From NCBI RefSeq assembly GCF_023028105.1, contig NZ_CP095491.1, positions 1,364,001-1,428,000 of the forward strand: a stretch of 64,000 nt of DNA, given 5' to 3'. The DNA comes from Halosolutus gelatinilyticus (GTDB taxonomy: Archaea > Halobacteriota > Halobacteria > Halobacteriales > Natrialbaceae). The translations under genes and the position numbers were made by a program. Under the pieces are notes generated by a model. It made no database searches and was not told the origin of the DNA. It saw only the letters and a list, made by a program, of their open reading frames with translations. This document shows positions 1 through 64,000 of this stretch, in pieces (position 1 is the first letter of the stretch; every line of letters begins with the position of its first letter).

Positions 1-2514
1 AAGGTGGGTGCCTCCGTCGGGCTCCATGCGGTAGCCGATCCAACCGCCGCCGTCGTCGAACTGCACGTCGGCCCAGTCGGCGGCGTTGTTCGGATCGAAC
101 TCCCAGTGGCTGGTGTCTCCGTCATCGACGACGGTCGCGGTCCAGCCGTCGCCGGCGTCGCCGGAGTAGGTGTTCCCGTCGCCGTTGTTGCCGTCATCTC
201 CGTCGTCGCCATCGTCTCCGTCGTCCTCGCCGGTGGACGTCGCCATCGAGTTCGCGGGGACGTACAGCTCCGCGCCGTCGGAGAACGTCACGGTCGTCCC
301 CGAGTCGCCGGCGTTGTAGGCGACGTAGGTCCGCTGCGTCCCGTCGCTGAATACCTGGTAAAACGGCGTGTCCGCGGTGACGGTACCGTCCGGCGCGCCC
401 ATCTCGTGGAGGTTGTAGATCCAGTGGTAGGTCTGGGCGCGCGTGTGGCCGGGTTCGACCTCGTAACTGCCCTTTCGGGCCTCGAACTTGTCGACGGCGT
501 CCTGTCCGTCCGAGAACGCGCGGTACATCCACATGAGGTCCGGCCAGTAGTCGAACTCGTCGGTCCCCTTGTTCGCGACGAGTTCGTCATAGTTCGCCGC
601 GGGGGCCGCGTCGTCCCAGCCGAGGTGCAGGGAGTAGCCGGCGAACGGCAGCCAGTTGATCCCGTGGATGGCCTCCTCGTCCGCGGTCCACCAGGTGGCG
701 TAGGCGTAGCCGTTGCCCCACACCATGCCGGCGGTGTCGTAGTCCCACGAGTCGGGGTGGTTCGTGCCGTCGGCGTCGAACCAGTACTCGTGGACGGCGT
801 GGAGTTCGGTCGTGTACAGGTAGACGCCGAAATCGCGCAGCTCCTCGTTTCCGGTGTACTCGCTCCACTCGACGATCGCCGCGTACGCGTTGAGCGCCTC
901 CGAGGAGGACTCCTGGTTGTTGCCGTCGGCGAACTTCGCGCCGCCGCCCTCCGCCCAGGAGTGCCCGCAGTAGGGGCTGAAGTTCCGCGCGAACGGGAAC
1001 ATGTCGTCCCCGCGGCTCGGATTGGCGTAGTCGCGGATCAAGTGTTCGACCATGCCGCCCCACTCGGACTCGGCGGCCCACCCGGGGTTCGTGCGCGCGA
1101 TCTCGGCGGCGGCGCGCACGTAGTAGCCGTAGTGAAAGTGGTGATCGGACAGCGACGACGCCGAGCCGTGGCTCTCGGGATAGCCGAGCAGCGTTCCCCA
1201 ATTGTCGTCGTAGTAGAACAGCTCCTCGGCGCCGCTCTCGGCCTGGAGCCACCGCTCGAGGTGGTCCCGCAGCGAGCCGACGATCGCGTCGCGCTTGTCG
1301 GGCAGGTCGAACTGCTCGGCCAGCGCCTTGCTCTCGACCAACCGGCCGTAGTCCTTGCCGACGTTGTACGTGTCGGGTCCCTCGATCGCGGTGTCGATCT
1401 CCTGGATGTACCCCCGCAGTTCGGCGGCGTCGTAGCTCCCCTCGTCGGGCAGGAACGGGAGCATGCCGCCGTAGTCGTAGGTCGTCGAGAACGACGGCCC
1501 GGCGACGGCGCGCATCTCCCCGCGCGGGGACGTGTACGTCGCCTCCAGCGTCTCGTCGTCGCTGTGTTTCCACTGGTGCGGGTGCAACGCGGTGATCGTT
1601 CCCGCGACCGCGCTCTCGGGTTTGTCGTCGGTCTCGAAGCTGAACGCGGTGCGCACCTCGGCGTTCGCCTCGTCGTACTCCCAGTCGACCGTCGTGTCGA
1701 CGACGAAGTTGTACGCGTACTCCTCGAACGTGTCGAGGGCGGCGGTCTCGGGCAGGGCGGCGATCGAGCAGTACCCCGCGCCGCCGAGGTCGTTGACGAG
1801 CGTATCGGTGCCGACGCCCGACCAACTCGTCCCTGACGGAGCGAACAGTCCGTAGTGGTGAGCGTCGATCGTGACGCCGAGGACGTTCCCCTCGTCGGCC
1901 CAGACCTCCGGCGCGTCGTCGAACGCGATCGCTGCGCCGCCGCCCTCGTACTCGCAGAACACGAACGGCGAGCCCTGCGCGAACGTCGCGCGCAGCGTCG
2001 TCGCGGTCCCCTCGCCCCAGATCGCGTCGACCGACCAGTCGCCGTGGTCGGCGAGACGCGCGTCGGCGAAGCCGTCGGCGCTCGTATGCCCGATCGTCAG
2101 GTCCCTGCCCCGGTTGTCCATCACCGTCGTCGAACCGTCGATCCACTCGGTCGGGTTCTTGACGAGGAGGCCATCCGCCTCCGCCCGCAGCATCAGGGGC
2201 TGGGAGAACATGTTCTCCGAGAACGCGTTCCAGACCAGGCTCGACCACCAGTCGTTGGTCGGAACCGGTTCGTCGCCGAACTCCGCGCCGGTCCAGATCG
2301 CGTCCTGGGGCGCCTCCGCTCCCGACGGTAACGCCGTCGCGTAACTGCCGTTGCCGACCGGGACGTGGTCGCTCGCACTAGCGGTGCCGACCGCACCGAT
2401 CGTCCCGACCGCCGAGGCGGCGCTGACCAGCTTACAGTAGTCCCTGCGGGAGACGTCGTTCGCGCGCGATTCGCTGTCGATTCCCTCGTCGTCCGAAAGT
2501 CGTCCGTCGTTCAT
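1..2514 (-). CDS. GH81 family endo-beta-1,3-glucanase, Tat-exported (3' end outside window)
   Basis: Secreted glycoside hydrolase predicted to cleave beta-1,3-glucans (laminarin or fungal-type glucan) outside the cell. The frame is open from the ATG at 2514 to the window edge (838 residues visible). The N-terminus has a twin-arginine signal (SRRDY at about residue 27, then a hydrophobic stretch ending TASA). The GH81 signature PTNDWWSSLVW follows. The motif SDHHFHYGYYV carries Asp457, and NNQESSSEA carries Glu535 and Glu539; this spacing fits the Asp and paired Glu of the GH81 active site. After the catalytic region an acidic Asp/Gly linker (about residues 760-775) leads into a further beta-rich domain that is cut off, probably a carbohydrate-binding module. 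An AT-rich segment with CTTATAATAA on this strand (2680-2689) is a possible promoter with a long leader. GH81 genes are uncommon in archaea. Confidence 0.93.
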   Translation of the reverse strand, partial: MNDGRLSDDEGIDSESRANDVSRRDYCKLVSAASAVGTIGAVGTASASDHVPVGNGSYATALPSGAEAPQDAIWTGAEFGDEPVPTNDWWSSLVWNAFSENMFSQPLMLRAEADGLLVKNPTEWIDGSTTVMDNRGRDLTIGHTSADGFADARLADHGDWSVDAIWGEGTATTLRATFAQGSPFVFCEYEGGGAAIAFDDAPEVWADEGNVLGVTIDAHHYGLFAPSGTSWSGVGTDTLVNDLGGAGYCSIAALPETAALDTFEEYAYNFVVDTTVDWEYDEANAEVRTAFSFETDDKPESAVAGTITALHPHQWKHSDDETLEATYTSPRGEMRAVAGPSFSTTYDYGGMLPFLPDEGSYDAAELRGYIQEIDTAIEGPDTYNVGKDYGRLVESKALAEQFDLPDKRDAIVGSLRDHLERWLQAESGAEELFYYDDNWGTLLGYPESHGSASSLSDHHFHYGYYVRAAAEIARTNPGWAAESEWGGMVEHLIRDYANPSRGDDMFPFARNFSPYCGHSWAEGGGAKFADGNNQESSSEALNAYAAIVEWSEYTGNEELRDFGVYLYTTELHAVHEYWFDADGTNHPDSWDYDTAGMVWGNGYAYATWWTADEEAIHGINWLPFAGYSLHLGWDDAAPAANYDELVANKGTDEFDYWPDLMWMYRAFSDGQDAVDKFEARKGSYEVEPGHTRAQTYHWIYNLHEMGAPDGTVTADTPFYQVFSDGTQRTYVAYNAGDSGTTVTFSDGAELYVPANSMATSTGEDDGDDGDDGDDGNNGDGNTYSGDAGDGWTATVVDDGDTSHWEFDPNNAADWADVQFDDGGGWIGYRMEPDGGTHL

Positions 2515-2777
2515 GCGTATCTACCGATAGCGCTCGGCGCGTCCGCCGAGACGGCGATCACCGTCGGCGGGTCTCTTCGTCCGGTACCGCTCGTGACGTT
2601 CGGGGCCTCCGTGGCTCCAGTACTGGCCGGTCGAATCCCGCGCCGCCGTTCGCTATCATCGGGACGTTCCACGAGGCAATTATTATAAGTTTTGTCTGTA
2701 ATAAATATATTGGCCCGATCACACGATCGGAAAATAGCGAGCGAAATCCGATCGCGGCGGTACGATCGCGACCTCGA

Positions 2778-5333
2778 CTACTCCGACGGCGATTCGCCGT
2801 CGGCTCCGTCTCGACCGTCCGCGGGCCGGCCGAACGTGAACACGTCACCCCTCCGGTTGTCGTCGTCGGACGACGCGGACCCGGCGTCGGAATCGTCGGC
2901 TGACGGGGCGTCGCCGGACCCCGGGCGGTCGTCGCTCCGGTCGCCGACTCGAGCCGTCTCGGCCGCGCCCTCGCGACTCGAATCCGTCGCCGGAACGGTC
3001 TCTCCGAGCGCCGGTTCGCCGTCGCGTTCGATCGACCCGTCGACGTCCGCGGCAGTGTCGAAGCGGTCGAGCGCCGTCGAGAGGTGCGACGCCTGGGTCG
3101 CGAGGTCGGACGCGGAGTGTGAGACCTCGGTGAGCGCGGTGGTCTGTTCTTCGGCGGCGGCGGCGACGGTTTCGGCTTCCTCCGACGTTTCCTCGCTGAT
3201 GGCGGCGGCTCCGTCGACCATGGCGACGACCTGCTGGGTCGAGGCGGCCTGCTGCTGGGTCGCCGCGCTGATCTCTTGGACGCCGGTGTTGGTCTCGGCG
3301 GCGTAGCCGGCGATCTCCTCGAGCGCGTCCGCCGCGTCGCGAACGGAGTCGGTGTGATCCGAGATTTCGGCGGCGGTTCCGCGAACTTCGTCGACGGCGG
3401 TGTCCGTCTGAGTCTTGATCCGTTCGAGACGGGTTTCGATGTCCGCGGCGGCGTCTTTCGTCTCGGCGGCCAGTTCCTTGACCTCCGTCGCGACCGCGCC
3501 GAACCCGCTGTCGTCGGCCTCGATCGACCGTGAGGCCTCGATGTTGGCGTTGAGCGCCAGCATGTTCGTCTGGTCGGCGACGTCGGTGATGAACTCGAGG
3601 AGGTCGTCGATCTGGGCGACGTCCTCCTGCAATCGTTCGATCTGGGCGACGGTTTCTTCGTTCTCGGTCTCGATCGAGTTCATCCCTTCGATCGCCAGTT
3701 TCGCGGCCCGCCGCCCGTCCCGGCCCGTCTCGGCGGTGCGTTCGGCGAAGTCGGCGACCTCGTTCGACGAGGCGGCGATCTCCTCGGTTGTCGTTGACAG
3801 GGCGTCCATCTCTCCGACGACGGTCTGCAGCGAGTCGTTCTGCCGATCGGCGCCGTCGGAGATCTCCTGTATCGACTCGGTGACCTGTTCGCTGGCGCTC
3901 TGGACCTCTTCGCTGGAGGCGGTCACCTGCTCGGAGGCGGTGGCGACCTCCTCGGCAAAGCGCTTCACTCGCTCCGTGGTCGCCTCGATCTCGGCGAGCA
4001 TCTTGTTGAACGCGACGGCGATCTCGGTCATCGCCTCGCTATCGCTCTCGGAATCCATCCGCGCAGTCAGGTCCCCGTTCGCGGCGTGGTCCATCACCGA
4101 TCGGTACTCGTCGGCTTTCAGTTCGAGGTGTTCGTTCATCCGCTGGGTCTCCGCGCGAGCCCGCTCGGCCTCCTCGCGAGCTCGTCCGGCCTCGCGAATC
4201 TGCGCCCGCAACGCGTCGCGCATGTTCGCGAACGCGGCGAAGAGCTGGCCGATCTCGTCCTCCCGGCGCGACGCGAGCGTCACGTCCAGGTCCCCGGCTT
4301 CCATCCGTTCGGCCCGCTCGCGAAGCCGGGCGAGCGGCGACACCGTCTGCCGCCCGAGCACCAGCGCGACGGCGCCGAGCGCGACGAGACTGACGAGCAC
4401 GATCGTGGCGACGTAGCGACCGACCTCATCGCGCACCGCGAACGCCTGCTCCGTCGAGACGGCCGTCACCGCGATCCAGTCCGTCCCCTCGACAGGAGCG
4501 TACGCCAGCACTCGGCCGTCCCGTCGTTCCTGCCTGACGTCGCCCGCCTCGTCGACCGCGGCGAGCACCTCCCGCTCCCGCTGGTCGCCGAAGGCCTTGA
4601 CGGCACCTCGCTCGTCACCCAGCACCACGTCGCCGTTCGCGTCGAGGATAATCGTCGAGTGCCCGACCGTCGGATGGTGGAGCGTGCTCACTCGGTACTC
4701 GATCGTGCCGACGAGGACGACGACCGCGTCCTTGCCGGGAACCGGCGCGACGAACGCCATCACCTTGTCGTCGAGGTTGGGGGTCCGGTACGCCGACGAC
4801 GTCCGGACGTCGCCGCTCCCGCCGTTCCGGACGGTCGACGCCTCCGCCCAGGGCTCGGCCACGGCGTCAAGTTTGCTACCGACGATCGGATTGTGCGTGC
4901 TCGCGACGACCGTCTCGGACTCGAGGTCGACGTAGTGTACCGCCCGCACGTCCGCCGATAACCGCTGTCGCGTCGTCACGAGACGACTGTTCAGCTCGGA
5001 ACCGTCGGCGTTCGCTATCGATTCCGATCGGGCGACCGACAGGGTCTGCACCCGCATCCCTTCGGCCCACTCGCCGAGCGCGTCGGCCTGCATCGTCGCC
5101 GACGAATTCAGCGTGTTCCGGGTGTCGCGCTCGACCGTGTCGCCGGCCTGGACGTAGCCGACGACGCCGATCGCGGCGATCACCAGGACGACGGCGAGGA
5201 TCGAAACGGCGAACTTCGCCGCGTACCGCCGTCTGATCGGATCCGGAACGAGGGTCGACGCCAGTCGCCGTCGCGACGCCGGCATCCCGCCGGTCGAGTC
5301 CCGGTTCTCGTGTTCGTCGTCCGTGCGAGTCAT
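2778..5333 (-). CDS. Methyl-accepting chemotaxis transducer (Htr-type) with extracellular Cache-like sensor
   Basis: 851-residue membrane-bound signal transducer that would control CheA and so the archaellum. Basic N-terminus, TM1 at about 41-60, extracellular sensor of about 240 residues resembling a double Cache domain, TM2 at about 307-327, then HAMP (about 328-380), a coiled coil, a second HAMP-like segment (to about 470) and the cytoplasmic signalling domain. The hairpin region reads DQTNMLALNANIEAS and later AVATEVKELAAETK, which is the MCP signature. The C-terminal 100 residues are an acidic Ser/Asp/Gly-rich tail. No che genes are nearby, so this is an orphan transducer. The ligand cannot be read from sequence; Cache domains usually bind small organic acids or amino acids. 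An AT-rich promoter-like patch lies 160 nt upstream (about 5490-5510). Confidence 0.93.
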   Translation of the reverse strand: MTRTDDEHENRDSTGGMPASRRRLASTLVPDPIRRRYAAKFAVSILAVVLVIAAIGVVGYVQAGDTVERDTRNTLNSSATMQADALGEWAEGMRVQTLSVARSESIANADGSELNSRLVTTRQRLSADVRAVHYVDLESETVVASTHNPIVGSKLDAVAEPWAEASTVRNGGSGDVRTSSAYRTPNLDDKVMAFVAPVPGKDAVVVLVGTIEYRVSTLHHPTVGHSTIILDANGDVVLGDERGAVKAFGDQREREVLAAVDEAGDVRQERRDGRVLAYAPVEGTDWIAVTAVSTEQAFAVRDEVGRYVATIVLVSLVALGAVALVLGRQTVSPLARLRERAERMEAGDLDVTLASRREDEIGQLFAAFANMRDALRAQIREAGRAREEAERARAETQRMNEHLELKADEYRSVMDHAANGDLTARMDSESDSEAMTEIAVAFNKMLAEIEATTERVKRFAEEVATASEQVTASSEEVQSASEQVTESIQEISDGADRQNDSLQTVVGEMDALSTTTEEIAASSNEVADFAERTAETGRDGRRAAKLAIEGMNSIETENEETVAQIERLQEDVAQIDDLLEFITDVADQTNMLALNANIEASRSIEADDSGFGAVATEVKELAAETKDAAADIETRLERIKTQTDTAVDEVRGTAAEISDHTDSVRDAADALEEIAGYAAETNTGVQEISAATQQQAASTQQVVAMVDGAAAISEETSEEAETVAAAAEEQTTALTEVSHSASDLATQASHLSTALDRFDTAADVDGSIERDGEPALGETVPATDSSREGAAETARVGDRSDDRPGSGDAPSADDSDAGSASSDDDNRRGDVFTFGRPADGRDGADGESPSE

Positions 5334-6672
5334 CCGTCCGCCCCGTAGTGGTCTCGTTCGTTCGTCATCTGTGTCTCTCCGCCGTACGCTCCCGTATCGC
5401 CTCTCGCCCCCAGTTTACGAACCGTCAGCCGATGCTACCGGCCTGGCTGCCGTACTGCGGCGATCTTCGAAGCAGTTCTTAATTGTCGTTACAATATATA
5501 AATTATTCGCTATTTCAACCTCTTCTGGCCTTCCGATCGTCCCGCGATCACCCCGGAATCGCGCAGTTCCTCGGCGCCGATCCCTCGTTCGAAGTCGATT
5601 CAAGACACCGGTACCCGCTCGTTCCCGCCGTTCCGCTCTTCGGCCGTCAGATTCGCTCCGTCGATCCACCCGATCGAACGCTAACGATTTACCAACACAT
5701 TCGATGGTTGATTGCTCATTTTTACCTGCTAATACTTGGAGAAACAGCCGACTCAGTCGACCGATATATGACATAATTATATCATGTATTCACCAAATAG
5801 ACAGATTTTGTGTATATCCGGATCTTGCGGGAAGAGTTTCGGTATCCGTCGACCGCCGGCAGTTCGACCGACTAATCCTACGGTGACAGGGCCGCGCGGG
5901 AACGCATCGGCCGTCCGCCGGCCGCCGGTCACCGATGTTCCACGGTCGGCAGACCCGACGACCGGAAACGGCGCCCCGATCAATTTACAGGCATACGTTC
6001 GTAATTACGCTGTGCGTCCTCGGGTTGTTCCGAACTTCGTGGACATAATAAACTATATAGGAATTTATTATGACCGAGAATCCGTTTTTGCGCCATTTAC
6101 ATCAATTCTCTGTGGTTATCAGAAGGCATAGTTATCGCTGCGGATTTCGTGCGACTCGATCGTCCGGCACGCGCCGGTGGAACCGGAGATGCGGAGCCAG
6201 CCGACGGCCCGGTGCCGATCGCAGTCCGGATCACGGTGCAGGTGACGAACCGCGATGACGGCTCGCTGTCGAGCGGTACTGGCCGTCCGCTGCCGTGATC
6301 CTGAATCGGTCGATCTTCTCTGCCACCCACTCAACTCGGACGGAATCGGTATTTCGAGGATCGTTCGCCCGACGCTTCGCGAAAACCACGGTGTCGCGGA
6401 TGCCGTCTCTCTCGGGGCCTGTGACGCCGCGCCGAACAATGTCGTTATCGAGACGATCCAAGCCCGAAGACAGGGATCGTGACGATCGGCTCATCGGTAC
6501 GTTTGGTGTAGCGGTAGAATGAGTGTCTTTTCAATCATCTGTATTTTCCCAATCTTCCAGTGAAAAAACTCCAATAGAGTTTTCGATCGGTCGGTTCGCT
6601 CGAACCGGCGGCGGTGATAGGTCTTCCGAGGGCGACCAAACCCTCTTTGCCGTCCGGCCCGAGAGGAATGCG
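5334..6672. other. AT-rich gene-poor stretch
   Basis: No convincing gene on either strand. The short open frames here have arginine/serine-rich translations typical of antisense or random GC-rich DNA, and none matches a family I know. Base composition is visibly more AT-rich than the flanks at 5480-5515, 5680-5820 and 6040-6130. The stretch holds a near-perfect palindrome around 5768-5785 (ATGACATAATTATATCAT), a 9-bp perfect inverted repeat CATAATAAA/TTTATTATG at 6044-6052 and 6064-6072, and a 38-bp fragment of the acyl-CoA dehydrogenase 3' end (separate entry). It looks like a decayed or rearranged intergenic region carrying promoters for the genes on both sides. Confidence 0.6.
6152..6189 (+). 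repeat. 38-bp inverted repeat, copy A (fragment of the acyl-CoA dehydrogenase 3' end)
   Basis: This segment matches the reverse complement of 8162-8199 at 37 of 38 positions (single difference at 6182 versus 8169). In the appropriate frame it reads DSIVRHAPVEPE, exactly the peptide near the C-terminus of the acyl-CoA dehydrogenase encoded downstream. Sequence on either side no longer aligns convincingly with that gene. The two copies are in opposite orientation and enclose the cytochrome P450 gene. Confidence 0.9.
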
Positions 6673-8016
6673 ATGAGTTCGCACAGCCGTCCGCCCGGTC
6701 CGCGCGGCGTTCCGATCGCCGGCTCTCTCCCGCGGTACGCGGCGGACCCGTTCCGATTCGTGACGGAGCTGCGCGACGCCTACGGCGACGTCGCCGCCTT
6801 TGACCTCGGGCCGAACCGAACGTACCTGTTCACGGCGCCGACGGCCGTCGAACGCGTGCTCGTGACCGAGGAGTCGGCCTTCTCCAAGCCGCGGTTCCAG
6901 ACCGACGCGCTCGGCGACCTCCTCGGCGAGGGCCTGCTGTTGAGCGAGGGCGAGACCTGGCGCGAACGCCGGGATATCGCGGGACCGGCGTTCGCCCCCG
7001 ATCGAATTTCGAACCTCGCTCCGATGATGGCTCGGCGATCGGTCGAGATGGTCGATCGGTGGAACGACGGCGACGAGCGCGACGTCGAGTGGGAGATGAC
7101 CCGGACGACGCTCGAGATCATCGTCGAGTCGATGTTCGGAATCGATCTCGATCCCGGCCGATCCCGCCAGATCCGCCGACTCCTGGAGCCGATCGGCCGG
7201 CGGTTCGAGCCCGACCCGCGGCGGCTTGTGGTGCCGGAGTGGGTGCCGACGCCGACCCAACGCGAGTTCGACCGCTCGATCGCCGAACTCGAGCGGATCG
7301 TCGACGTGTTCGTCGATCGGCGTCGGCGGCGAGGGATCGACCCGGACGACCGCGACCTGCTCGCGTTGCTCCTGCGGGCTCGCGAGGCGGGAGCGATCGA
7401 CGAGGAGGGAATCCGCGACGAACTGTTGACGATGCTGCTGGCGGGTCACGACACGACCGCGCTGGTGCTCACGTACGCCTGGGCGCTGCTGTCCGAGCAC
7501 CCCGACGTCGAACGGCGGATTCACGCGGAGGTCGACGCGCTGTTCGACGATCGGGACGACCCCCGGGAGCTGACGGCGATCGACGTGCGGCAGCTCGCGA
7601 CGCTCCGAAACGTCCTCCGGGAGACGATGCGGCTCTACCCGCCGGTGTACGCGCTCTTCCGGCAGGTCGATCGCCCGGTCGAGGTTTCGGGGTATCGCCT
7701 CCCCGAGGCCGCGTTCGTCCTCCTGTCCCAGTGGGCGACCCACCGCGACCCGCGCTACTTCGACGACCCGGAGACGTTCGATCCCGATCGGTGGACCGAC
7801 CCGCGCCACCCGACCTACGCCTACTTCCCGTTCGGGGCCGGCCCGCGCAGTTGCATCGGGAAAGGGTTCACGATGCTCGAAGCGCCTATCATCGCGGCGA
7901 TCGTCGCCCGCGAGTTCCGCCTGCACCGCACCCAATCCGACCCGATCGACCTCCGCGGGTCGCTGACCGCCCATCCCGAAGGCGGGATGCCGATGGAACT
8001 CGTCCGCCGGTCGTGA
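6673..8016 (+). CDS. Cytochrome P450 monooxygenase
   Basis: Soluble haem-thiolate monooxygenase of 447 residues, the usual length for prokaryotic P450s. Landmarks in order: proline-rich PPGPRGVPIAG N-terminus, WRERRDIAGPAF (C-helix, about 96-107), I-helix LAGHDTTA (257-263) with the acid-threonine pair for oxygen activation, ExxR motif ETMR (317-320), and the haem loop FGAGPRSCIGKGF with Cys394 as haem ligand. I chose the ATG at 6673 because conserved P450 sequence begins there; an in-frame ATG at 6523 would add 50 unrelated residues from AT-rich DNA. The substrate is unknown. No ferredoxin or reductase gene is adjacent, so redox partners must be elsewhere. It converges on the acyl-CoA dehydrogenase gene and lies between the two copies of the 38-bp inverted repeat. 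Confidence 0.95.
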   Translation: MSSHSRPPGPRGVPIAGSLPRYAADPFRFVTELRDAYGDVAAFDLGPNRTYLFTAPTAVERVLVTEESAFSKPRFQTDALGDLLGEGLLLSEGETWRERRDIAGPAFAPDRISNLAPMMARRSVEMVDRWNDGDERDVEWEMTRTTLEIIVESMFGIDLDPGRSRQIRRLLEPIGRRFEPDPRRLVVPEWVPTPTQREFDRSIAELERIVDVFVDRRRRRGIDPDDRDLLALLLRAREAGAIDEEGIRDELLTMLLAGHDTTALVLTYAWALLSEHPDVERRIHAEVDALFDDRDDPRELTAIDVRQLATLRNVLRETMRLYPPVYALFRQVDRPVEVSGYRLPEAAFVLLSQWATHRDPRYFDDPETFDPDRWTDPRHPTYAYFPFGAGPRSCIGKGFTMLEAPIIAAIVAREFRLHRTQSDPIDLRGSLTAHPEGGMPMELVRRS

Positions 8017-8129
8017 TCGCGCGCCCCTCGCGAGCGCTGTAACGCGGTCTTCGCCGCACGAACGTGGCCCGATCGGAACGCCGGCGAACTGTCCGTGCGG
8101 ATCGGACGAGTTCCGCCCGCTGGAGCGAG

Positions 8130-10013
8130 CTACTCGCTCGCCGTCGCCGTCTCCGAGACGGTCTCCGGCTCCACCGGCGCGTGCCGGACGATCGAGTCGA
8201 ACGCTTCGAGGACGAACCGATCGCCGCTCGTGATCCCCCGCGCCTCGCGGTCCGCGAGTTCGGTCTGAATGAACCGGCGAGCGATGAGCGCCAGCCGACC
8301 GTTGCCGGCCTCGAGTTCCGCCTGGGCTTCGTCGAGTAGCAGCGCCGCGGTGAAGACGTCGAAGACGTAGCGGGCGAGCCGTTTCGCGGAGAGCTGCGCG
8401 TACTCGGGGTCGTCGCCGGCGAGCGTCGCGAGCGCTCTCGCGAGGTTCTGGTACTCGGATTCGACCGTTGCCGCGGCGTCCGCGAGCGCCGGATGAGAGA
8501 TCCGCTCGAGTCGGTCCTCGATCGCCTCGCGCAGCGGTTCGTGGGCGTCCTCGCGCTCCAGCGCCCGGAGCACGTCGAGCGAGAGGATGTTCTCGGTCCC
8601 CTCCCAGATCGGCAGCACCTGCGCGTCCCGGAGCAGGCGGTTGGTGACGAAATCGTCGACGTAGCCGTTGCCGCCCTGAATCTCCATCCCGTACGAGGCG
8701 GCGTCGACCGCCATCCGAGCCGTGCGGAGTTTGGCGATCGGGATCAGGAGCCGCATCAGTCGGTACTCGTCGTCGGCCTCACCCCCGGCGCTCGCGGTTT
8801 CACCGCTCGCAGCCCCCGCGGAACGGAGTTCCGCGCTCCGCTCGGCGCGTTCGCGCTCGGAGAAGAGCCGCGCGGCCTCGAAGACGTACGCCGTCGCGGC
8901 CTCGTGGGCGACGGTCATGTCGACCAGATCCTCCCGCATCAGCGGATACTGATCGATCGTCTCGCCGAAGGCTTCGCGGTTCGCGGCGCGAATCTTGCTC
9001 TCCAGCAGGACTCGACCGATGATTCCGCACGACGCGGCGGCGTTCGAGAGCCGCTCCAGGTTGAGCATCTCGACCATCTGTCGGAAGCCGTTCTCCGCCT
9101 CGCCGACGAGGTACGCCTTCGCACCGCGGAACTCGACTTCGCCCGTCGGAACCGAGACGGTCCCGAGTTTGTCCTTGAGGCGGCGGTACAGCTGGTCGTT
9201 CACCTCGTCGGGCGAGAGCGGTCCGTTCTCCAGTCGATCGCCCTTCGTGACGGGACTCGCCGCTGAACCCGTTGGATCGCTGTGCGGGACGAGGAACATC
9301 GAGAGGCCGTCCGTTCCCGCCGGAGCGCCGTCGGTCCGGGCGAGCGCCAGCGTTCCCTCGGCGTCGACGTTCGAGCAGAACCACTTCTCGCCGGAGAGGC
9401 GCCAGCACCCCTCTTCGTCGTCGTACGCCGCGCGCGTCTCGTTCGCGCCGACGTCGCTGCCGCCCTGCTTCTCGGTGAGGAACATCGCGCCCTCGATCAG
9501 GTCGTCGTACTCGCGACTCGTTAGGGCCTCGTAGTACTCCGCCAGGGGGCCGTCGTCGAACTTCTCCAGGACGAGCGCCGCGCCCGCGGTCATCGCAACC
9601 GGGCAGTCGAAGCCGGGGTCCGCGTAACACAGCAGGTACTGCATCGCGAGATTGTGCGAGAGCGGCATCGGCTCGTCGCGACTCGGCGGCGCCTCGAAGG
9701 CGTCCGCGACGATGCCACTCTCGTACGTGAGACGCTCGTTCTCGATCTGTTCGGCGGGGTACCGGACGAAATTCTGAACTTCACCGTACTTGTCGTACGT
9801 CTCGAGTTCTGGCCCGTGGTCGTCGACGTAGTCCGCGTTGTCCGCGATCGTGCGACCGACGATCGCGCCGAACTCGGACAGGCGGGGCTCGGCCCAGTCG
9901 AACTCGTCGTCGGCGTAGATCCGGCGCAGTTCTCGCTGCAGCGCCCGATCGAGCTCCCAGTAGTTCACGTCCCGTCCCTCCTCGAATCGGCCGTAATCGA
10001 TCCCGTCGCTCAT
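8130..10013 (-). CDS. AidB-like acyl-CoA dehydrogenase family flavoprotein
   Basis: FAD-dependent acyl-CoA dehydrogenase fold enzyme of 627 residues, longer than the 380-400 of classical members and closest in motifs to the E. coli AidB subfamily. The visible motifs are MFLTEKQGGSDVGANETRA (FAD/substrate region), EKWFCSNVDAEGTLALART, RLKDKLGT, MEIQGGNGYVDD, and IWEGTENILSLDVLRAL near the FAD-binding arginine/ENIL region. A low-complexity Ala/Gly/Ser insertion sits at about 405-420. The ATG at 10013 (MSDGIDYGRFEEG) is preferred over an in-frame start 45 nt upstream whose extra residues look non-coding. True acyl-CoA substrates are unproven for AidB-like proteins. The last 12 codons before the tail contain copy B of the 38-bp inverted repeat. 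Confidence 0.9.
   Translation of the reverse strand: MSDGIDYGRFEEGRDVNYWELDRALQRELRRIYADDEFDWAEPRLSEFGAIVGRTIADNADYVDDHGPELETYDKYGEVQNFVRYPAEQIENERLTYESGIVADAFEAPPSRDEPMPLSHNLAMQYLLCYADPGFDCPVAMTAGAALVLEKFDDGPLAEYYEALTSREYDDLIEGAMFLTEKQGGSDVGANETRAAYDDEEGCWRLSGEKWFCSNVDAEGTLALARTDGAPAGTDGLSMFLVPHSDPTGSAASPVTKGDRLENGPLSPDEVNDQLYRRLKDKLGTVSVPTGEVEFRGAKAYLVGEAENGFRQMVEMLNLERLSNAAASCGIIGRVLLESKIRAANREAFGETIDQYPLMREDLVDMTVAHEAATAYVFEAARLFSERERAERSAELRSAGAASGETASAGGEADDEYRLMRLLIPIAKLRTARMAVDAASYGMEIQGGNGYVDDFVTNRLLRDAQVLPIWEGTENILSLDVLRALEREDAHEPLREAIEDRLERISHPALADAAATVESEYQNLARALATLAGDDPEYAQLSAKRLARYVFDVFTAALLLDEAQAELEAGNGRLALIARRFIQTELADREARGITSGDRFVLEAFDSIVRHAPVEPETVSETATASE
8162..8199 (-). repeat. 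38-bp inverted repeat, copy B (inside the acyl-CoA dehydrogenase gene)
   Basis: Partner of 6152-6189 in opposite orientation, with 37 of 38 bases matching. Here it is functional coding sequence for DSIVRHAPVEPE, eleven residues before the stop. This is presumably the parental copy, since it lies in an intact gene. The enclosed segment is about 1.97 kb and contains only the P450. Confidence 0.9.
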
Positions 10014-10161
10014 ATGTGCCGATTGTTGACGAACGACAATAAAACGGCAGCGAGTCAACGCGTCGGGAGTTTGCGAGCGTTTTCGCCGCGGAAGGACGGC
10101 GACACGAACGCCAGAGACGAGCGCCGCGGCCGATCGGTCGGCCGAATGCGGCAGTTCGACG

Positions 10162-10785
10162 CTACGTCGCCTTCTCCAGCCGGGTCCGCGGGAAGGTGTA
10201 GACCTTCAGCGACTCGGGGACGACGCCGTTGGGCGCGACGGTCGCGTGCGGGTACACCGCGCCAACGACGGGGACGTCGGGATCGTAGGTCTCGTTCGTG
10301 CCGTACTCGGCGACGGTGGTTCCCTCCGGCCGAATTTGGACGGCGTCGGCCCGCAGATCGGAGACGTCGACGACGGTGAGCCGATCGCCGGTCTCTCGAT
10401 CGACGACGAGGTCGCCCGGCCGGATCGCGTGCTCCTCGCAATAGATCGGCCCGGACGCGTCCTCGTCGACGAAGACGGCGCTCCCGCAGTCGTGGCAGGG
10501 GACGGCGATCTCGCCTGGCGGCGGCGTCCGTCCCTCGTTGATCTCGATTGCGACGCGGCGGACGTGCTTGCAGCGGGCGCTCCGGAAGACGTGATCCGGA
10601 CACGTACACCGCCCCGCTTCGAGGTCGACGAGGTAGGTGTGGTCGCTGGCGGACTCGATCTCGTAGAGGCCGTCGCCGAGCGGGAGCACGGACATCGGTT
10701 CGGCGCGCGCCCGACGCGATCGCTCTTCGAGGTGGTCGACTGGCGAAACTGGCAGTGGTGCTTTCGGTGACGCTGTTGTTTTCAT
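10162..10785 (-). CDS. SWIM zinc-finger protein
   Basis: 207-residue cytosolic protein. Residues 46-80 form a SWIM domain with ligands Cys60, Cys62, Cys72 and His74 (CTCPDHVFRSARCKH), a zinc module for DNA or protein binding. A second possible zinc site is made by Cys97, Cys100, Cys116 and His119. The C-terminal half is a small beta-rich region rich in Val, Asp and Thr. Family members with this layout are common in haloarchaea; their role is not known and I infer nucleic-acid binding only from the domain. It is transcribed alone, away from the downstream small membrane protein gene. Confidence 0.85.
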   Translation of the reverse strand: MKTTASPKAPLPVSPVDHLEERSRRARAEPMSVLPLGDGLYEIESASDHTYLVDLEAGRCTCPDHVFRSARCKHVRRVAIEINEGRTPPPGEIAVPCHDCGSAVFVDEDASGPIYCEEHAIRPGDLVVDRETGDRLTVVDVSDLRADAVQIRPEGTTVAEYGTNETYDPDVPVVGAVYPHATVAPNGVVPESLKVYTFPRTRLEKAT

Positions 10786-11047
10786 GGGTGCGTCGATGTG
10801 CAGCCGGCGGAACGCCGGCGAGGATTCGATCGGCTGGCTATTCGATGTCGATAGGGGCTTCGAGGAGATAACGGTCGCGCCTGCATACTCCGGGTGCGAG
10901 TTTATATCCAGAGACGCGCCAGGACGGTCGTCCGCCGCCCGATTCTCCGGGCAGCTCCGGTCGCTGGCGGACGATCGAATTCGATCCGGGACGCTCCGCC
11001 GCGGCCTTCGAAGCGCTTTTCACCGGGCCGGAGAAATCGATTCGACA

Positions 11048-11311
11048 ATGGTCGATCGCCAGCAGATAATCGAAATCGTCGTGGCCGTCACCGCGGTCGT
11101 CCTGATGCTCGGAACCATGATCAGCATCGGGTCGATGTACGGCGGCGACAACGGGGCCCTCTCTTCCGACGGCGGCAAGATGCTCGTCGGCGCGATCATC
11201 GGCTTTATCTTCGTGATGACGGCCGTCGGGATCGGACTCGCGTTCGTGCTGAACGATCCCGAAAAGGACGTCGAGACGGACGAGGACGCCGACGCGCGAA
11301 ACGCCGTCTGA
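11048..11311 (+). CDS. Small two-TM haloarchaeal membrane protein
   Basis: 87 residues: a short basic N-terminus (MVDRQQIIE), TM1 at about 8-30, a glycine-rich loop, TM2 at about 47-68, and a short acidic tail. It resembles small haloarchaeal membrane proteins of unknown function. The start at 11048 places the first hydrophobic helix at the N-terminus; the longer in-frame extension upstream is arginine-rich and looks non-coding. The stop is 36 bp from the priL stop (convergent). Confidence 0.75.
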   Translation: MVDRQQIIEIVVAVTAVVLMLGTMISIGSMYGGDNGALSSDGGKMLVGAIIGFIFVMTAVGIGLAFVLNDPEKDVETDEDADARNAV

Positions 11312-11347
11312 CCCTCGCCGATCGCGACGGCCGGCCGGATCGAACGC

Positions 11348-12427
11348 TCAATCGCCGCTTGCCGCCTCCTCCTCGCCGTTTCGTTCGCGCCAGTCGTCGA
11401 GATCGTCGTCGGCGTCGTCGATCCGTTGTTCGTAGTAGGCCATCGGGTGGGGTATCCGCTCGCAGAGGTCGTCCTTGTTCACGCAGTCGCCGTAGGACTG
11501 CATCGTCGCACAGGAGGGCGGCGAGTACTCCGTCGGCGAGGTGTCCCCCCGGATGTGGTCGGTCTGGTAGCGGGTCATCTCCTCGCCGAACGAGGAGTTC
11601 ACGCGATAGAGGTCGACGATCTCGTCCGTGCTCATCCCGATGCTCGTCAGGAAAGCGGTGACCGCGAACCGGGAGTGGTGGGGCAGGTGTTCGCCCTTCT
11701 GGATCGCGTCGAGCAGGGCCTTCATGCACGGCGGGAACATCTCGGGGACGACCGTGTCGATCTCGCGGGTGAGATCGAGTTCGGCGAGGATCGCGCGGAT
11801 CTCCTCCGCCTCCGCCTCAAGCGCCGTCGCGATCATCTCGGGGACGTCGAACGGGAGGCCGTCCTCGACCCGGGTCCGGATCGCTTCCCGGAGGAGCGCG
11901 AGCAGTTCCGACTCGTCGATCGGGACGCCCCCGCCGGTCAGCGCGCGGTTGACGAGTCGCCACTCGTCGTCCCACAGGTCGGCCGCGAGCGGGAGGTAGG
12001 TCCCCACGTCGATCCGGTAGCCGTCTCCCGTCTCCCGGACGTCGTCCTCGAGGTCGAACTCGGCCAGCAGGTCGCTGAGTTCGAGCCCGGTCGACTCGAC
12101 GCTCTTCAGTTCCGTCGTGTCGGCGAGGTCGTCGGTGAAGCGCTCGAAAGCCGTCGCCGCTTCGGCGCGGGCGTACTTGCGGACGAGGACGCGCTCGCCG
12201 ACCAGCGAAACCAGGACGCGGGCGACGGGGTAGGAGAGCAGTTCGACGCGCGCGTCGCGTCGGGGCGTCCCCGTGTCCCCCTCCTCGAGCGTCGCGACGA
12301 CCCGATCGCAGGCGCGCTCGACGACCGCCCGATCCTGCTCGACGACGGTGGCGAGATCGACGGTCTCCGTCGCCACGGCGTCGCGAGCGGCTTCGAGGAA
12401 CGGGTACCGGGCGTGCAGTCGCTGCAT
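11348..12427 (-). CDS. priL: DNA primase large (regulatory) subunit PriL
   Basis: 359-residue large subunit of the archaeal/eukaryotic-type primase, which partners the catalytic PriS in making RNA-DNA primers for replication. The helical N-terminal domain includes YPVARVLVSLVGERVLVRKYA (split across about 66-86). The C-terminal Fe-S domain has four cysteines at 234 (MFPPCMKAL), 306 (PPSCATM), 315 and 322 (GDCVNKDDLC), the expected 4Fe-4S ligands. The motif HHSRFAVTAFLTSIGM is characteristic of the family. priS is not in this window. The small palindrome GTAAT-n5-ATTAC at 12431-12445 sits directly upstream of the start codon. Confidence 0.95.
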   Translation of the reverse strand: MQRLHARYPFLEAARDAVATETVDLATVVEQDRAVVERACDRVVATLEEGDTGTPRRDARVELLSYPVARVLVSLVGERVLVRKYARAEAATAFERFTDDLADTTELKSVESTGLELSDLLAEFDLEDDVRETGDGYRIDVGTYLPLAADLWDDEWRLVNRALTGGGVPIDESELLALLREAIRTRVEDGLPFDVPEMIATALEAEAEEIRAILAELDLTREIDTVVPEMFPPCMKALLDAIQKGEHLPHHSRFAVTAFLTSIGMSTDEIVDLYRVNSSFGEEMTRYQTDHIRGDTSPTEYSPPSCATMQSYGDCVNKDDLCERIPHPMAYYEQRIDDADDDLDDWRERNGEEEAASGD

Positions 12428-12660
12428 CGGTAATGCAATATTACTGCGGCAGGGTAAACGTGCTGGTTGGCGGATCGTCAGGATTTCGTGACCGTTTCGG
12501 CGCGCCGATTCGCGGGTCGCGGGCCGATCGATCGCGTTCGTCGGTAACGTCAGGTTATCACCCCGTCGCGGCGGGGCGTTCGCGAGAAGGCGATCGAGTA
12601 ATCCGCACTTGGCGCAGTCGGAGGGTCGATTTCAAGGGCGCCCGACGCGTCACGGCGAGT

Positions 12661-13521
12661 ATGCCACGGGTGAGTCGAGACGGCGTGTCGATCTACTACG
12701 AGCGCGACGAGGGCGACGGAACGCCGGTCGTGCTCGTCCAGGGACTCGGGTACGGGCGGTGGATGTGGCGCTGGCAGCGGGAGGCCCTCGCCGGGGAGTA
12801 CGGCGTGATCGCGCCCGACAACCGGGGGACCGGCCGATCGGACGCCGGTCTGCCGCCGCTGGTTCCGCGGCTTCCGCGGAAGCTCCGGGCGCCGCTGAGT
12901 GGTAAACTCGCAGGGTATTCGATCGAGGGGTTGGCGGCGGATCTCGAGGCCGTCCTCGACGACGCGGGCGTCTTCGACGCCCACCTCGTCGGTGCGAGTC
13001 TGGGCGGGATGATCGCCCAGCGCTACGCGCTGGAGTACTCCCGGGCGAAGACGCTGACACTTTTGTGTACGAGTCACGGCGGCCCGGACGCGCTCCCGGT
13101 ACCGGAAGAGACGCGGGAGCACATCTTCGACGTCCCGAAGGGGGCGAGCGAGCGCGAGACGCTGCGACACCGGATGCGCCCCGCGTTCTCCGAACGCTTT
13201 ACGAACCGAAATCCGCACCTGATGGACCGGATCATCGAGTGGCGACTCGAACGGGACGCGAGCGATCCCGCCCGCGAAGCCCAGGCCGCGGCCGTTCTAA
13301 ACTTCGACGTCGGCAATCGCCTCGATCGGATTCGCGTCCCCACGCTGGTCTGCCACGGGACGAACGATCGAGTGGTGCCGGTCGAGAACGGCGAACTGCT
13401 CGCGGAGAAGATTCCGGACGCCCGACTCGAACTCGTCGAGGGCGGCTCGCACTGCTTCTTCATCGAGCACGCCGATCGCGTCACCGACGAACTGCGATCG
13501 TTTCTCGACGAGCACGAGTGA
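12661..13521 (+). CDS. Alpha/beta-hydrolase fold enzyme
   Basis: 286-residue cytosolic hydrolase. It has the oxyanion/HG region VVLVQGLGYGRW, the DNRGTGRSD motif after strand beta-4, the nucleophile elbow GASLGG with Ser113, an acid residue in HGTNDRV (about 238-244), and the catalytic histidine in EGGSHCFF (about 262-269). The layout matches 3-oxoadipate enol-lactonase or esterase-like hydrolases, but the substrate cannot be told from sequence. The start ATG at 12661 gives the usual N-terminus (MPRVSRDGVSIYYE); upstream in-frame sequence looks non-coding. It is a single gene between priL (divergent) and a HalOD1 gene (convergent). Confidence 0.88.
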   Translation: MPRVSRDGVSIYYERDEGDGTPVVLVQGLGYGRWMWRWQREALAGEYGVIAPDNRGTGRSDAGLPPLVPRLPRKLRAPLSGKLAGYSIEGLAADLEAVLDDAGVFDAHLVGASLGGMIAQRYALEYSRAKTLTLLCTSHGGPDALPVPEETREHIFDVPKGASERETLRHRMRPAFSERFTNRNPHLMDRIIEWRLERDASDPAREAQAAAVLNFDVGNRLDRIRVPTLVCHGTNDRVVPVENGELLAEKIPDARLELVEGGSHCFFIEHADRVTDELRSFLDEHE

Positions 13522-13596
13522 CGGCCGTCGGCGCGGGCTGTGATTCCGCACGACCCGCCGGTAGCTCCCGTACCGACGGCGCCCGCACCCGGCGGC

Positions 13597-13932
13597 TCAC
13601 TCCTTCCCGCGCGTCGAGGCGGCGTCGTCCGTCGGTCCGAGGATTCGGATCTGACCGTCGCTGCGGACGCAGACGTCGAACCCTTCGTACTCGAACCACA
13701 ACCGGTGGACCGTCGCGGTTCCCGTCCGCTGGGCGTGGGCGCAGAGGGCGTCGAGCGCCTCGGGTTCGAGGACGTCGTACAGGGACGCCACGTCGGTCGG
13801 ATCGGCGCCGGTCAGCGCGGCGATCGCCGACACGACGGCCCGGCTGGCCCGATCGCCGGCCTCGGGATCGAACGTCGTGACGTAGCTCGCGTCGCGAGAA
13901 GCGCTGTCGTCCGCGTCGTCGGAGGAGGACAT
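13597..13932 (-). CDS. HalOD1 output-domain protein
   Basis: 111 residues carrying the haloarchaeal HalOD1 domain: a helical part (DRASRAVVSAIAALTGADP, then LYDVLEPEALDAL) followed by a beta-hairpin that contains WFEYEGFDVCVRSDGQIRI. HalOD1 proteins are small stand-alone outputs found widely in haloarchaea, presumed to act in signalling or transcriptional regulation; direct evidence is lacking. The tail is short and charged. It lies 76 bp upstream of the pcn 3' end on the same strand, so co-transcription with pcn is possible but its own promoter is also likely. Confidence 0.85.
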   Translation of the reverse strand: MSSSDDADDSASRDASYVTTFDPEAGDRASRAVVSAIAALTGADPTDVASLYDVLEPEALDALCAHAQRTGTATVHRLWFEYEGFDVCVRSDGQIRILGPTDDAASTRGKE

Positions 13933-14008
13933 ACCCGCAGTATCGCATCGAGATGGGTAGAATCGGACCTTCCTATGTGGCGTCTTTTTATTCGATCGGA
14001 AGCGGCGA

Positions 14009-14752
14009 TCAGTCGCTCTGAATCCGCGGCGCCAGCATGTACGTGACCTGGCCCTGGCCGTCCGCGAAGCCGAAGTAGATCTTGACGGGGAACTCCTCGC
14101 CGAGGTGGAGCGTGACCTCCGTGTCGCCGGGGATCGCCTTGTTCATGTCCTTGAGGTAGTCCAGCGAGAACAGCGAGTGAGCGGGACCGACCTGCAGGTC
14201 GATCAGGTCCGCCTGCGTGAGTTCGAGGTGGACATCGTCGGTGTCCCCCTCCGCGTCGACGTAGAAGTACTCCTCCGGTTCGTCGACGCCCAGCGCGATG
14301 TGGTCGGAGACCATGTCCGCCGCCTTCACCGATCGGTTGACGTCTTTCCCCTCGAGGACGACCTCCGCGGGCAGGTCGAGGTCGGGGATGTCCGGTTCCT
14401 GGCGGATCGAGTCGGGGTCGATCAGCGCGAGCGTATACTCGAGTCCGTCGATTTGGATGTGGAGCTTTCGCGTCTCCTCGTCGAGTTCGAGCTGGACGAG
14501 CTGGCCGGATTCGGCCATCCCCGCGATGTCTTCGAGTCGGGAGAGGTCCACGCCGATCAACCCGCCGTCGGCTTCGTAGGATTCGAAGGCCGCCGCATCG
14601 AGCGAGAGATCGACCATCCCGACGTTCGCGGGGTCGACGGCCCGGATCGACAGGCCGTCCTCCTCTAAGTGTATCTTGCACTCGTCGACCAGCACACTCA
14701 CCGAATCGAGCGCGCTGGTGAGCGTTTCCGCGCTCACGATGGCCTTGAACAT
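14009..14752 (-). CDS. pcn: DNA polymerase sliding clamp PCNA
   Basis: 247-residue clamp that forms a ring around DNA and tethers polymerases, ligase and FEN-1. Recognised by [18 protein letters not shown] at the start, [20 protein letters not shown], the interdomain region, [12 protein letters not shown] and the C-terminal [10 protein letters not shown], where the inner loop ends. The many surface Asp/Glu are as in haloarchaeal PCNAs. The ATG at 14752 is chosen because the protein begins at the conserved MFK and a TATA-like element lies 24-35 nt upstream, which suggests a leaderless mRNA; an in-frame ATG nine codons further up would overlap that promoter. Confidence 0.97.
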
Positions 14753-14775
14753 ATGCGTCGGCCTACGGACGGTTG

Positions 14776-14787
14776 CCATAAAAAGCC
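14776..14787 (-). promoter_or_regulatory. TATA box of pcn
   Basis: On the minus strand this reads GGCTTTTTATGG, a TATA-like element 24-35 nt before the pcn ATG at 14752. The spacing implies transcription starting at or within a few bases of the start codon and supports the shorter start. Confidence 0.6.
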
Positions 14788-14908
14788 ACCCTTTACGCGC
14801 GGGCGGGGGAATCCGATAACCCGTCGACGATCGCCCGGCGTCGATCGGTTTCGTCGCGACTCCGACGATCGCTGCGACGGACGGTCGGGACGCGTGATAA
14901 ACGACCGC

Positions 14909-15157
14909 TCAGTACTCTTCGCGCAGTCGGATCTCCTCGTCGGTGATCTCGCCGATCGCGTCGTTCCGAAGGGGGTACTCGCTCTGGGCGTCCGACCCCC
15001 ACCCGAGCCTGCTCTTCAGTTCGCCGCCGACCTCCTGGTTCGGCTCGACGTACGCCGTCCCCTCCTCGTCGTCCACGTCGAGGACGACGCCGATCTCGGT
15101 GCCGTTGCTGTCGATCACGCGCTTGCCGCCGTCTTCCGTCGAGACCTCGTCGGTCAT
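14909..15157 (-). CDS. PRC-barrel domain protein
   Basis: 82-residue acidic protein with a PRC-barrel beta fold: KRVIDSNGTEIGVVLDV opens the barrel and EEGTAYVEPNQEVG follows. PRC-barrel proteins bind RNA (RimM-like) or other proteins; stand-alone haloarchaeal versions of about 80 residues are common and uncharacterised. The C-terminal part ends ITDEEIRLREEY. It is a single gene, divergent from hisG, between pcn and hisG. Confidence 0.85.
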   Translation of the reverse strand: MTDEVSTEDGGKRVIDSNGTEIGVVLDVDDEEGTAYVEPNQEVGGELKSRLGWGSDAQSEYPLRNDAIGEITDEEIRLREEY

Positions 15158-15303
15158 AGTAGGGTTCTACGGGTCGCCGGGATAACCGCTATCCCGGAAT
15201 TCGCAACCACGAGCGGCGTCCACCCTCGACCGGCGCGCGAAACCGGGCGAAACGCGTGCTCGAATGAAAAGACAGTTCTCCGCCGACCCCGAAGGGCCGA
15301 CAA

Positions 15304-16155
15304 ATGCGAATCGCCGTTCCCAACAAGGGCCGCCTGCACGAGCCGACGATCGATCTGTTAGAGCGGGCGGGGCTCCACCTCGAGAACGGTGCCGATCGGA
15401 AACTCTACGCCGACACCGTCGACCCCGACGTCACGGTGCTGTTCGCCCGCGCGGCGGACATCCCCGAGTACGTCGCCGACGGCGCCGCCGACATGGGGAT
15501 CACGGGCTACGATCAGGTCCGGGAAGCCCGCGTCGACGACGTCGAGGAACTGCTCGACCTCGAGTTCGGCCGCTGCCGGCTCGTCCTCGCGGCGCCCGAG
15601 GACGGCGACATCGACGGCGTCGAGGAGCTGGCGAGCAAGACCGTCGCCACCGAGTTCCCGAACATCACCCGCGATTTCTTCGCCGAAACAGGCGTCGAAC
15701 CGGACGTCGTCGAGGTTTCGGGCGCGACGGAACTCACCCCGCACGTCGAGATGGCCGACGCGATCGTCGACATCACCAGCACGGGGACGACGCTGAAGAT
15801 GAACCGGCTGGCCGTCGTCGAGGAGGTGCTCGCGAGTTCCGTTCGACTGTTCGCCCGCGAGGACGTCCTCGATCAACCGAAGGTCGGGGAGGTGCGGACC
15901 GCGCTCTCCTCGGTCAAACACGCCGACGGGAAGCGGTACCTGATGATGAACGTCCCCGAGTCGCAACTCGACGACGTGCGCGAGGTCCTCCCCGGCCTCG
16001 GCGGCCCGACGATCATGGACATCGCGAACGGCGGGGAGAAAATGGCGGTCCACGCCGTCGTCAACGAACGCGACGTCTTCGAGACGATCACCGAGGTCAA
16101 GAAGGCGGGCGCGAGCGGGATCCTCGTCACCGAGATCGAACGCCTCGTGGAGTGA
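15304..16155 (+). CDS. hisG: ATP phosphoribosyltransferase (long form)
   Basis: First enzyme of histidine biosynthesis; condenses ATP with PRPP. At 283 residues it is the long HisG form with a C-terminal ACT-like regulatory domain (about 210-283), so it should not need HisZ and is expected to be feedback-inhibited by histidine. Motifs: [15 protein letters not shown] at the start, [11 protein letters not shown], the PRPP-binding loop [17 protein letters not shown] (about 152-168), and [10 protein letters not shown] with [10 protein letters not shown] in the regulatory domain. The rest of the his genes are not clustered here apart from hisI at 51.7 kb; scattered his genes are normal in haloarchaea. 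A T/A-rich patch at about 15268-15277 may be its promoter. Confidence 0.97.
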
Positions 16156-16221
16156 TCGACGGCGTCGCGGCGTGAGCGCGGGTCGAACGAAGCGGAACGC
16201 GAACGGAGCGACGGCGCGCCG

Positions 16222-16641
16222 TTACTCCCGTCGCGTGGCGATCGGCGTCTCGATCGGACCGCCGTCGAGGACGGCGCCGATGGCCGGGAGGTTCGCGCCG
16301 GGGGAGACGAGACCGCAGTCCCGATCGTACGACGCGATACCGTGGGTTTCCAGCAGCGGGAGGTGCGTTCGAATGAGCGAGACGTGGATCCGCTGGCGCA
16401 ACTCGTGGAGCGTGGTCACGGCCGTCGCGTCGTGTTCGGCGTCCGCCAGTCGCCCAACCAGCGTTCGAACCGCGATCGGTTCCTCCGCGACGAGCAGACA
16501 CCGAAGGACCTCGCGACGGCGGTCGCTGTCGAGCAGCCGGCGGATGTCCTCGCGCGAGAGCGGACGAAGCAGCACGGAGCTGTGCCGAGCGTCGGTCGAC
16601 GGATCGGAATCGGGCCGCTTCCGCGTTGCGTGGATCGTCAT
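16222..16641 (-). CDS. DUF7344-type winged-helix regulator
   Basis: 139 residues with a winged-helix core: DSDRRREVLRCLLVAEEPIA, then VGRLADAEHDATAV, then ELRQRIHVSLIRTHLPLLE and ASYDRDCGLVSPG. This is the haloarchaeal DUF7344 pattern (helix-turn-helix proteins, presumed transcription regulators). The start at 16641 gives MTIHATRKRP; the longer in-frame extension upstream lacks coding character. The stop is 66 bp from the hisG stop (convergent). Target genes are unknown. Confidence 0.8.
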   Translation of the reverse strand: MTIHATRKRPDSDPSTDARHSSVLLRPLSREDIRRLLDSDRRREVLRCLLVAEEPIAVRTLVGRLADAEHDATAVTTLHELRQRIHVSLIRTHLPLLETHGIASYDRDCGLVSPGANLPAIGAVLDGGPIETPIATRRE

Positions 16642-16999
16642 CGTCGGCGGAGACTCACAACGATCGGTGGATAAACGCGGTCGGTCGTTCTGGTCGATCG
16701 GCAACAGTTTAGACGAGTATCGACGGTTTACATCCGCTTGAACGGTCGTGAACGGACGTGAAACGATCGATAGTTCGGCGGAAACCGTCGAAAACTCGGC
16801 GAACCAACCGTCTCGGAGCGGGGAGAGAGCGTTCGAGAACCGAACGTGGATGCCCCACGACGAAATGGCGGGGGTCCGGACGGCTCGAACGGGATCCGCC
16901 GTCAGCAAGCCGATGGAACGACGCTCGGTGACCGAAAAACGAGTCGCCACGAACGGTCACGCCGGTGGCGCCGCGGCAGCGTTCGGAACGCGATCGGCG
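16642..16999. other. Intergenic region between the DUF7344 gene and tbp
   Basis: 358 bp with no credible gene. It contains the promoter of the leftward DUF7344 gene and the 3' flank of tbp. Repeated GAACGG/GAACGGA words occur at about 16738-16760 (aacggtcgtgaacgga), possibly half-sites for a regulator, but the pattern is weak. Confidence 0.5.
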
Positions 17000-17560
17000 T
17001 TACTCGAGGAGGCCGAGGTCCTCGAGACGCGAGACGATCTTGTCGACGGCGTGTTCGGCGTCTTCGGGTTTCTTCCCGCCGGTGATGACGAGTTTTCCGG
17101 ACCCAAACAGCAGCGCCACGACCTCGGGCTCGTCGAGTCGGTAGACCAGTCCCGGGAACTGTTCGGGCTCGTACTCGATGTTCTCGAGGCCGAGGCCGAT
17201 CGCGATCGCGTTCAGGTTGAGGTTCCGCCCGAGATCGGCGGAGGTGACGATGTTCTGGACGACGATCTCGGGGTCCTCGTTGACCTGGATCTGGAGCTCG
17301 CGGAGTTTGTCGAAGACGATGCGGAGGCTCTCGTGGACGTCTTCGGTGCTCTTGGCGCCGGTGCAGACGATCTTCCCCGACCGGAAGATCAACGCTGCCG
17401 ATTTCGGGTTCTGCGTCCGATAGACCAGTCCGGGGAACTGCTCGGGATCGTAGTCCGCCCCTTCGAGGTCCATCGCAACGCTCTGCAGGTCGAGTTCCTG
17501 TCCGATGCCGGTCGACGCCACCACGTTTTCGATGTTTATGGTGTCCTTCGGGTCCGTCAT
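17000..17560 (-). CDS. tbp: TATA-box-binding protein TBP
   Basis: 186-residue general transcription factor that binds the TATA box and recruits TFB and RNA polymerase. Two imperfect saddle repeats are plain: INIENVVASTGIGQELDL and later IVVQNIVTSADLGRNLNL; YDPEQFPGLVYR and YEPEQFPGLVYR; IFRSGKIVCTGAKS and LFGSGKLVITGGKK. Length and acidity match haloarchaeal TBPs. Haloarchaea often hold several tbp paralogues; this is the only one in the window. Its own promoter is unusually AT-rich with overlapping TATA-like elements. Confidence 0.98.
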   Translation of the reverse strand: MTDPKDTINIENVVASTGIGQELDLQSVAMDLEGADYDPEQFPGLVYRTQNPKSAALIFRSGKIVCTGAKSTEDVHESLRIVFDKLRELQIQVNEDPEIVVQNIVTSADLGRNLNLNAIAIGLGLENIEYEPEQFPGLVYRLDEPEVVALLFGSGKLVITGGKKPEDAEHAVDKIVSRLEDLGLLE

Positions 17561-17577
17561 AAGTCGCTTAAAAAGAC

Positions 17578-17598
17578 GTATTTAAGGTTTATAAAGGT
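17578..17598 (-). promoter_or_regulatory. tbp promoter with two TATA-like elements
   Basis: On the minus strand CCTTTATAAACC (about 17586-17597) is followed by CTTAAATAC (about 17578-17586), at 18-38 nt before the tbp ATG. TBP binding its own strong TATA element would give autoregulation; that is an inference. Confidence 0.55.
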
Positions 17599-17761
17599 TG
17601 GTGCCGCCACCTGATATATCCGGTTTATACAGATACCGGTACTTCCGGTGACAGTTCGAGTCCGATCGCGCGGTCGTCCGGCGAGACGGGCTCGAGCCCG
17701 AGCGACGGCCGCGGTTCGGGAAAACGGTAGGCTCATACGCGACCCGCGGCGAAGGACGAAC

Positions 17762-18868
17762 GTGTACTTCCTCGAACTGGGCGGCGAGGACGACGCGTTC
17801 GCGGCCGCGGAAGCGGAGCACGCCGCGACCGGCGTTCGGCGGATCGCGCCCGGGCTCGCCGCGGCGAACGCGATCGATCCCGCGCGGATTCGGGGACTCG
17901 CCTACGCACACCGCGCGAGCGAACTCGTCGGACGGACCGACGCCGATATCGACGGCGCCCGCGCGCTGCTGGAGGCGGCTCCGATCGATCGCGAGGGAAC
18001 GGTCGCGGTGCGGGCGACCGACGTCCACGGGGCGACCGGCGTGAGCGCGTCGCGCGCCGAGCGCGAACTCGGACAGGTGCTGGTCGATCGCGGGTTCGCG
18101 GTCGACCTCGACGACCCGGATCACGTGCTGCGTGCGGCGTTTTCCGAGGGCCGCCTCGACGAGTCCGGGACGAAGGCGACCGCGAGCACAGATGCGGAGA
18201 CTGGTGATCTGCTAGCCCCCATCGACGGCGACGACCCGATCGGAGAGCGCGTCTCGGTCTGCGCGCTCGGCTGGCTCGCCGCCGAGAGCGTCCGGGACTT
18301 CGGCGCCCGCGCGCCGACGGACAAGCCCTTCTTCCAACCCGGCAGCATGGACCCGCTGCTCGCTCGCGCGATCGCCAACGTCGCCGGCGCCCGTCCCGGT
18401 GCTGCGATCCTCGATCCCATGTGCGGCACCGGCGGAGTGCTCGTCGAGGCCGGACTCGTCGGCGCGGACGTGCTCGGCACCGACGCGCAGACGAAGATGG
18501 TCCGGGGCGCCAGCGAGAACCTGCGGCACTACCTCGATCGCGACGATGCGTCCCCGATCGGCGTCGATCGGGGGTTCTGGCGCGTCGCCCGCGGCGACGC
18601 GACCCGACTCCCGATCGCGGACGACGCGATCGACGGCGTCGTCTTCGACGCCCCGTACGGTCGCCAGTCGAAGATCGAAACCCACCGTCTCGAGGACCTC
18701 GTGTCGGGCGCGCTGTCGGAGGCCCGCCGCGTCGCCGATCGCGCGGTCGTCGTCGCCGATCGATCGTGGGCCGCGGAGGCGCGGGCCGCGGGCTGGGAAC
18801 TCGAATCAGCGTTCGAACGGCGGGTGCACCGATCACTGACGCGGTATGTGCTGGTGCTGTCGGCGTAA
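17762..18868 (+). CDS. tRNA (guanine10-N2)-dimethyltransferase (Trm-G10 / Trm11 family)
   Basis: 368-residue SAM-dependent tRNA methyltransferase that methylates the exocyclic amine of G10. The N-terminal 150 residues form a THUMP-like tRNA-binding domain (VAVRATDVHGATGVSAS, then ERELGQVLVDRG). The C-terminal Rossmann domain has motif I DPMCGTGGVLVEAG and the catalytic motif DAPYGRQSK, equivalent to the DPPYG of this family. I chose the GTG at 17762 because the family begins M-Y-x-L-E-L-G-G; the in-frame sequence upstream is arginine-rich and non-coding in character. A 5-bp segment of Thr/Ser-rich linker (TKATASTDAETG) separates the domains. Confidence 0.92.
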   Translation: MYFLELGGEDDAFAAAEAEHAATGVRRIAPGLAAANAIDPARIRGLAYAHRASELVGRTDADIDGARALLEAAPIDREGTVAVRATDVHGATGVSASRAERELGQVLVDRGFAVDLDDPDHVLRAAFSEGRLDESGTKATASTDAETGDLLAPIDGDDPIGERVSVCALGWLAAESVRDFGARAPTDKPFFQPGSMDPLLARAIANVAGARPGAAILDPMCGTGGVLVEAGLVGADVLGTDAQTKMVRGASENLRHYLDRDDASPIGVDRGFWRVARGDATRLPIADDAIDGVVFDAPYGRQSKIETHRLEDLVSGALSEARRVADRAVVVADRSWAAEARAAGWELESAFERRVHRSLTRYVLVLSA

Positions 18869-18897
18869 GGGCGGCGGGTCGGTGCGGGGTTGCGGCG

Positions 18898-19335
18898 TTA
18901 CGACTCGTTCGCGAGCGCGCGCTCTCGGAGCCTCCTCTCCTCCTCCGTCTCGGCGGTGAGTTCGGGGACCGAAACCGGTCGTCCGTCGCCGTCGATCGCG
19001 ACGAAGGTGAACGAGGATTCGGTCGTCTGCTCGGATTCGCCGGTCCGGGGGTTCTCCCGCCACGCGCGGAGGTCGACGTCGACGCTCGTCCGCCCCGCGT
19101 CATAGACGTACGCCTCGACGAGCGCGATGTCGCCGATCCCGATCGGGCGATCGAAGTCGAGTTCGTTCACGCGGGCGGTGACGCAGGTCTCGCCGGCGAA
19201 GCGCATCGCCGACATGGCGCCGACCTCGTCGAGCCACTTCATCAAATTGCCGCCGTGGAGCGTGTCGTTGTTGTTCGCGTGATTCGGCTGGACGCGAAAG
19301 CGGTTCCGAATGTGCGTCTCGAGGACGGTTGGCAT
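18898..19335 (-). CDS. Hotdog-fold acyl-CoA thioesterase (YciA/BACH type)
   Basis: 145-residue hotdog thioesterase that hydrolyses acyl-CoA to free acid and CoA. It carries the family motif NDTLHGGNLMKWLDEVGAMS with the catalytic-site Asp36 equivalent, and CVTARVNELDFDRPIGIGD. A charged helix (TAETEEERRLRERA) forms the C-terminus. It starts 45 bp upstream of the rfc gene's stop codon and on the same strand, so the two may be co-transcribed without functional link. Confidence 0.92.
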   Translation of the reverse strand: MPTVLETHIRNRFRVQPNHANNNDTLHGGNLMKWLDEVGAMSAMRFAGETCVTARVNELDFDRPIGIGDIALVEAYVYDAGRTSVDVDLRAWRENPRTGESEQTTESSFTFVAIDGDGRPVSVPELTAETEEERRLRERALANES

Positions 19336-19380
19336 AACGGCTACTCGACGCGCAGTCCGAAAAAGCCGGGTTCCGCGTAG

Positions 19381-20391
19381 TTAGGCGTCCCGACCGAGTT
19401 CCGCCAGCAGGTGCGAGAGGTGAATCCGATCGCTCGTCCCCGCCTGCATCTCGAACTCGACGTCCGCGGCCAGTCGGTGGACGCGGGCCAGTTTTTCGCC
19501 CTGGTACCGCTTCCGGGAGAGGGCAAGGATCTCCGCGAGCACCTCCTCGCCGTCGAGGCCCTCGTCGACGAGCAGATCGTCGAGGGTCCCTCTGGCGTCG
19601 GTGAACTCGCCCGCCTCGGCGTCGTCGAGCATCGATTCGACCTCGTCGTCGAGGCCGACCTCGCCGATCGTCTCGTAGGCTGCGGACATCGTCAACTCGC
19701 CCTCTTGCTCGACGGTCGTCTGCGCCGCGAGAATGGCCTGCCGGAGGTTCCCGTTCGCGTATCCGGCGACGAACTCCAGGCCGTCCGGGTCGTAGTCGAC
19801 GCCCTCGGCGTCGGCGATCCGTTCGAGAACCGTCACGATCTCCTCGCTCGTCGGCGCGCGGACGGAAACGGGGAAACACCGCGATCGGATCGGCGGGATG
19901 AGTTTCGTCGGCTGGCGGGTCGCGACGATAAACTGCGTCGTCCGGTGGTGCCGTTCCATGATGCGACGGAGCGCCTGCTGGAAGTCCTCGCGGACGTCCT
20001 CGGCGTTGTCCAGCAGGATCGTCTTGTACTCGCCCGAGACGGGCGCGTAGCTCGCCGACTCCTTCAGGACGTGGTTGATCATGTCCCGCTTGGACAGCGA
20101 CGATCGGCCGACCAGAAACGAGGCGAACCGGGGGTCGTTCTTGATCTCGGTCTTGGTGCGCCCGAAGAAGTCGGCGACGTTGATCTCGATCAGGTCGCTG
20201 TCGGGGTCGGTGTGCGCCTCCCGGGCCAGCGAACGCGCCGCCGCCGTTTTCCCGCTCCCGGGCGGCCCCTGCAGGATGAGGTTGATCGGCTCCTCGACCG
20301 CTCGCTCCAGGTACTCGCGAGCGTCGTCCTGTGGCAACTCGGCCAGCTCCGGGGCGTGGGTGTCGGTCCACAGCGGCGCGTCCATCGCCAC
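19381..20391 (-). CDS. Replication factor C small-subunit paralogue (RfcC-like AAA+ ATPase)
   Basis: 336-residue clamp-loader-type AAA+ ATPase that would help load PCNA. Walker A is GPPGSGKT (42-49). The Walker B region reads TILLDNAEDVRED, where canonical RFC small subunits have D-E-A-D, so the usual catalytic glutamate position is altered. Sensor 1 is QFIVATRQPTKLI and the SRC-type arginine-finger motif is present (PPIRSRCFPV). The C-terminal helical collar domain follows. Haloarchaea carry several RFC small subunits; this divergent type matches the one usually called RfcC. The gene lies in an area rich in replication genes but far (5 kb) from pcn. Confidence 0.8.
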   Translation of the reverse strand: MAMDAPLWTDTHAPELAELPQDDAREYLERAVEEPINLILQGPPGSGKTAAARSLAREAHTDPDSDLIEINVADFFGRTKTEIKNDPRFASFLVGRSSLSKRDMINHVLKESASYAPVSGEYKTILLDNAEDVREDFQQALRRIMERHHRTTQFIVATRQPTKLIPPIRSRCFPVSVRAPTSEEIVTVLERIADAEGVDYDPDGLEFVAGYANGNLRQAILAAQTTVEQEGELTMSAAYETIGEVGLDDEVESMLDDAEAGEFTDARGTLDDLLVDEGLDGEEVLAEILALSRKRYQGEKLARVHRLAADVEFEMQAGTSDRIHLSHLLAELGRDA

Positions 20392-20505
20392 CGGCTAGGG
20401 GCGGGACGGGTAAGAATCGGTCGATCGATCGCCGCGAATCGCAGCGTCCGGTCATCCGACGGTCATCGATCGTGCCGTCAGCCGTCGCTCGTCGCCGCCC
20501 CGCCG

Positions 20506-21621
20506 TCACCCGCCGGTCTCGTTGTCACCGCCGCCCCCGGCCTGCACGTCCGCGATCGTAAACGTCGTTTCGACGCGCTCGCCGTCGCGTTCGATGGGGG
20601 AGGCCGCATCGACGTCTTCCGGGTCGCCCTCGTAGAGGACGGCGACCAGATCGTCCTCCTCGTCGACGGTCGCGTTCTCGTTGACGTCGACGGTGACGTT
20701 CTCGTGTTCGCCGGGTGTGAGCTGGTCGCTCGTGCCGATCACGTTCCCGGTCTGGTTGTTCTCGATCGCGACGAAGCCCTCCGCCGGAATCGCCGCGTTG
20801 GCGGTCACCGTCCGCTCGTTCGCGTCGACGATCGTGACGTTCGGCTCGGTGTGGAACTCGAGTTCGATCTCCGAGAGCGCGCCGTCGCCGTCGGTGTAGA
20901 CGCCGATCGTCCGGTTTCCGGCTGCGGTCCCGGTGGTGTCGAGCGAGAAGGACACCTCCCGCGACTCCCCGGGGCCGAGTTCGAGCACCTGCCACTCCAT
21001 GACCTGTCCGTCGAGGCGGAGCTGGACGTTCTGCTGGGCGTTCGCCTCCGTCGGGTTACGGATCTCGGCGACGACCTCGATCGTCTCGTTCGTCGTCGCT
21101 GTCGGGGGCGCGTCCATCGATTCGACGAGGAATGAATCCTGCAGCGGACTCTCCCCATCGTCGACCGTCACCGTCGCGGTATCGCTGACCGGGAACCCGT
21201 CCGCGAGGTAGGGTTGATCCTCCTCGCCTTCGCTCTCGCCGTACGAGTAGGTCTCGTCGCCGTTCGTGTCTCGGTGGACCGTCGCGGTCAGCTGTCCGGA
21301 GAGTTCCGGGCCGCCCTCCTCCTGCTCGATCGTGACGTTCTCGTGGCTGCCGGACTCGAGATAGTCGGAGACGGCCAGCGGCTCGTCGCCCCCGTCCGTG
21401 ATGACGATGAATCCGCCGTCCGAGAGGGATACCGCGTCGATCTCCACGCTCGTCCCGTCACCCTCCTGATTCTCGAACGTGATCTCGGCTTCCGGGTTCT
21501 CGTCGACGCCGAAGATCGCCGGTGCCTGTCCGACGACGATCCCAGCGATGAGGACGATCGCGATCGCAATCAGGATCGCGACGATGCGCTTGATCGTGCC
21601 GAACTGCAGTCTCGAACTCAT
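20506..21621 (-). CDS. Exported membrane-anchored DUF7282 repeat protein
   Basis: 371 residues. The single N-terminal TM helix (about 15-38: IVAILIAIAIVLIAGIVVG) is followed by an acidic extracellular part. Two DUF7282-like beta modules, each built around GGFIVI/EGFVAI and a GSHENVTI or GEHENVTV strand, flank a central immunoglobulin-like CARDB domain (APPTATTNETIEVVAEIRN, then RLDGQVMEWQVLELGPGES). Such proteins are presumed haloarchaeal surface components with no assigned activity. The ATG at 21621 (MSSRLQFGTIKR) is chosen because the upstream extension is not signal-like. Gly-rich C-terminus, no obvious sorting motif. Confidence 0.82.
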   Translation of the reverse strand: MSSRLQFGTIKRIVAILIAIAIVLIAGIVVGQAPAIFGVDENPEAEITFENQEGDGTSVEIDAVSLSDGGFIVITDGGDEPLAVSDYLESGSHENVTIEQEEGGPELSGQLTATVHRDTNGDETYSYGESEGEEDQPYLADGFPVSDTATVTVDDGESPLQDSFLVESMDAPPTATTNETIEVVAEIRNPTEANAQQNVQLRLDGQVMEWQVLELGPGESREVSFSLDTTGTAAGNRTIGVYTDGDGALSEIELEFHTEPNVTIVDANERTVTANAAIPAEGFVAIENNQTGNVIGTSDQLTPGEHENVTVDVNENATVDEEDDLVAVLYEGDPEDVDAASPIERDGERVETTFTIADVQAGGGGDNETGG

Positions 21622-21825
21622 TGTGAGGGACCCGCGTGCGTTGGACCATCGTTCGGCAGCCACCGGCTTAAAGGACGCTTTTGATTCTGGTGGATGAGAA
21701 ACGGGCAACGGATCGACCCACGATCCCCGGCGACGCGCGATCCGACAGCCGGCCGGCGATCGCGCTCGGACTCCAGGGGACCCAATCCGAAGCCGGTTTA
21801 GCCGCAGCCCGCCGACTGTGAACCG

Positions 21826-22767
21826 ATGCCACTGCGCGTGACGTTTCTGGGAACCAGCGGGGCGATTCCGACCACCGAGCGGAACCCGAGTGCGATCTTC
21901 GTCGCCCGCGAAGGGGACCAGCTGTTGTTCGACGCCGGCGAGGGGACCCAGCGGCAGATGATGCGATTCGGAACCGGCTTTTCAATCTCGCACCTGTTCG
22001 TCACGCACCTCCACGGCGATCACGTCCTCGGAATTCCCGGCCTGCTCCAGACGATGGCCTTCAACGATCGCGAGGAGCCGCTGGCGATTCACGCCCCTCA
22101 CGGTACGCGCCGCCAGCTGAAATCGCTCGTGAACGCCCTCGGAAACCGCCCCTCGTTTCCCGTCCGGATCGACGAGGTCGGCGACGGCGACGTCGCCCAC
22201 CGCGCCAACGAGTACGAGGTTCGGGCGTTCGGCACCGACCACGACGCCCGGTCGGTCGGCTACGCCCTCGTCGAGGACGATCGCAAGGGCCGGTTCGACC
22301 GCGAGCGCGCCGAAGAGTTGGGGGTGCCGGTCGGCCCCAAGTTCTCGAAACTCCACGAAGGCGAACCCGTCGAACTGGAGGACGGCACCGTCGTCGAACC
22401 CGACCAGGTCGTCGGCGAGCCCCGCCCCGGTCGGACGATCGTGTACACCGGCGACACCCGGCCTACGACGGCGACGATCGACGCAGCCGATGACCCCGGC
22501 TTACTGATCCACGACGCGACGTTCGCCGACGACCGCGCCGAGCGGGCCGCGGAGACCGCCCACTCGACCGCGCGCCAGGCCGCCGAGATCGCCTCTCGGA
22601 CCGGCGCCGATCGGCTGGCCCTGATGCACCTCTCCTCGCGCTACGCCGGCTATACCGACGATCACGAGGAGCAGGCCCGCGAGGTCTTCGACGGCGACGC
22701 CGAGAACGTCTTCGTCCCGGATGACGGCGACACGCTCGACATTCCGTATCCGGACGCCGACGAGTAG
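21826..22767 (+). CDS. rnz: Ribonuclease Z (tRNA 3'-endonuclease)
   Basis: 313-residue metallo-beta-lactamase endonuclease that removes the 3' trailer of precursor tRNAs. It starts with LRVTFLGTSGAIPTTERNPS; the zinc motif is FVTHLHGDHVLGIPG (about 59-73), with further ligands in FGTDHDARSVGY, VYTGDTRPT and LMHLSSRY. The PxKxxxLxxG-type region VGPKFSKLHEGE is the exosite/PxKxRN-like loop. Length and motif order fit archaeal RNase Z. Followed after 97 bp by a separate membrane protein gene. Confidence 0.97.
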   Translation: MPLRVTFLGTSGAIPTTERNPSAIFVAREGDQLLFDAGEGTQRQMMRFGTGFSISHLFVTHLHGDHVLGIPGLLQTMAFNDREEPLAIHAPHGTRRQLKSLVNALGNRPSFPVRIDEVGDGDVAHRANEYEVRAFGTDHDARSVGYALVEDDRKGRFDRERAEELGVPVGPKFSKLHEGEPVELEDGTVVEPDQVVGEPRPGRTIVYTGDTRPTTATIDAADDPGLLIHDATFADDRAERAAETAHSTARQAAEIASRTGADRLALMHLSSRYAGYTDDHEEQAREVFDGDAENVFVPDDGDTLDIPYPDADE

Positions 22768-22864
22768 CGGACGACGGGAAGAGAGGGAGCCGCGGAGCGA
22801 ACCGGGCGTCTCACGCGCGGCGAATCGGGACGAACTATTCGGGCCTCCGCGTCGTCGCTTCCGT

Positions 22865-23485
22865 ATGGTCAGGACGATCGGCGGGCAGGACACCGATCGG
22901 ATGGAGGCGCTGAGCGACGGCCTGTTCGCGATCGTCCTCACGCTGCTCATCCTGCAGTTCGAAGTGCCGAACGTCCCGCCCGACGAATTGCCGGCGGCGG
23001 TGACCGACCAGGGGACGCTGCTGTTCAGCTACCTGCTGAGTTTCTTCGTCGTCGGTCTCTACTGGATCGTCCACCACAACATCTTTCAGCACATCGTCCG
23101 CCACGATCGAGTGCTGCTGTGGCTCAACCTCATCTTCCTGCTCACGGTCTCCTTTCTCCCGTTTCCGACCGAACTGATCGGCACCTACGGGACGCAGTTC
23201 GCCTGGACCCTCTACGCGCTGAACATCATCCTCGTCGGCCTCTCGCTGACCGTCGTCTGGGCGTACGCGGCTCGCGAGGAATACCTCAGCGACGAGATCA
23301 GCGATCGGACGGCGTGGCTGGTTACGGGCCGCGGGCTGATCTCTCCGCTCGTCTTCCTGCTTTCGATCGGCGTCGCGGCGGTCTCGCTCACCCTGGCGTT
23401 CTACATCGTCCTGCTGATCATCCCGCTGCAGATGTACTGGGTCCGTCGATACAGGCGGGAACTCGAACCCTTCGACGAGGAGTGA
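22865..23485 (+). CDS. TMEM175-family potassium channel protein
   Basis: 206 residues with six predicted helices. The first helix carries DRMEALSDGLFAIVLTLLIL, matching the RxxxFSD signature of TMEM175 channels (here RMEALSD, with Leu in place of Phe). Prokaryotic TMEM175 proteins have one six-helix unit and form tetrameric K+ channels. The start at 22865 gives MVRTIGGQDTDRME; upstream in-frame sequence overlaps the rnz stop and is unlikely. The gene's 3' end lies next to the broken corA on the other strand. Confidence 0.88.
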   Translation: MVRTIGGQDTDRMEALSDGLFAIVLTLLILQFEVPNVPPDELPAAVTDQGTLLFSYLLSFFVVGLYWIVHHNIFQHIVRHDRVLLWLNLIFLLTVSFLPFPTELIGTYGTQFAWTLYALNIILVGLSLTVVWAYAAREEYLSDEISDRTAWLVTGRGLISPLVFLLSIGVAAVSLTLAFYIVLLIIPLQMYWVRRYRRELEPFDEE

Positions 23486-23493
23486 ACGGAGGA

Positions 23494-23796
23494 ACGCGGA
23501 GCACCCGAGGGGTCGTCGATCACGGCCTCCTCGATGCGTTCGAGTCGCCGCTGCTCGAACGAGGGTGTACGCGTCGAACTCCTCGACTTTCGTCCGCCCG
23601 CCGCCGGTGACGTCGTCGACCGACAGCGAGTGGATGTCGAAGACGTCGGCGAGCCGGCGAAGGTCGGTCGCGTCGCCGCCGGTCGCGTCGATTCAGGCGA
23701 GATCGCTCGACTTCCGAGCGCCGCCAGGTCCGCGGAGTCCTCCGCGGCCGTCGTTCCAGTCGGTCCGCCCCGTCGGCCGATCACCACGTCGATCAT
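23494..23796 (-). pseudogene. Degenerate N-terminal fragment of a CorA-type Mg2+ transporter
   Basis: The minus strand begins MIDVVIGRRGG in one frame. A second frame then reads IDATGGDATDLRRLADVFD, continuing IHSLSVDDV and GGGRTKVEEFDAYTLV, which matches the haloarchaeal CorA N-terminal domain (FxIHPLSxEDV...K.EEF). A TGA lies immediately before IDATGG, where relatives have Trp, so at least one frameshift and one stop interrupt it. The first frame resumes as RRLERIEEAVIDDP and then runs antisense to the TMEM175 gene. The C-terminal TM helices and GMN motif are absent, so transport is not possible. Ends are approximate. Confidence 0.65.
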
Positions 23797-23948
23797 TCGG
23801 CGTTCACCCCAATCGCGAGCAGCGTCACGCCGACCATGACGAGGGTGATCGAGAACGATCGGCCGGGGTACGCGACGGCGGTCCCGAGCGCGTACCCGAC
23901 CAGTCCGAGACACGTCCCCACGACGCCAGCCAAGAGGCGTCGATTCAT
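23793..23948 (-). CDS. 51-residue two-TM membrane protein
   Basis: Short protein with two hydrophobic helices (about 5-27 and 33-49) and a basic start (MNRRLLAG), typical of small haloarchaeal membrane proteins of unknown function. Its TGA overlaps the ATG of the corA remnant (ATGA), the arrangement expected for translational coupling, which suggests the two once formed an operon. With corA broken, its current role is uncertain. Confidence 0.65.
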   Translation of the reverse strand: MNRRLLAGVVGTCLGLVGYALGTAVAYPGRSFSITLVMVGVTLLAIGVNAE

Positions 23949-24073
23949 ACGGGACCAACGACGCGCCGAGAAAAAGCGTCTGGGGTGGTTCGTCCCGACG
24001 ATCGCGTTCGAGCCCTCGGAGCGACGATCGCGTCGATTTTGAGTTTCGGCAGAAAAAGCGTCCTTCCGCGTCG

Positions 24074-25048
24074 CTACTCGTGGCCGTACACGGCCACCGG
24101 CTCGTAGGGCGCTTCGAGGTACTCGACGTCCGAACTCGAGAGGGAGATGCCGAGCGCCTCGACGGCCTCCTCCAGGTGCTCGATGCTGGACGTGCCGACG
24201 ATCGGCGCCGTCACGTTGTCGTTCTGGAAGTGCCACGCCAGCGAGATCTGGGCCATGGTGGCATCGTACTCGTCGGCCAGTTCCTGGACGCGCTCGTTGA
24301 TCTCCCGGCTGACGGGGAATTCGTGGTACGGAACGCCGGCGTTCTCGATCTCGTGGTCGGCCCGGGTCGTCGTCCGGAACTCCTCGTGGGGCCGCGCGAG
24401 GTAGCCCGCACCGAGCGGGCTCCACGGAATCGTGCCGACGTCGTACTCGTTACAGACGGGGTACATCTCCCGTTCCTCCTCGCGGTAGGCCAGGTGGTAG
24501 AGGTTCTGCATCGTCTCGAACGGCGCCAACCCCTCGCGCTCGCTCACCCGGCGCGCTTCGAGGAACTGGTGGGCCCACATCGAGGACGCGCCGACGTGGC
24601 GCACCGCTCCGCGGCGAACTGCGGCGTCTAACGCGCGCATCGTCGTCTCGATCGGCGTATCGTAATCCCAGCGGTGGATCTGGTAGAGATCGAGGGCGTC
24701 CATCCCGAGCCGGTCGAGGGAGTGGTCGAGTTCCTGCTCGATCGTCTTTCGCGACAGGCCGCGGGCGTTCCGGTGGTCGTTCGCCCCCGTAAAGCGGACC
24801 TTCGAGGCGACGACCAGCCGATCGCGATCGTAGTCCGCGAGGATGTCTCCCAGAATCTCCTCGCTCTCGCCCGCGGAGTAGACGTTCGCCGTATCGAAGA
24901 AGGTGATCCCGAGATCGATCGCGCGCTCGATCAACTCGCGGCTCTCGTCCGCGTCGAGCATCCACTCGCGATCGCTGCCGAAGCTCATGCAGCCCAGACA
25001 GATCTTGCTGACCGCCATCCCGGTCGAACCGAGGGTGGTGTACTCCAT
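24074..25048 (-). CDS. Aldo/keto reductase
   Basis: 324-residue NADPH-dependent oxidoreductase with a TIM-barrel fold. It opens MEYTTLGSTGMAVSKICLG. The tetrad is visible as Asp51 area (ITFFDTANVYSAG, with Asp and Tyr), Lys (VVASKVRF) and His (LYQIHRWD). The cofactor-binding end is TAPIVGTSSIEHLEEAV. The architecture fits the YajO/YakC-type subfamily that reduces aldehydes and quinones; the natural substrate is unknown. The ATG at 25048 is chosen because the protein begins at the family's N-terminus; upstream in-frame sequence does not resemble it. Confidence 0.93.
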   Translation of the reverse strand: MEYTTLGSTGMAVSKICLGCMSFGSDREWMLDADESRELIERAIDLGITFFDTANVYSAGESEEILGDILADYDRDRLVVASKVRFTGANDHRNARGLSRKTIEQELDHSLDRLGMDALDLYQIHRWDYDTPIETTMRALDAAVRRGAVRHVGASSMWAHQFLEARRVSEREGLAPFETMQNLYHLAYREEEREMYPVCNEYDVGTIPWSPLGAGYLARPHEEFRTTTRADHEIENAGVPYHEFPVSREINERVQELADEYDATMAQISLAWHFQNDNVTAPIVGTSSIEHLEEAVEALGISLSSSDVEYLEAPYEPVAVYGHE

Positions 25049-25470
25049 AAAGAAGCATCCCGCAAGGGGCGGCAAATAAGCACAGGCACCGGCAGAACGA
25101 TTCAGACAGCCGAGCATCGATGCGATCCTCTGCTGAAATCCCCCGCGTGAGCGCAACCTCGGAGAGCACCTCGACGCGCGCGAATCTCACAGTCCGGTCG
25201 CATACGACGGCCCTCGCCTTCGTGACGGTCGGTCTTGGATCGCTGATCGTCGTTTCCGGCGGATCTACGTTCTCCTTTCAACCGTCGCCGCGTTCGCACT
25301 CGTCGCGATGGCGATCGGCCGACGAACAGCGTGTTGTTCCTCAGGCGAGTGACGGACGTTCTCGAGGGGGTCGCCCAGTAGCACCGATGCACACTGGATC
25401 AGGACCGAAGCGTCGAGTCGCGGTGAGATTCCGCGCCGGATTTATACCGCCTTCGCCCCTATGGCCGCCC
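25049..25470. other. Intergenic region with possible remnant of a small membrane protein
   Basis: 422 bp without an intact gene. On the plus strand one frame reads TTALAFVTVGLGSLIVVSGG (about 25206-25265), and after a frame change IYVLLSTVAAFALVAMAIG (about 25264-25320). Together these would be a two-helix membrane protein broken by a one- or two-base indel. This is a weak case. The right end carries the promoter of the DUF460 gene. Confidence 0.35.
25441..25446 (+). promoter_or_regulatory. TATA box of the DUF460 gene
   Basis: TTTATA lies 25-30 nt before the GTG at 25471, the standard spacing for a leaderless haloarchaeal transcript. It decides the start codon in favour of GTG 25471 over far-upstream in-frame ATGs. 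Confidence 0.65.
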
Positions 25471-27444
25471 GTGAGTACGCGAACGAGTGCGCTCGACGCA
25501 GTCGTTTTCGGAGTCGATATCCAGAGCGGCGACGTGCGCGGCGACGCGCCGTCGTACGCGCTCGCGGTCTACGACGGCGACGAGGTCAGCCGCGACGTCG
25601 TCACCCACCGCAAACTCCGGCGACTGATCGACGACGAGGAGCCGGCGATCGTCGCGACGGACAACATGTACGAGCTTGCGGCCGACAAGGATCAGCTGAT
25701 CCACTTTCTGGGGTCGCTTCCGACCGGAACGAAGCTCGTGCAGGTGACGGGCGCCGAACAGCCCGAGCCGCTCTCTCGCGTCGCGAAACGCCACGGCATC
25801 CCCTACGGGAAGGAGCCGATGAAGGAGGCCGAAGCCGCGGCCCGGCTCGCGGCGCACAACGTCGGCCACGAGGTGTCGGCTTTCACCGACACCACGACGG
25901 TCAAGGTCTCGCGGGGCCGCTCCACCGGAAAGGGCGGCTGGAGCGAGGATCGCTACACGCGGCGCATCCACGGCTCGGTCAAGAAACGCGCTCGCGAAGT
26001 CGAATCCGAACTGGAAGACGCCACCCTCGACTACGAGAAGGACGTTCGGGAATCCTACGGCGGCTACGCCAACGCCGTCTTCACCGTGGAGGCCCCGCCG
26101 GCCGACATCCCAGTCTCCCGAAACCGATCGGGCGACGTCCGCGTCGAGATCGAGCGCGAACGGCGCGACGGCATCGAGTTCCGGCCGCTTGCGAAGCGCC
26201 GCGATCACGTCGTCGTCGGGATCGATCCGGGGACGACAACGGCCGTCGCGATCGTTTCGCTCGAAGGCGAAGTGCTGGACGTCTGGAGTTCGCGCACGAG
26301 CGACACCGCGGACGTGATCGAGTGGATCGTCGAGCGCGGCCGGCCGATCATCGTCGCAGCCGACGTGACGCCGATGCCCGAGACGGTCGAGAAGTTCCGC
26401 CGGAGCTTCGACGCCGCCGGCTGGACCCCCGCGACGGACCTGCCGATCGACGAGAAGCAACACCGCACTCGCGATCAGTCCTACGACGACGACCACCAGC
26501 GGGATGCGATGGCCGCCGCGCTGTACGCGGTCGACGCCCACGCGGACCAGTTCGAGCGCATCGCTCGCAAACTCCCGCCCGGCGTCGATCGCGGCGAGGT
26601 CACGGCCCGCGTCGTCGCCGGCAAGGAGAGCGTCGAAGCCGTCCTCACCGATCTGGAAGAGGACGACGATGCCGACGAGGAACCCGCGAAACACGAGCCG
26701 CGGGAGCTTACGGAGGAGGAAAAGCGGATCAAGGACCTGAAACGGCAGGTCGATCGCCTCCAGTCGCACGTAAAGACCCTCGAGGATCGGCTCGACGGGA
26801 AGGATGACCGCATCGACGACCTCGAAGCGGAGCTGAGCGCCGCCCGTCGGGAGGAACGCAGGGAAGTCCGGCGCGATCGCGAGGTGAGCCGACTCGAACG
26901 CAAGGCGAACCGCCTGGAGCGCGAACGCGACGAGGCGCGCGAGGAGGTCGAGACCCTCGAGAAGAAGGTCGAGCGGATGAAGGCCCTCTGGAAGCTGGAC
27001 CACTCGAACTTCAGCGACGTCTCGGCGAAGAAGGAGGGGCTCGTCCCCGTGAAAGTCGTCGAGAAGTTCACGAAGGGAGCGATCCGCGAGGCCGACGAGC
27101 AGTACGGCCTCGCGCCCGGCGACGTCGTCTACCTCCGGGACGCCAGCGGCGCCGGCAAGTCGACGGCCGACCTCCTCGCGGGGTTCGAGCCGCGGGTCGT
27201 GCTCAAGGACGGCGGCCTCTCCGAGATCGCCGACGAGATCCTCTTCGACGAGGAGATCCCCGTCGGCCCGGCCGACGACGTCGCCATGCAGGAGGTCGAC
27301 GAACTCGCCGTCGCCCGCGAGGACGACGTCGAGGCCGTGATCGACGACTGGCGCGAGCGGGCGAACGCCCGCCGGCGCGATCGGAAACTGGAGATGGTCG
27401 ATCGACTCATCAGCGAACACCGCGCGGGCGACAACGAGGCGTGA
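25471..27444 (+). CDS. DUF460 protein (RNase H-fold domain plus coiled coil)
   Basis: 657-residue archaeal DUF460 protein. The N-terminal part (1-110) begins with VVFGVDIQSGD, and a second RNase H-like core opens with HVVVGIDPGTTTAVAIVSLEG (split at about 248-268) and contains IIVAADVTPMPETV. A charged region (about 410-520) forms a long coiled coil, with repeated RLERKANRLERERDEAREE-type heptads. The C-terminal domain includes GDVVYLRDASGAGKSTADLL, which looks like a P-loop but is embedded in a family-specific domain. The DPGTT motif resembles RNase H/RuvC folds, so nucleic-acid cleavage or binding is plausible but unproven. Initiation at GTG is supported by the TATA box. Confidence 0.88.
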   Translation: MSTRTSALDAVVFGVDIQSGDVRGDAPSYALAVYDGDEVSRDVVTHRKLRRLIDDEEPAIVATDNMYELAADKDQLIHFLGSLPTGTKLVQVTGAEQPEPLSRVAKRHGIPYGKEPMKEAEAAARLAAHNVGHEVSAFTDTTTVKVSRGRSTGKGGWSEDRYTRRIHGSVKKRAREVESELEDATLDYEKDVRESYGGYANAVFTVEAPPADIPVSRNRSGDVRVEIERERRDGIEFRPLAKRRDHVVVGIDPGTTTAVAIVSLEGEVLDVWSSRTSDTADVIEWIVERGRPIIVAADVTPMPETVEKFRRSFDAAGWTPATDLPIDEKQHRTRDQSYDDDHQRDAMAAALYAVDAHADQFERIARKLPPGVDRGEVTARVVAGKESVEAVLTDLEEDDDADEEPAKHEPRELTEEEKRIKDLKRQVDRLQSHVKTLEDRLDGKDDRIDDLEAELSAARREERREVRRDREVSRLERKANRLERERDEAREEVETLEKKVERMKALWKLDHSNFSDVSAKKEGLVPVKVVEKFTKGAIREADEQYGLAPGDVVYLRDASGAGKSTADLLAGFEPRVVLKDGGLSEIADEILFDEEIPVGPADDVAMQEVDELAVAREDDVEAVIDDWRERANARRRDRKLEMVDRLISEHRAGDNEA

Positions 27445-27477
27445 CGCGGCCTGTCGTTGTCGGCTATAAAAGCCCGC

Positions 27478-27732
27478 TCACTCGGGCGACTCCATCGGCG
27501 ACAGCACCTTCGGGACCTCCTCGACTTCGATCTCCTCGGTGAGTTCCTCCGGGGCGTCGACCGGCCCGTTGACGAACAGCGCGTGGCCGATGAAGCCGAT
27601 CGCCACGATCCCGAGGACGACGATCGAGAGTTCGATCGCGACCGGCGTCGCGTACCCGATCAGCGCGCCGAGGCCGAGACTGACGGCGATGCAGGCCAGC
27701 ACGAGATCGTAGTAGTGGAGCGAATACCCCAT
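27478..27732 (-). CDS. Small haloarchaeal membrane protein (84 aa)
   Basis: Two to three hydrophobic helices in the first 55 residues (MGYSLHYYDLVLACIAVSL; then a helix containing IELSIVVLGIVAIGFIGHAL) and an acidic, proline-containing cytosolic tail ending LSPMESPE. The pattern fits a conserved haloarchaeal family of unknown function. The start at 27732 puts the conserved MGYSLHYYD first. Convergent with the DUF460 gene, 33 bp between stops. Confidence 0.75.
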   Translation of the reverse strand: MGYSLHYYDLVLACIAVSLGLGALIGYATPVAIELSIVVLGIVAIGFIGHALFVNGPVDAPEELTEEIEVEEVPKVLSPMESPE

Positions 27733-27850
27733 GCGAAAACGACGGTTTGAGCCGTGAAAACGGTTGGGTGTGCTCACGCAGCGCGGTTCGGCGCGTTTAG
27801 CCGCGACTTCCGCGACCGCCACCGATCGCACCGCAGCCTCGCCGATCGCG

Positions 27851-28030
27851 TCACATCATCCCCCAGGCGCCGAGCATGCTCGAGATGATCGCCTTCACGA
27901 CCAAGCCGAGCCCGACGAGCACGAGCGCCAACCCGACGGCGACAAGGAGGTTCGCGTGCGCGATGAGGCCGACGCCGGCGACGACGATCAGAAGACCGAC
28001 GATGCCGAGCGGACCGAGCTTTTGGATCAT
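27851..28030 (-). CDS. DUF7470 family small membrane protein
   Basis: 59 residues, nearly all hydrophobic: MIQKLGPLGIVGLLIVVAG starts TM1 and LVLVGLGLVVKAIISSM lies in TM2. This matches the haloarchaeal DUF7470 pattern (short proteins starting M-x-x-K-L-G-P-x-G). Function unknown. The gene is divergent from eif1A with 130 bp between start codons, so both promoters sit in that space. Confidence 0.8.
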   Translation of the reverse strand: MIQKLGPLGIVGLLIVVAGVGLIAHANLLVAVGLALVLVGLGLVVKAIISSMLGAWGMM

Positions 28031-28160
28031 ACCCAGTTCTGGATACCCGATAGAAATAAACGACGTGGTTTCCCGGTTCGGGGCGATCGCCGCTGTGTGT
28101 AGCGATCCGTGCAGCTCGAATCGATAAAGGGTTAAACCGATCGGACGACAAGTCCTAGCC

Positions 28161-28448
28161 ATGAGTGACGAGGAGGGCGGTCGGAAGAACCTCCGAATGC
28201 CGGAGGACGACGAGGTCTTCGCGACCGTCACGAACATGCTCGGGGCGAATCGCGTCAAAGTACGGTGTGCCGACGGCAAGGAGCGCACCGCCCGCATTCC
28301 CGGCAAGATGCAAAAGCGCATCTGGATCCGGGAAGACGACGTCGTCCTCGTCGAGCCGTGGGACTGGCAGGACGAGAAGGCCGACATCACCTGGCGCTAC
28401 GAGAAGAGCGAGGCCGACCAGCTGCGCCGCGAAGGCCACATCCAGTAG
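28161..28448 (+). CDS. eif1A: Translation initiation factor aIF1A
   Basis: 95-residue S1/OB-fold initiation factor that binds the ribosomal A site region of the small subunit during start-codon selection. Recognised by [21 protein letters not shown], the loop [19 protein letters not shown] and [17 protein letters not shown]. Length matches archaeal aIF1A. The sequence GGGTTAAACC at about 28126-28135 lies 25-35 nt before the ATG and is a likely TATA region. Monocistronic. A GC-rich inverted repeat (GGACGgggtCGTCC at about 28535-28552) follows about 90 bp beyond the stop and could end transcription. Confidence 0.97.
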
Positions 28449-28569
28449 CGCGATCGACTGTTCTCGACACGCGTGAGGGGCGTGTTTACCGCTGTATACG
28501 ATGCATATCGGCTCCCCGATATCCGGCGGAGACGGACGGGGTCGTCCGTCCGGCGTTCGGGACGATAAC

Positions 28570-29064
28570 TCAGGCGACGACGTACAGGACGACGGCGTAC
28601 GCGGCCAATTGTCCGAGCGGGACGACAGCGACGAGCCCCCACTTCAGCAACGGTCGATCCTCTTGCGCGGCTCCGGCCGAATACAGGCCGCCGAGGACCG
28701 CAGTCGTCGCGAGAAACAACGCGACGTTCCTGCGCAGTTCAGCTAACTCTCCGGGGTAGGACGCGGATCGAACCCCGAACAGGAAGAAGGCGATCACGCC
28801 CGAAACGCGGATCGTGTAGTAGGCCCAGATCACCAGCGCCCCGATCTCGAGTACGGAGACCGTCGACGCGACGCGGAGGTAGCAAGCGATCGCGAGGGCG
28901 ATCGGAAGAACGTTTACGACGAAGTTCGCGAGCCTGAGGTCTCGGACCGACGAGAACGGACCGTTCAGTGCGAGCAAGACGAGCCCGGCGACGAGGAGGA
29001 CGCCGATGAGTCCGTCGAGCAATCGCTCGTTCCCGATTTCGTATCTCGTACGGACGTCAACCAT
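28570..29064 (-). CDS. Polytopic membrane protein of unknown function (164 aa)
   Basis: Four to five hydrophobic helices (about 20-38, 45-65, 70-95, 105-125, 135-160) with short loops; the family is not one I recognise. The start at 29064 gives MVDVRTRYEIGNERLLDG, and an in-frame ATG 45 nt further up is less likely. No charged catalytic motif is evident; an RLASV-type loop is absent. It is a single gene facing the aIF1A stop. Confidence 0.65.
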   Translation of the reverse strand: MVDVRTRYEIGNERLLDGLIGVLLVAGLVLLALNGPFSSVRDLRLANFVVNVLPIALAIACYLRVASTVSVLEIGALVIWAYYTIRVSGVIAFFLFGVRSASYPGELAELRRNVALFLATTAVLGGLYSAGAAQEDRPLLKWGLVAVVPLGQLAAYAVVLYVVA

Positions 29065-29121
29065 GTGTAATTTGGTGCTGAGGTGATTTTTCTCGAGTAG
29101 TTCGATCACTGCTCGATGCCG

Positions 29122-29238
29122 CTAATCGTACCCGCCACCGATCGTAGGCTGCCCAGGGGAGACAGTGTAACCAATGCTCCCCCCGAGACAGCCGCTGAGA
29201 AGGAGAGAGACGCCGGTGAGGGCGGCGATGGTGATCAC
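29122..29238 (-). CDS. Possible 38-residue lipoprotein
   Basis: Starting at GTG 29238 the minus strand encodes a hydrophobic leader ending in the lipobox LLLSGC (Cys17) and then only about 22 residues (LGGSIGYTVSPGQPTIGGGYD, split at the middle). An AT-rich TATA-like sequence (AAAATAAATA, about 29251-29262) lies 15-25 nt upstream, so the short gene could be expressed from a leaderless mRNA. It could equally be the start of a gene whose rest was lost. The remainder of 29065-29414 shows no other gene. Confidence 0.4.
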   Translation of the reverse strand: MITIAALTGVSLLLSGCLGGSIGYTVSPGQPTIGGGYD

Positions 29239-29414
29239 ACATATGTTCACCTATTTATTTTAAGAAGACGAACTTAACACTTGCCGAATCGAATATTCTG
29301 TGTTGCTATCCGGGCCAGTCGACGGCGTTTGTAACGTGTTCGATCGTCGAAACTCGAAGGATCGATCGTGAACTATATCACCGTCTGTTAATAATCACTA
29401 CGGCGGTGAGATGA

Positions 29415-30986
29415 ATGACAGACGGTAGCGACCCGACGGAACCGGACGCGGATCCGGGCGAGGCGTTCGTAGAGCCGACGAGTACGAACCCGGACGTGTC
29501 GTTCTACGGCGGACGAGGGATGAGCGCGATCCCGATCCTCTTTTTCATCCTCTGGGCCATCGTCCAGACGGCATTCCTGCGGATCTCCTCCGAGGAAGGC
29601 CTGGTCGCGGGCATTCTGCTCGGGTTGATCGTCGGGATGTTCTTCGTGAAGGGATCGTGGAAGGACTACGCGAATACGATCTTCGAGGGCATGACCCAGC
29701 CGGTCGCCGTGACGGCGATCGTCGCCTGGATCTGGGCCGGCATGTTCGCCGAGACGCTGCAGGCCGGCGGCTTCGTCGAGGGGCTCGTCTGGCTGGCCGA
29801 CCTGGCGGGGGTCGGCGCGGCGCTGTTCCCGGCGATCACGTTCGTTCTGGCCGCACTGCTGGCGACCGGCATCGGCACGGGCTACGGGACGACGATCGCG
29901 TTCGTCGCGCTGTTCTTCCCAGCGGGCGTGTTGCTCGGCGCCAACCCGGTCTTGCTGTTCGGGGCGATCCTCTCCGGCGCAGTCTTCGGCGACAATCTCG
30001 CACCGGTCAGCGACACGACGATCGTCAGCGCCGTCACGCAGGACGCGGACATCGGGGGCGTCGTCGCCTCCCGGTTCAAGTACGCGATCGTGGCCGCGGC
30101 CCTGGCGTTCGTCGGCTACGTCCTCGTCGGCGGCGCCCTGCCCGGACTCGACATCGGCGGCAACGCGCGCGAAATCCTGCTCGCCCAGAGCGAGCCGCTC
30201 GGACTCGTGCACCTGCTCTCGATGGGCGCGGTGATCGTGATGGCCGTCGCCGGCCGACACATCGTGGAGGCGATCTCCTGGGGGATCGTCGTCGCCGTGG
30301 CGGCGAACCTCCTGTTCGGGCTTGCGTCCGCGAGCGACATCGTCGTCTTCGGAGCGCCGAGCGACGCGCCGGCCGCCGACGCGCTCGCGGCGTTGCCGAT
30401 CGTCGAGATCGTCGGCGACGGGACGGATCCGTTCGTCGGCGGCAGCATCGTCGAGGGCGCGGCGGGCTTCTTCCCGCTGTCAATCCTCGTGCTGTTCATC
30501 ATCGCCGCTGCCCAGATCATGATCCGGGGCGGCGCGTTCCAGGCGATCCTCGACTGGTCGATCGACACCTTGGCGACCAACGTCCGCAACGCCGAACTGA
30601 CGATGGTCGGATCGGCGGCGTTGATCAACGCGACGATCACGATCAACACCGCCGCCGAGGTGGCGATCGGCCCCTACATCTCGAAGATCGGCGAGCGGTT
30701 CAACATCAACGGCTACCGGCGGGCGAACATCTTGGACGCCCAGACGGCCGCGCTCGGCTACATCTTCCCGTGGTCCGGCGGCGTGCTGGTCGGCTATTCG
30801 ACGATGCAGGAACTTCCGGGGACGTACGACTGGTTCGAGCAGTCGATGGTCGTCAACCCGATCGAGGTCGTGCCGTTCGTCTTCCACGGCTGGCTGCTGG
30901 TGGCGGTGTTCGTCCTCGCGGCGATCACCGGCTTCGGACGGGAGTACCTCATCGATCGCGAGTCCGAGGAGGTGGCTCGCGTATGA
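29415..30986 (+). CDS. nhaC: NhaC-family Na+/H+ antiporter
   Basis: 523-residue membrane antiporter exchanging Na+ for H+, important for Na+ extrusion at high salt. About 12 hydrophobic helices follow an acidic cytoplasmic N-terminus of about 30 residues. NhaC landmarks: FVALFFPAGVLLG, GAVFGDNLAPVSDTTIVSA (the conserved FGDN...SDTT substrate region) and ATITINTAAEVAIGPYI. Some relatives are annotated as arginine/ornithine or malate/lactate antiporters, so the exact substrate is not certain. Its stop codon overlaps the next start (ATGA), so it is translationally coupled to the TRAM-domain gene. Confidence 0.92.
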   Translation: MTDGSDPTEPDADPGEAFVEPTSTNPDVSFYGGRGMSAIPILFFILWAIVQTAFLRISSEEGLVAGILLGLIVGMFFVKGSWKDYANTIFEGMTQPVAVTAIVAWIWAGMFAETLQAGGFVEGLVWLADLAGVGAALFPAITFVLAALLATGIGTGYGTTIAFVALFFPAGVLLGANPVLLFGAILSGAVFGDNLAPVSDTTIVSAVTQDADIGGVVASRFKYAIVAAALAFVGYVLVGGALPGLDIGGNAREILLAQSEPLGLVHLLSMGAVIVMAVAGRHIVEAISWGIVVAVAANLLFGLASASDIVVFGAPSDAPAADALAALPIVEIVGDGTDPFVGGSIVEGAAGFFPLSILVLFIIAAAQIMIRGGAFQAILDWSIDTLATNVRNAELTMVGSAALINATITINTAAEVAIGPYISKIGERFNINGYRRANILDAQTAALGYIFPWSGGVLVGYSTMQELPGTYDWFEQSMVVNPIEVVPFVFHGWLLVAVFVLAAITGFGREYLIDRESEEVARV

Positions 30987-31258
30987 GCGTCCTCGAGAAG
31001 TTCCTGAGCGGCTGGCACTTCCGCACGACGAAACCGGCGCTCACGCCCGATACCGAGGTAAACGTCTTCGTCTCGGAGATCAACGGCGACGGCGTCGGCG
31101 TCGCCCGAATCGGCGACACCCGCCTCTACGTCGAGGGTGCCGGCCCCGAACAGGTCGAAAAGCGCGTCCGCGTCCGCGTAACCGAGTTCGACGAATTGAA
31201 GTCGACGGGCCGCGGCGAGTATCTCGAGACGGTCGGCGAGAGTTCCTACACCGGCTGA
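30983..31258 (+). CDS. TRAM-domain-like small protein
   Basis: 91 residues. After a 20-residue N-terminal segment (MSVLEKFLSGWHFRTTKPAL) comes a five-stranded TRAM-like barrel: VNVFVSEINGDGVGVARIGD, TRLYVEGAGPEQ, KRVRVRVTEFDELKSTGRGEY. TRAM domains bind RNA. The start codon overlaps the nhaC stop (ATGA), so it is co-translated with the antiporter; the pairing may mean it affects nhaC mRNA or is simply an operon passenger. Confidence 0.82.
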   Translation: MSVLEKFLSGWHFRTTKPALTPDTEVNVFVSEINGDGVGVARIGDTRLYVEGAGPEQVEKRVRVRVTEFDELKSTGRGEYLETVGESSYTG

Positions 31259-31415
31259 TCCCCCGCTCGAACTCGTTTTCGCACCCCGTCACGTCGGGTA
31301 GTTCCGTTGACCGAGTGCCGACCGCCGATCGGCGCTGTGGAACTCGCAGCGTCCGATCCGATCGGCCCGGTTCGATAGGTATTGGCGAAGGCGTTACCGG
31401 AGCGGGCATCTGTAT

Positions 31416-31466
31416 TTCTGATAGCTGTCAGAAGCGACGTGCTGCATACATACTCTGTATACAGCA
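31416..31466. repeat. Palindrome-plus-hairpin element, left copy
   Basis: An 18-bp near-perfect palindrome TTCTGATAGCTGTCAGAA (31416-31433) is followed six bases later by TGCTGCATAC (31440-31449) and its near-complement GTATACAGCA (31457-31466), able to form a hairpin. Related pieces occur in reverse order and orientation at 33752-33913, at the far side of the ABM and flavoprotein genes. Confidence 0.6.
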
Positions 31467-31654
31467 GAGCGGGATCTACAGATGATGTAGCTAGCAGTGG
31501 TACGTGTTCCAGTGCTGATTGTCCAGCAGTACTTTTCCCTGTCGCATCATCGTACGCCCCTCCGGTCCCTTGCTAAACTCACCCTGCTGACCATCTACCG
31601 CACACATAGCGGTCACTGCGTGCAGGTGGAATTATTAGTTAGCCCGTCGAAGTA

Positions 31655-31667
31655 TGACCGGCGGTCA
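31655..31667. promoter_or_regulatory. Palindromic operator candidate upstream of the ABM gene
   Basis: TGACC-GGC-GGTCA is a perfect 5-bp inverted repeat with a 3-bp centre, located just downstream of the likely TATA element (31630-31640) at about the expected transcription start. A repressor bound here would block the ABM promoter. Confidence 0.4.
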
Positions 31668-31716
31668 CACATGACACGCATCGATCCACGGAGCAAACCC
31701 TGCCGGTGGTACCAGA

Positions 31717-32106
31717 ATGACTGATCTCATCCTCTACGTTGACCGATCATCGGTGCACGACGGGAAACTGGACGAACTCAAGCCGGCCATGGCGAAGCTG
31801 GCCAACTTCGTCGAAGCCAACGAGCCAGACATCCTGTCGTACGACGTCTACTTCAGCAGCGATAGGGAACAAATGACGGTCGTCCACATGCACGAAGATC
31901 CAGCGACGCTGGAATATCACATGGACGTTGCTGGCCCCAAATTTCCCCCGATCGGTGAGTTCATCGAGCTCGAATCGATTGACGTGTATGGTGACCCTGG
32001 TGAGGACATTGCCCAGCGGTTACGTGAGAAGGCGACGACCTTGGGAACCGGACGTGTTTCGATACACGACTTCCACGAGGGATTCGACCACGTCACGACA
32101 GACTGA
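31717..32106 (+). CDS. ABM-fold (antibiotic biosynthesis monooxygenase-like) protein
   Basis: 129 residues with a ferredoxin-like ABM fold: MTDLILYVDRSSVHDGKLDE, FVEANEPDILSYDVYFSSD, TVVHMHEDPATLEYHMD. This dimeric fold is used by cofactor-free monooxygenases (YgiN type) and by stress proteins. The C-terminal 35 residues (after IDVYGDPGED) extend beyond the common domain of about 95. GC content and codon choice are lower than in flanking core genes. It converges on the flavoprotein gene (stop-to-stop 135 bp), so the pair is not an operon but may share a pathway. Confidence 0.75.
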   Translation: MTDLILYVDRSSVHDGKLDELKPAMAKLANFVEANEPDILSYDVYFSSDREQMTVVHMHEDPATLEYHMDVAGPKFPPIGEFIELESIDVYGDPGEDIAQRLREKATTLGTGRVSIHDFHEGFDHVTTD

Positions 32107-32241
32107 GTTCGGTGAGAAGTATTCAGCAGCCGACTGGTGGACGAGCGGTCCTCCTCCGGCGGGGATCGAGTCGAGTCATGAACGGTGTTCGACTGCGGAA
32201 ACGTACCGTTGGGACACAAATGAGAATGAGCGGGACGCAGT

Positions 32242-33639
32242 TCAAACGGTCGGCTTGATGTTCTGGTTCATGCGGAAGAGGTTCGTGGGATCCCACTCGT
32301 TCTTGAGATCGACCAACCGTTCGTACCGCTCGCCGTAAGCTGTCCGGACTCTGTCTTCCTCGTCGTCGTCGAGGTAGTTCACATAGACGCCGTCAGCCGC
32401 ATAGGGACTCATGGCCTCGTGGAACTCTCGGGCCCACGAGATGAGTTCGTCATCCCGTCCGGGATCCGTCCATTTGGGTGCTACCGTAAACGAGAACGCC
32501 GCATCTCTATGCGGGAAGGCGGTCGCAGAGGGGTCCACCTGGCGTATCGCGCCGCCCATCCATTCGAAGAACACCGTGGTGAACGGCGACGGGATCGGCG
32601 TAACGTGCTCAATTATCGTGTCGATCGCCCCTTCGGACAGGCCGTTCATGAAATGCGATTTCCAGTAGTTCCGGTGACCCGCTTGAAACAGCTTGTCGGA
32701 ACTCTGTTGGTACGTCGTATACTGTTGCGGTTGCACGGTATCTTCTATTGGATCCCCGAAGGTTCGGACGGGCTCGAGCAACTCCTCTGCCTCGTTATTG
32801 GCGTTAGAGCAGAACGGAACCAGGACCAAGACCGTCTGTCCGTGGAGTTCCTGGGGAAACTCGGGAAGTGCCGGAACTTGGCTGAAGATGGCCGAACACT
32901 GGACGTGGTCCGGCGCATCGGCCATAAACTTGCGGTAATAGTGTAGGACGTCCGCAGCGGCCTCAATGGGGTGGATCACCTGGCCGACCAGCACGTCCGG
33001 TCCGACGTCGTGGAGCTGGAACTCCAACGAGGTGACGATACCGAAATTTCCGCCCCCGCCCTGGAGACCCCAGAAGAGGTCCGCGTGGTCGTCCTCGCTG
33101 GTGTAGACTAACTCACCATCCGCGGTGACGACGTCCGCCGACAGGAGATTGTCGATGGTAAGGCCGAATTCCCGATCGAGTCGGCCGAGACCGCCTCCGA
33201 GTGTGAGGCCGGCCACGCCAGTGGTCGAGACGACTCCTCCTGTGGTGGCGAGACCGAACGCCTGCGTTTCGTGGTCGAGGTCGCCCATTGTCGCTCCACC
33301 GCCGACACGAACCGTCTTTGTCTCGGGATCGACTCGCACCCCGTTCATGGCCGAGAGGTCGATCACCAGACCGTCGTCACAGACTGCGTTTCCGGCGACG
33401 TTGTGCCCGCCGCCCCTGACGGCGACAAGGAGGTCGTGTTCACGGGCGAAGTTTACTGCCGCGATGACGTCTGCCGCGCCAGTACACTGGGCGACGAACG
33501 CGGGATAGCGGTCGATCATCGCGTTCCAGATCGTCCGGGCGTCGTCGTACTCGGGGTCGGCTGGCTCGATCAATTTCCCTCGTATATTCTCTTGAACGGC
33601 ATCGACTTCTGTGTCTTCAGGTTGTGATGATCGTGTCAT
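32242..33639 (-). CDS. FAD-linked oxidase of the berberine-bridge (BBE) family
   Basis: 465-residue VAO/PCMH-fold flavoprotein. The FAD domain has AVRGGGHNVAGNAVCDDGLVIDLS (split), in which the histidine of RGGGHN is the usual 8-alpha-histidyl FAD link. The second BBE attachment site, normally a cysteine, is replaced in GVAGLTLGGGLGRL, so the flavin is probably singly linked. LFWGLQGGGGNFGIVTSLEF precedes the substrate domain; the C-terminus ends WDPTNLFRMNQNIKP, the BBE signature. The enzymes oxidise alcohols, sugars or alkaloids with oxygen; the substrate here is unknown. The start at 33639 (MTRSSQPEDTEV) is preferred over one 87 nt upstream. Lower GC than neighbours suggests horizontal origin. 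Confidence 0.9.
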   Translation of the reverse strand: MTRSSQPEDTEVDAVQENIRGKLIEPADPEYDDARTIWNAMIDRYPAFVAQCTGAADVIAAVNFAREHDLLVAVRGGGHNVAGNAVCDDGLVIDLSAMNGVRVDPETKTVRVGGGATMGDLDHETQAFGLATTGGVVSTTGVAGLTLGGGLGRLDREFGLTIDNLLSADVVTADGELVYTSEDDHADLFWGLQGGGGNFGIVTSLEFQLHDVGPDVLVGQVIHPIEAAADVLHYYRKFMADAPDHVQCSAIFSQVPALPEFPQELHGQTVLVLVPFCSNANNEAEELLEPVRTFGDPIEDTVQPQQYTTYQQSSDKLFQAGHRNYWKSHFMNGLSEGAIDTIIEHVTPIPSPFTTVFFEWMGGAIRQVDPSATAFPHRDAAFSFTVAPKWTDPGRDDELISWAREFHEAMSPYAADGVYVNYLDDDEEDRVRTAYGERYERLVDLKNEWDPTNLFRMNQNIKPTV

Positions 33640-33961
33640 GTTAACCCCCTCTAACCCTCCCCGCTTAGCTCGGATTACAGAGTGTATTATCTCAGCTACT
33701 ACCTGCTTCTTGTTACCAGTTAGCATTGGTCGGAATGGAGAAGATTACTCCGGTATGCAGCAGACCTGAGAATGCCGTTATTAGATTGATTGAATACAAG
33801 GTGCGCGGTAACAACGCGGATATAGGAAGCGGTGTAATCAGCGTAACTTGCCTACAAAATATGCGCTCTGTCTTCAGCATGGTCTTGCTATCATCACCGA
33901 TAGCTGATAGAAGTAACAGGATTAGATTCGCGTGTGGACTGACACGCGATTCGACACCCGC
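33640..33961. other. Intergenic region at right border of the accessory insert
   Basis: 322 bp with no gene. AT-rich, with stop codons in all frames. It contains the leftward promoter of the flavoprotein gene and pieces of the right-hand repeat described next. Confidence 0.55.
33752..33913. repeat. Fragments related to the left palindrome/hairpin element, inverted
   Basis: GGTATGCAGCAG (33752-33763) resembles the reverse complement of TGCTGCATAC in the left element, and GATAGCTGATAGAAG (33899-33913) resembles its palindrome GATAGCTGTCAGAAG. Read on the minus strand the order is palindrome first, then TGCTGCATACC, as on the left, but the spacing is about 135 bp instead of 6. The similarity is imperfect. 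Confidence 0.4.
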
Positions 33962-35098
33962 CTATAGACCGGCGACGTCTTCGATCGCATCGGTCAGTTC
34001 TTTGATGCTCTCGACGTCGTGTTCGCCCATGTGGCCGATGCGGAACGTCTTCTCGCCCAGCGCGGAGCCGTAGCCGTTCGAGAAGACGAAGTCGTACTCC
34101 TCGCTGACGGCGTCGATCGTCTCGGCGACGTTGATCCCCTGCGTATTCTCGATGCAGCTCACCGTCTGGGATTCGTAGCCCTTCTCGGGGAACATCTCGA
34201 AGTGATCGCGAGCCCATTCCCGGGTGTACTCGGCCATCTCGCGGTGGCGCTCGTCCCGCGCGTCGTGGCCCTCCTCGAGCATGTGTTTCATCTGCGTGCG
34301 GTAGGCCAGCATGACCGGGATCGCCGGCGTGGAGTGGGTCTGGCCCTTCCGATCGTAGTAGTCGATCGTCCGCTGGAAGCCGCCGTACCACGAGGCGGAC
34401 TCCTTCTCGAGTTCGCGCTCGTAGGCGTCCTCGCTGACGACGCAGACTGCCAGCCCTGGCGGCATGGCGAAGGCCTTCTGGACGGAGGTAAAGATGACGT
34501 CAATCCCGTGGGCGTCGATGTCGACGTAGTCGCCGCCCAGCGCGGAGACGGCGTCGACGACGAAGTAGGTGTCCGGGTACTCGGCGACGACGTCGCCGAT
34601 CTCCTCGACGGGGTTGCGGACGCCGGTCGAACTCTCGTTCATGACGCAGGTGACGACGTCGTAATCGGCGTCGCGCTCCTCGAGCGCCTCGCGGACATCC
34701 TCGGGTTTGACCGCCTGCCCCCACTCGTACTCGAGCGTGTCGACGTTCTTGCCGAGCCGCTCGGCGATGTTCGCCTGGCGTTCGCTGAAGCTGCCGCAGG
34801 TCGTCACGAGGACGTTTTCGTCGACGAGGTTGAGGATTGAGCTCTCCATGAACCCGGTCCCAGACCCCGTCAGGACGACGACGTCGTTGTCGGTGCCGAG
34901 GAACTCCTTCGTATCCTCGACGATCGTCGTGTAGAGGTCGGTCATCCGGTCCATGCGGTGGCCGAACATCGGCTGGCTCATCTCCGCGATGACGTCCTCG
35001 CGCACCTCGGTCGGCCCCGGAATGTACAGCGTCTTCTCGGGATAGTCGTCTCTGTATTCGCGTTTCTCGGTCACGGAATCCACCTGAGTACGGCCCAC
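33962..35098 (-). CDS. Class V aminotransferase (alanine-glyoxylate / serine-pyruvate type)
   Basis: PLP enzyme of 370-378 residues. It opens with KTLYIPGPTEVREDVI and MFGHRMDRMTDLY, typical of the SPT/AGT subfamily. The PLP region includes TGSGTGFMESSILNLV and VVDAVSALGGDYVDID; the Schiff-base lysine is in FTSVQKAFAMPPGLAVC. The C-terminus has FRIGHMGEHDVESIKEL, the carboxylate-binding arginine region. It transfers amino groups between Ala/Ser and glyoxylate/pyruvate, or acts in phosphonate metabolism. Both candidate starts are GTG (35098, or 35074 giving VTEKREYRDDYPEKT); relatives begin near the second, while AAAAGTACC at about 35120-35128 suits a leaderless start at the first. Confidence 0.9.
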   Translation of the reverse strand: MGRTQVDSVTEKREYRDDYPEKTLYIPGPTEVREDVIAEMSQPMFGHRMDRMTDLYTTIVEDTKEFLGTDNDVVVLTGSGTGFMESSILNLVDENVLVTTCGSFSERQANIAERLGKNVDTLEYEWGQAVKPEDVREALEERDADYDVVTCVMNESSTGVRNPVEEIGDVVAEYPDTYFVVDAVSALGGDYVDIDAHGIDVIFTSVQKAFAMPPGLAVCVVSEDAYERELEKESASWYGGFQRTIDYYDRKGQTHSTPAIPVMLAYRTQMKHMLEEGHDARDERHREMAEYTREWARDHFEMFPEKGYESQTVSCIENTQGINVAETIDAVSEEYDFVFSNGYGSALGEKTFRIGHMGEHDVESIKELTDAIEDVAGL

Positions 35099-35172
35099 TG
35101 GGTCGCGAGAGGGTATGGTACTTTTGATGGCGCTCAGCGAACGAAGGCGGCTCCCGTGGGGATCGAAACGGC

Positions 35173-36216
35173 TCAGTCGGCACCCGGCGCGCTCGTCCGC
35201 CCCTCGGCGCCGCGACCCGACGCCGCGACGTAGGCGTTCCCGTTCCGGTCGACGACCCAGCGGTCCGGATCGTCGTCGGCGATCGCGCCCGTCGGCCGGT
35301 GCGGGCCGTACCCGACGACCGGCCCCGCGGTCTTCCAGAGGGCGCCGATCTTACACAGGGCGAACCCGAGGACGATCAGTCCGAACCCGCCGATCGTCGC
35401 AAGCGTGATCGTCTCGCCCAGCAGCGCCCAGCCGACGAGAGCCGCGACGACGGGCGAGGCGTAACTGACGAGGCTGAGCTGGCTCGCGCCGATGCGATCG
35501 AGCAGGACGAAGTACGCGAGGAAGCCGCCGGCGGTGGCGACGACCCCCAGGTAGGCGAGCGCGGCGATCGTCGTGGATGTCCACGCTGACGCGGCGGGAA
35601 CGGATTCGCCGGGGTGCACGTAGCTCAGGCCGTGTAGCGCGAGGGCGCCGACGCCCATCGCCCACGTCTGCAGCGGGACGACCGGAAGCGTCTCCTCGGC
35701 GCGTTCGATCAAGACCGAGCCGAGCGCGAACACGAACGCGGCGGCGAACAGCAGGACGACGCCGACGGCCTGCCCGCCGAGCGATCCGCCCGACAGCGCC
35801 ACGACGATCACCCCGGCGAGTCCGAGGAGCAGTCCGACGGCGGCGGGCGCCCGGAGTCGCTCCTGCGGGAGCACGGCGATCGCGAGCGGCGGCGTCACGA
35901 CCGGCGTCAGACTCAGGACGATCGCGGCGACCGCGCTCGAGACGTGCGACTGGCCGAGGAACAGCAGGCCGTAGTGGCCGCCGACCAGCAGCACGCCGCC
36001 GACGCCGATCGCGATCCAGTCGTCCCGCGTCCGCGGGCGCCACTCGAGCCCGTAGACGGCGATTCCGGCCGTAAACAGCAGCGTCGCGACGTCGAGGCGG
36101 AGCGCGGCGAAGAGGATCGGCGGCAGCGTCGCCAGGCCGACCTCGATCGCGCCGAAGGCGGTCCCCCAGACGATCGCGAGCGCGACGAAGAGGGAGAGAT
36201 CTCGCTTTCCAGTCAT
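35173..36216 (-). CDS. EamA/DMT-family exporter
   Basis: 347-residue drug/metabolite transporter with ten hydrophobic helices arranged as two EamA repeats (WGTAFGAIEVGLATLPPILF at the start of the first; VVATAGGFLAYFVLLDRIGA in the second). A cytosolic tail of about 60 residues (GYGPHRPTGAIADDDPDRW) is longer than usual for the family. Substrates are unknown; relatives export amino acids or nucleotides. Monocistronic, 75 bp downstream of the aminotransferase start region on the same strand. Confidence 0.9.
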   Translation of the reverse strand: MTGKRDLSLFVALAIVWGTAFGAIEVGLATLPPILFAALRLDVATLLFTAGIAVYGLEWRPRTRDDWIAIGVGGVLLVGGHYGLLFLGQSHVSSAVAAIVLSLTPVVTPPLAIAVLPQERLRAPAAVGLLLGLAGVIVVALSGGSLGGQAVGVVLLFAAAFVFALGSVLIERAEETLPVVPLQTWAMGVGALALHGLSYVHPGESVPAASAWTSTTIAALAYLGVVATAGGFLAYFVLLDRIGASQLSLVSYASPVVAALVGWALLGETITLATIGGFGLIVLGFALCKIGALWKTAGPVVGYGPHRPTGAIADDDPDRWVVDRNGNAYVAASGRGAEGRTSAPGAD

Positions 36217-36475
36217 TTGAATTTGAAACGGGAGCCGGACACTTGTATGTTGCTACCCGAGAGGTACAGCCCCTCATGGTAACGATTTCGCCGATATATG
36301 CTACCACCAATCACGGTAATACGGACCTATGATAGTAATTGATCAAACAGTACTGTGATCGATTCGCAAGTCGTCTTGGAACTCGGAGATAGCCGAGTCG
36401 AACCGTCGACGACGCGGTTCGAACTGGCCGCCGACGCGAGTTACTGCCGCGAGAACGGTCACGGACTGCGACGGG

Positions 36476-37030
36476 TCACTCAGAGAATACGACGGTATCG
36501 CCGTTCATAACCGACTTGTGCGGTCGGCAAACGTAGTGCGACATCTCCTCGGTCGCCTCGAACGCGATCGTTCGGGTGTCGCCCTCCTCCTCGACGAAAT
36601 CCGTCGCGTGGAGCGTCTCGTCGTCGTCGTTCCGGATTACGAAATCGTGGATAATCCCGTCGCCGTTCTCCCACACGAGTTCGTACTCCCGTCCCGCGAC
36701 GAGGCCGAGCGTCGGATTCTCGACGCCCTCGATCGGCGCCGGTTCGACTCCGATCCAGCCCCCGACGTTGGCTTCGAGGACGAATCGACGGTCGACGTCC
36801 GCGGCCGTCGCTTCGTCGTCACTGTCGTCGCCGTCGTCCCCACCGGCTGCGTCCGCCGGATCGTCGGCGGCGCCGCTTCCATCGTCACCCTCGTTCTCGC
36901 CGGATCCGTCCACCTCGGACGAGGTTCCCTCGTCGAATGTATCGATACACCCGGCGACTAGCGCCGACGTTCCCGAGAGCGCGGCCAGTCGAATCGTCCG
37001 TCGGCGCGAAAATTCGACATCAGGGACCAT
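36476..37030 (-). CDS. Type-1 copper (plastocyanin/halocyanin-like) Tat lipoprotein, copy 1
   Basis: 184-residue membrane-anchored blue copper protein. The N-terminus has twin arginines (FSRRRTIRL) and the lipobox LVAGC with Cys28. A disordered acidic linker spans about 35-80. The cupredoxin domain (about 82-184) supplies His128 (DGIIHDFVIRN), Cys168, His171 and Met175 (HYVCRPHKSVMNG), the four ligands of a type-1 copper site, so single-electron transfer at the cell surface is likely. It is a paralogue of the next gene (shared EGVENPTL and the ligand frame) and lies 229 bp from it. The ATG at 37030 is followed by a clear Tat signal; longer frames are not. Confidence 0.85.
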   Translation of the reverse strand: MVPDVEFSRRRTIRLAALSGTSALVAGCIDTFDEGTSSEVDGSGENEGDDGSGAADDPADAAGGDDGDDSDDEATAADVDRRFVLEANVGGWIGVEPAPIEGVENPTLGLVAGREYELVWENGDGIIHDFVIRNDDDETLHATDFVEEEGDTRTIAFEATEEMSHYVCRPHKSVMNGDTVVFSE

Positions 37031-37259
37031 AGCTACACTGTTCGTGGTCCAGTAATAAACGGTCGGTTGTGGGAGTGGGCGATCGGGAATCGGAAAAACG
37101 ATCGCGACGGACCGGATCGCAATCGACACCGCTGTACGGCATCGAACGGTCCACCGCGAGATCGGCGCCCCGAGGGAGGCCGAAGGGGTGGGTCCAGCGG
37201 TGGGCGCTATACGGACTGCGGCGTCAAAACCGAATCAGGTCGGTGTCGCGGTCGTCGCG

Positions 37260-37769
37260 TTATTTGACCTGAATCTCCCCTTCCATCGGGGAGTGGGGCT
37301 TGCAACGATACTTGACGATTTCGCTGGCGGCGGTGAACGAGATGAACTGGTCGTCGCCGCCTTCGGAGCTAAGCTCCGTCTCGTAGTCCTGGACGACTTC
37401 ATCGTTCTCATTGCGGAGCTGGAGGTTGTGTTTCTGACCATCGCCCTTGTTCCAGCCGATCTCGTAGTCTTCGCCGTCCTGAAGGACGAGCGTCGGGTTC
37501 TCGACGCCCTCGATGGCGGACGGGGAGACACCCTTCCAGCCGCTCATGTTGGCTTCGAGTTCGATCGTACCCGGATCGATATCGTAGGTGTCGCCGCCGT
37601 CGCCGCCATCGCCACCGTCGCCACCGTCGCCACCGTCGCCACCGTCGCCACCGTCGCCGCCGTCGCCGCCGTCGCCGCCGCTGCTACATCCCGCAACGAC
37701 TGCGGTCGCGGCCGCCGCGCCCGCGAGCTTCATGGCTTTGCGCCGTGAGAGGTTGTCGTCTTGTGTCAT
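37260..37769 (-). CDS. Type-1 copper (plastocyanin/halocyanin-like) Tat lipoprotein, copy 2
   Basis: 169 residues. Tat-type start (LSRRKAMKLAG), lipobox VVAGC (Cys28), then exactly ten Gly-Gly-Asp units (31-60) as a flexible spacer. The cupredoxin domain has ligands His114 (GQKHNLQLRN), Cys156 and His159 (KYRCKPH) and Met162 (SPMEG). It shares SAIEGVENPTL with the neighbouring copy, so the pair arose by tandem duplication. Such proteins carry electrons to terminal oxidases or nitrogen-oxide reductases in haloarchaea, none of which is in this window. Confidence 0.88.
   Translation of the reverse strand: MTQDDNLSRRKAMKLAGAAAATAVVAGCSSGGDGGDGGDGGDGGDGGDGGDGGDGGDGGDTYDIDPGTIELEANMSGWKGVSPSAIEGVENPTLVLQDGEDYEIGWNKGDGQKHNLQLRNENDEVVQDYETELSSEGGDDQFISFTAASEIVKYRCKPHSPMEGEIQVK
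37591..37680 (-). repeat. Tandem 9-bp repeat encoding (Gly-Gly-Asp)10
   Basis: Ten consecutive 9-bp units (plus strand TCGCCACCG with TCGCCGCCG and TCGCCGCCA variants) encode the spacer of the copper lipoprotein. The five central units are identical and the outer ones differ at one position, so the tract probably changes length by slippage in whole codon triplets, which would lengthen or shorten the linker without loss of frame. Confidence 0.9.
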
Positions 37770-37914
37770 CGATCGCGAGTTAGATTCGAGGACATAAAAA
37801 TTGGTATACTCTATCGCCGCGCTGTCATGGGTTGCCATACCACAAAAACGCGAATCGGGCCGCGGAACGGCCGCGTATCGCGTTCTGCGATCGATCGATC
37901 GCGGCACCCCTCAC

Positions 37915-39147
37915 CTAGGCGTCATTTCGATCGCCGGGTCCGAATCGGCCGGCCCGGTTCGCGGAGACCCGGAGGAACGCCGGCACCGCGACGATCGCAA
38001 TAGCGATCTCGAGCCCGCCGACGATCAGGAAGGCGAGCCCGTACGAGTAGGCGCCGGCGACGGTGCCGCCGACGAGAAAGCCGCCGAGAAAGCCGAGGCT
38101 TCCGGCGAGGTTGAACCCCGCCATCGCGACGCCGCGCTCGCTCTCGACCGCGATGTCGGTGACCAGCGCCATCGTCGCCGGCGCGACGAGCGCGCCGAGG
38201 ACGCCGACGAGGACCATGGCGAGTGCGGCGATCGGTACCGACGACGCAGCGCCGACCGCGAGGATGCCGACGCCGTAACAGATCGAGCCGACGACGATCG
38301 GAATCGTGCGACCGATCCGATCGGAGAGCGCGCCCATCGGGTACTGCAACAGCGCGAACGGGGCGAAAAAGCACGCGAGCAACAGACCGGTCGTCCCGGG
38401 GTCGAGCCCGAACCGCGTCTGGAAGTAGAGGGTGCCGACGAGCGCGAAAAAACCCGCCGTCAGCCGATCGACGAAGCCGAACGCGTACGGGATCGACAGC
38501 GTCGGCCGCCGCCGGAGGCCGCCGACGAGCGCGCCAAGGGTCCGGCGATTGTCGGGCGCGCGGTCCTCGACGAACGAGACGAGCCCGCCGACGCAGACGA
38601 GAAGTCCCGCGGCGGCGAGCAGCGGCGCGAGCGGAGCGAGTTCCGTCAGCTGCCCGCCGACGGGCGCGCCGAGCGCCGCGCCGAGACCGATCGCGATCCC
38701 CGCGGCGCCCATGTTTCGACCGTGACCGCCCTCGAGATCCATCAGCATGGTCATCGTGAGCGAGAACGCGCCGATGGTCATCGCGCCCTGGAAGACGCGG
38801 ACGAGCAGGACCCCCTCGAACGGGATCGACCCGATCGAGGCGACGAGCGCGAGCGCCGCGTACCCGACCGCTCCCGCCAGCGACCCGGCGACGATGAACG
38901 GCGTCCGTCGCCCCGTCGCGTCGCTCGCGAGTCCCCAGACGCCGACGAAGGCGATGTAAGCGGCGAACTCGGCGACCAGAAACCACATGCTGGCGTCGAG
39001 CGCCGTCGCGGTGAACGCCGAGGTCGTCGCGTCCGCCCCCAGCGTCTCGACCAGCGTCGCCACGCCCGGGTAGAGCAGCACCTGGGAGAACAACACCGCG
39101 AAGACGACGGCGGCGAGCACCGCTCGGTCGCGATCGTGTTCGTGCAC
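37915..39147 (-). CDS. MFS transporter
   Basis: 410-residue major facilitator with 12 hydrophobic helices. The loop between TM2 and TM3 carries GLASDATGRRTPFIVAG, the MFS signature D-x-x-G-R-R/K; the second half repeats it as GALSDRIGRTIPIVVG. Acidic short loops, no sensor domains. Subfamily features suggest a multidrug- or sugar-type exporter, but the substrate is unknown. The likely start is GTG 39147 (VHEHDRDRAVLAAVVF); a longer frame would begin with TTG and adds ten non-conserved residues. It is divergent from the DUF6517 pseudogene by 138 bp. Confidence 0.9.
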   Translation of the reverse strand: MHEHDRDRAVLAAVVFAVLFSQVLLYPGVATLVETLGADATTSAFTATALDASMWFLVAEFAAYIAFVGVWGLASDATGRRTPFIVAGSLAGAVGYAALALVASIGSIPFEGVLLVRVFQGAMTIGAFSLTMTMLMDLEGGHGRNMGAAGIAIGLGAALGAPVGGQLTELAPLAPLLAAAGLLVCVGGLVSFVEDRAPDNRRTLGALVGGLRRRPTLSIPYAFGFVDRLTAGFFALVGTLYFQTRFGLDPGTTGLLLACFFAPFALLQYPMGALSDRIGRTIPIVVGSICYGVGILAVGAASSVPIAALAMVLVGVLGALVAPATMALVTDIAVESERGVAMAGFNLAGSLGFLGGFLVGGTVAGAYSYGLAFLIVGGLEIAIAIVAVPAFLRVSANRAGRFGPGDRNDA

Positions 39148-39285
39148 GACCGACGATAGGTGTCGCGAGCCTATCAAGGCCGTCGTCTCGGCACGATCGG
39201 CCGCCGGATCAAGTGGCGGGGCGGATCGGCCGTCGCCGAACCGCCAACCGATACGTTTTCGCCGACCGATCGCCTCTCGGAACCG

Positions 39286-39932
39286 ATGACAGTCGCGCGC
39301 CGGAGCGTTCTCGCGACGGGAGCGGTCGTCGGGCTCGGCAGCCTCGCCGGCTGCCTCGAGTGGCCCGCGGACGGGCTCGCGTCGACCCCGGCGAGAGTCG
39401 GTGACGGCGCCCTCATGGAGACCGGGTACGACGACCGGACCGGCGAGGAATTCGTCGTCGAGCGATCGATCCCGAACCGATCGATCGCTCGATCGAGGTC
39501 ATCAACTGGTACGCCGAGTACGACCGATCGGCGCCGCTGGGTCCGGGACTCCTGCGCCTTCGATCGGCGATCGTCTCGGTCCTGAGTACGCCCCAGCTCT
39601 CGATGCTCGGCCGGACGATGAACCCCGTCGGCGAGTACACGACGGACGACCTCGTGGCGCTGGTCCAGAACCGGTACGACGAGATCCGCGGCGTTCGTCG
39701 CGTCGACGACGCGGCGATTGCGGTTCTGGGGACGACCACGACGCTCGCCCGCTATCGCGCCCGCCTCCTCGAAACGGGAGCCGCGATCGACGTGATCCTC
39801 CAGCTCAGCGAGACCGTCCCGAACGGCGACGATTTCGTGCTCGGCGTCGCGGTCTCTCCCCAGCTGCTCGGCCTCGACGTCGAATCGACCGCGATCCGGA
39901 CGCTCCTCTACGGAATCGAACACGAGCGATGA
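39286..39932 (+). pseudogene. DUF6517 lipoprotein gene with a frameshift
   Basis: The first frame starts MTVARRSVLATGAVVGLGS with a lipobox LAGC and reads to VVERSIPNRSI at about 39488. The family sequence then continues in another frame: SIEVINWYAEYDRSAPLG, VLSTPQLSMLGRTMNPVGEY, and on to the stop at 39932. Deleting the 8 bases CTCGATCG from CGATCGATCGCTCGATCGAGG at about 39483-39496 restores one continuous frame (R-S-I-E-V-I-N-W). So an 8-bp near-duplication caused the break. Otherwise both halves look intact, so it is a recent inactivation or a sequencing artefact. DUF6517 proteins are exported haloarchaeal lipoproteins of unknown role. Confidence 0.75.
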
Positions 39933-39943
39933 CCGGACCCCGG

Positions 39944-40774
39944 TCAGTAGTGGCCCAGCACGCCGAGTTTTCGCGCGCGGCGCTGGGCGACGTAGAACGC
40001 GGCGTAGCCGAGCGCCGCGTAGCCGACGCCCACCGCGACCAGGAGGGCGAGATCCGCGAGCGGGAACTCCCAGAGGCGGGTTCCCTCGGTCATCGCGCGC
40101 ACGAGCAGGTTGCTGCCCGCGACCAGGGGCAACGCCGCCAGCGCGGGTTCGTCGATCGTCGGGGCGGCGATCAGCCCGACGAAGCTGAACTGGACGAGCG
40201 GAAACACGCTGTCGAGGCGCTTGTACACCAGCGCGAGGCCCGCGAACAGGAACCCGACGCCGACCACCGAGAGGACGGCCAGCGTCGCGATCGGAACGAC
40301 CGTCGCGACGTCGACAGTCAGGAACCGGCCGGAGATCAGCATCATCGCCGCGAGCATCGCAAACCCCCAGCAGAAGCTCTCGATCAGGTTGACGATCGTC
40401 TTGACGACGAACACCGTCCCGAAGCCGTGGGGCGACAGAAACAGCTGCTCTAGGGTCCCCCACTGGGCTTCGCGTGTCACGTTCCACGCGAGGGCGCTGT
40501 AGGCCGTGACGGTGATCGTAAACAGGAAGAAGCCGACGATGAGGCCGCCGAGCGAGTCGTCGAACGCCGCGCCGCCGAGCTCCCGTCCGCCGTAGAACAG
40601 CATCAGGAAGAACAGCAGCGTCGTCAGGAAGCGGCCGAGCGTGTTCACCGGGTAGCGGACCAGCAACACGACCCGCTTGTACGCGATTTGCCGGGCGAGC
40701 GCGAGCAGGAGCCGGAGCGATCCCCGATCGGGGACGGACGTTCCGGGTTCGCCAGTCGGGGACGAGTCACGCAT
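39944..40774 (-). CDS. ABC-2 type export permease
   Basis: 276-residue membrane subunit with six hydrophobic helices, N-terminal cytosolic segment of about 30 residues and the conserved EAQWGTLEQLFLSPHG loop between TM2 and TM3 (E-x-G-T-L-E motif of ABC-2 permeases). Ends in a basic tail (AQRRARKLGVLGHY). Its start overlaps the ATPase gene's stop by 8 bp, so they are one operon. Substrate unknown. Confidence 0.93.
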   Translation of the reverse strand: MRDSSPTGEPGTSVPDRGSLRLLLALARQIAYKRVVLLVRYPVNTLGRFLTTLLFFLMLFYGGRELGGAAFDDSLGGLIVGFFLFTITVTAYSALAWNVTREAQWGTLEQLFLSPHGFGTVFVVKTIVNLIESFCWGFAMLAAMMLISGRFLTVDVATVVPIATLAVLSVVGVGFLFAGLALVYKRLDSVFPLVQFSFVGLIAAPTIDEPALAALPLVAGSNLLVRAMTEGTRLWEFPLADLALLVAVGVGYAALGYAAFYVAQRRARKLGVLGHY

Positions 40775-41858
40775 CGCGATCCCCTCCGTCCGCCGTCGCC
40801 GAATCGCCGTCCGCGCCGGAACGCTCGGCGCCGCGCGGGCGGTCGGTCGCGTCCCTCCCGAGATCGCTCGACTGCCCCTCGTCGCGGCCGATCAGCCGGA
40901 GGAACACGTCCTCGAGGTCCGGTTCGAGCGAGGTCACGTCGTGGAGGACGCAGCCCGTCCGCCGGAGCAGGGCGACGAGGTCGTAGAAGGCCTCGCTGTC
41001 GGCGATGACGAGTTCGATCGCGGTCTGATCGCCGTCGCGGGACCACCGCTGAATTCGGTAGTGGCGCTCGATGCGATCGCGCAGCTCCGGCGGCGGATCG
41101 CTCACCGTGACGCGGTAGACCTGCGTCCGGAACAGCTCCCTGAGCGCGGCGACCGAGTCGTCGGCGACGATCCGGCCCGCTCGCACGACGATGACCCGAT
41201 CGCACAGCGCCTCGACGACGTCCATATCGTGGCTGCTGACCAGTACGGTCCGGGACTCCGCCTCGGCCAGCCGACGGAGTTCGGTTCGGAGGTCCCGCGA
41301 GCTCTCGACGTCGAGGCCCAGAGTGGGTTCGTCGAGGACGACGATCGGCGTGTCCCGCGCGAGCGTACAGGCCAGCGACACCTTCTGTTTCATCCCGCGG
41401 GAGAGTTCGTTGACCACCGTGTCCGCCCGATCGGCGAGGTCGAGTCGGTCGAGTAATTCGTCGTGACGTCGACGACGATCCGCGGGTACGTACCCGCCCA
41501 CGGCCGCGAAGAATCGAAGGTTCTCCCGGACCGTCAGCCGCCAGTAAACGTTTCGAGCCCCCTCGAGCATCGCCCCGACCGACCGCGAGACGGCGCGCGG
41601 ATCGTTTCGAACGTCGCTTCCGGCGACCCGGACGGTCCCTCGATCGGGAAGCACGAGCCCGAGGATCGATTTGATGAGCGTCGTCTTCCCGGCGCCGTTC
41701 GGACCAAGGAGGCCGACCACCTCGCCGGCGTCCACGGAAAACGAGGCGTCGTCGACGGCGGTGATCGCGTCCGCGCCGCCGGCGTACGTTTTCCGCAGGC
41801 CGTCGACGCGGATCACGGGCTCGCCGCCCGTCGCACGCCGTTCCGCGCGCTCTATCAT
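40767..41858 (-). CDS. ABC-2 type exporter ATPase
   Basis: 363-residue ATP-binding subunit. Walker A GPNGAGKTT, Q-loop region SVGAMLEGARNVY, signature NELSRGMKQKVSLA, Walker B PIVVLDEPTLGLD, H-switch VLVSSHDMD. The D-loop (TLGLDVE) is normal. After the ATPase core a C-terminal domain of about 110 residues (to LEPDLEDVFLRL) resembles the family's DUF4162-like tail, and an acidic low-complexity end follows. First gene of a two-gene operon with the permease. A TATA-like CGCTTATTTG lies about 25 nt before the ATG. Confidence 0.94.
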   Translation of the reverse strand: MIERAERRATGGEPVIRVDGLRKTYAGGADAITAVDDASFSVDAGEVVGLLGPNGAGKTTLIKSILGLVLPDRGTVRVAGSDVRNDPRAVSRSVGAMLEGARNVYWRLTVRENLRFFAAVGGYVPADRRRRHDELLDRLDLADRADTVVNELSRGMKQKVSLACTLARDTPIVVLDEPTLGLDVESSRDLRTELRRLAEAESRTVLVSSHDMDVVEALCDRVIVVRAGRIVADDSVAALRELFRTQVYRVTVSDPPPELRDRIERHYRIQRWSRDGDQTAIELVIADSEAFYDLVALLRRTGCVLHDVTSLEPDLEDVFLRLIGRDEGQSSDLGRDATDRPRGAERSGADGDSATADGGDRDA

Positions 41859-42084
41859 CTTGTCTCCGCGGAAGGTCGGCGGGCAAATAAGCGTTCTCGT
41901 CCGGTCGAGAACACGTCGGGAGTGCGTCGGGAGTGCGTTAGGAGGGCGGCAAGCGAGAGCCCGTTCGAACGGACGGAGCGAGCCCGGAATCGACCGTTTC
42001 TCCGTCGATCCTCCCGATCGAGATTGTGCGAGATAGTAGCACTCACGACCAGCGGTTTTTGCCGTTACTGAGACGCATAAGACC

Positions 42085-42100
42085 GTGCAGGAGTATGCAC
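42085..42100 (+). promoter_or_regulatory. Inverted repeat in the metY-metX promoter
   Basis: GTGCA-GGAGTA-TGCAC (perfect 5-bp arms, 6-bp centre) lies 8-23 nt before the metY ATG and just after a TATA-like GCATAAGA (42075-42082). A second weaker version, GTGC-n9-GCAC, sits about 50 nt upstream (around 42026-42042). The placement fits a repressor site controlling methionine synthesis; no regulator is identified. Confidence 0.4.
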
Positions 42101-42107
42101 ACTAAAC

Positions 42108-43433
42108 ATGAGCGACGACGAGAGCGACGGGGCCGACTCCGGGCGGGGAATCGGGACGCGGAGCGTCCACGCCGGACAGGCGCCCGATCCGGAGACCGGG
42201 GCGATGGCACCGCCGATCTACCAGACGACCTCCTACGTCTTCGACGACGCGGACGCCGCCGCGGACCTCTACGCCCTCGAACGGGACGGGTACATCTACT
42301 CGCGGATCAGCAATCCGACCGTCTCGGTGCTCGAGGAGCGACTCGCCGACCTCGAAGGCGGGACGGGCGCGGTCGCGACCGCCAGCGGCATGGCCGCGCT
42401 CGATTCCGCCGTCCTGGTCCTCGCCGAGGCCGGCGACAACGTGGTCTGTTCGACGGACACCTACGGCGGGACGACGGCCTATTTCTCGAAGACCGCGACG
42501 CGGCGAGACATCGAACCGAAGTTCGTCCCCACGCTCGAGTACGACGCCTACGCGGACGCGATCGACGAGGACACCGCGTTCGTCCACGTCGAGACGATCG
42601 GCAACCCGTCGCTCGTCACGCCCGACTTCGAGCGGGTCGCCGAGGTCGCCCACGACAACGGCGTCCCGCTGGTCGTCGACAACACGTTCGCGACGCCCGC
42701 GCTCTGTCGCCCCCTCGAGCACGGCGCCGACGTCGTCTGGGAGTCGACGACGAAGTGGCTCCACGGCTCCGGGACGACCGTCGGCGGCGTGCTGGTCGAC
42801 GGCGGCTCGTTCCCCTGGGGCGAGCACGGCTACGACGAGATCGCCGGCCCGAATCCGGCCTACCACGACGTCGACTTCTCCAGGGACTTCGCCGACGCGC
42901 CCTTCGCCGAGACAGCCCGGTTCCGTTCGCTTCGCAGCCTCGGCAACCAGCAGTCGCCGTTCGACGCCTGGCAGACCCTCCAGGGGCTCGAGACCATGCC
43001 CCTGCGGGTCGACAGGCACTGCGAGAACGCGGCGATCGTCGCCGACTACCTCGCCGAACACGAGGACGTCGCCTGGGTCACGTATCCCGGACTGGAGAGC
43101 CACGAGACCCACGACAACGCCTCGCGCTACCTCGCTGACTACGGCGGCATGATTGCGTTCGGTCTGGAGGGCGGGTACGAGGCCGGCAAGGTCTTCTGCG
43201 AGAGCGTCGAAGTCGCCCAGTTCCTCGCGAACATCGGCGACGCGAAGACGCTGGTGATCCACCCTGCGAGCACGACCCACGGACAGCTCACGTCCGAAGA
43301 ACGGGCCGAAGCGGGCGTCACCGACGATCTCATTCGGATGTCGGTGGGGATCGAGGACCCCGAGGACGTCCTCGGGGATCTGGAGCAGGCGATCGAGACC
43401 GCAGCGAAAGCGAACGGCGGAACCGGTGGGTGA
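42108..43433 (+). CDS. metY: O-acetylhomoserine sulfhydrylase / aminocarboxypropyltransferase
   Basis: 441-residue Cys/Met-metabolism PLP enzyme that makes homocysteine from O-acetylhomoserine and sulfide. Recognised by [78 protein letters not shown]. The PLP lysine is in [16 protein letters not shown], and [17 protein letters not shown], with [15 protein letters not shown] near the C-terminus, marks the OAH sulfhydrylase branch rather than cystathionine gamma-synthase. First gene of an operon with metX, which provides its substrate. Confidence 0.95.
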
Positions 43434-43435
43434 CG

Positions 43436-44683
43436 ATGACGACCAAGGACGCGATCGACCTCGGCGAGTTCCGGTTCGAGTCCGGCGAGTCGATCCCCTC
43501 GCTCGAGGTCGCCTACGAGACGTACGGGGAGTTCACGGGCAGCGCGGAGAGTGGCTGCGCGAGCGAGCCGGAGAAACCCGCAAGTAACGCGGTCCTCGTC
43601 TGCCACGCGCTCACGGGAAGTTCCCACGTCGCCCGCCGACCCGACGCCGGCGGCGACACCGCGGGGCAGGCTCGCGCGTGGTGGGGCGACGTCGTTGGCC
43701 CCGGGAAGGCGATCGACACGAGCGAGTACTACGTCGTCTGCGCGAACGCACCCGGCTCCTGTTACGGGACGAGCGGGCCGCCGAGCGAGAACCCCGAGAC
43801 GGGCGAGCCCTACGGCACCGATTTCCCCCCGGTGACGGTCGGCGACTGGACCCGCGCGCAGCGACGGCTGCTCGACGAACTCGGCGTCGGTCGGCTCCAC
43901 GCCGTCGTCGGCGGCAGCGTCGGCGGGATGAACGTCTTGGACTGGCTGCGCCGCTATCCGGACGACGTCGATCGCGCGGCCGTCGTCGCCAGCGCCGCCC
44001 GCCTCGACGCCCAGTGTCTCGCGCTCGACACGGTCGCGCGCCGGGCGATCACGAGCGATCCCGACTGGAACGGCGGCCACTACTACGGCGGCCCCGAACC
44101 CGAAGCCGGGCTCGCGCGGGCCCGCCAGATCGGCCACATCATGTACCTCTCTAAGGCCTCGATGGCCCAGAAATTCGGCCGCCGATCGGCCGGCCGCGAG
44201 GCGGTTCGAGAGGAGCCCCCGGACCCCGCGGCCGCCTTCTTCCCCTACCGGGAGGTCGAGTCATACCTCGATTACCAGGCCGAGAAGTTCGTCGATCGGT
44301 TCGACGCGAACAGCTACCTCTACATGACTCGGGCGATGGACGACTTCGACCTCTCGGCGGGCTACGAGTCGGACGCCGACGCGCTGGCGGCCTTCGAGGG
44401 AGAGCTCCTGCTCCTTTCGTTCACCGGCGACTGGCACTTCACGGTCGAGCAGTCCGAGGCGCTGGCCGAAGCCGCCCGATCGGCGGACGTCGACGTCGCC
44501 CACCACGTCGTCGAGTCGGACCACGGCCACGACGCCTTCCTCGTCGAACCGGAGAAGGTGGGGCCGCCGCTGTCGGAACTGCTCTCGACCGGGTTGGGCG
44601 GACGGACGATCTCCGATACGGACGCGGGAACCGACGAACCGTCCTCGTTCGCGCCGGTTCACACGAGCCTCTTTTCCCGGTGA
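43436..44683 (+). CDS. metX: Homoserine O-acetyltransferase
   Basis: 415-residue alpha/beta-hydrolase that acetylates L-homoserine with acetyl-CoA. The nucleophile elbow is [12 protein letters not shown] with the catalytic Ser; upstream [17 protein letters not shown] and [20 protein letters not shown] are hallmark MetX motifs, and the catalytic Asp ([15 protein letters not shown]) and His ([11 protein letters not shown]) follow. The ATG at 43436 is two bases after the metY stop, so it is co-transcribed with metY; a GTG two codons earlier overlaps the metY stop. A central insertion of about 20 residues ([18 protein letters not shown]) falls after helix alpha-C. The window has no downstream metE or metH. 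Confidence 0.94.
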
Positions 44684-44778
44684 GTTCGCCTCGAAACCCG
44701 TCGGTCGAGGCGGTCTGCATCTCCCCAAAAATTAGCCCGTAACAACGGGTTGAGCGGTCGGCGGTTCGTCGAGGCGGT

Positions 44779-45165
44779 TCAGTCGGCGGTCTGTTCGTAG
44801 CGCGGACGATCGGTAACGACGTACTGATCGACGGGCAAGCCGCTGGATCCCCACTGGGTTAGCCAACGCCGGCAGTCCCGTGCGAACAGCACGGGGCTCT
44901 CGACGCGGGCGAGGTGCCCCGCGAAACTCCGGGGCGATCGGAGGAGTGCGATCAGCGACCACATGCTGCCGGCGGCGAACGCCCCGAGCGCGGAGAACGT
45001 CATGCCCAGGGTGAAAAACGTCGTGCCGTAGACGAACCCGATCGCCATCGACGGCAGACTGGTGCCGAGTGGAACGTTCGCGCTCGCGTCGCGGAGCGTC
45101 GGTGCGAGGAAGACGATCGAGAGACCGCTTCCGATCATAAAGACGAAATCCTGCCACATCATCAA
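44779..45165 (-). CDS. Membrane protein of unknown function (128 aa)
   Basis: Two to three hydrophobic helices (about 6-25, 42-66, and a weaker one to 75) followed by a soluble tail of about 45 residues rich in Arg and Trp (FARDCRRWLTQWGSSG, ending VTDRPRYEQTAD). No family recognised. The N-terminus (MMMWQDFVFMIGSGLSIVFL) acts as an uncleaved signal anchor. It may start at the first, second or third Met. Convergent with metX, 95 bp between stops. Confidence 0.65.
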   Translation of the reverse strand: MMMWQDFVFMIGSGLSIVFLAPTLRDASANVPLGTSLPSMAIGFVYGTTFFTLGMTFSALGAFAAGSMWSLIALLRSPRSFAGHLARVESPVLFARDCRRWLTQWGSSGLPVDQYVVTDRPRYEQTAD

Positions 45166-45303
45166 AACCGCTTACTCGAGTGTGAGTTAAAACTCTCTCG
45201 GTCCAGAAATCGGCAATTAGAACTGAAAAACAGCGACGAGAGAGTGTTCGGCGAGAACGGCGATCGGCGGCCGATCCCCGCGGAATCGGCGGCCGGTCTC
45301 GAC

Positions 45304-45351
45304 GGCCAGTCTCAGTGCTGTCAATGGCCAGTCTTGGCACTGTCAACGGCC
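45304..45351. repeat. Two-copy 22-bp tandem repeat between a membrane protein gene and serB
   Basis: GGCCAGTCTCAGTGCTGTCAAT and GGCCAGTCTTGGCACTGTCAAC (each listed here only as variants of a 22-bp unit, 17 of 22 identical, all differences transitions) lie head to tail and are followed by a third GGCC. No gene covers them. Confidence 0.6.
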
Positions 45352-45425
45352 GATTGGCGATTGGACGCGGCGAGAGGAGTGATCGATCCGACAAGAGGGG
45401 CGATCGGCTGCCGGGATCGCCGCGT

Positions 45426-46067
45426 TCAGAGCACGTCCCGGTCGAGGAGGACCTCGCGAACCTCGGCCATCGACGTCGCGACGACCTCGCAGTGGGGTTC
45501 GACGGCGGGTTTCGGCTCGAACCCGATCGAGAGGCCGGCCACCCGCAGCATCGGGAGGTCGTTCGCGCCGTCGCCGATCGCGACGGTCTCGGCCATCACG
45601 GCGCCGACGTCGTCGGCCAGGTCCGCGAGGGCGTCGTCCTTGGTGCCCTCGACGAGCGGTCCCTCGACCTCGCCGGTCAGCGCGCTCTCGTCGCCGTTCG
45701 TCGGCAGCCGGTTCGCGACGATGTGATCGACGGAGACCCCCTCTCGATCGAGCGCGGCGGCGACGCCGCGCTCGAACCCGCCCGTGAGGACGGCCGTCGT
45801 GACGCCGGCGTCGTTCAGTTCCGCGATCAGGTCGGCGGCGCCCTCGCGAAGGACGACCTCGTCGAAGGCCGCCGCGACGTCCGCTTCGGGCAGGCCGTCG
45901 AGGAGGGCCGCCCGCTCGCGGAGGCTCTCGGCGTAGCCGAGCTCGTCGTTCATCGCTCGCTCCGTGATCTCGGCCATCTCCTCGGCGACGCCGCAGCGAT
46001 CTCCGAGCAGTACGGTCATCTCGGAGTCCGAAAGCGTTCCGTCGAAGTCGAAAGCGACGATCGTCAT
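45426..46067 (-). CDS. serB: Phosphoserine phosphatase
   Basis: 213-residue HAD phosphatase, last step of serine synthesis (phosphoserine to serine). Motif I FDFDGTLSDSEM with the nucleophile and acid Asp pair (Asp7 and Asp9), motif II AVLTGGFERG with Thr/Ser, motif III Lys in VEGTKDDALADL, motif IV AIGDGANDLPML. Short without an ACT domain, as usual in archaea. It pairs metabolically with serA located 3 kb downstream. An alternative substrate cannot be excluded for HAD enzymes. Confidence 0.9.
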   Translation of the reverse strand: MTIVAFDFDGTLSDSEMTVLLGDRCGVAEEMAEITERAMNDELGYAESLRERAALLDGLPEADVAAAFDEVVLREGAADLIAELNDAGVTTAVLTGGFERGVAAALDREGVSVDHIVANRLPTNGDESALTGEVEGPLVEGTKDDALADLADDVGAVMAETVAIGDGANDLPMLRVAGLSIGFEPKPAVEPHCEVVATSMAEVREVLLDRDVL

Positions 46068-46185
46068 CGATCGCCGATTGTGTCGCCCGGGATAAACCAG
46101 TTCAGGTTTCCCCTCGCGCCGGCGAGGTTGATTCCGAATCTGGGGGACCGTAACGTATTACGACCCCGCCCTCATTGCCGAACGT

Positions 46186-46917
46186 ATGTCATCGAACCGA
46201 CGACTCGAATACGATAAGGGGCCGCGGCTCGACTCGGAAACCGAGGATCGCGGCGACGACGGCAGCGCTCCGGACGAGCGAGACGAATCGAGCGACGACG
46301 GTCGATACCTGACGGCCGTCCCGCCGTGGGCTGCCGGGTTGGTCTCGGGAACGAGCGCGTTCGCGATCGTCTTCGCCGTCACCTACCAGATCGTGTCGGC
46401 GATGGACGCGACGGGGGCGCTCAGCGGTCCTGAAGAGGGTCCCAGCCGGATGGTACTGACGGGATTCGTCAACCTCGCGGGACACGGCGCGGTGATCGAA
46501 GCGAACGGCGAACCCGTCAGGATGGCGTTCTCGGGCAGGATCTCCGGGGGGCTGACGTCGCACCTGACGCCGCTGATTCCGATCGTCGCTCTGCTGGCCG
46601 CCGCCTACCTTCTCGTCCGGCACGTCCCGCTCGAGACGCGGCGGGACGTCGGCCTCGCACTCGGGGCGACCGTCACGAGTTACGTCGTTCTGACGGTCGG
46701 ACTCGCGACGACCGCAGAGTGGACGCCGGAGGACAGGCCCGAGGCGGAGACGATCGCCGTCGCGGTCGACGCCGCCACGGTGATGGCGGTCGCTAGAACG
46801 GCGATCGTCTTCGTCGCGATCGGCGCCGCACTCGCCGCCCTTCCGCGGATTCTCAAACTCGAATCGACCGACTCCGACGAGGGCTCCGCCGACGAACCGG
46901 CCGCCGACGCCGCCTGA
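46186..46917 (+). CDS. Haloarchaeal membrane protein of unknown function (243 aa)
   Basis: Four to five hydrophobic helices (about 45-70, 80-95 weak, 125-145, 155-175, 200-222) inside acidic N- and C-termini (for example TEDRGDDGSAPDERDESSDD and DEGSADEPAADAA). No catalytic motif. It fits a set of haloarchaeal membrane proteins with unassigned function. Divergent from serB by 118 bp; the next gene is 100 bp downstream on the same strand. Confidence 0.7.
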   Translation: MSSNRRLEYDKGPRLDSETEDRGDDGSAPDERDESSDDGRYLTAVPPWAAGLVSGTSAFAIVFAVTYQIVSAMDATGALSGPEEGPSRMVLTGFVNLAGHGAVIEANGEPVRMAFSGRISGGLTSHLTPLIPIVALLAAAYLLVRHVPLETRRDVGLALGATVTSYVVLTVGLATTAEWTPEDRPEAETIAVAVDAATVMAVARTAIVFVAIGAALAALPRILKLESTDSDEGSADEPAADAA

Positions 46918-47017
46918 TCGCCGACTCGAGAAATTGTACCGACACCGCAACGTTGACCCGGCCTCCGCCCCCACGTTCGTCGATGAGCGATCGCGCGCGG
47001 CCGGGTGAAGCGAAGCG

Positions 47018-47914
47018 ATGACCGACGCCACAGCCGAGGTTCTCGCGCTCGCCCTCCTTCCGGCGGTTCTCTGGGGGTTCGCGCCGATCTTCGACAAGCG
47101 CGGGATGGCCGCGGGCGGCGGCTCCGTCCAGGCCTCGCTCGTCGTGGTCGTCGTCGACTCGTCGATCTACTGGCTCGTCATCGGCGCGCTCCGCGGCCGA
47201 TCGGCCTTCTCGGGGCTCACGACAGAGGCGCTGCTCGTCTTCGCCTTCGCGGGCGTCGTCGGCACCGCGCTCGGACGGATCACCATCTTCGTCGGCGTCG
47301 ACAAGGTCGGCGCGAGCCTCAACAGCACGATCCTCAGCAGCCGCCCGCTGTTCGCGACGGCCATCGCGCTCGCCTTTCTCGGCGAACCGCTCGGGCCGGT
47401 GACGGGCCTCGGGATCGTCGTTCTCGTGGCGGGCCTCGCCGTCCTCACCGTCTCGAGAGGCGGCGACGTCGAGGGCTGGCAGCCGCGGGACCTGCTGTGG
47501 CCGATCGCCGCCGCCGCGACGTTCGCCGTGGCGAACGTCAGCCGGCGGTACGGGATGACCGAGACGGCGATCCCGGCGCTCGAGGCGGTCGCGATCAACG
47601 AGACGGCCGGGCTGGTTGCCCTGTTGGCCTTCGTGCTGGTCGGGAGCGGATCCGCCCTCCGGGACCGACCCCGGGAGAGCTACTACTACTTCGTCGGCAG
47701 CGGCCTGCTGACGACCGCCGCGATGCTCTCGCTGATGGCCGCGCTTGGGCTCGAGGCGGGTCGCATCGCGATCGTCGATCCGCTGGTCGCGACTGCGCCG
47801 CTGTTCACGCTGCTGTTCGCCGCCGTGCTGTTGCGCGACCTCGAACGGGTGACGAGGGGGGTCGTCGCCGGGGCGGCGCTGGTCGTCGTCGGCGCGGCGT
47901 TGATCACGATGTGA
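47018..47914 (+). CDS. EamA/DMT-family exporter (second copy)
   Basis: 298-residue ten-helix transporter of two EamA repeats (ALLPAVLWGFAPIFDKRG and LLWPIAAAATFAVANVSRRY begin the halves). It is only distantly similar to the other EamA exporter at 35 kb. The short loop before TM4 contains FVGVDKVGASLNSTIL, a typical EamA signature. Substrate unknown. Confidence 0.9.
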   Translation: MTDATAEVLALALLPAVLWGFAPIFDKRGMAAGGGSVQASLVVVVVDSSIYWLVIGALRGRSAFSGLTTEALLVFAFAGVVGTALGRITIFVGVDKVGASLNSTILSSRPLFATAIALAFLGEPLGPVTGLGIVVLVAGLAVLTVSRGGDVEGWQPRDLLWPIAAAATFAVANVSRRYGMTETAIPALEAVAINETAGLVALLAFVLVGSGSALRDRPRESYYYFVGSGLLTTAAMLSLMAALGLEAGRIAIVDPLVATAPLFTLLFAAVLLRDLERVTRGVVAGAALVVVGAALITM

Positions 47915-48011
47915 ACCGACCGACGGATCGGCAGGTCGGCGGTCGATCGACGGCGCGATCGGCGCCGATCAGCACTGTTAACACCGTGTTCCGCGCGTAG
48001 ATACGTGAGAC

Positions 48012-48851
48012 ATGAGCGTTCCAGCAGTCCAGCTATCGACCGGTGACGAACTGCCGACGGTCGGCGTCGGCACGTGGAACATCGAGGGCGAGACCCTTCG
48101 GGACGCCCTGTGCGCCGCGCTCGACGCCGGGTGCACTCACATCGATACCGCCGAAGGGTACATGAACGAGGACGAGATCGGCGACGTCATCGCGGAGTAC
48201 GATCGCGACGACCTCTTTCTGACCTCGAAGGTGCTCCCGAAGAACCTCGCCTACGAGTCGGTCCTGCAGGCCTGTGAAGCGTCCCTCGATCGGCTGGGAA
48301 CCGACTACCTCGATCTGTACCTGATCCACTGGCCGAATCCCGCGATCTCGCTGCGGGAGACCCTCGACGCCATGGCGACGCTCCACGAGGAGGGGCAGGT
48401 CCGCAACGTCGGCGTCTCGAACTTCAGCGCGTACCAGCTGAGCGCGGCCCACCACGTTTCGGACGTGCCGATCGCGGTCAACCAGATCGAGTTCCACCCG
48501 TGGTTCCAGCGCCCCGAACTGGTCGAGTACTGCCGAGAGACCGACACGGCGATCGAGGCCGCCGCGCCGCTGGCCCGGACCGAGATCTTCGCCGACGAAA
48601 CGGTCCGGGAACTGGCCGACGCGTACGAGAAGACGCCCGCCCAGATCGTCCTTCGGTGGGCCGTCGAGCGGGACGTCGTCGTCCTCCCCAAGTCGTCCTC
48701 GCCGGAGCACGTCCGCGAGAACCTCGACCTGTTCGACTGGGAACTCGACGCGGACGATCGCCGCCGCCTCGACGGCCGCGATCGGCGCCAGCCCGTCTAC
48801 GACGTGCCGGCCCGCGAGTGGACCGGCGACGTCTACGGCATCTCGGAGTAG
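48012..48851 (+). CDS. Aldo/keto reductase (AKR5-like)
   Basis: 279-residue NADPH-dependent reductase. Tetrad: Asp44 and Tyr49 in HIDTAEGYMNE, Lys in FLTSKVLPKN, His in DLYLIHWPNP. GVSNFSAYQLSAAHHV and VAVNQIEFHPWFQRPELVEY are the common AKR helices, and VVLPKSSSPEHVRENLDLF binds NADPH. Shorter than the reductase at 24 kb and from a different AKR branch (2,5-diketo-gluconate reductase-like). It ends 134 bp before serA, same strand. Confidence 0.93.
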   Translation: MSVPAVQLSTGDELPTVGVGTWNIEGETLRDALCAALDAGCTHIDTAEGYMNEDEIGDVIAEYDRDDLFLTSKVLPKNLAYESVLQACEASLDRLGTDYLDLYLIHWPNPAISLRETLDAMATLHEEGQVRNVGVSNFSAYQLSAAHHVSDVPIAVNQIEFHPWFQRPELVEYCRETDTAIEAAAPLARTEIFADETVRELADAYEKTPAQIVLRWAVERDVVVLPKSSSPEHVRENLDLFDWELDADDRRRLDGRDRRQPVYDVPAREWTGDVYGISE

Positions 48852-48985
48852 TCGGGTAGCGCAGTCCCGCCGATCGAAACCCCGAATCGACCCGACGGAC
48901 GTAGCGGATCGGCCCGACAGCGGTAGATTTTGCCACCCCTGGCGACAACGGAAGGGTTTACGTCCTCCGCACGGTTGTCTCGCGC

Positions 48986-50572
48986 ATGAAGGTACTCGTC
49001 ACGGACCCGATCGCGGACGCGGGTCTGGACGTTTTGCGAGACGCCGGCCACGAGGTCGAGACAGGCTACGAACTCGAGGGTAAGGAACTCCTCGAGGCTG
49101 TATCGGACGCGAGCGGGCTGATCGTCCGGTCCGGAACAGAGGTCACGGCCGAGGTGCTCGAGGCCGCCGAAGAACTCGTCATCGTCGGCCGAGCGGGGAT
49201 CGGCGTCGACAACATCGACATCGAAGCCGCCACCGACGAGGGCGTCATCGTCGCTAACGCCCCCGAGGGTAACGTTCGCGCCGCCGCCGAACACACCGTC
49301 GCCATGACGTTCGCTGCGGCCAGATCGATCCCGCAGGCCCACATCCGCCTGAAACACGGCGAGTGGGCGAAAAGCGACTACCTCGGCACCGAACTCGACG
49401 GCAAGACGCTCGGCGTCGTCGGCCTCGGCCGGGTCGGCCAGGAGGTCGCGAAGAAACTCGACTCGCTGGGGATGGACGTCGTCGCGTTCGACCCCTACAT
49501 CTCCGAGGAGCGCGCCGATCGCCTCGGCGCCGAACTCGTCGAGTTCGAACCGTGCCTGGAGCGCGCGGACTTTCTGACGATCCACACGCCGCTGACCCCG
49601 GAGACGGAAGGGATGATCGGCCCCGAAGAACTCGACCTGCTCGCGGGCGGCTACATCGTCAACGTCGGCCGCGGCGGCATCATCCAGGAGGGCGCCCTCG
49701 CGGCGAAGGTCGAGGACGGCACCGTCGCCGGCGCGGCGCTCGACGTCTTCGCCGAGGAGCCGCTCCCCGCCGACTCGCCGCTGCTCGAACACGGCGACGT
49801 CATCGTTACGCCCCACCTCGGCGCCTCGACCGAGGCCGCCCAGGAGAACGTCGCCACCTCCACCGCCGAACAGATCACCGCCGCGCTCGCCGGGGAACCC
49901 GTCGCGAACGCGCTCAACGCTCCGTCGATCGACGAAAGCGCGTTCCCCCGGCTCGAGCCGTATATCGAGATATCCGAGACCGCCGGCAAGGTGGCCGCCC
50001 AGCTGCTCGACGGCCGCATCGAGGGCGTCGAGGTCGTCTACGAGGGCGACATCGCCGACGAGGACGTCGAGTTCGTCACCGCCTCGGCGCTCAAGGGCGT
50101 CTTCGAACCGCTCGAGTGGCAGGTCAACGCCGTCAACGCGCCGCAGATCGCCGAAGACCGCGGCGTCGACGTCACCGAGTCGAAGACTCGGCAGGCCGAG
50201 GACTTCCAGAGCCTCGTCTCCGTCACCGTCAGCAACGGCAACGACGAGGTCACCGTCGAAGGAACCCTGTTCGCGGGTGACGACCCGCGGATCGTCCGCG
50301 TCGACGGCTACCGCGTCGACGCCATCCCCCACGGCAAGATGGTCGTCACGCGCAACACCGACGAACCCGGCGTCATCGGTCTCATCGGCTCCGTGATGGG
50401 CGCCCACGGCGTCAACATCGCCGGCATGTTCAACGCCCGCGAGACGATCGGCGGCGAGGCGCTGACCGTCTACAACGTCGACAGCGAGGTCCCCGACGAG
50501 GCCAGGGAGGAACTCGAGACCGACGAGCGGATCATCGGCGTCGACTACATCACGCTGAACGGTCAGGTGTGA
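48986..50572 (+). CDS. serA: D-3-phosphoglycerate dehydrogenase
   Basis: 528-residue first enzyme of the phosphorylated serine pathway: oxidises 3-phosphoglycerate with NAD. Long form. The catalytic/NAD domains (1-310) contain VGRAGIGVDNIDIEAATDEG, ANAPEGNVRAAAEHTVAM, the Rossmann glycine motif GVVGLGRVGQEVAKKL, the catalytic Arg in VNVGRGGIIQEGAL, and the His in HGDVIVTPHLGASTEAAQE. The intervening (ASB) domain follows (about 315-450) and a C-terminal ACT domain (from about 455: KMVVTRNTDEPGVIGLIGSV) gives serine feedback. Its product is processed by serB three genes upstream. Confidence 0.96.
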   Translation: MKVLVTDPIADAGLDVLRDAGHEVETGYELEGKELLEAVSDASGLIVRSGTEVTAEVLEAAEELVIVGRAGIGVDNIDIEAATDEGVIVANAPEGNVRAAAEHTVAMTFAAARSIPQAHIRLKHGEWAKSDYLGTELDGKTLGVVGLGRVGQEVAKKLDSLGMDVVAFDPYISEERADRLGAELVEFEPCLERADFLTIHTPLTPETEGMIGPEELDLLAGGYIVNVGRGGIIQEGALAAKVEDGTVAGAALDVFAEEPLPADSPLLEHGDVIVTPHLGASTEAAQENVATSTAEQITAALAGEPVANALNAPSIDESAFPRLEPYIEISETAGKVAAQLLDGRIEGVEVVYEGDIADEDVEFVTASALKGVFEPLEWQVNAVNAPQIAEDRGVDVTESKTRQAEDFQSLVSVTVSNGNDEVTVEGTLFAGDDPRIVRVDGYRVDAIPHGKMVVTRNTDEPGVIGLIGSVMGAHGVNIAGMFNARETIGGEALTVYNVDSEVPDEAREELETDERIIGVDYITLNGQV

Positions 50573-50832
50573 GGCCCGGAACGGCGGTACGACCGTTTTG
50601 ATCGCCGGCTCCGTTCGCGACGTTCGATAGGACCTCGTGGACTCGTGACGGCGCGTAACGCCCTATAGAGGCGATCTTCGAAGGGATGAAGGGGGACGCG
50701 GTAATGGCGGTGGCTGATACGTCGACCGGTACGTCCCTCGGTTCTCGATCGATACCCGTCGATTAGACAGGTCAGTCTCGCAGCGCAAGCGGTTATCTCC
50801 GCCGTCAGCCTATCTGTGCTAGAGGTGAACCC

Positions 50833-51123
50833 ATGTCGATCTCCGATCACCCGGACGAACCGGCCACACCGAGTTCCATGGCGGACGCAGCAGAAGCGCG
50901 CTGGATGCTCCGGACAGGACTCGCCCTCGGCCTCCTCACGACCGTCGCGCTGGTCCTTCTGATGGTGGGGCTCGACGCGCTCACCGGACTGACCGTGACC
51001 GCCGCTCCGATCGCAGTCGGCGTCGTCGCGCTGCTCCTCGTCGGGCTCGCGATCGCTGCCGCGATCGCGTTGCTCGCGACCGCGTCCGACGACCGATCGA
51101 CCGACGAGCCGCCATCGAACTGA
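50833..51123 (+). CDS. Small two-TM membrane protein (96 aa)
   Basis: Short polar N-terminus (about 25 residues, with MADAAEARWMLRTGLALG) followed by two hydrophobic helices separated by a short loop (LGLLTTVALVLLMVGLDAL and VGVVALLLVGLAIAAAIALL), and an acidic tail ending DEPPSN. No family recognised. It lies in an open region after serA. Confidence 0.6.
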   Translation: MSISDHPDEPATPSSMADAAEARWMLRTGLALGLLTTVALVLLMVGLDALTGLTVTAAPIAVGVVALLLVGLAIAAAIALLATASDDRSTDEPPSN

Positions 51124-51223
51124 GCGCCGACGCCGATCGTCCTCCGGCGAGCGCGGACGAGACGCCCGGGCCGATCGCCCTCGCAGAGCGGTTATCGGCC
51201 GGCGCGCCGTGGATCGTTCGACC

Positions 51224-51544
51224 CTACGGCGCGCCCATCAGCACGAATCGACTCTCCGCGTCGCCGTTGTGGATCTCGCGGCTCGCGCCCGGAGCGATCC
51301 GGATCGCGTCGCCCGGCTGCAGTTCGATTTCGTCGCCTTCCACGGTGACGGTCGCTTCGCCCTCGATCAGCAGGTACACTTCCTCGTGGCCCTCCTCCTC
51401 GTGGTCGTGCTCCATGCCTTCCCAGCCGGGGTCGCATTCCACGACGGTCACGCCCATGTTCTCGCAGTTCAGTTCGTCCCGGAGGAAGTGCATCCCGTTC
51501 CGATCGTCGACGTCGCGGTAGTTCGTCGTCGTGTAGTCGGACAT
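51224..51544 (-). CDS. Cupin-domain protein
   Basis: 106-residue single-domain cupin. Motif 1 reads GMEHDHEEEGHEEVYLLIEG, with three His/Glu metal ligands (His, His, Glu spacing G-(x)5-H-x-H), and motif 2 PGDAIRIAPGASREIHNGD supplies the fourth ligand His. A metal-dependent isomerase, dioxygenase or sugar-binding function is possible; nothing nearby selects among them. Divergent from hisI with 128 bp between start codons. Confidence 0.88.
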   Translation of the reverse strand: MSDYTTTNYRDVDDRNGMHFLRDELNCENMGVTVVECDPGWEGMEHDHEEEGHEEVYLLIEGEATVTVEGDEIELQPGDAIRIAPGASREIHNGDAESRFVLMGAP

Positions 51545-51671
51545 CACGGCTTCCTGCCCACGCAGCGAGCCATAAACGTTGGCGGTCGCCGAGCGGATCG
51601 ATCGGTCGTCACCGCGGCGACCGACACCCGGCGGCAAAAGACCTATCGCCCGGACGGTCATGCGTTCGTAC

Positions 51672-52043
51672 ATGGACGACGACATCGCGGTCGCGTTCGA
51701 CGACGGACTGGTCCCCGCGATCGCCCAGGACGCGGAGACGGGCGACGTGCTGATGCTCGCCTACGTCTCCCCCGAAGCCCTCGAGCGAACCCGCGAAACC
51801 GGACTGGCACACTACTACTCCCGGAGTCGGGACGAGTTGTGGCAGAAGGGCGGGACCAGCGGCCACGTCCAGCGCGTCGAAGAGGTCCGCATCGACTGCG
51901 ACGCCGACACCCTGCTGTACCTGGTCGACCAGGAGGGCGGCGCGTGTCACACCGGCCATCGATCGTGTTTCTACCGGACGATCGAGGGGGAGCACGTCGG
52001 CGAAAAAGTGTACGATCCCGACGCCGTTTACGACTCAGAGTAG
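51672..52043 (+). CDS. hisI: Phosphoribosyl-AMP cyclohydrolase
   Basis: 123-residue zinc hydrolase, third step of histidine biosynthesis. Motifs: [58 protein letters not shown], and [16 protein letters not shown], whose Cys and His with the earlier Cys bind zinc. No phosphoribosyl-ATP pyrophosphatase (HisE) domain is fused, as usual in archaea. Possible alternative start at 51660 (MRSYMDDD). The stop is one base before the next gene's ATG, so the two are co-transcribed. Confidence 0.95.
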
Positions 52044-52044
52044 C

Positions 52045-53223
52045 ATGAGCGAACGCGTCCACCGCGACGGCGACGGCGGCGCCGACGCGACGGCGCTCGA
52101 GCGACTCGGGGCGGCCCGCGATCGAGTCGCCGAGATCGAACGGGAGATCGACGACCGCGGCGACGAAACTGTCGCGACCGTCGCGACGGCCTACCGGAAC
52201 GCCGCGGAGCTGCTCGACTCGTACGTCGATCGGGCGACCGGCACCGGTCGAGAGAACTTCAAGGCGTACATCGAACTCGAGGGGCGGTTCGCGTCGCTCG
52301 TCGACGGACTGGCCGACGACCTTCCCCGCCGGGACGCGTTCGAGAACTCCCTCGACGCGATCGACAAACGGCGGTTGAGCGAGGCCGACTTCGAACGGGC
52401 CCGCGACGCGCTCGCGCCCGCCGAGCGGTACGCCGACCTGGTCGACGAGCGCCAGGACGCCTGCGAGGCGCTGACGGAGGCGCGCAAAGCCGCGAGCGTG
52501 CGAGTGCGGGAGCTCGGCGACGAGATCGCCCGCCGGGAGCGGTTGCTCGAACTCGCGAGCGCCGACCTCGACGCGCCGGTCGATCGCCTCCGCGAGCCGA
52601 TCGAGACCTACAACGCGGCGATCCGGGAGGCGTTCGCCGAGTATCGGGGATCGGCGTCCGCTCGCGAGGTGTTCTCGCTGCTCGATCGAAGCCGGTGGTA
52701 CCCGTTCGTCGAGTTCGAACAGCCCCCGGAAGACCTACGCGAATACGTCGAGACCGCTCCGGCCGGGGAGTACGCGATCCCGGAACTGCTCGAGTACGCG
52801 GACTACTCCCGATCGAAGCTCTCCCACTACGTCGACGACGGCGATCGACTCAAGCGCCAGGTGGCGACCCAGCAGACGTTCCTCGAGGGGATCGACGCCG
52901 ATCCCCTGTCGATCGAGTGGCCGCCAGGCCCGGCCGAAGTGCTCCGGCGGCGCGCGCGAGAGTTACAGCCGTTCGTCGGTCGCGTCGTCCGCGTCGCCGA
53001 CGGAGACGAAGCCGGAGCGGCGATGGCGACCTTGCGGGAGGTCAGGCGGTGGAGTCGCGATCCCGACTACGATCGGCTCCAGACCGCGGCGCAGGCGATC
53101 GAACAGCTATCACCCGACGAGTGCGATCGGCTGGCCGACGGTCGCGTCGAGGCGGAGCTCGAATCCCTGCGCGCTGAGCGCGAACGCCTGGAGAAGGCGC
53201 TCGAAGAAGACGATCCGATTTAA
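52045..53223 (+). CDS. Haloarchaeal coiled-coil protein (probable DUF7118 type)
   Basis: 392-residue soluble, strongly charged protein made of long helices: an N-terminal coiled coil (ALERLGAARDRVAEIEREID), a middle part with repeated ERAR/AR patterns, and a C-terminal coiled coil (ELESLRAERERLEKALEED). A conserved-looking segment, SRWYPFVEFEQPPEDLREYV, sits at about 213-232. No enzymatic motif. I recall haloarchaeal families with this layout but no function. Starts directly after hisI (ATG one base past its stop), an operon link that says little about role. Confidence 0.75.
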   Translation: MSERVHRDGDGGADATALERLGAARDRVAEIEREIDDRGDETVATVATAYRNAAELLDSYVDRATGTGRENFKAYIELEGRFASLVDGLADDLPRRDAFENSLDAIDKRRLSEADFERARDALAPAERYADLVDERQDACEALTEARKAASVRVRELGDEIARRERLLELASADLDAPVDRLREPIETYNAAIREAFAEYRGSASAREVFSLLDRSRWYPFVEFEQPPEDLREYVETAPAGEYAIPELLEYADYSRSKLSHYVDDGDRLKRQVATQQTFLEGIDADPLSIEWPPGPAEVLRRRARELQPFVGRVVRVADGDEAGAAMATLREVRRWSRDPDYDRLQTAAQAIEQLSPDECDRLADGRVEAELESLRAERERLEKALEEDDPI

Positions 53224-53266
53224 GCGTCCAGCGACAATCCCGTGATACCGGGCGCGGACGAGGCGA

Positions 53267-53491
53267 TCAGCCGCCGTCTCCGGTTCCGTTCTCCGATTCC
53301 AATTCCGGATCGAAGATGTCCTCGATCGCGCAGTCGAAGTGGGCGGCCAGTTCGAACGCGAGTTCGAGCGACGGATCGTACCGCTCGCGCTCGATCGCGT
53401 TGATCGTCTGGCGGGTGACGCCGACGGCCGCGGCCAGATCGGACTGGCTGAGGTCGGCCGCTTCCCGCCGGTCTCGCAAGTCGTTCTCCAT
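53267..53491 (-). CDS. XRE/Cro-type transcriptional regulator
   Basis: 74-residue helix-turn-helix protein with the archaeal/bacterial XRE core: ENDLRDRREAADLSQSDLAAAV, VGVTRQTINAIERERYDPS and ELAFELAAHFDCAIEDIF. This single-domain form with the VTRQTINAIERERY recognition helix is common for small repressors that bind palindromes. It follows the DUF2178 gene by 3 bp, same strand, so the two form an operon; the promoter carries nested palindromes that it may bind. Confidence 0.93.
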   Translation of the reverse strand: MENDLRDRREAADLSQSDLAAAVGVTRQTINAIERERYDPSLELAFELAAHFDCAIEDIFDPELESENGTGDGG

Positions 53492-53494
53492 GGG

Positions 53495-53905
53495 TCAGGC
53501 CCGCAGTCGGACGAAGACGTACGTGCTCCCCCAGACGAGCCAGAACGCGCTCCAGGTGAAGAAGACGGTCCACAGCTCCGAACTCCAGGTGAACCGGCCG
53601 AGTTCCTGCAGGAGTATCAGGGTCACGAAGACCGCGAGCCCGCCGTAGGCGAGCGCCCCCAGCACCAGATCGTTCGCTCGCGCGGTCAGTTCCTCGTCGC
53701 GTTCGTCGTACACCGGCGCGTCGGTCAGGAACGGGATCGCCATTCCGACGACGATGCCGGCGACGTAGACGGCGATTCCGAGCAGCGGTCGGCTGACGGC
53801 GAACCCCGCTAGGAACGCGGCGATGCCGACGATGTAACTTGCGTTCGATGCTCTCCGGTACGTTTTCGGGCGGTCGTCCCCGAACGTGATTGCGAGTTCA
53901 GTCAT
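53495..53905 (-). CDS. DUF2178-like membrane protein
   Basis: 136 residues with four hydrophobic helices (about 24-41, 45-63, 84-102, 112-132), the pattern of DUF2178 proteins often encoded next to an XRE regulator. The loop after TM2 is acidic (DAPVYDERDEELTARANDL). In other prokaryotes such membrane/XRE pairs form self-contained units in which the membrane protein may sense a signal and the regulator acts on its own operon. First gene of the operon. Confidence 0.85.
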   Translation of the reverse strand: MTELAITFGDDRPKTYRRASNASYIVGIAAFLAGFAVSRPLLGIAVYVAGIVVGMAIPFLTDAPVYDERDEELTARANDLVLGALAYGGLAVFVTLILLQELGRFTWSSELWTVFFTWSAFWLVWGSTYVFVRLRA

Positions 53906-53925
53906 GGGTGATCGGTCCGGATACT

Positions 53926-53962
53926 GTGTAAAGCATCCTTTACAGTAAAGCGGGCTTTACAC
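53926..53962. promoter_or_regulatory. Nested palindromic operator upstream of the DUF2178-XRE operon
   Basis: Outer perfect inverted repeat GTGTAAAGC (53926-53934) and GCTTTACAC (53954-53962), inner perfect 13-bp palindrome CTTTACAGTAAAG (53938-53950). So four GTAAAG half-sites alternate over 37 bp, located 21-57 bp upstream of the DUF2178 start where the leftward promoter should be. This is the layout expected for two dimers of a small XRE repressor acting on its own operon. Confidence 0.7.
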
Positions 53963-54080
53963 CTACTTCAATGTTGGGGCCCGTACGCGATCGACCGGTT
54001 GCGGGGGATCCGACGCGATCGAACTTGCAACGGGACGCTGAGAGCCCATGACTGAAGGCGCTAATCGTCGTAGCGTCGGT

Positions 54081-54485
54081 ATGGCCAGACAGGTGCTCGT
54101 TCCGATGGACGACTCCGCGACTGCGCGAGCAGCCCTCGAATACGCCCTCGAACGGTACCCCGACGACGAGTTCACGGTCGTCCACGCGATCGACGACCTC
54201 GAAGCGGGCTACGGCGGTCGACCGCCGGCGGTCGACGGCGACGGCCCCGACCTCGACTTCTTCGACGAGGCCGAGCGGATCGCGGCCGAGTACGATCGGC
54301 CCGTCGAGACGCGGGTGATCGAGGGACAGGCGGCCGATGCGATCCTCGAATTCGCCGACGAAGAGGGGATCGACGAAATCGTGATGGGGAGCGAGGGCCG
54401 ATCGGGCGTCTCGCGGATGCTGCTCGGCAGCGTCGCGGAACAGGTCACGCGCCGGGCGTCGATCCCGGTGACGATCGTTCCCTGA
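54081..54485 (+). CDS. Universal stress protein (UspA family)
   Basis: 134-residue alpha/beta protein. MARQVLVPMDDSATARAALE opens the fold, and IDEIVMGSEGRSGVSRMLLG with SVAEQVTRRASIPVTIVP carries the ATP-binding loop G-x2-G-x9-G-S/T, so it should bind ATP. Role in stress survival is inferred from family. ATG at 54081 chosen because the family begins there; 11 upstream in-frame codons are unlikely. Divergent from the DUF2178 operon. Confidence 0.92.
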   Translation: MARQVLVPMDDSATARAALEYALERYPDDEFTVVHAIDDLEAGYGGRPPAVDGDGPDLDFFDEAERIAAEYDRPVETRVIEGQAADAILEFADEEGIDEIVMGSEGRSGVSRMLLGSVAEQVTRRASIPVTIVP

Positions 54486-54527
54486 GGGACGGAAATCACG
54501 CACGTTTTCACCCCGAAGCGACGAACG

Positions 54528-55043
54528 ATGGGCATGGACGATCGGACGGGGACGACGCTCCACACCGGCCTCCTCATCTCGACGACGGCCGGTCTCGCGT
54601 GGCTGTCGGGGCTGCCGATGCTCTTTCCCAGTCTCGGGCCGTCGGCGTTCGTCCTCGCGCTCTTTCAGGACAGCGAGGCGACGGCGCCGCGGCGCGTGAT
54701 CGGCGGCCACGCGATCGGCGTCGCCGCCGGGCTACTCGCCTACCACCTGCTCGGCGTCGGAATCTCGATGACCGCGGCCGCCGATCCGGGCTCGATCGAA
54801 GGGCTGCGACTCGGCGCGAGCGGCGTGCTCGCGACGACGGTCACCGCGGGCGGGATGCTCGCGACGGACACCCGACACCCGCCCGCCTGCGCGACGACGC
54901 TGATCGTCTCGCTCGGCCTGCTGTCGACGGCCCTCGAGGGCGCGCTGATCGTCCTCGCCGTCGCGATCCTCGTGGTCGCGCATCGGCTCCTGCTCGCGAC
55001 CGAACGACTGGGCGCGCGGTACGGGGAATCGTTGCGATCGTGA
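54528..55043 (+). CDS. HPP-family membrane protein
   Basis: 171 residues, four hydrophobic helices, with the family motif PMLFPSLGPSAFVLA and TRHPPACATTLIV (His-Pro-Pro). Related proteins are suggested to transport nitrite in plants, and in prokaryotes often occur as stand-alone membrane units. It lies 42 bp after the stress-protein gene, same strand, and may share its transcript. Start may be the ATG at 54528 or the second at 54534. Confidence 0.88.
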   Translation: MGMDDRTGTTLHTGLLISTTAGLAWLSGLPMLFPSLGPSAFVLALFQDSEATAPRRVIGGHAIGVAAGLLAYHLLGVGISMTAAADPGSIEGLRLGASGVLATTVTAGGMLATDTRHPPACATTLIVSLGLLSTALEGALIVLAVAILVVAHRLLLATERLGARYGESLRS

Positions 55044-55087
55044 AAGGCGGGCGAGGAAGCGGCCGATCCAAACTCGCTCTCCGACGA

Positions 55088-56452
55088 TCAGGCGTCTTCT
55101 TTCGCGTCCACGAGCGTCTCGTGCATATCGATCGCGAGGTCCGTCGCCCGATCCTCGTCGCGAGCCTCGGCGTAGATTCTGACGAGCGGTTCGGTGCCCG
55201 AGGGCCGGGCGAGCACCCACGCGTCGCCGTAGTCGAGTCGGTAGCCGTCGCGCGTATTGAGTTCGGCGTCGGCCGCATGGGCGTGGTTGGCCGCCGCGTC
55301 GAGCATCGCGTCCCGTTCGGCCGTCGACTCGTACTCGACGTTGCGCCGGACATTCGCGTAGCCGCCGTAGGGTGAGACGATCTCGCTAACCGGCCGCCGA
55401 GCGACCAGGCGGAGGAATCGCGCGGCTGTGTACGCGCCGTCGCGTGCAAGGCGGTATCCGGGGAAGAAGATCCCGCCGTTGCCCTCGCCGGCGATCGGCA
55501 CCCGCTGGCCGTTCGCCTCGAGCTCCTCGATTCGAGTGATGATGTTCGTCGAGCCGATCGGCGTGAGTTCGAGGGAGGCACCGACGTCGGTGACGACGTC
55601 GACGAGCCGCTGGGAAACGTTGACCGCCGAGACGGTGGTGTCGCCGGCGTCGAGTTCGGCGGCCGCGAGCGCCGCGAGGGTGGCGTCGCCCTCGACGTAC
55701 TCGCCGTTCTCGTCGAAGAAGATGGCCCGATCGGCGTCGCCGTCGTGGGCGATGCCGACGTCGGCGTCGGACGCCCGAACGAGGCGGCCGAGATCCTCGA
55801 GATTCTGCGGGACCGGTTCGGGGTCTCGCCCCGGGAAGTGCCCGTCGGCCTGGCCGTTGACCGTGACGACGCGACACCCCAGCTTCCGGAAGAACCGGGG
55901 ACTGGTTAGCGCTCCTGCACCGTGACCGGGATCGAGCGCGACGGTGAGATCGGCCGCCGCGATCGGCTCCCGATCGACGGCCGCGAGCAGGTCGTCGACG
56001 TACTCGTCGGCGACCCCGTCGATCTCGCGCACCTGCCCGGTCTCGTCCCACGGGGCGACCGCGAACGACTCCGCGAGCAGCGTCTCCTCGATCGACTCCA
56101 GACTCGAGACGGCGAGTTCGACGCCGTCGCTCCCGATCAGTTTCACCCCGTTGTACTGCGGCGGGTTGTGCGACGCCGTGATGACCATCACCGGCACCCC
56201 CTCGCGTTCGGCGTAGGCCTGCGCCCCCGGCGTCGGTACGATCCCGAGTCGATCGACGCTCGCACCCGTACTCGCCAACCCGCTCGCGGCCGCGTCCGCC
56301 AGCATTCGCCCCGTGTAGCGCGTGTCGCGAGCGACGGCCACCCGGTCGACCCGCCAGGCCGTCCCCGCCGCTTTCGCGACCCGCAGGACGAACGCGGGCG
56401 TCAACTCCTCGTTGGCGACGCCCCGCGTCCCACTCGATCCGAAGACTTGCAT
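55088..56452 (-). CDS. glmM: Phosphoglucosamine mutase / phosphomannomutase family
   Basis: 454-residue alpha-D-phosphohexomutase. Active-site serine loop MVITASHNPPQYNG (about 93-106), metal loop AHDGDADRAIFFDENG, sugar loop GEGNGGIFFPGYR, phosphate-binding loop ARPSGTEPLVRIY. It opens MQVFGSSGTRGVANEELTP. Converts hexose-6-phosphate to hexose-1-phosphate for surface glycans or glycosylation. GlmM and ManB cannot be told apart with certainty from sequence; the GEGNGG sugar loop and length favour GlmM. No start ambiguity. Single gene convergent with the HPP gene. Confidence 0.88.
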   Translation of the reverse strand: MQVFGSSGTRGVANEELTPAFVLRVAKAAGTAWRVDRVAVARDTRYTGRMLADAAASGLASTGASVDRLGIVPTPGAQAYAEREGVPVMVITASHNPPQYNGVKLIGSDGVELAVSSLESIEETLLAESFAVAPWDETGQVREIDGVADEYVDDLLAAVDREPIAAADLTVALDPGHGAGALTSPRFFRKLGCRVVTVNGQADGHFPGRDPEPVPQNLEDLGRLVRASDADVGIAHDGDADRAIFFDENGEYVEGDATLAALAAAELDAGDTTVSAVNVSQRLVDVVTDVGASLELTPIGSTNIITRIEELEANGQRVPIAGEGNGGIFFPGYRLARDGAYTAARFLRLVARRPVSEIVSPYGGYANVRRNVEYESTAERDAMLDAAANHAHAADAELNTRDGYRLDYGDAWVLARPSGTEPLVRIYAEARDEDRATDLAIDMHETLVDAKEDA

Positions 56453-56573
56453 TCGCGTACTAGTCGGGTCGGACTCCCCAAAGGGATTCCGACATTCGGC
56501 CCGCTAGAACGGCGATCGATAGTGGATGGATTCGGTTGAGTGTGGCACCGCGGCACTGAGACGAGTGAGAACA

Positions 56574-56656
56574 CCACGAAAGCCCTGCCGGTAGCCCCTT
56601 TCAGTCCCGCCCACGATGGCTTAGCCGGTCAGCCACTGCGGGTGGGACTTTCGTGG
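56574..56656. other. Nested inverted-repeat element, possible structured RNA or MITE-like remnant
   Basis: Outer arms CCACGAAAG (56574-56582) and CTTTCGTGG (56648-56656) are perfect complements. An inner stem AGTCCCGCCC (56603-56612) pairs with GGGTGGGACT (56640-56649) in ten positions with one G-U pair. The two outer and inner arms partly compete on the right side, so alternative folds are possible. It lies in a 299-bp space between glmM and the next gene. The word CCTTTCAGTCCC/GGGACTGAAAGG and a GGCTTAGCCGG-like loop remind me of the ends of haloarchaeal IS200/IS605-type elements, but no transposase is near. Confidence 0.4.
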
Positions 56657-56751
56657 AGTTCGCAATCGAGCTAGCACGGAAAACGCGCGATCCGAACGCC
56701 GCCGGAAACGCAGACAGAACGTTTTCGGCGCGCGGTCCCGATCGCTTCCGT

Positions 56752-57648
56752 ATGGACTCCATCGAGGAAAAGCGCGTCTACGGCGATCGGAGGGGCGCGA
56801 TCGATGCCTACGTCGCGAGTTCGGTGGGCGTCGTTCGCGTTCGGATCGCCGGCGATGCGGTCGGCGAGTTCGGCCTCTGCGATCGCTGCGACGCGCGGGA
56901 CGCGGCGGCGGCCGGGACGGACGCCGTCGCGATCGCGACCAGCGAAGACGTCCGGGTGCTCGATCCGACTTCGGAGCCCGATTCCGGGGCCGCGGCCGAG
57001 ACGGCGTTCGTCGGGACCGGGTTCGGCCCCGCGGTGGCCGTCGGCTACGACGGGGGAACGCTGCTCGCGGCGGATGCCGACGGACGGATCGGTCGGCGCG
57101 CGGACGGCAACTGGGAATGGATCGACGGCGAGTCGACCGGAAGCGAGACATCCGAACGCGGGTCGATCGGGACTGTCCGGGCGATCGACGGCAACCTCGT
57201 CGCCACCGATGCGGGCGCGTACCGCGTCCGCGACGGCGACCTCGATTACGCCGGCCTCAAGGACGTCCGTGACGTCTCCGCGGCCGGCGTTCCGCTCGCC
57301 GCCGCCGACGACGGCCTCTACAAACTCGGCAACGGCTGGATGCGGGTTCGAGACGGGGATTTCGACGTCGTCGCGGCGGACCCGAGAGCCGAACCGGGGC
57401 GACTCGATCGGGCCCACGCGGTCGCTGGCGGGACGCTGTACGAACGCGATCCCGACGACGGGGAGTGGCGCGCGATCGACGAGTCGACCGAGACGATCGT
57501 CGGAATCGGCTACGGGGAGGCGGTCTACGCGGTCACCGAACGCGGAGCGTTCCTCGTGGAAACCGCGGCCGACGACCCGGAAACGTGGCGATCGCGAGCG
57601 CTCGGCATCGGCGACGTCACCGGGTTCGCCGTGCCGCCGTCGGGGTGA
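56752..57648 (+). CDS. HVO_0234-type beta-propeller-like protein
   Basis: 298-residue acidic soluble protein without signal peptide. It consists of repeated short beta units of about 40-45 residues with a G/A-x-D core, e.g. AAGTDAVAIATSEDVRVLDP, GGTLLAADADGRIGRRADGN, DGNLVATDAGAYRVRDGDL, AGVPLAAADDGLYKLGNG, AGGTLYERDPDDGEWRAIDE. This matches the haloarchaeal HVO_0234-like propeller family, function unknown. The start at 56752 gives MDSIEEKRVYGD, the family N-terminus. Confidence 0.82.
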   Translation: MDSIEEKRVYGDRRGAIDAYVASSVGVVRVRIAGDAVGEFGLCDRCDARDAAAAGTDAVAIATSEDVRVLDPTSEPDSGAAAETAFVGTGFGPAVAVGYDGGTLLAADADGRIGRRADGNWEWIDGESTGSETSERGSIGTVRAIDGNLVATDAGAYRVRDGDLDYAGLKDVRDVSAAGVPLAAADDGLYKLGNGWMRVRDGDFDVVAADPRAEPGRLDRAHAVAGGTLYERDPDDGEWRAIDESTETIVGIGYGEAVYAVTERGAFLVETAADDPETWRSRALGIGDVTGFAVPPSG

Positions 57649-57722
57649 CTCCCGCCGGAACAGCGGACGTGACTGTCGGAATTCAGGAGTTATTAACTAC
57701 CCCGAATACATGGATCGCTCAC

Positions 57723-58250
57723 ATGAGCGACCTTTCACGACGCCGGCTGCTCGCGCTGACGGGCGCCGCGACCACGGCGGCGATCGCCGGCTGTTCGAGC
57801 GACGAGCCCGAAGACGAGGACCCGGAGTCCGAAGACAACCAGACCGAGGGCGTCGACCAGTCCGATGCGGAACCCGACGAGAAGAGCGAGACCGACGTCG
57901 CCGGAACCGTCCTCGGCGACATCACCATCGAGAACCTCCACGGCGAGCCCCACACGGTCGACGTTCTCGTCGAGTTCGACGGCGAGTTCGCGTGGGAAAC
58001 GATCGAACTCGACGGCCGAACGGGCGCGCAGCTCGATCGAAACTGGCCCTCCGAACCGGGTTCGTTCCGCGTTATCGCGCGACTCGATCAGGGCGATCCC
58101 GTCGTGGTTACGCCGGCGAAGTGGAACAACCCGAGCTGTATCAACCTTGTCACGATGATTCGAGAAAGCGGGCTGTCGATGGCGGTGGGCACGGACGACG
58201 GTCCGTGCGGCTCGGACGACGAATCGACCGGCGCCGACGGCGACAGTTGA
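57723..58250 (+). CDS. Tat lipoprotein of unknown function (175 aa)
   Basis: N-terminus MSDLSRRRLLALTGAATTA with twin arginines and lipobox IAGC (Cys24), then an acidic linker to about residue 60 and a beta-sandwich-like domain (TVLGDITIENLHGEPHTVDV, LVEFDGEFAWETIELDGRTG) with a Cys140 near PSCIN and Cys159 near DGPCGSD that could form a disulfide. No specific family. Lies 74 bp after the propeller gene and 66 bp before prs, same strand. Confidence 0.75.
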   Translation: MSDLSRRRLLALTGAATTAAIAGCSSDEPEDEDPESEDNQTEGVDQSDAEPDEKSETDVAGTVLGDITIENLHGEPHTVDVLVEFDGEFAWETIELDGRTGAQLDRNWPSEPGSFRVIARLDQGDPVVVTPAKWNNPSCINLVTMIRESGLSMAVGTDDGPCGSDDESTGADGDS

Positions 58251-58316
58251 CGAGGCGGTGCGAGCCGGGACCGCGAGAACGAAAACTGGTTTACCCCGCG
58301 GGCTGTGGCCACGCAT

Positions 58317-59189
58317 ATGATCGTTGCCGGATCCGCGTCGCAGGCGCTCGCCGCGGCGCTCGCGCGCGAACTCGAAGAGCCGCTCGCTGCCGCCGAGTAC
58401 GACCGATTCCCCGACGGCGAACTGCTCGCCGCCGTTCCCGACGCTGCAACCGTCGACGCCGGCGCGACCGACGCCGATCGGGCCGTGATCGTCGCTTCGA
58501 CGGTCTCGAGCGACGCTCACCTCGAGTTGCTGCAACTCCAAGACGCCGTCCGCGAAGCCGGCGTCGGCGAGGTCGTCACGGTGCTGCCGTACATGGGCTA
58601 CGCCCGGCAGGACGAGGCGTTCGAGGAGGGACACCCCGTCTCCGCGCGGGCGATCGCGCGCGCCGTCTCGACCGGCGCCGACCGGGTGCTCACCGTCAAT
58701 CCCCACGAGACGTCCGTCTGCGAGTTCTTCGAGCCGACGGCGACGCCGATCGACGCCGCGGGTCGGCTGGCCGATCCCCTGCCCGCGGAGCTCGCGGATC
58801 CCGTCTTCCTCTCGCCCGACGAGGGGGCGATCGATCTCGCCGAGACGGTCCGGGACGCCTACGGGAGCGGCGAGACGGATTACTTCCAGAAGGTTCGCCG
58901 CTCCGGCACCGAGGTCGAGATCACCCCGAGCGACGTCGACGTCGCCGATCGGGACGTCGTCGTCACCGACGACATCATCGCGACGGGATCGACGATGAGC
59001 GAGGCGGTCGGCGTCCTCCGGGATCGGGGGGTCGGTCGGGTCTTCGTCACCTGCGTCCACCCGCTGCTCGCCCGCAACGCGGTGACGAAACTCTCGCGGG
59101 CGGGCGTCGAAGCCATCTACGGCACCGACACGATCGAACGAAGCGCGAGCACCGTCTCGGTCGCTCCGGCGATCGCCGCGCACCTGTAA
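58317..59189 (+). CDS. prs: Ribose-phosphate pyrophosphokinase
   Basis: 290-residue PRPP synthase that supplies histidine (HisG), nucleotide and tryptophan synthesis. It contains YDRFPDGELLAAVPD, VVTVLPYMGYARQDEAFEEG (ATP-binding loop), VLTVNPHETSVCEFFEP (catalytic His region), VFLSPDEGAIDLAE and the PRPP loop VVVTDDIIATGSTMSEAV. Short archaeal form. The ATG at 58317 gives MIVAGSASQALAAAL, the family start; four in-frame codons upstream are excluded. TATA-like TTTACC at about 58290. Confidence 0.95.
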   Translation: MIVAGSASQALAAALARELEEPLAAAEYDRFPDGELLAAVPDAATVDAGATDADRAVIVASTVSSDAHLELLQLQDAVREAGVGEVVTVLPYMGYARQDEAFEEGHPVSARAIARAVSTGADRVLTVNPHETSVCEFFEPTATPIDAAGRLADPLPAELADPVFLSPDEGAIDLAETVRDAYGSGETDYFQKVRRSGTEVEITPSDVDVADRDVVVTDDIIATGSTMSEAVGVLRDRGVGRVFVTCVHPLLARNAVTKLSRAGVEAIYGTDTIERSASTVSVAPAIAAHL

Positions 59190-59321
59190 CTGATCGAGAC
59201 TGACACGTTTCTCAATCGTTAAGTACCCCCTTCGTCTCACCTCTAGTTGTTCGCGAGTCGAACGGATCGGCCGATCCGGTCGATAGACGGCCGCGGAGCC
59301 GATCGCACGTAGCAGGTCCAG

Positions 59322-59870
59322 ATGCACGGAATCGTCCACAAAACGCTCAAGGAGTACGTCGTCGAGAAGACGGACGAAGAGACGTGGGAGACGGTCGTCG
59401 ATCGCGCCGGCCTCGAACCGAAGCTCTACCTCCCCGTCTCGCGCTACGAGGACGACGAGATCGACGCGATTCTCGAGACCCTCGCAGCGATGACGACGGC
59501 GGATCGGCGGACGATCGAACGCGATTTCGGGCGGGCACTCGCCCCGGAACTGCTGTCGACGTTCAAAGCGCACGTCCGGGCCGAGTGGGGACCCGAGGAC
59601 GTCCTCGCGTCGATCGGGACGATCGCCGACAGCGTCGAGGGGACGACCGGAGACGGGACGCTACCGGACGTCTCGTCGTCGGTCGATCCGGACGGCGACG
59701 CCGTCGCGATCGCGTACCGAACGCACCGCGAGCACGTCTACTGCGGACTGGCCCACGGGATTCTAGAAGGGCTGGTGGCCGAGTTCGGCGCCGACGCGAC
59801 CGTCGCGAAGCAGGCGTGTCTCGAGGATCCTGACGGCGACCGCTGTCGATTCAGGGTCGAGTTCGGGTAG
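59322..59870 (+). CDS. H-NOX-like protein lacking the proximal histidine
   Basis: 182 residues with the haem-NO/O2-binding fold: MHGIVHKTLKEYVVEK at the start, then TWETVVDRAGLE, LETLAAMT, and a C-terminal part with YRTHR (132-136, the Y-x-S/T-x-R propionate-binding motif) followed by CGLAHGILEGLVAEFG. At the position where H-NOX domains have the haem-ligating histidine (NLH-like), this protein reads TIADSV with Ala102. Its haem binding is therefore doubtful, unless another His (His84 or His135) takes over. Not fused to any output domain. Divergent orientation to prs is absent (same strand, 132 bp downstream). Likely a signalling sensor of unknown ligand. Confidence 0.8.
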   Translation: MHGIVHKTLKEYVVEKTDEETWETVVDRAGLEPKLYLPVSRYEDDEIDAILETLAAMTTADRRTIERDFGRALAPELLSTFKAHVRAEWGPEDVLASIGTIADSVEGTTGDGTLPDVSSSVDPDGDAVAIAYRTHREHVYCGLAHGILEGLVAEFGADATVAKQACLEDPDGDRCRFRVEFG

Positions 59871-60030
59871 CCGTCCGACGCGGGTCGTAACGAGTTGTAA
59901 CGGGACGAAACGGGACGAGCGGAGCGACGGCGATCGCACGGTGATCGATCGCCGCACTCGTCCACGCTCTGATCACCGGCGCCTCGATCGGTGACGCTTC
60001 GATCGGCGCGATCGGAGCGGGTCGGGTTCG

Positions 60031-62190
60031 TTACCGTCGGCGGGCGAACCGCGCCAGCCCGACCGCGATCGCGAGTGCGGCCAGCGCCGCCGCCGGCCCG
60101 AACCCGGGGACGTCGTCGATCCGCTCGAGCGCCTCGGCCGGGCCGTTCTCGATCGCGACCGCGGTCGATCGGTCCGCGACCGCGATCTCGTACCGACCGA
60201 CTTCGTCGAACGCGAGCGTCGCCGCGACCGTCTCGGTCTCGCCCGGCCGTACGACGACGGATTCCTCGGCGACGACGCCGTCGGCGGTCCGGAACGCGAG
60301 GACGGCCGCGCCCGGTCGATCGTCGACGGCGGCGACCGTGGCCGTGACCGTCACCGTCTCGCCGGGCGCCGCGCGTTCGGGATCGACCCGCAGGTCGGTC
60401 ACGGTCACGCTGGCGGCCGAACGGACGTACGCGGTCACCCGATCCGATCCGACGCGGACGTCGTAAGTGCCGGGCCTCCGAGGCGTCCACGAGAGGCGTT
60501 CGGTCGTCCGCTCGCCGACCCCGAGTTCGAGTCGACGGTGATCGACGACGGACCCGTCGACGGTGACCGTCGCGTCGGCGGTCCCGTCGCGATCGCCCGC
60601 GTTCTCGACGGTAACCGGCACCGTCACGGATTCGCCGGCCGGAACGGCGATGACGGGCCGGCCGTCGGCGGTCGTTCCGCTCGATCCTCGGGGCTCGCCG
60701 CCGATCTCGATCGACGCCGGATCGAGACCGTAGGCGAACCGCGCGACCGCCCGATCGAACGCGTCCTCGTGGGCCGACCGGGACCACATCTCGGGGGTTC
60801 GATCGGTTCGGGTGTACTCCTCGGCGACCGCCCGCACCTCGGTGCCGCCCTCGGCCTCGACGGCCGCGAGGAAGTCCTCCTCGGTCACCGCGCCGTCGTT
60901 TCCGTTCAACGTGCGGAGCACGTCCGCCATCGTCCGATCGCCGTCGGTCGCGAAGCGAACCCGGCGATCGAGTTCACCATAGACGAGCGGGCCCTTGACG
61001 TACGCCGTCCGGTCGCTCTCCCACGTCGCGGGGTCGGCGAGCGCGGCGTCGGCGTGGGGCGATCGCTCGCCCGCCTCCAGGGCATCCTCGAACTCGTGGA
61101 AGTCGGTCAGCCCCCCTTCGAACGCCAGCAGCGCGGCGTAGTACTCCGCCTGGGCCTCGACGAGCCACGCCGTCTCGCGTTCGGTCCCGATGTCGGGATT
61201 GGCGAACGCCTGGCGCGCGTGGACGTACTCGTGGAACCAGACCGGACTCGCCTCAGAGAGGGGCGCGTCGGCGACCACCCACGCGTCCGACTCGCCGTAC
61301 TGGATTCCCCGCGCCGCCCACTCCACGTCGTCGGCCGGCACCGCGACGACGAACACCTCCTCGCGGCTCGCGCCGACGTCGAACCGATCGCTCGCGTCGA
61401 CGAGCGCGTCGAGGATCTCGTCGGGCGCCGCCGCGAGCGCCGCCGCTTCCGGTACGACGAGTCGGAACCGCTCTCGCTCGCTCGCGCGCTCGTACTCCGT
61501 AACAGGCCCGAAGTACGCGATGTCGCCGCCGGTCGCCCCGGGGCCGTCGACCGCGACCGTCTCGTCGATCCCGATCGGCGACGATCCGGTGTAACGCATG
61601 GAGATCCCCACGCCGGGAACCTGGACGACCGCCCACTCGCCCGTGCCGACGAACGTGTAGCCGTGGCCGGAGCGGTGTCCGGCCCGGGAATCGCGCGTCT
61701 CCGCAGACGCCGGTTCGCGTGCGATCGTCGGGGACCCGTACTCGCTCGCGGCGTGCTGGTGGCCGACGTCGTCGGTCCGATCGGCCGGCATCGTAAACCG
61801 GATCGTCGGGTCGTCGGTCTCCTCCGTCCACCGGTAGGTTCCGTCGCCGGTCGCCTCGAAGCCGCCCGTCGCCGCGACGGTCGCCTCGGGTTCGAGTTCG
61901 ATCTCGAGTTCGGTGAGCCGATCCGGGACCGCGAAGGTCATCTCGGCCTCGAACTCGCCCCGCCGATCGGGGAGGTGTCGTAAGACGGTCGTCCGGTGGA
62001 GGACGTCCGCATCGTGGTCCGTCGTTCCGCTGGCGGCCGCCGCGCTCGCGGCGCCCGCATCGATCGATCCGATCGTCGGTTCCGCGGCGGATCGATCGAG
62101 GCCGGGGCCGCCGCCGATCGCACCGACGCTGCCGGGGAGCGATCCGACGAGCAACGCGATCGCGAGCACGACGCCGACTCGGGAGTTCAC
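60031..62190 (-). CDS. Surface zinc metallopeptidase with PGF-CTERM anchor
   Basis: 719-residue secreted protein. Signal sequence from the GTG at 62190 (SRVGVVLAIALLVGSLPGSV). Gluzincin motif HEYVHARQAF (His320, Glu321, His324) with a third-ligand candidate Glu345 or Glu349 in WLVEAQAEYYAAL, similar to M61-type peptidases. A CARDB-like immunoglobulin domain (IAVPAGESVTVPVTVENAGD) and a second one (LRVDPERAAPGETVTVTATV) precede the C-terminal VPGFGPAAALAALAIAVGLA with basic end, a PGF-CTERM-type signal for archaeosortase anchoring and lipid attachment. Most likely degrades or trims peptides at the cell surface. The GTG start is supported by a TATA-like CAAAAGA about 26-32 nt upstream; an ATG 51 nt further up would hide the signal. 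Confidence 0.85.
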   Translation of the reverse strand: MNSRVGVVLAIALLVGSLPGSVGAIGGGPGLDRSAAEPTIGSIDAGAASAAAASGTTDHDADVLHRTTVLRHLPDRRGEFEAEMTFAVPDRLTELEIELEPEATVAATGGFEATGDGTYRWTEETDDPTIRFTMPADRTDDVGHQHAASEYGSPTIAREPASAETRDSRAGHRSGHGYTFVGTGEWAVVQVPGVGISMRYTGSSPIGIDETVAVDGPGATGGDIAYFGPVTEYERASERERFRLVVPEAAALAAAPDEILDALVDASDRFDVGASREEVFVVAVPADDVEWAARGIQYGESDAWVVADAPLSEASPVWFHEYVHARQAFANPDIGTERETAWLVEAQAEYYAALLAFEGGLTDFHEFEDALEAGERSPHADAALADPATWESDRTAYVKGPLVYGELDRRVRFATDGDRTMADVLRTLNGNDGAVTEEDFLAAVEAEGGTEVRAVAEEYTRTDRTPEMWSRSAHEDAFDRAVARFAYGLDPASIEIGGEPRGSSGTTADGRPVIAVPAGESVTVPVTVENAGDRDGTADATVTVDGSVVDHRRLELGVGERTTERLSWTPRRPGTYDVRVGSDRVTAYVRSAASVTVTDLRVDPERAAPGETVTVTATVAAVDDRPGAAVLAFRTADGVVAEESVVVRPGETETVAATLAFDEVGRYEIAVADRSTAVAIENGPAEALERIDDVPGFGPAAALAALAIAVGLARFARRR

Positions 62191-62281
62191 GGACGTACAC
62201 TGGAAAGTGACTCTCAAGTCTTTTGTGGCATTCCCGTCCAACGAACGACCGTCGTAGCGATCGTCTCGAGGCGCGACCCCC

Positions 62282-62300
62282 GTTCAAAATCGTTTTGAAC
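62282..62300. promoter_or_regulatory. 19-bp perfect palindrome between divergent genes
   Basis: GTTCAAAA-TCG-TTTTGAAC: 8-bp perfect arms with a 3-bp centre, in the 169-bp space between the metallopeptidase gene (start 62190, leftward) and the DUF4382 gene (start 62360, rightward). Position fits a dimeric repressor or activator site serving one or both promoters; the AT-rich arms could also overlap a TATA element for the rightward gene. Confidence 0.6.
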
Positions 62301-62359
62301 AGTTCTGAGCGGAAGAACGATCGGCGATCCTTACTGTCCCTCCGGCCGACGTGACGACC

Positions 62360-63439
62360 ATGACGAACCAGCAGTCGACTCGCGATCGTAGCCGAAACGG
62401 CGATCGGTTCGGGCCAGCCGTCGATCGGCGGACGTTCATCGCCGCCGGCAGCGGCGTCGGCGCGACGATGCTCGCCGGGTGTACGTCGGATCGCTCGCCG
62501 GCGGCGGAAAGCGATGACGGCACGGACGGGGCGGACAGCGCGGACGATGCGGGCGATGCGAATGCCGCTGGTTCGAATTTCCGGCTGCTCATCAGCGACA
62601 TGCCGGCCGATATCGGGGATTTCGACAGGCTGGACGTCACCTTCGACAAGGCCCGTATCTTCGACGGCGGAAACGAGGGCGAGGACGAGACCGACGAGAG
62701 CGAACAGACGGACGACGAGCGAGCGGACGGGGAAGAACGGGCGGACGCCGAGGAGCAGTCGACCGATGGGGACAGTGCCGAAGACGGGGCGAACGCCGAC
62801 GGAAACGAGAACGAGAGCGAGGGGGGCGGAACCGAAGAGACGACGGACGAAACCGAGGACGCGGACGAAACCGACGACCCTGCCGACGGTGTCGAACGAA
62901 AGCGGGGGTTCTACATCCTCGATCTCGACGGCGCGACGGTCGACCTCACGCAGGTCGTCGGCGACAAGGCGAGCGGCGTCTTCGAGGGCGAACTGTCGGA
63001 CGGTCGGTACCGGAAGATCGAACTCCACGTCGCGGACGTCGAAGGGATCGTCGACGGCGACGCAGTGGACGTGAACGTCCCCAGCGAGAAGCTCCAACTC
63101 ACCAACCCCTTCGAGATTCGCGCCGGCGAACCCATCGAGTTCGTGTTCGACATCAACGTGGTCAAACGGGGAAAGAACAACGGGTACAACCTGAAACCCG
63201 TGATCTCGAAAAGCGGCATCAACGGCGCGGACGTCGACGTTGACGAAGTGGCGGAAGATGGCGAAGACGGTGCTGAAGACGAAACGAAGGGCTCGAAAGA
63301 CGAGGACGACGAATCCGACGGCGACGAGGACACCATAGATGGCGCGGAAGGCGACAAAGACGGCACGGACAGCGAAAAGAACGGCGAAGCGGCAGACGAG
63401 GTCGGTGGCGATAGCGACGCCAGCAACGGCGAGAACTGA
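62360..63439 (+). CDS. DUF4382-domain Tat lipoprotein
   Basis: 359-residue exported lipoprotein. Tat-type start (VDRRTFIAAGSGVGA) and lipobox MLAGC, then DUF4382: FRLLISDMPADIGDFDRLDV opens the domain, and after a long acidic insertion (about 110-180 residues, almost only Glu/Asp/Gly/Thr/Ala) it resumes with RGFYILDLDGATVDLTQVVG, GRYRKIELHVADVEGIVDG, LQLTNPFEIRAGEPIEFVFD and NNGYNLKPVISKSG. The C-terminus is a further acidic tail rich in GED/DGDE. The family is exported and is thought to bind small ligands; role unknown. ATG at 62360 rather than a GTG nine bases earlier. Confidence 0.85.
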   Translation: MTNQQSTRDRSRNGDRFGPAVDRRTFIAAGSGVGATMLAGCTSDRSPAAESDDGTDGADSADDAGDANAAGSNFRLLISDMPADIGDFDRLDVTFDKARIFDGGNEGEDETDESEQTDDERADGEERADAEEQSTDGDSAEDGANADGNENESEGGGTEETTDETEDADETDDPADGVERKRGFYILDLDGATVDLTQVVGDKASGVFEGELSDGRYRKIELHVADVEGIVDGDAVDVNVPSEKLQLTNPFEIRAGEPIEFVFDINVVKRGKNNGYNLKPVISKSGINGADVDVDEVAEDGEDGAEDETKGSKDEDDESDGDEDTIDGAEGDKDGTDSEKNGEAADEVGGDSDASNGEN

Positions 63440-63455
63440 GCTCGATCGGCGATCG

Positions 63456-64000
63456 CTAGTCGGACGCTTCGGCGGCCGCCAGCGGCTCGATCGCGATCAC
63501 CATCTCGACGCCCTCGACCTCCCACTCCTTGCGGTGGCCGTCCTCGACGCTTCGAAGTTCGTCGGCGCGAACTTCCTCGCGGATAAGGGATTCGCGATCG
63601 GCGACCAGGTCGGCGACGCGATCGTCGTCGATCTCGAGTTCGAGTGCGATCCGTTCCTCGACGTCGAGATCGAGGTCCTTGCGCATCTCCTGGACGCGGC
63701 GGATGACCTCGCGGGCGTAGCCCTCGCTCTCGATGTCCTCGGTCAGCGAGGCGTCGACGTAGACGACGCCGCGATCGTCGCCGTTGAGTCCGAACGCGGT
63801 GCCGGCGACGTCCTCGGGCGTCTGGCTGACAAAGGAGATCATCTCCTCGGTGATCTCCTCGTCGTCCTCCAGGACGTCGGCGACGGCGTCCTCGATCGCC
63901 TCCACCGCGGGTTCCTCGATGCGGGCCTCGTTGAGCGCGTTCATGACCCGTCCGGCGCGATCGCCGAACGCCGGCCCGAGTTCGCTCATGTCGGCCTCGG
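63456..64000 (-). CDS. ileS: Isoleucyl-tRNA synthetase, C-terminal part (5' end outside window)
   Basis: 181 residues visible, continuous to the window edge. The segment VYVDASLTEDIESEGYAREV, then IRRVQEMRKDLDLDVEERI, is the C-terminal anticodon-binding/junction region of archaeal IleRS, with the tail WEVEGVEMVIAIEPLAAAE. The active site (HIGH, KMSKS) lies upstream beyond the edge. Charges tRNA-Ile with isoleucine. It is convergent with the DUF4382 gene (16 bp between stops). Confidence 0.9.
   Translation of the reverse strand, partial: EADMSELGPAFGDRAGRVMNALNEARIEEPAVEAIEDAVADVLEDDEEITEEMISFVSQTPEDVAGTAFGLNGDDRGVVYVDASLTEDIESEGYAREVIRRVQEMRKDLDLDVEERIALELEIDDDRVADLVADRESLIREEVRADELRSVEDGHRKEWEVEGVEMVIAIEPLAAAEASD

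Follow-up and report, generated by a model that had tools for sequence, protein, structure and literature searches.

The stretch of DNA analysed here, referred to as the window, comprises 64,000 nucleotides of the chromosome of Halosolutus gelatinilyticus (contig NZ_CP095491.1, positions 1,364,001 to 1,428,000). Near its left end a cytochrome P450 gene and an acyl-CoA dehydrogenase (ACAD) gene converge, and an inverted repeat encloses the P450 gene. One arm of the repeat (copy 2) forms part of the 3′-end of the ACAD gene; the other (copy 1) is located close to the right end of an island which begins left of the window. Coordinates with the prefix C1 or C2 refer to contigs of this genome (G000), C1:1370626 being window position 6626. 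The following features were identified:

C1:1343642-1344032, plus strand: left IS6-family remnant, degenerate, identified by profile evidence only
1-2514, minus strand: GH81 endo-beta-1,3-glucanase gene, extending with its 3′-end beyond the left border of the window (Pfam Glyco_hydro81C, 9e-46)
2778-5333, minus strand: gene for a methyl-accepting chemotaxis protein, inside the island (Pfam MCPsignal and HAMP)
6152-6189, plus strand: copy 1 (42 nt if extended to 6148), which duplicates the ACAD 3′-end ectopically and in inverted orientation
6204-6455, plus strand: right IS6-family transposase remnant, degenerate (nhmmer, 2e-18; blastn to IS copies of the family)
6625/6626, no strand: right synteny breakpoint of the island; homology to the congeners G001 and G002 resumes at 6626/6627, and positions 1-6625 of the window are island DNA
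6673-8016, plus strand: cytochrome P450 gene; it converges with ACAD, an arrangement shared by relatives (Pfam p450, 5e-81; synteny)
8130-10013, minus strand: ACAD gene with an AidB-type N-terminal domain (Pfam Acyl-CoA_dh_1, Acyl-CoA_dh_M and AidB_N), its start codon picked by homology
8162-8199, minus strand: copy 2, the native ACAD 3′-end encoding DSIVRHAPVEPE, at a position conserved in the ACAD genes of about 30 relatives

An earlier note on this DNA had described 6152-6189 and 8162-8199 as inverted copies identical at 37 of 38 positions. This match was borne out by a repeat search, which extended the core of the pair to arms of 42 nt (6148-6189 and 8162-8203) with 95% identity. Its further claim that such a near-identity outside a repeat family is unlikely to be due to chance also held, since no match with three or fewer mismatches arose in dinucleotide shuffles of the window and the genome (4.76 Mb, four contigs) contains exactly two copies. 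In approximately 493 kb (about 0.49 Mb) of this genome, scanned for pairs with at least 30 matches and at least 93% identity within 10 kb, it was the sole inverted pair; the few direct pairs that emerged from the same scan were tandem repeats or presumed gene paralogues. A search of viral contigs with a 33-nt pattern did not reveal any match. Thus, the inverted repeat is real, unusual and outside any repeat family. Membership in a scattered family was rejected, as only two copies exist in the genome. Elsewhere in the window, positions 37591-37680 harbor a direct repeat resembling a tandem repeat, in which TCGCC/ACC units are abundant.

The two arms have different histories. In the congeners G001 and G002, the region was matched only within their own ACAD genes, and the ACAD 42-mer is identical to those of two congeners at 36 and 34 of 42 positions, as compared with 40 of 42 for copy 1. 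These comparisons show that the ACAD copy is ancestral and 6152-6189 the extra copy. The closer similarity of the ACAD 42-mer to copy 1 than to the congeners indicates a young or homogenised copy; copy 1 would accordingly post-date the divergence from the congeners, or have been homogenised after it. The earlier suggestion that the repeat is the scar of a past duplication is therefore supported: copy 1 is a duplicate of the ACAD 3′-end at a secondary, ectopic site.

The note had also considered a past inversion. The gene order, in which the Hjc resolvase gene is followed by P450 and a convergent ACAD gene, was found to be kept in six relatives (G001, G002, G093, G094, Natribaculum breve and Natronococcus pandeyae), with the P450 gene oriented as in the window. 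Downstream of the repeat, the ACAD protein continues with TVSETATASE up to the stop, corresponding to TVSETVTADD or AVSETVTADD in the congeners. Had the segment inverted with breakpoints at the repeats, this end would have been exchanged for another. Since both the orientation of P450 and the ACAD end past the repeat match the relatives, the 1.97-kb segment has not been inverted, and the suggestion of an inversion scar lacks support. The relatives possess only the ACAD copy; the second copy does not occur in them.

What does distinguish the locus from that of its relatives is an insertion of about 27.1 kb between Hjc and P450. The Hjc gene (C1:1343011-1343526), adjacent to P450 in the six relatives, lies 27 kb away from it in this genome. 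Homology to the congeners ends at C1:1343533 and restarts at C1:1370626, which places the island at about C1:1343534-1370625. It carries genes for a GH3 enzyme, an ABC transporter of the oligopeptide/oligosaccharide type (the GH3 and transporter names are putative, read off the sequences outside the domain scan), a GH16 enzyme with CBM6, a G8/CBM6 protein, two GH81 enzymes, a TrmB regulator and the chemotaxis receptor, whose best matches in relatives reached only 54-55%. We interpret it as an island for the utilisation of beta-1,3-glucan (laminarin-like). The island GH81 has 87% identity to a protein from a different genus, as against 47-48% to those of congeners; the genome of that other genus also shares rearranged island blocks of about 8.5 kb and about 4 kb, and together these findings point to horizontal acquisition. 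Within the family, the distribution of the island is patchy.

To both ends of the island, remnants of insertion sequences could be assigned. A DNA profile built from eight IS6-family copies of the host's family gave two strong matches, C1:1343642-1344032 and C1:1370204-1370455, both on the plus strand with E-values of about 1e-17. No matches were obtained in reversed sequences and 300 shuffles, and a single weak one in 280 kb of DNA of relatives. The left and right remnants are similar to each other with 44 bits (shuffles at most 34), and a weaker similarity of the right remnant to the left one runs past 6455 to about 6611. The left remnant did not yield a tblastn match and is the weaker case of the two. 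In the plasmid collection, IS6 transposase was the only match. A longer and better preserved IS6-family copy, with 76% identity to the query, a member of the family, is located at C2:399842-400516.

Directly repeated IS6 remnants thus flank the island cargo, and both synteny breaks coincide with, or lie close to, the projected IS ends. Elements of the IS6 family are known to form cointegrates, and directly repeated copies of them to enclose cargo as pseudo-compound transposons (PMC7986276). With its 27-kb cargo between direct IS6-type remnants and synteny breaks placed in this way, the island resembles pseudo-compound transposons of the IS26/IS257 type. Unlike those, both IS are degenerate fragments and the cargo serves polysaccharide catabolism; terminal inverted repeats, represented in the family copies by TGTTCAGATAAG-type ends, were not recognisable at the island ends. 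Such cargo-moving structures are known mostly for resistance genes of bacteria. The beta-glucan island between decayed IS6 copies would be a plausible archaeal case.

Copy 1 resides at the inner edge of the right remnant, its end being separated from the detectable start of the remnant by 14 nt. The earlier description of its surroundings as non-coding, AT-rich DNA has to be modified: the region is only moderately AT-rich (GC content 41% at 6000-6099 and 57% at 6100-6199), and instead of plain intergenic DNA, the remnant of a decayed transposase adjoins copy 1. Left of copy 1, there was no IS similarity above that of shuffles, 186 of 300 of which scored equally well. The junction shares CTCGATCG with the IS consensus, a match equalled by 91 of 300 shuffles; CGATCG is a common motif in this DNA. 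The right remnant may still retain its 5′-part in unrecognisable form, and copy 1 would then not mark the true truncation point.

We consider it likely that the inverted repeat is a one-off, inert scar, and copy 1 is probably without present function. A break or a stalled fork at the edge of the decaying IS would have been repaired, after the lineage had split from its congeners, by copying a short stretch of the nearby ACAD gene in inverted orientation, either through templated insertion in microhomology-mediated end joining (MMEJ) or through a template switch during replication. The extra copy of 38-42 bp of nearby unique DNA sits in sequence absent from the congeners, and a short filler from a gene 2 kb away, at a broken IS edge, is what would be expected of these two processes. 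For this specific repair mechanism we see about an even chance. In Haloferax volcanii, which does not possess Ku, breaks are mended through homologous recombination or error-prone MMEJ (PMC7776575); the reviewed MMEJ products of Haloferax are deletions, which counts against a scar of templated insertion, and we did not find an archaeal templated filler of such size described in the literature. Copy 1 resembles known templated-insertion and template-switch duplications in its length of tens of bp, its unique donor 2 kb away, its inverted orientation and its position at a rearranged junction. It differs from them in that those are mainly eukaryotic and found at quasipalindromes, while no diagnostic microhomology occurs here and the event is reconstructed from its product. 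Comparison with the relatives offers an explanation for the striking repeat, in that one arm is ordinary coding sequence and the other probably a late scar at the island boundary.

A rearrangement mediated by IS6 itself, in which recombination between the right-hand IS and an IS6 copy once located close to the end of ACAD would have brought the ACAD tail along, would agree with the position of copy 1 next to an IS6 remnant and with the cointegrates and pseudo-compound transposons described for these elements (PMC7986276). We regard it as unlikely, as the profile scan of the window disclosed no IS remnant at the ACAD end, this end is undisturbed, and 38-42 bp differs from the 8-bp target duplication of IS6. 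Rather less probable still is an inversion of the P450 segment by staggered breaks, with fill-in leaving the 38 bp duplicated at either end. Short inverted duplicates at both segment ends are a signature known from inversion breakpoints, but the conserved orientation of P450 and an ACAD end that reaches its stop beyond the repeat, like that of the congeners, would require a second inversion that restored the order. Selection for a regulatory element, whereby transcription of the minus strand across copy 1 would yield an RNA antisense to the 3′-end of the ACAD mRNA, appears very improbable. The high identity of the copies amid decayed surroundings would fit it, yet is explained by young age; moreover, copy 1 is absent from relatives, Rfam gave nothing above threshold (one sub-threshold chance match), and single-strand DNA folding of the copy-1 region was no better than that of shuffles.

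The least credible reading is an active or slow inversion switch by which P450 would change its direction and ACAD its tail, a possibility raised by the earlier note for which supporting evidence did not emerge and against which several tests spoke. In its favor, a near-identical 38-bp inverted repeat flanks a gene as in invertible DNA switches of phase variation, haloarchaea recombine, and both alternative ACAD reading frames exist. The two tails given by the note proved correct on recomputation: the present protein ends in ...VEPETVSETATASE and the post-inversion one would end in ...VEPEMRSQPTARCRSQSGSRCR, with 634 and 626 residues, respectively, from the same codon. However, inversion would add the Arg-rich tail MRSQPTARCRSQSGSRCR to a protein with a predicted pI of 4.4, an implausible alternative end. 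Unlike known switches, the pair is not conserved as recombination sites, relatives having one arm as conserved coding sequence but not the other, and no recombinase is nearby: the nearest PF00589 (integrase) match lies more than 350 kb away at C1:1728323, and PF00239 (serine recombinase) is absent from the genome. The conserved proximal upstream DNA of P450 (from 6626) is within the segment, so that a flip would not uncouple it from the gene. The assembly shows one orientation of the segment. An equally slight probability is given to low-frequency recombination of the repeats in vivo, by which, as the accidental outcome of a repair event, the P450 segment would be inverted in a minority of chromosome copies and their ACAD would end in a basic tail of 18 residues.

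Among the ACAD homologues, those of genus g24 (G113, G114, G111 and G112) are in pieces or contain an in-frame TGA; they are possibly pseudogenes or reflect sequencing errors.
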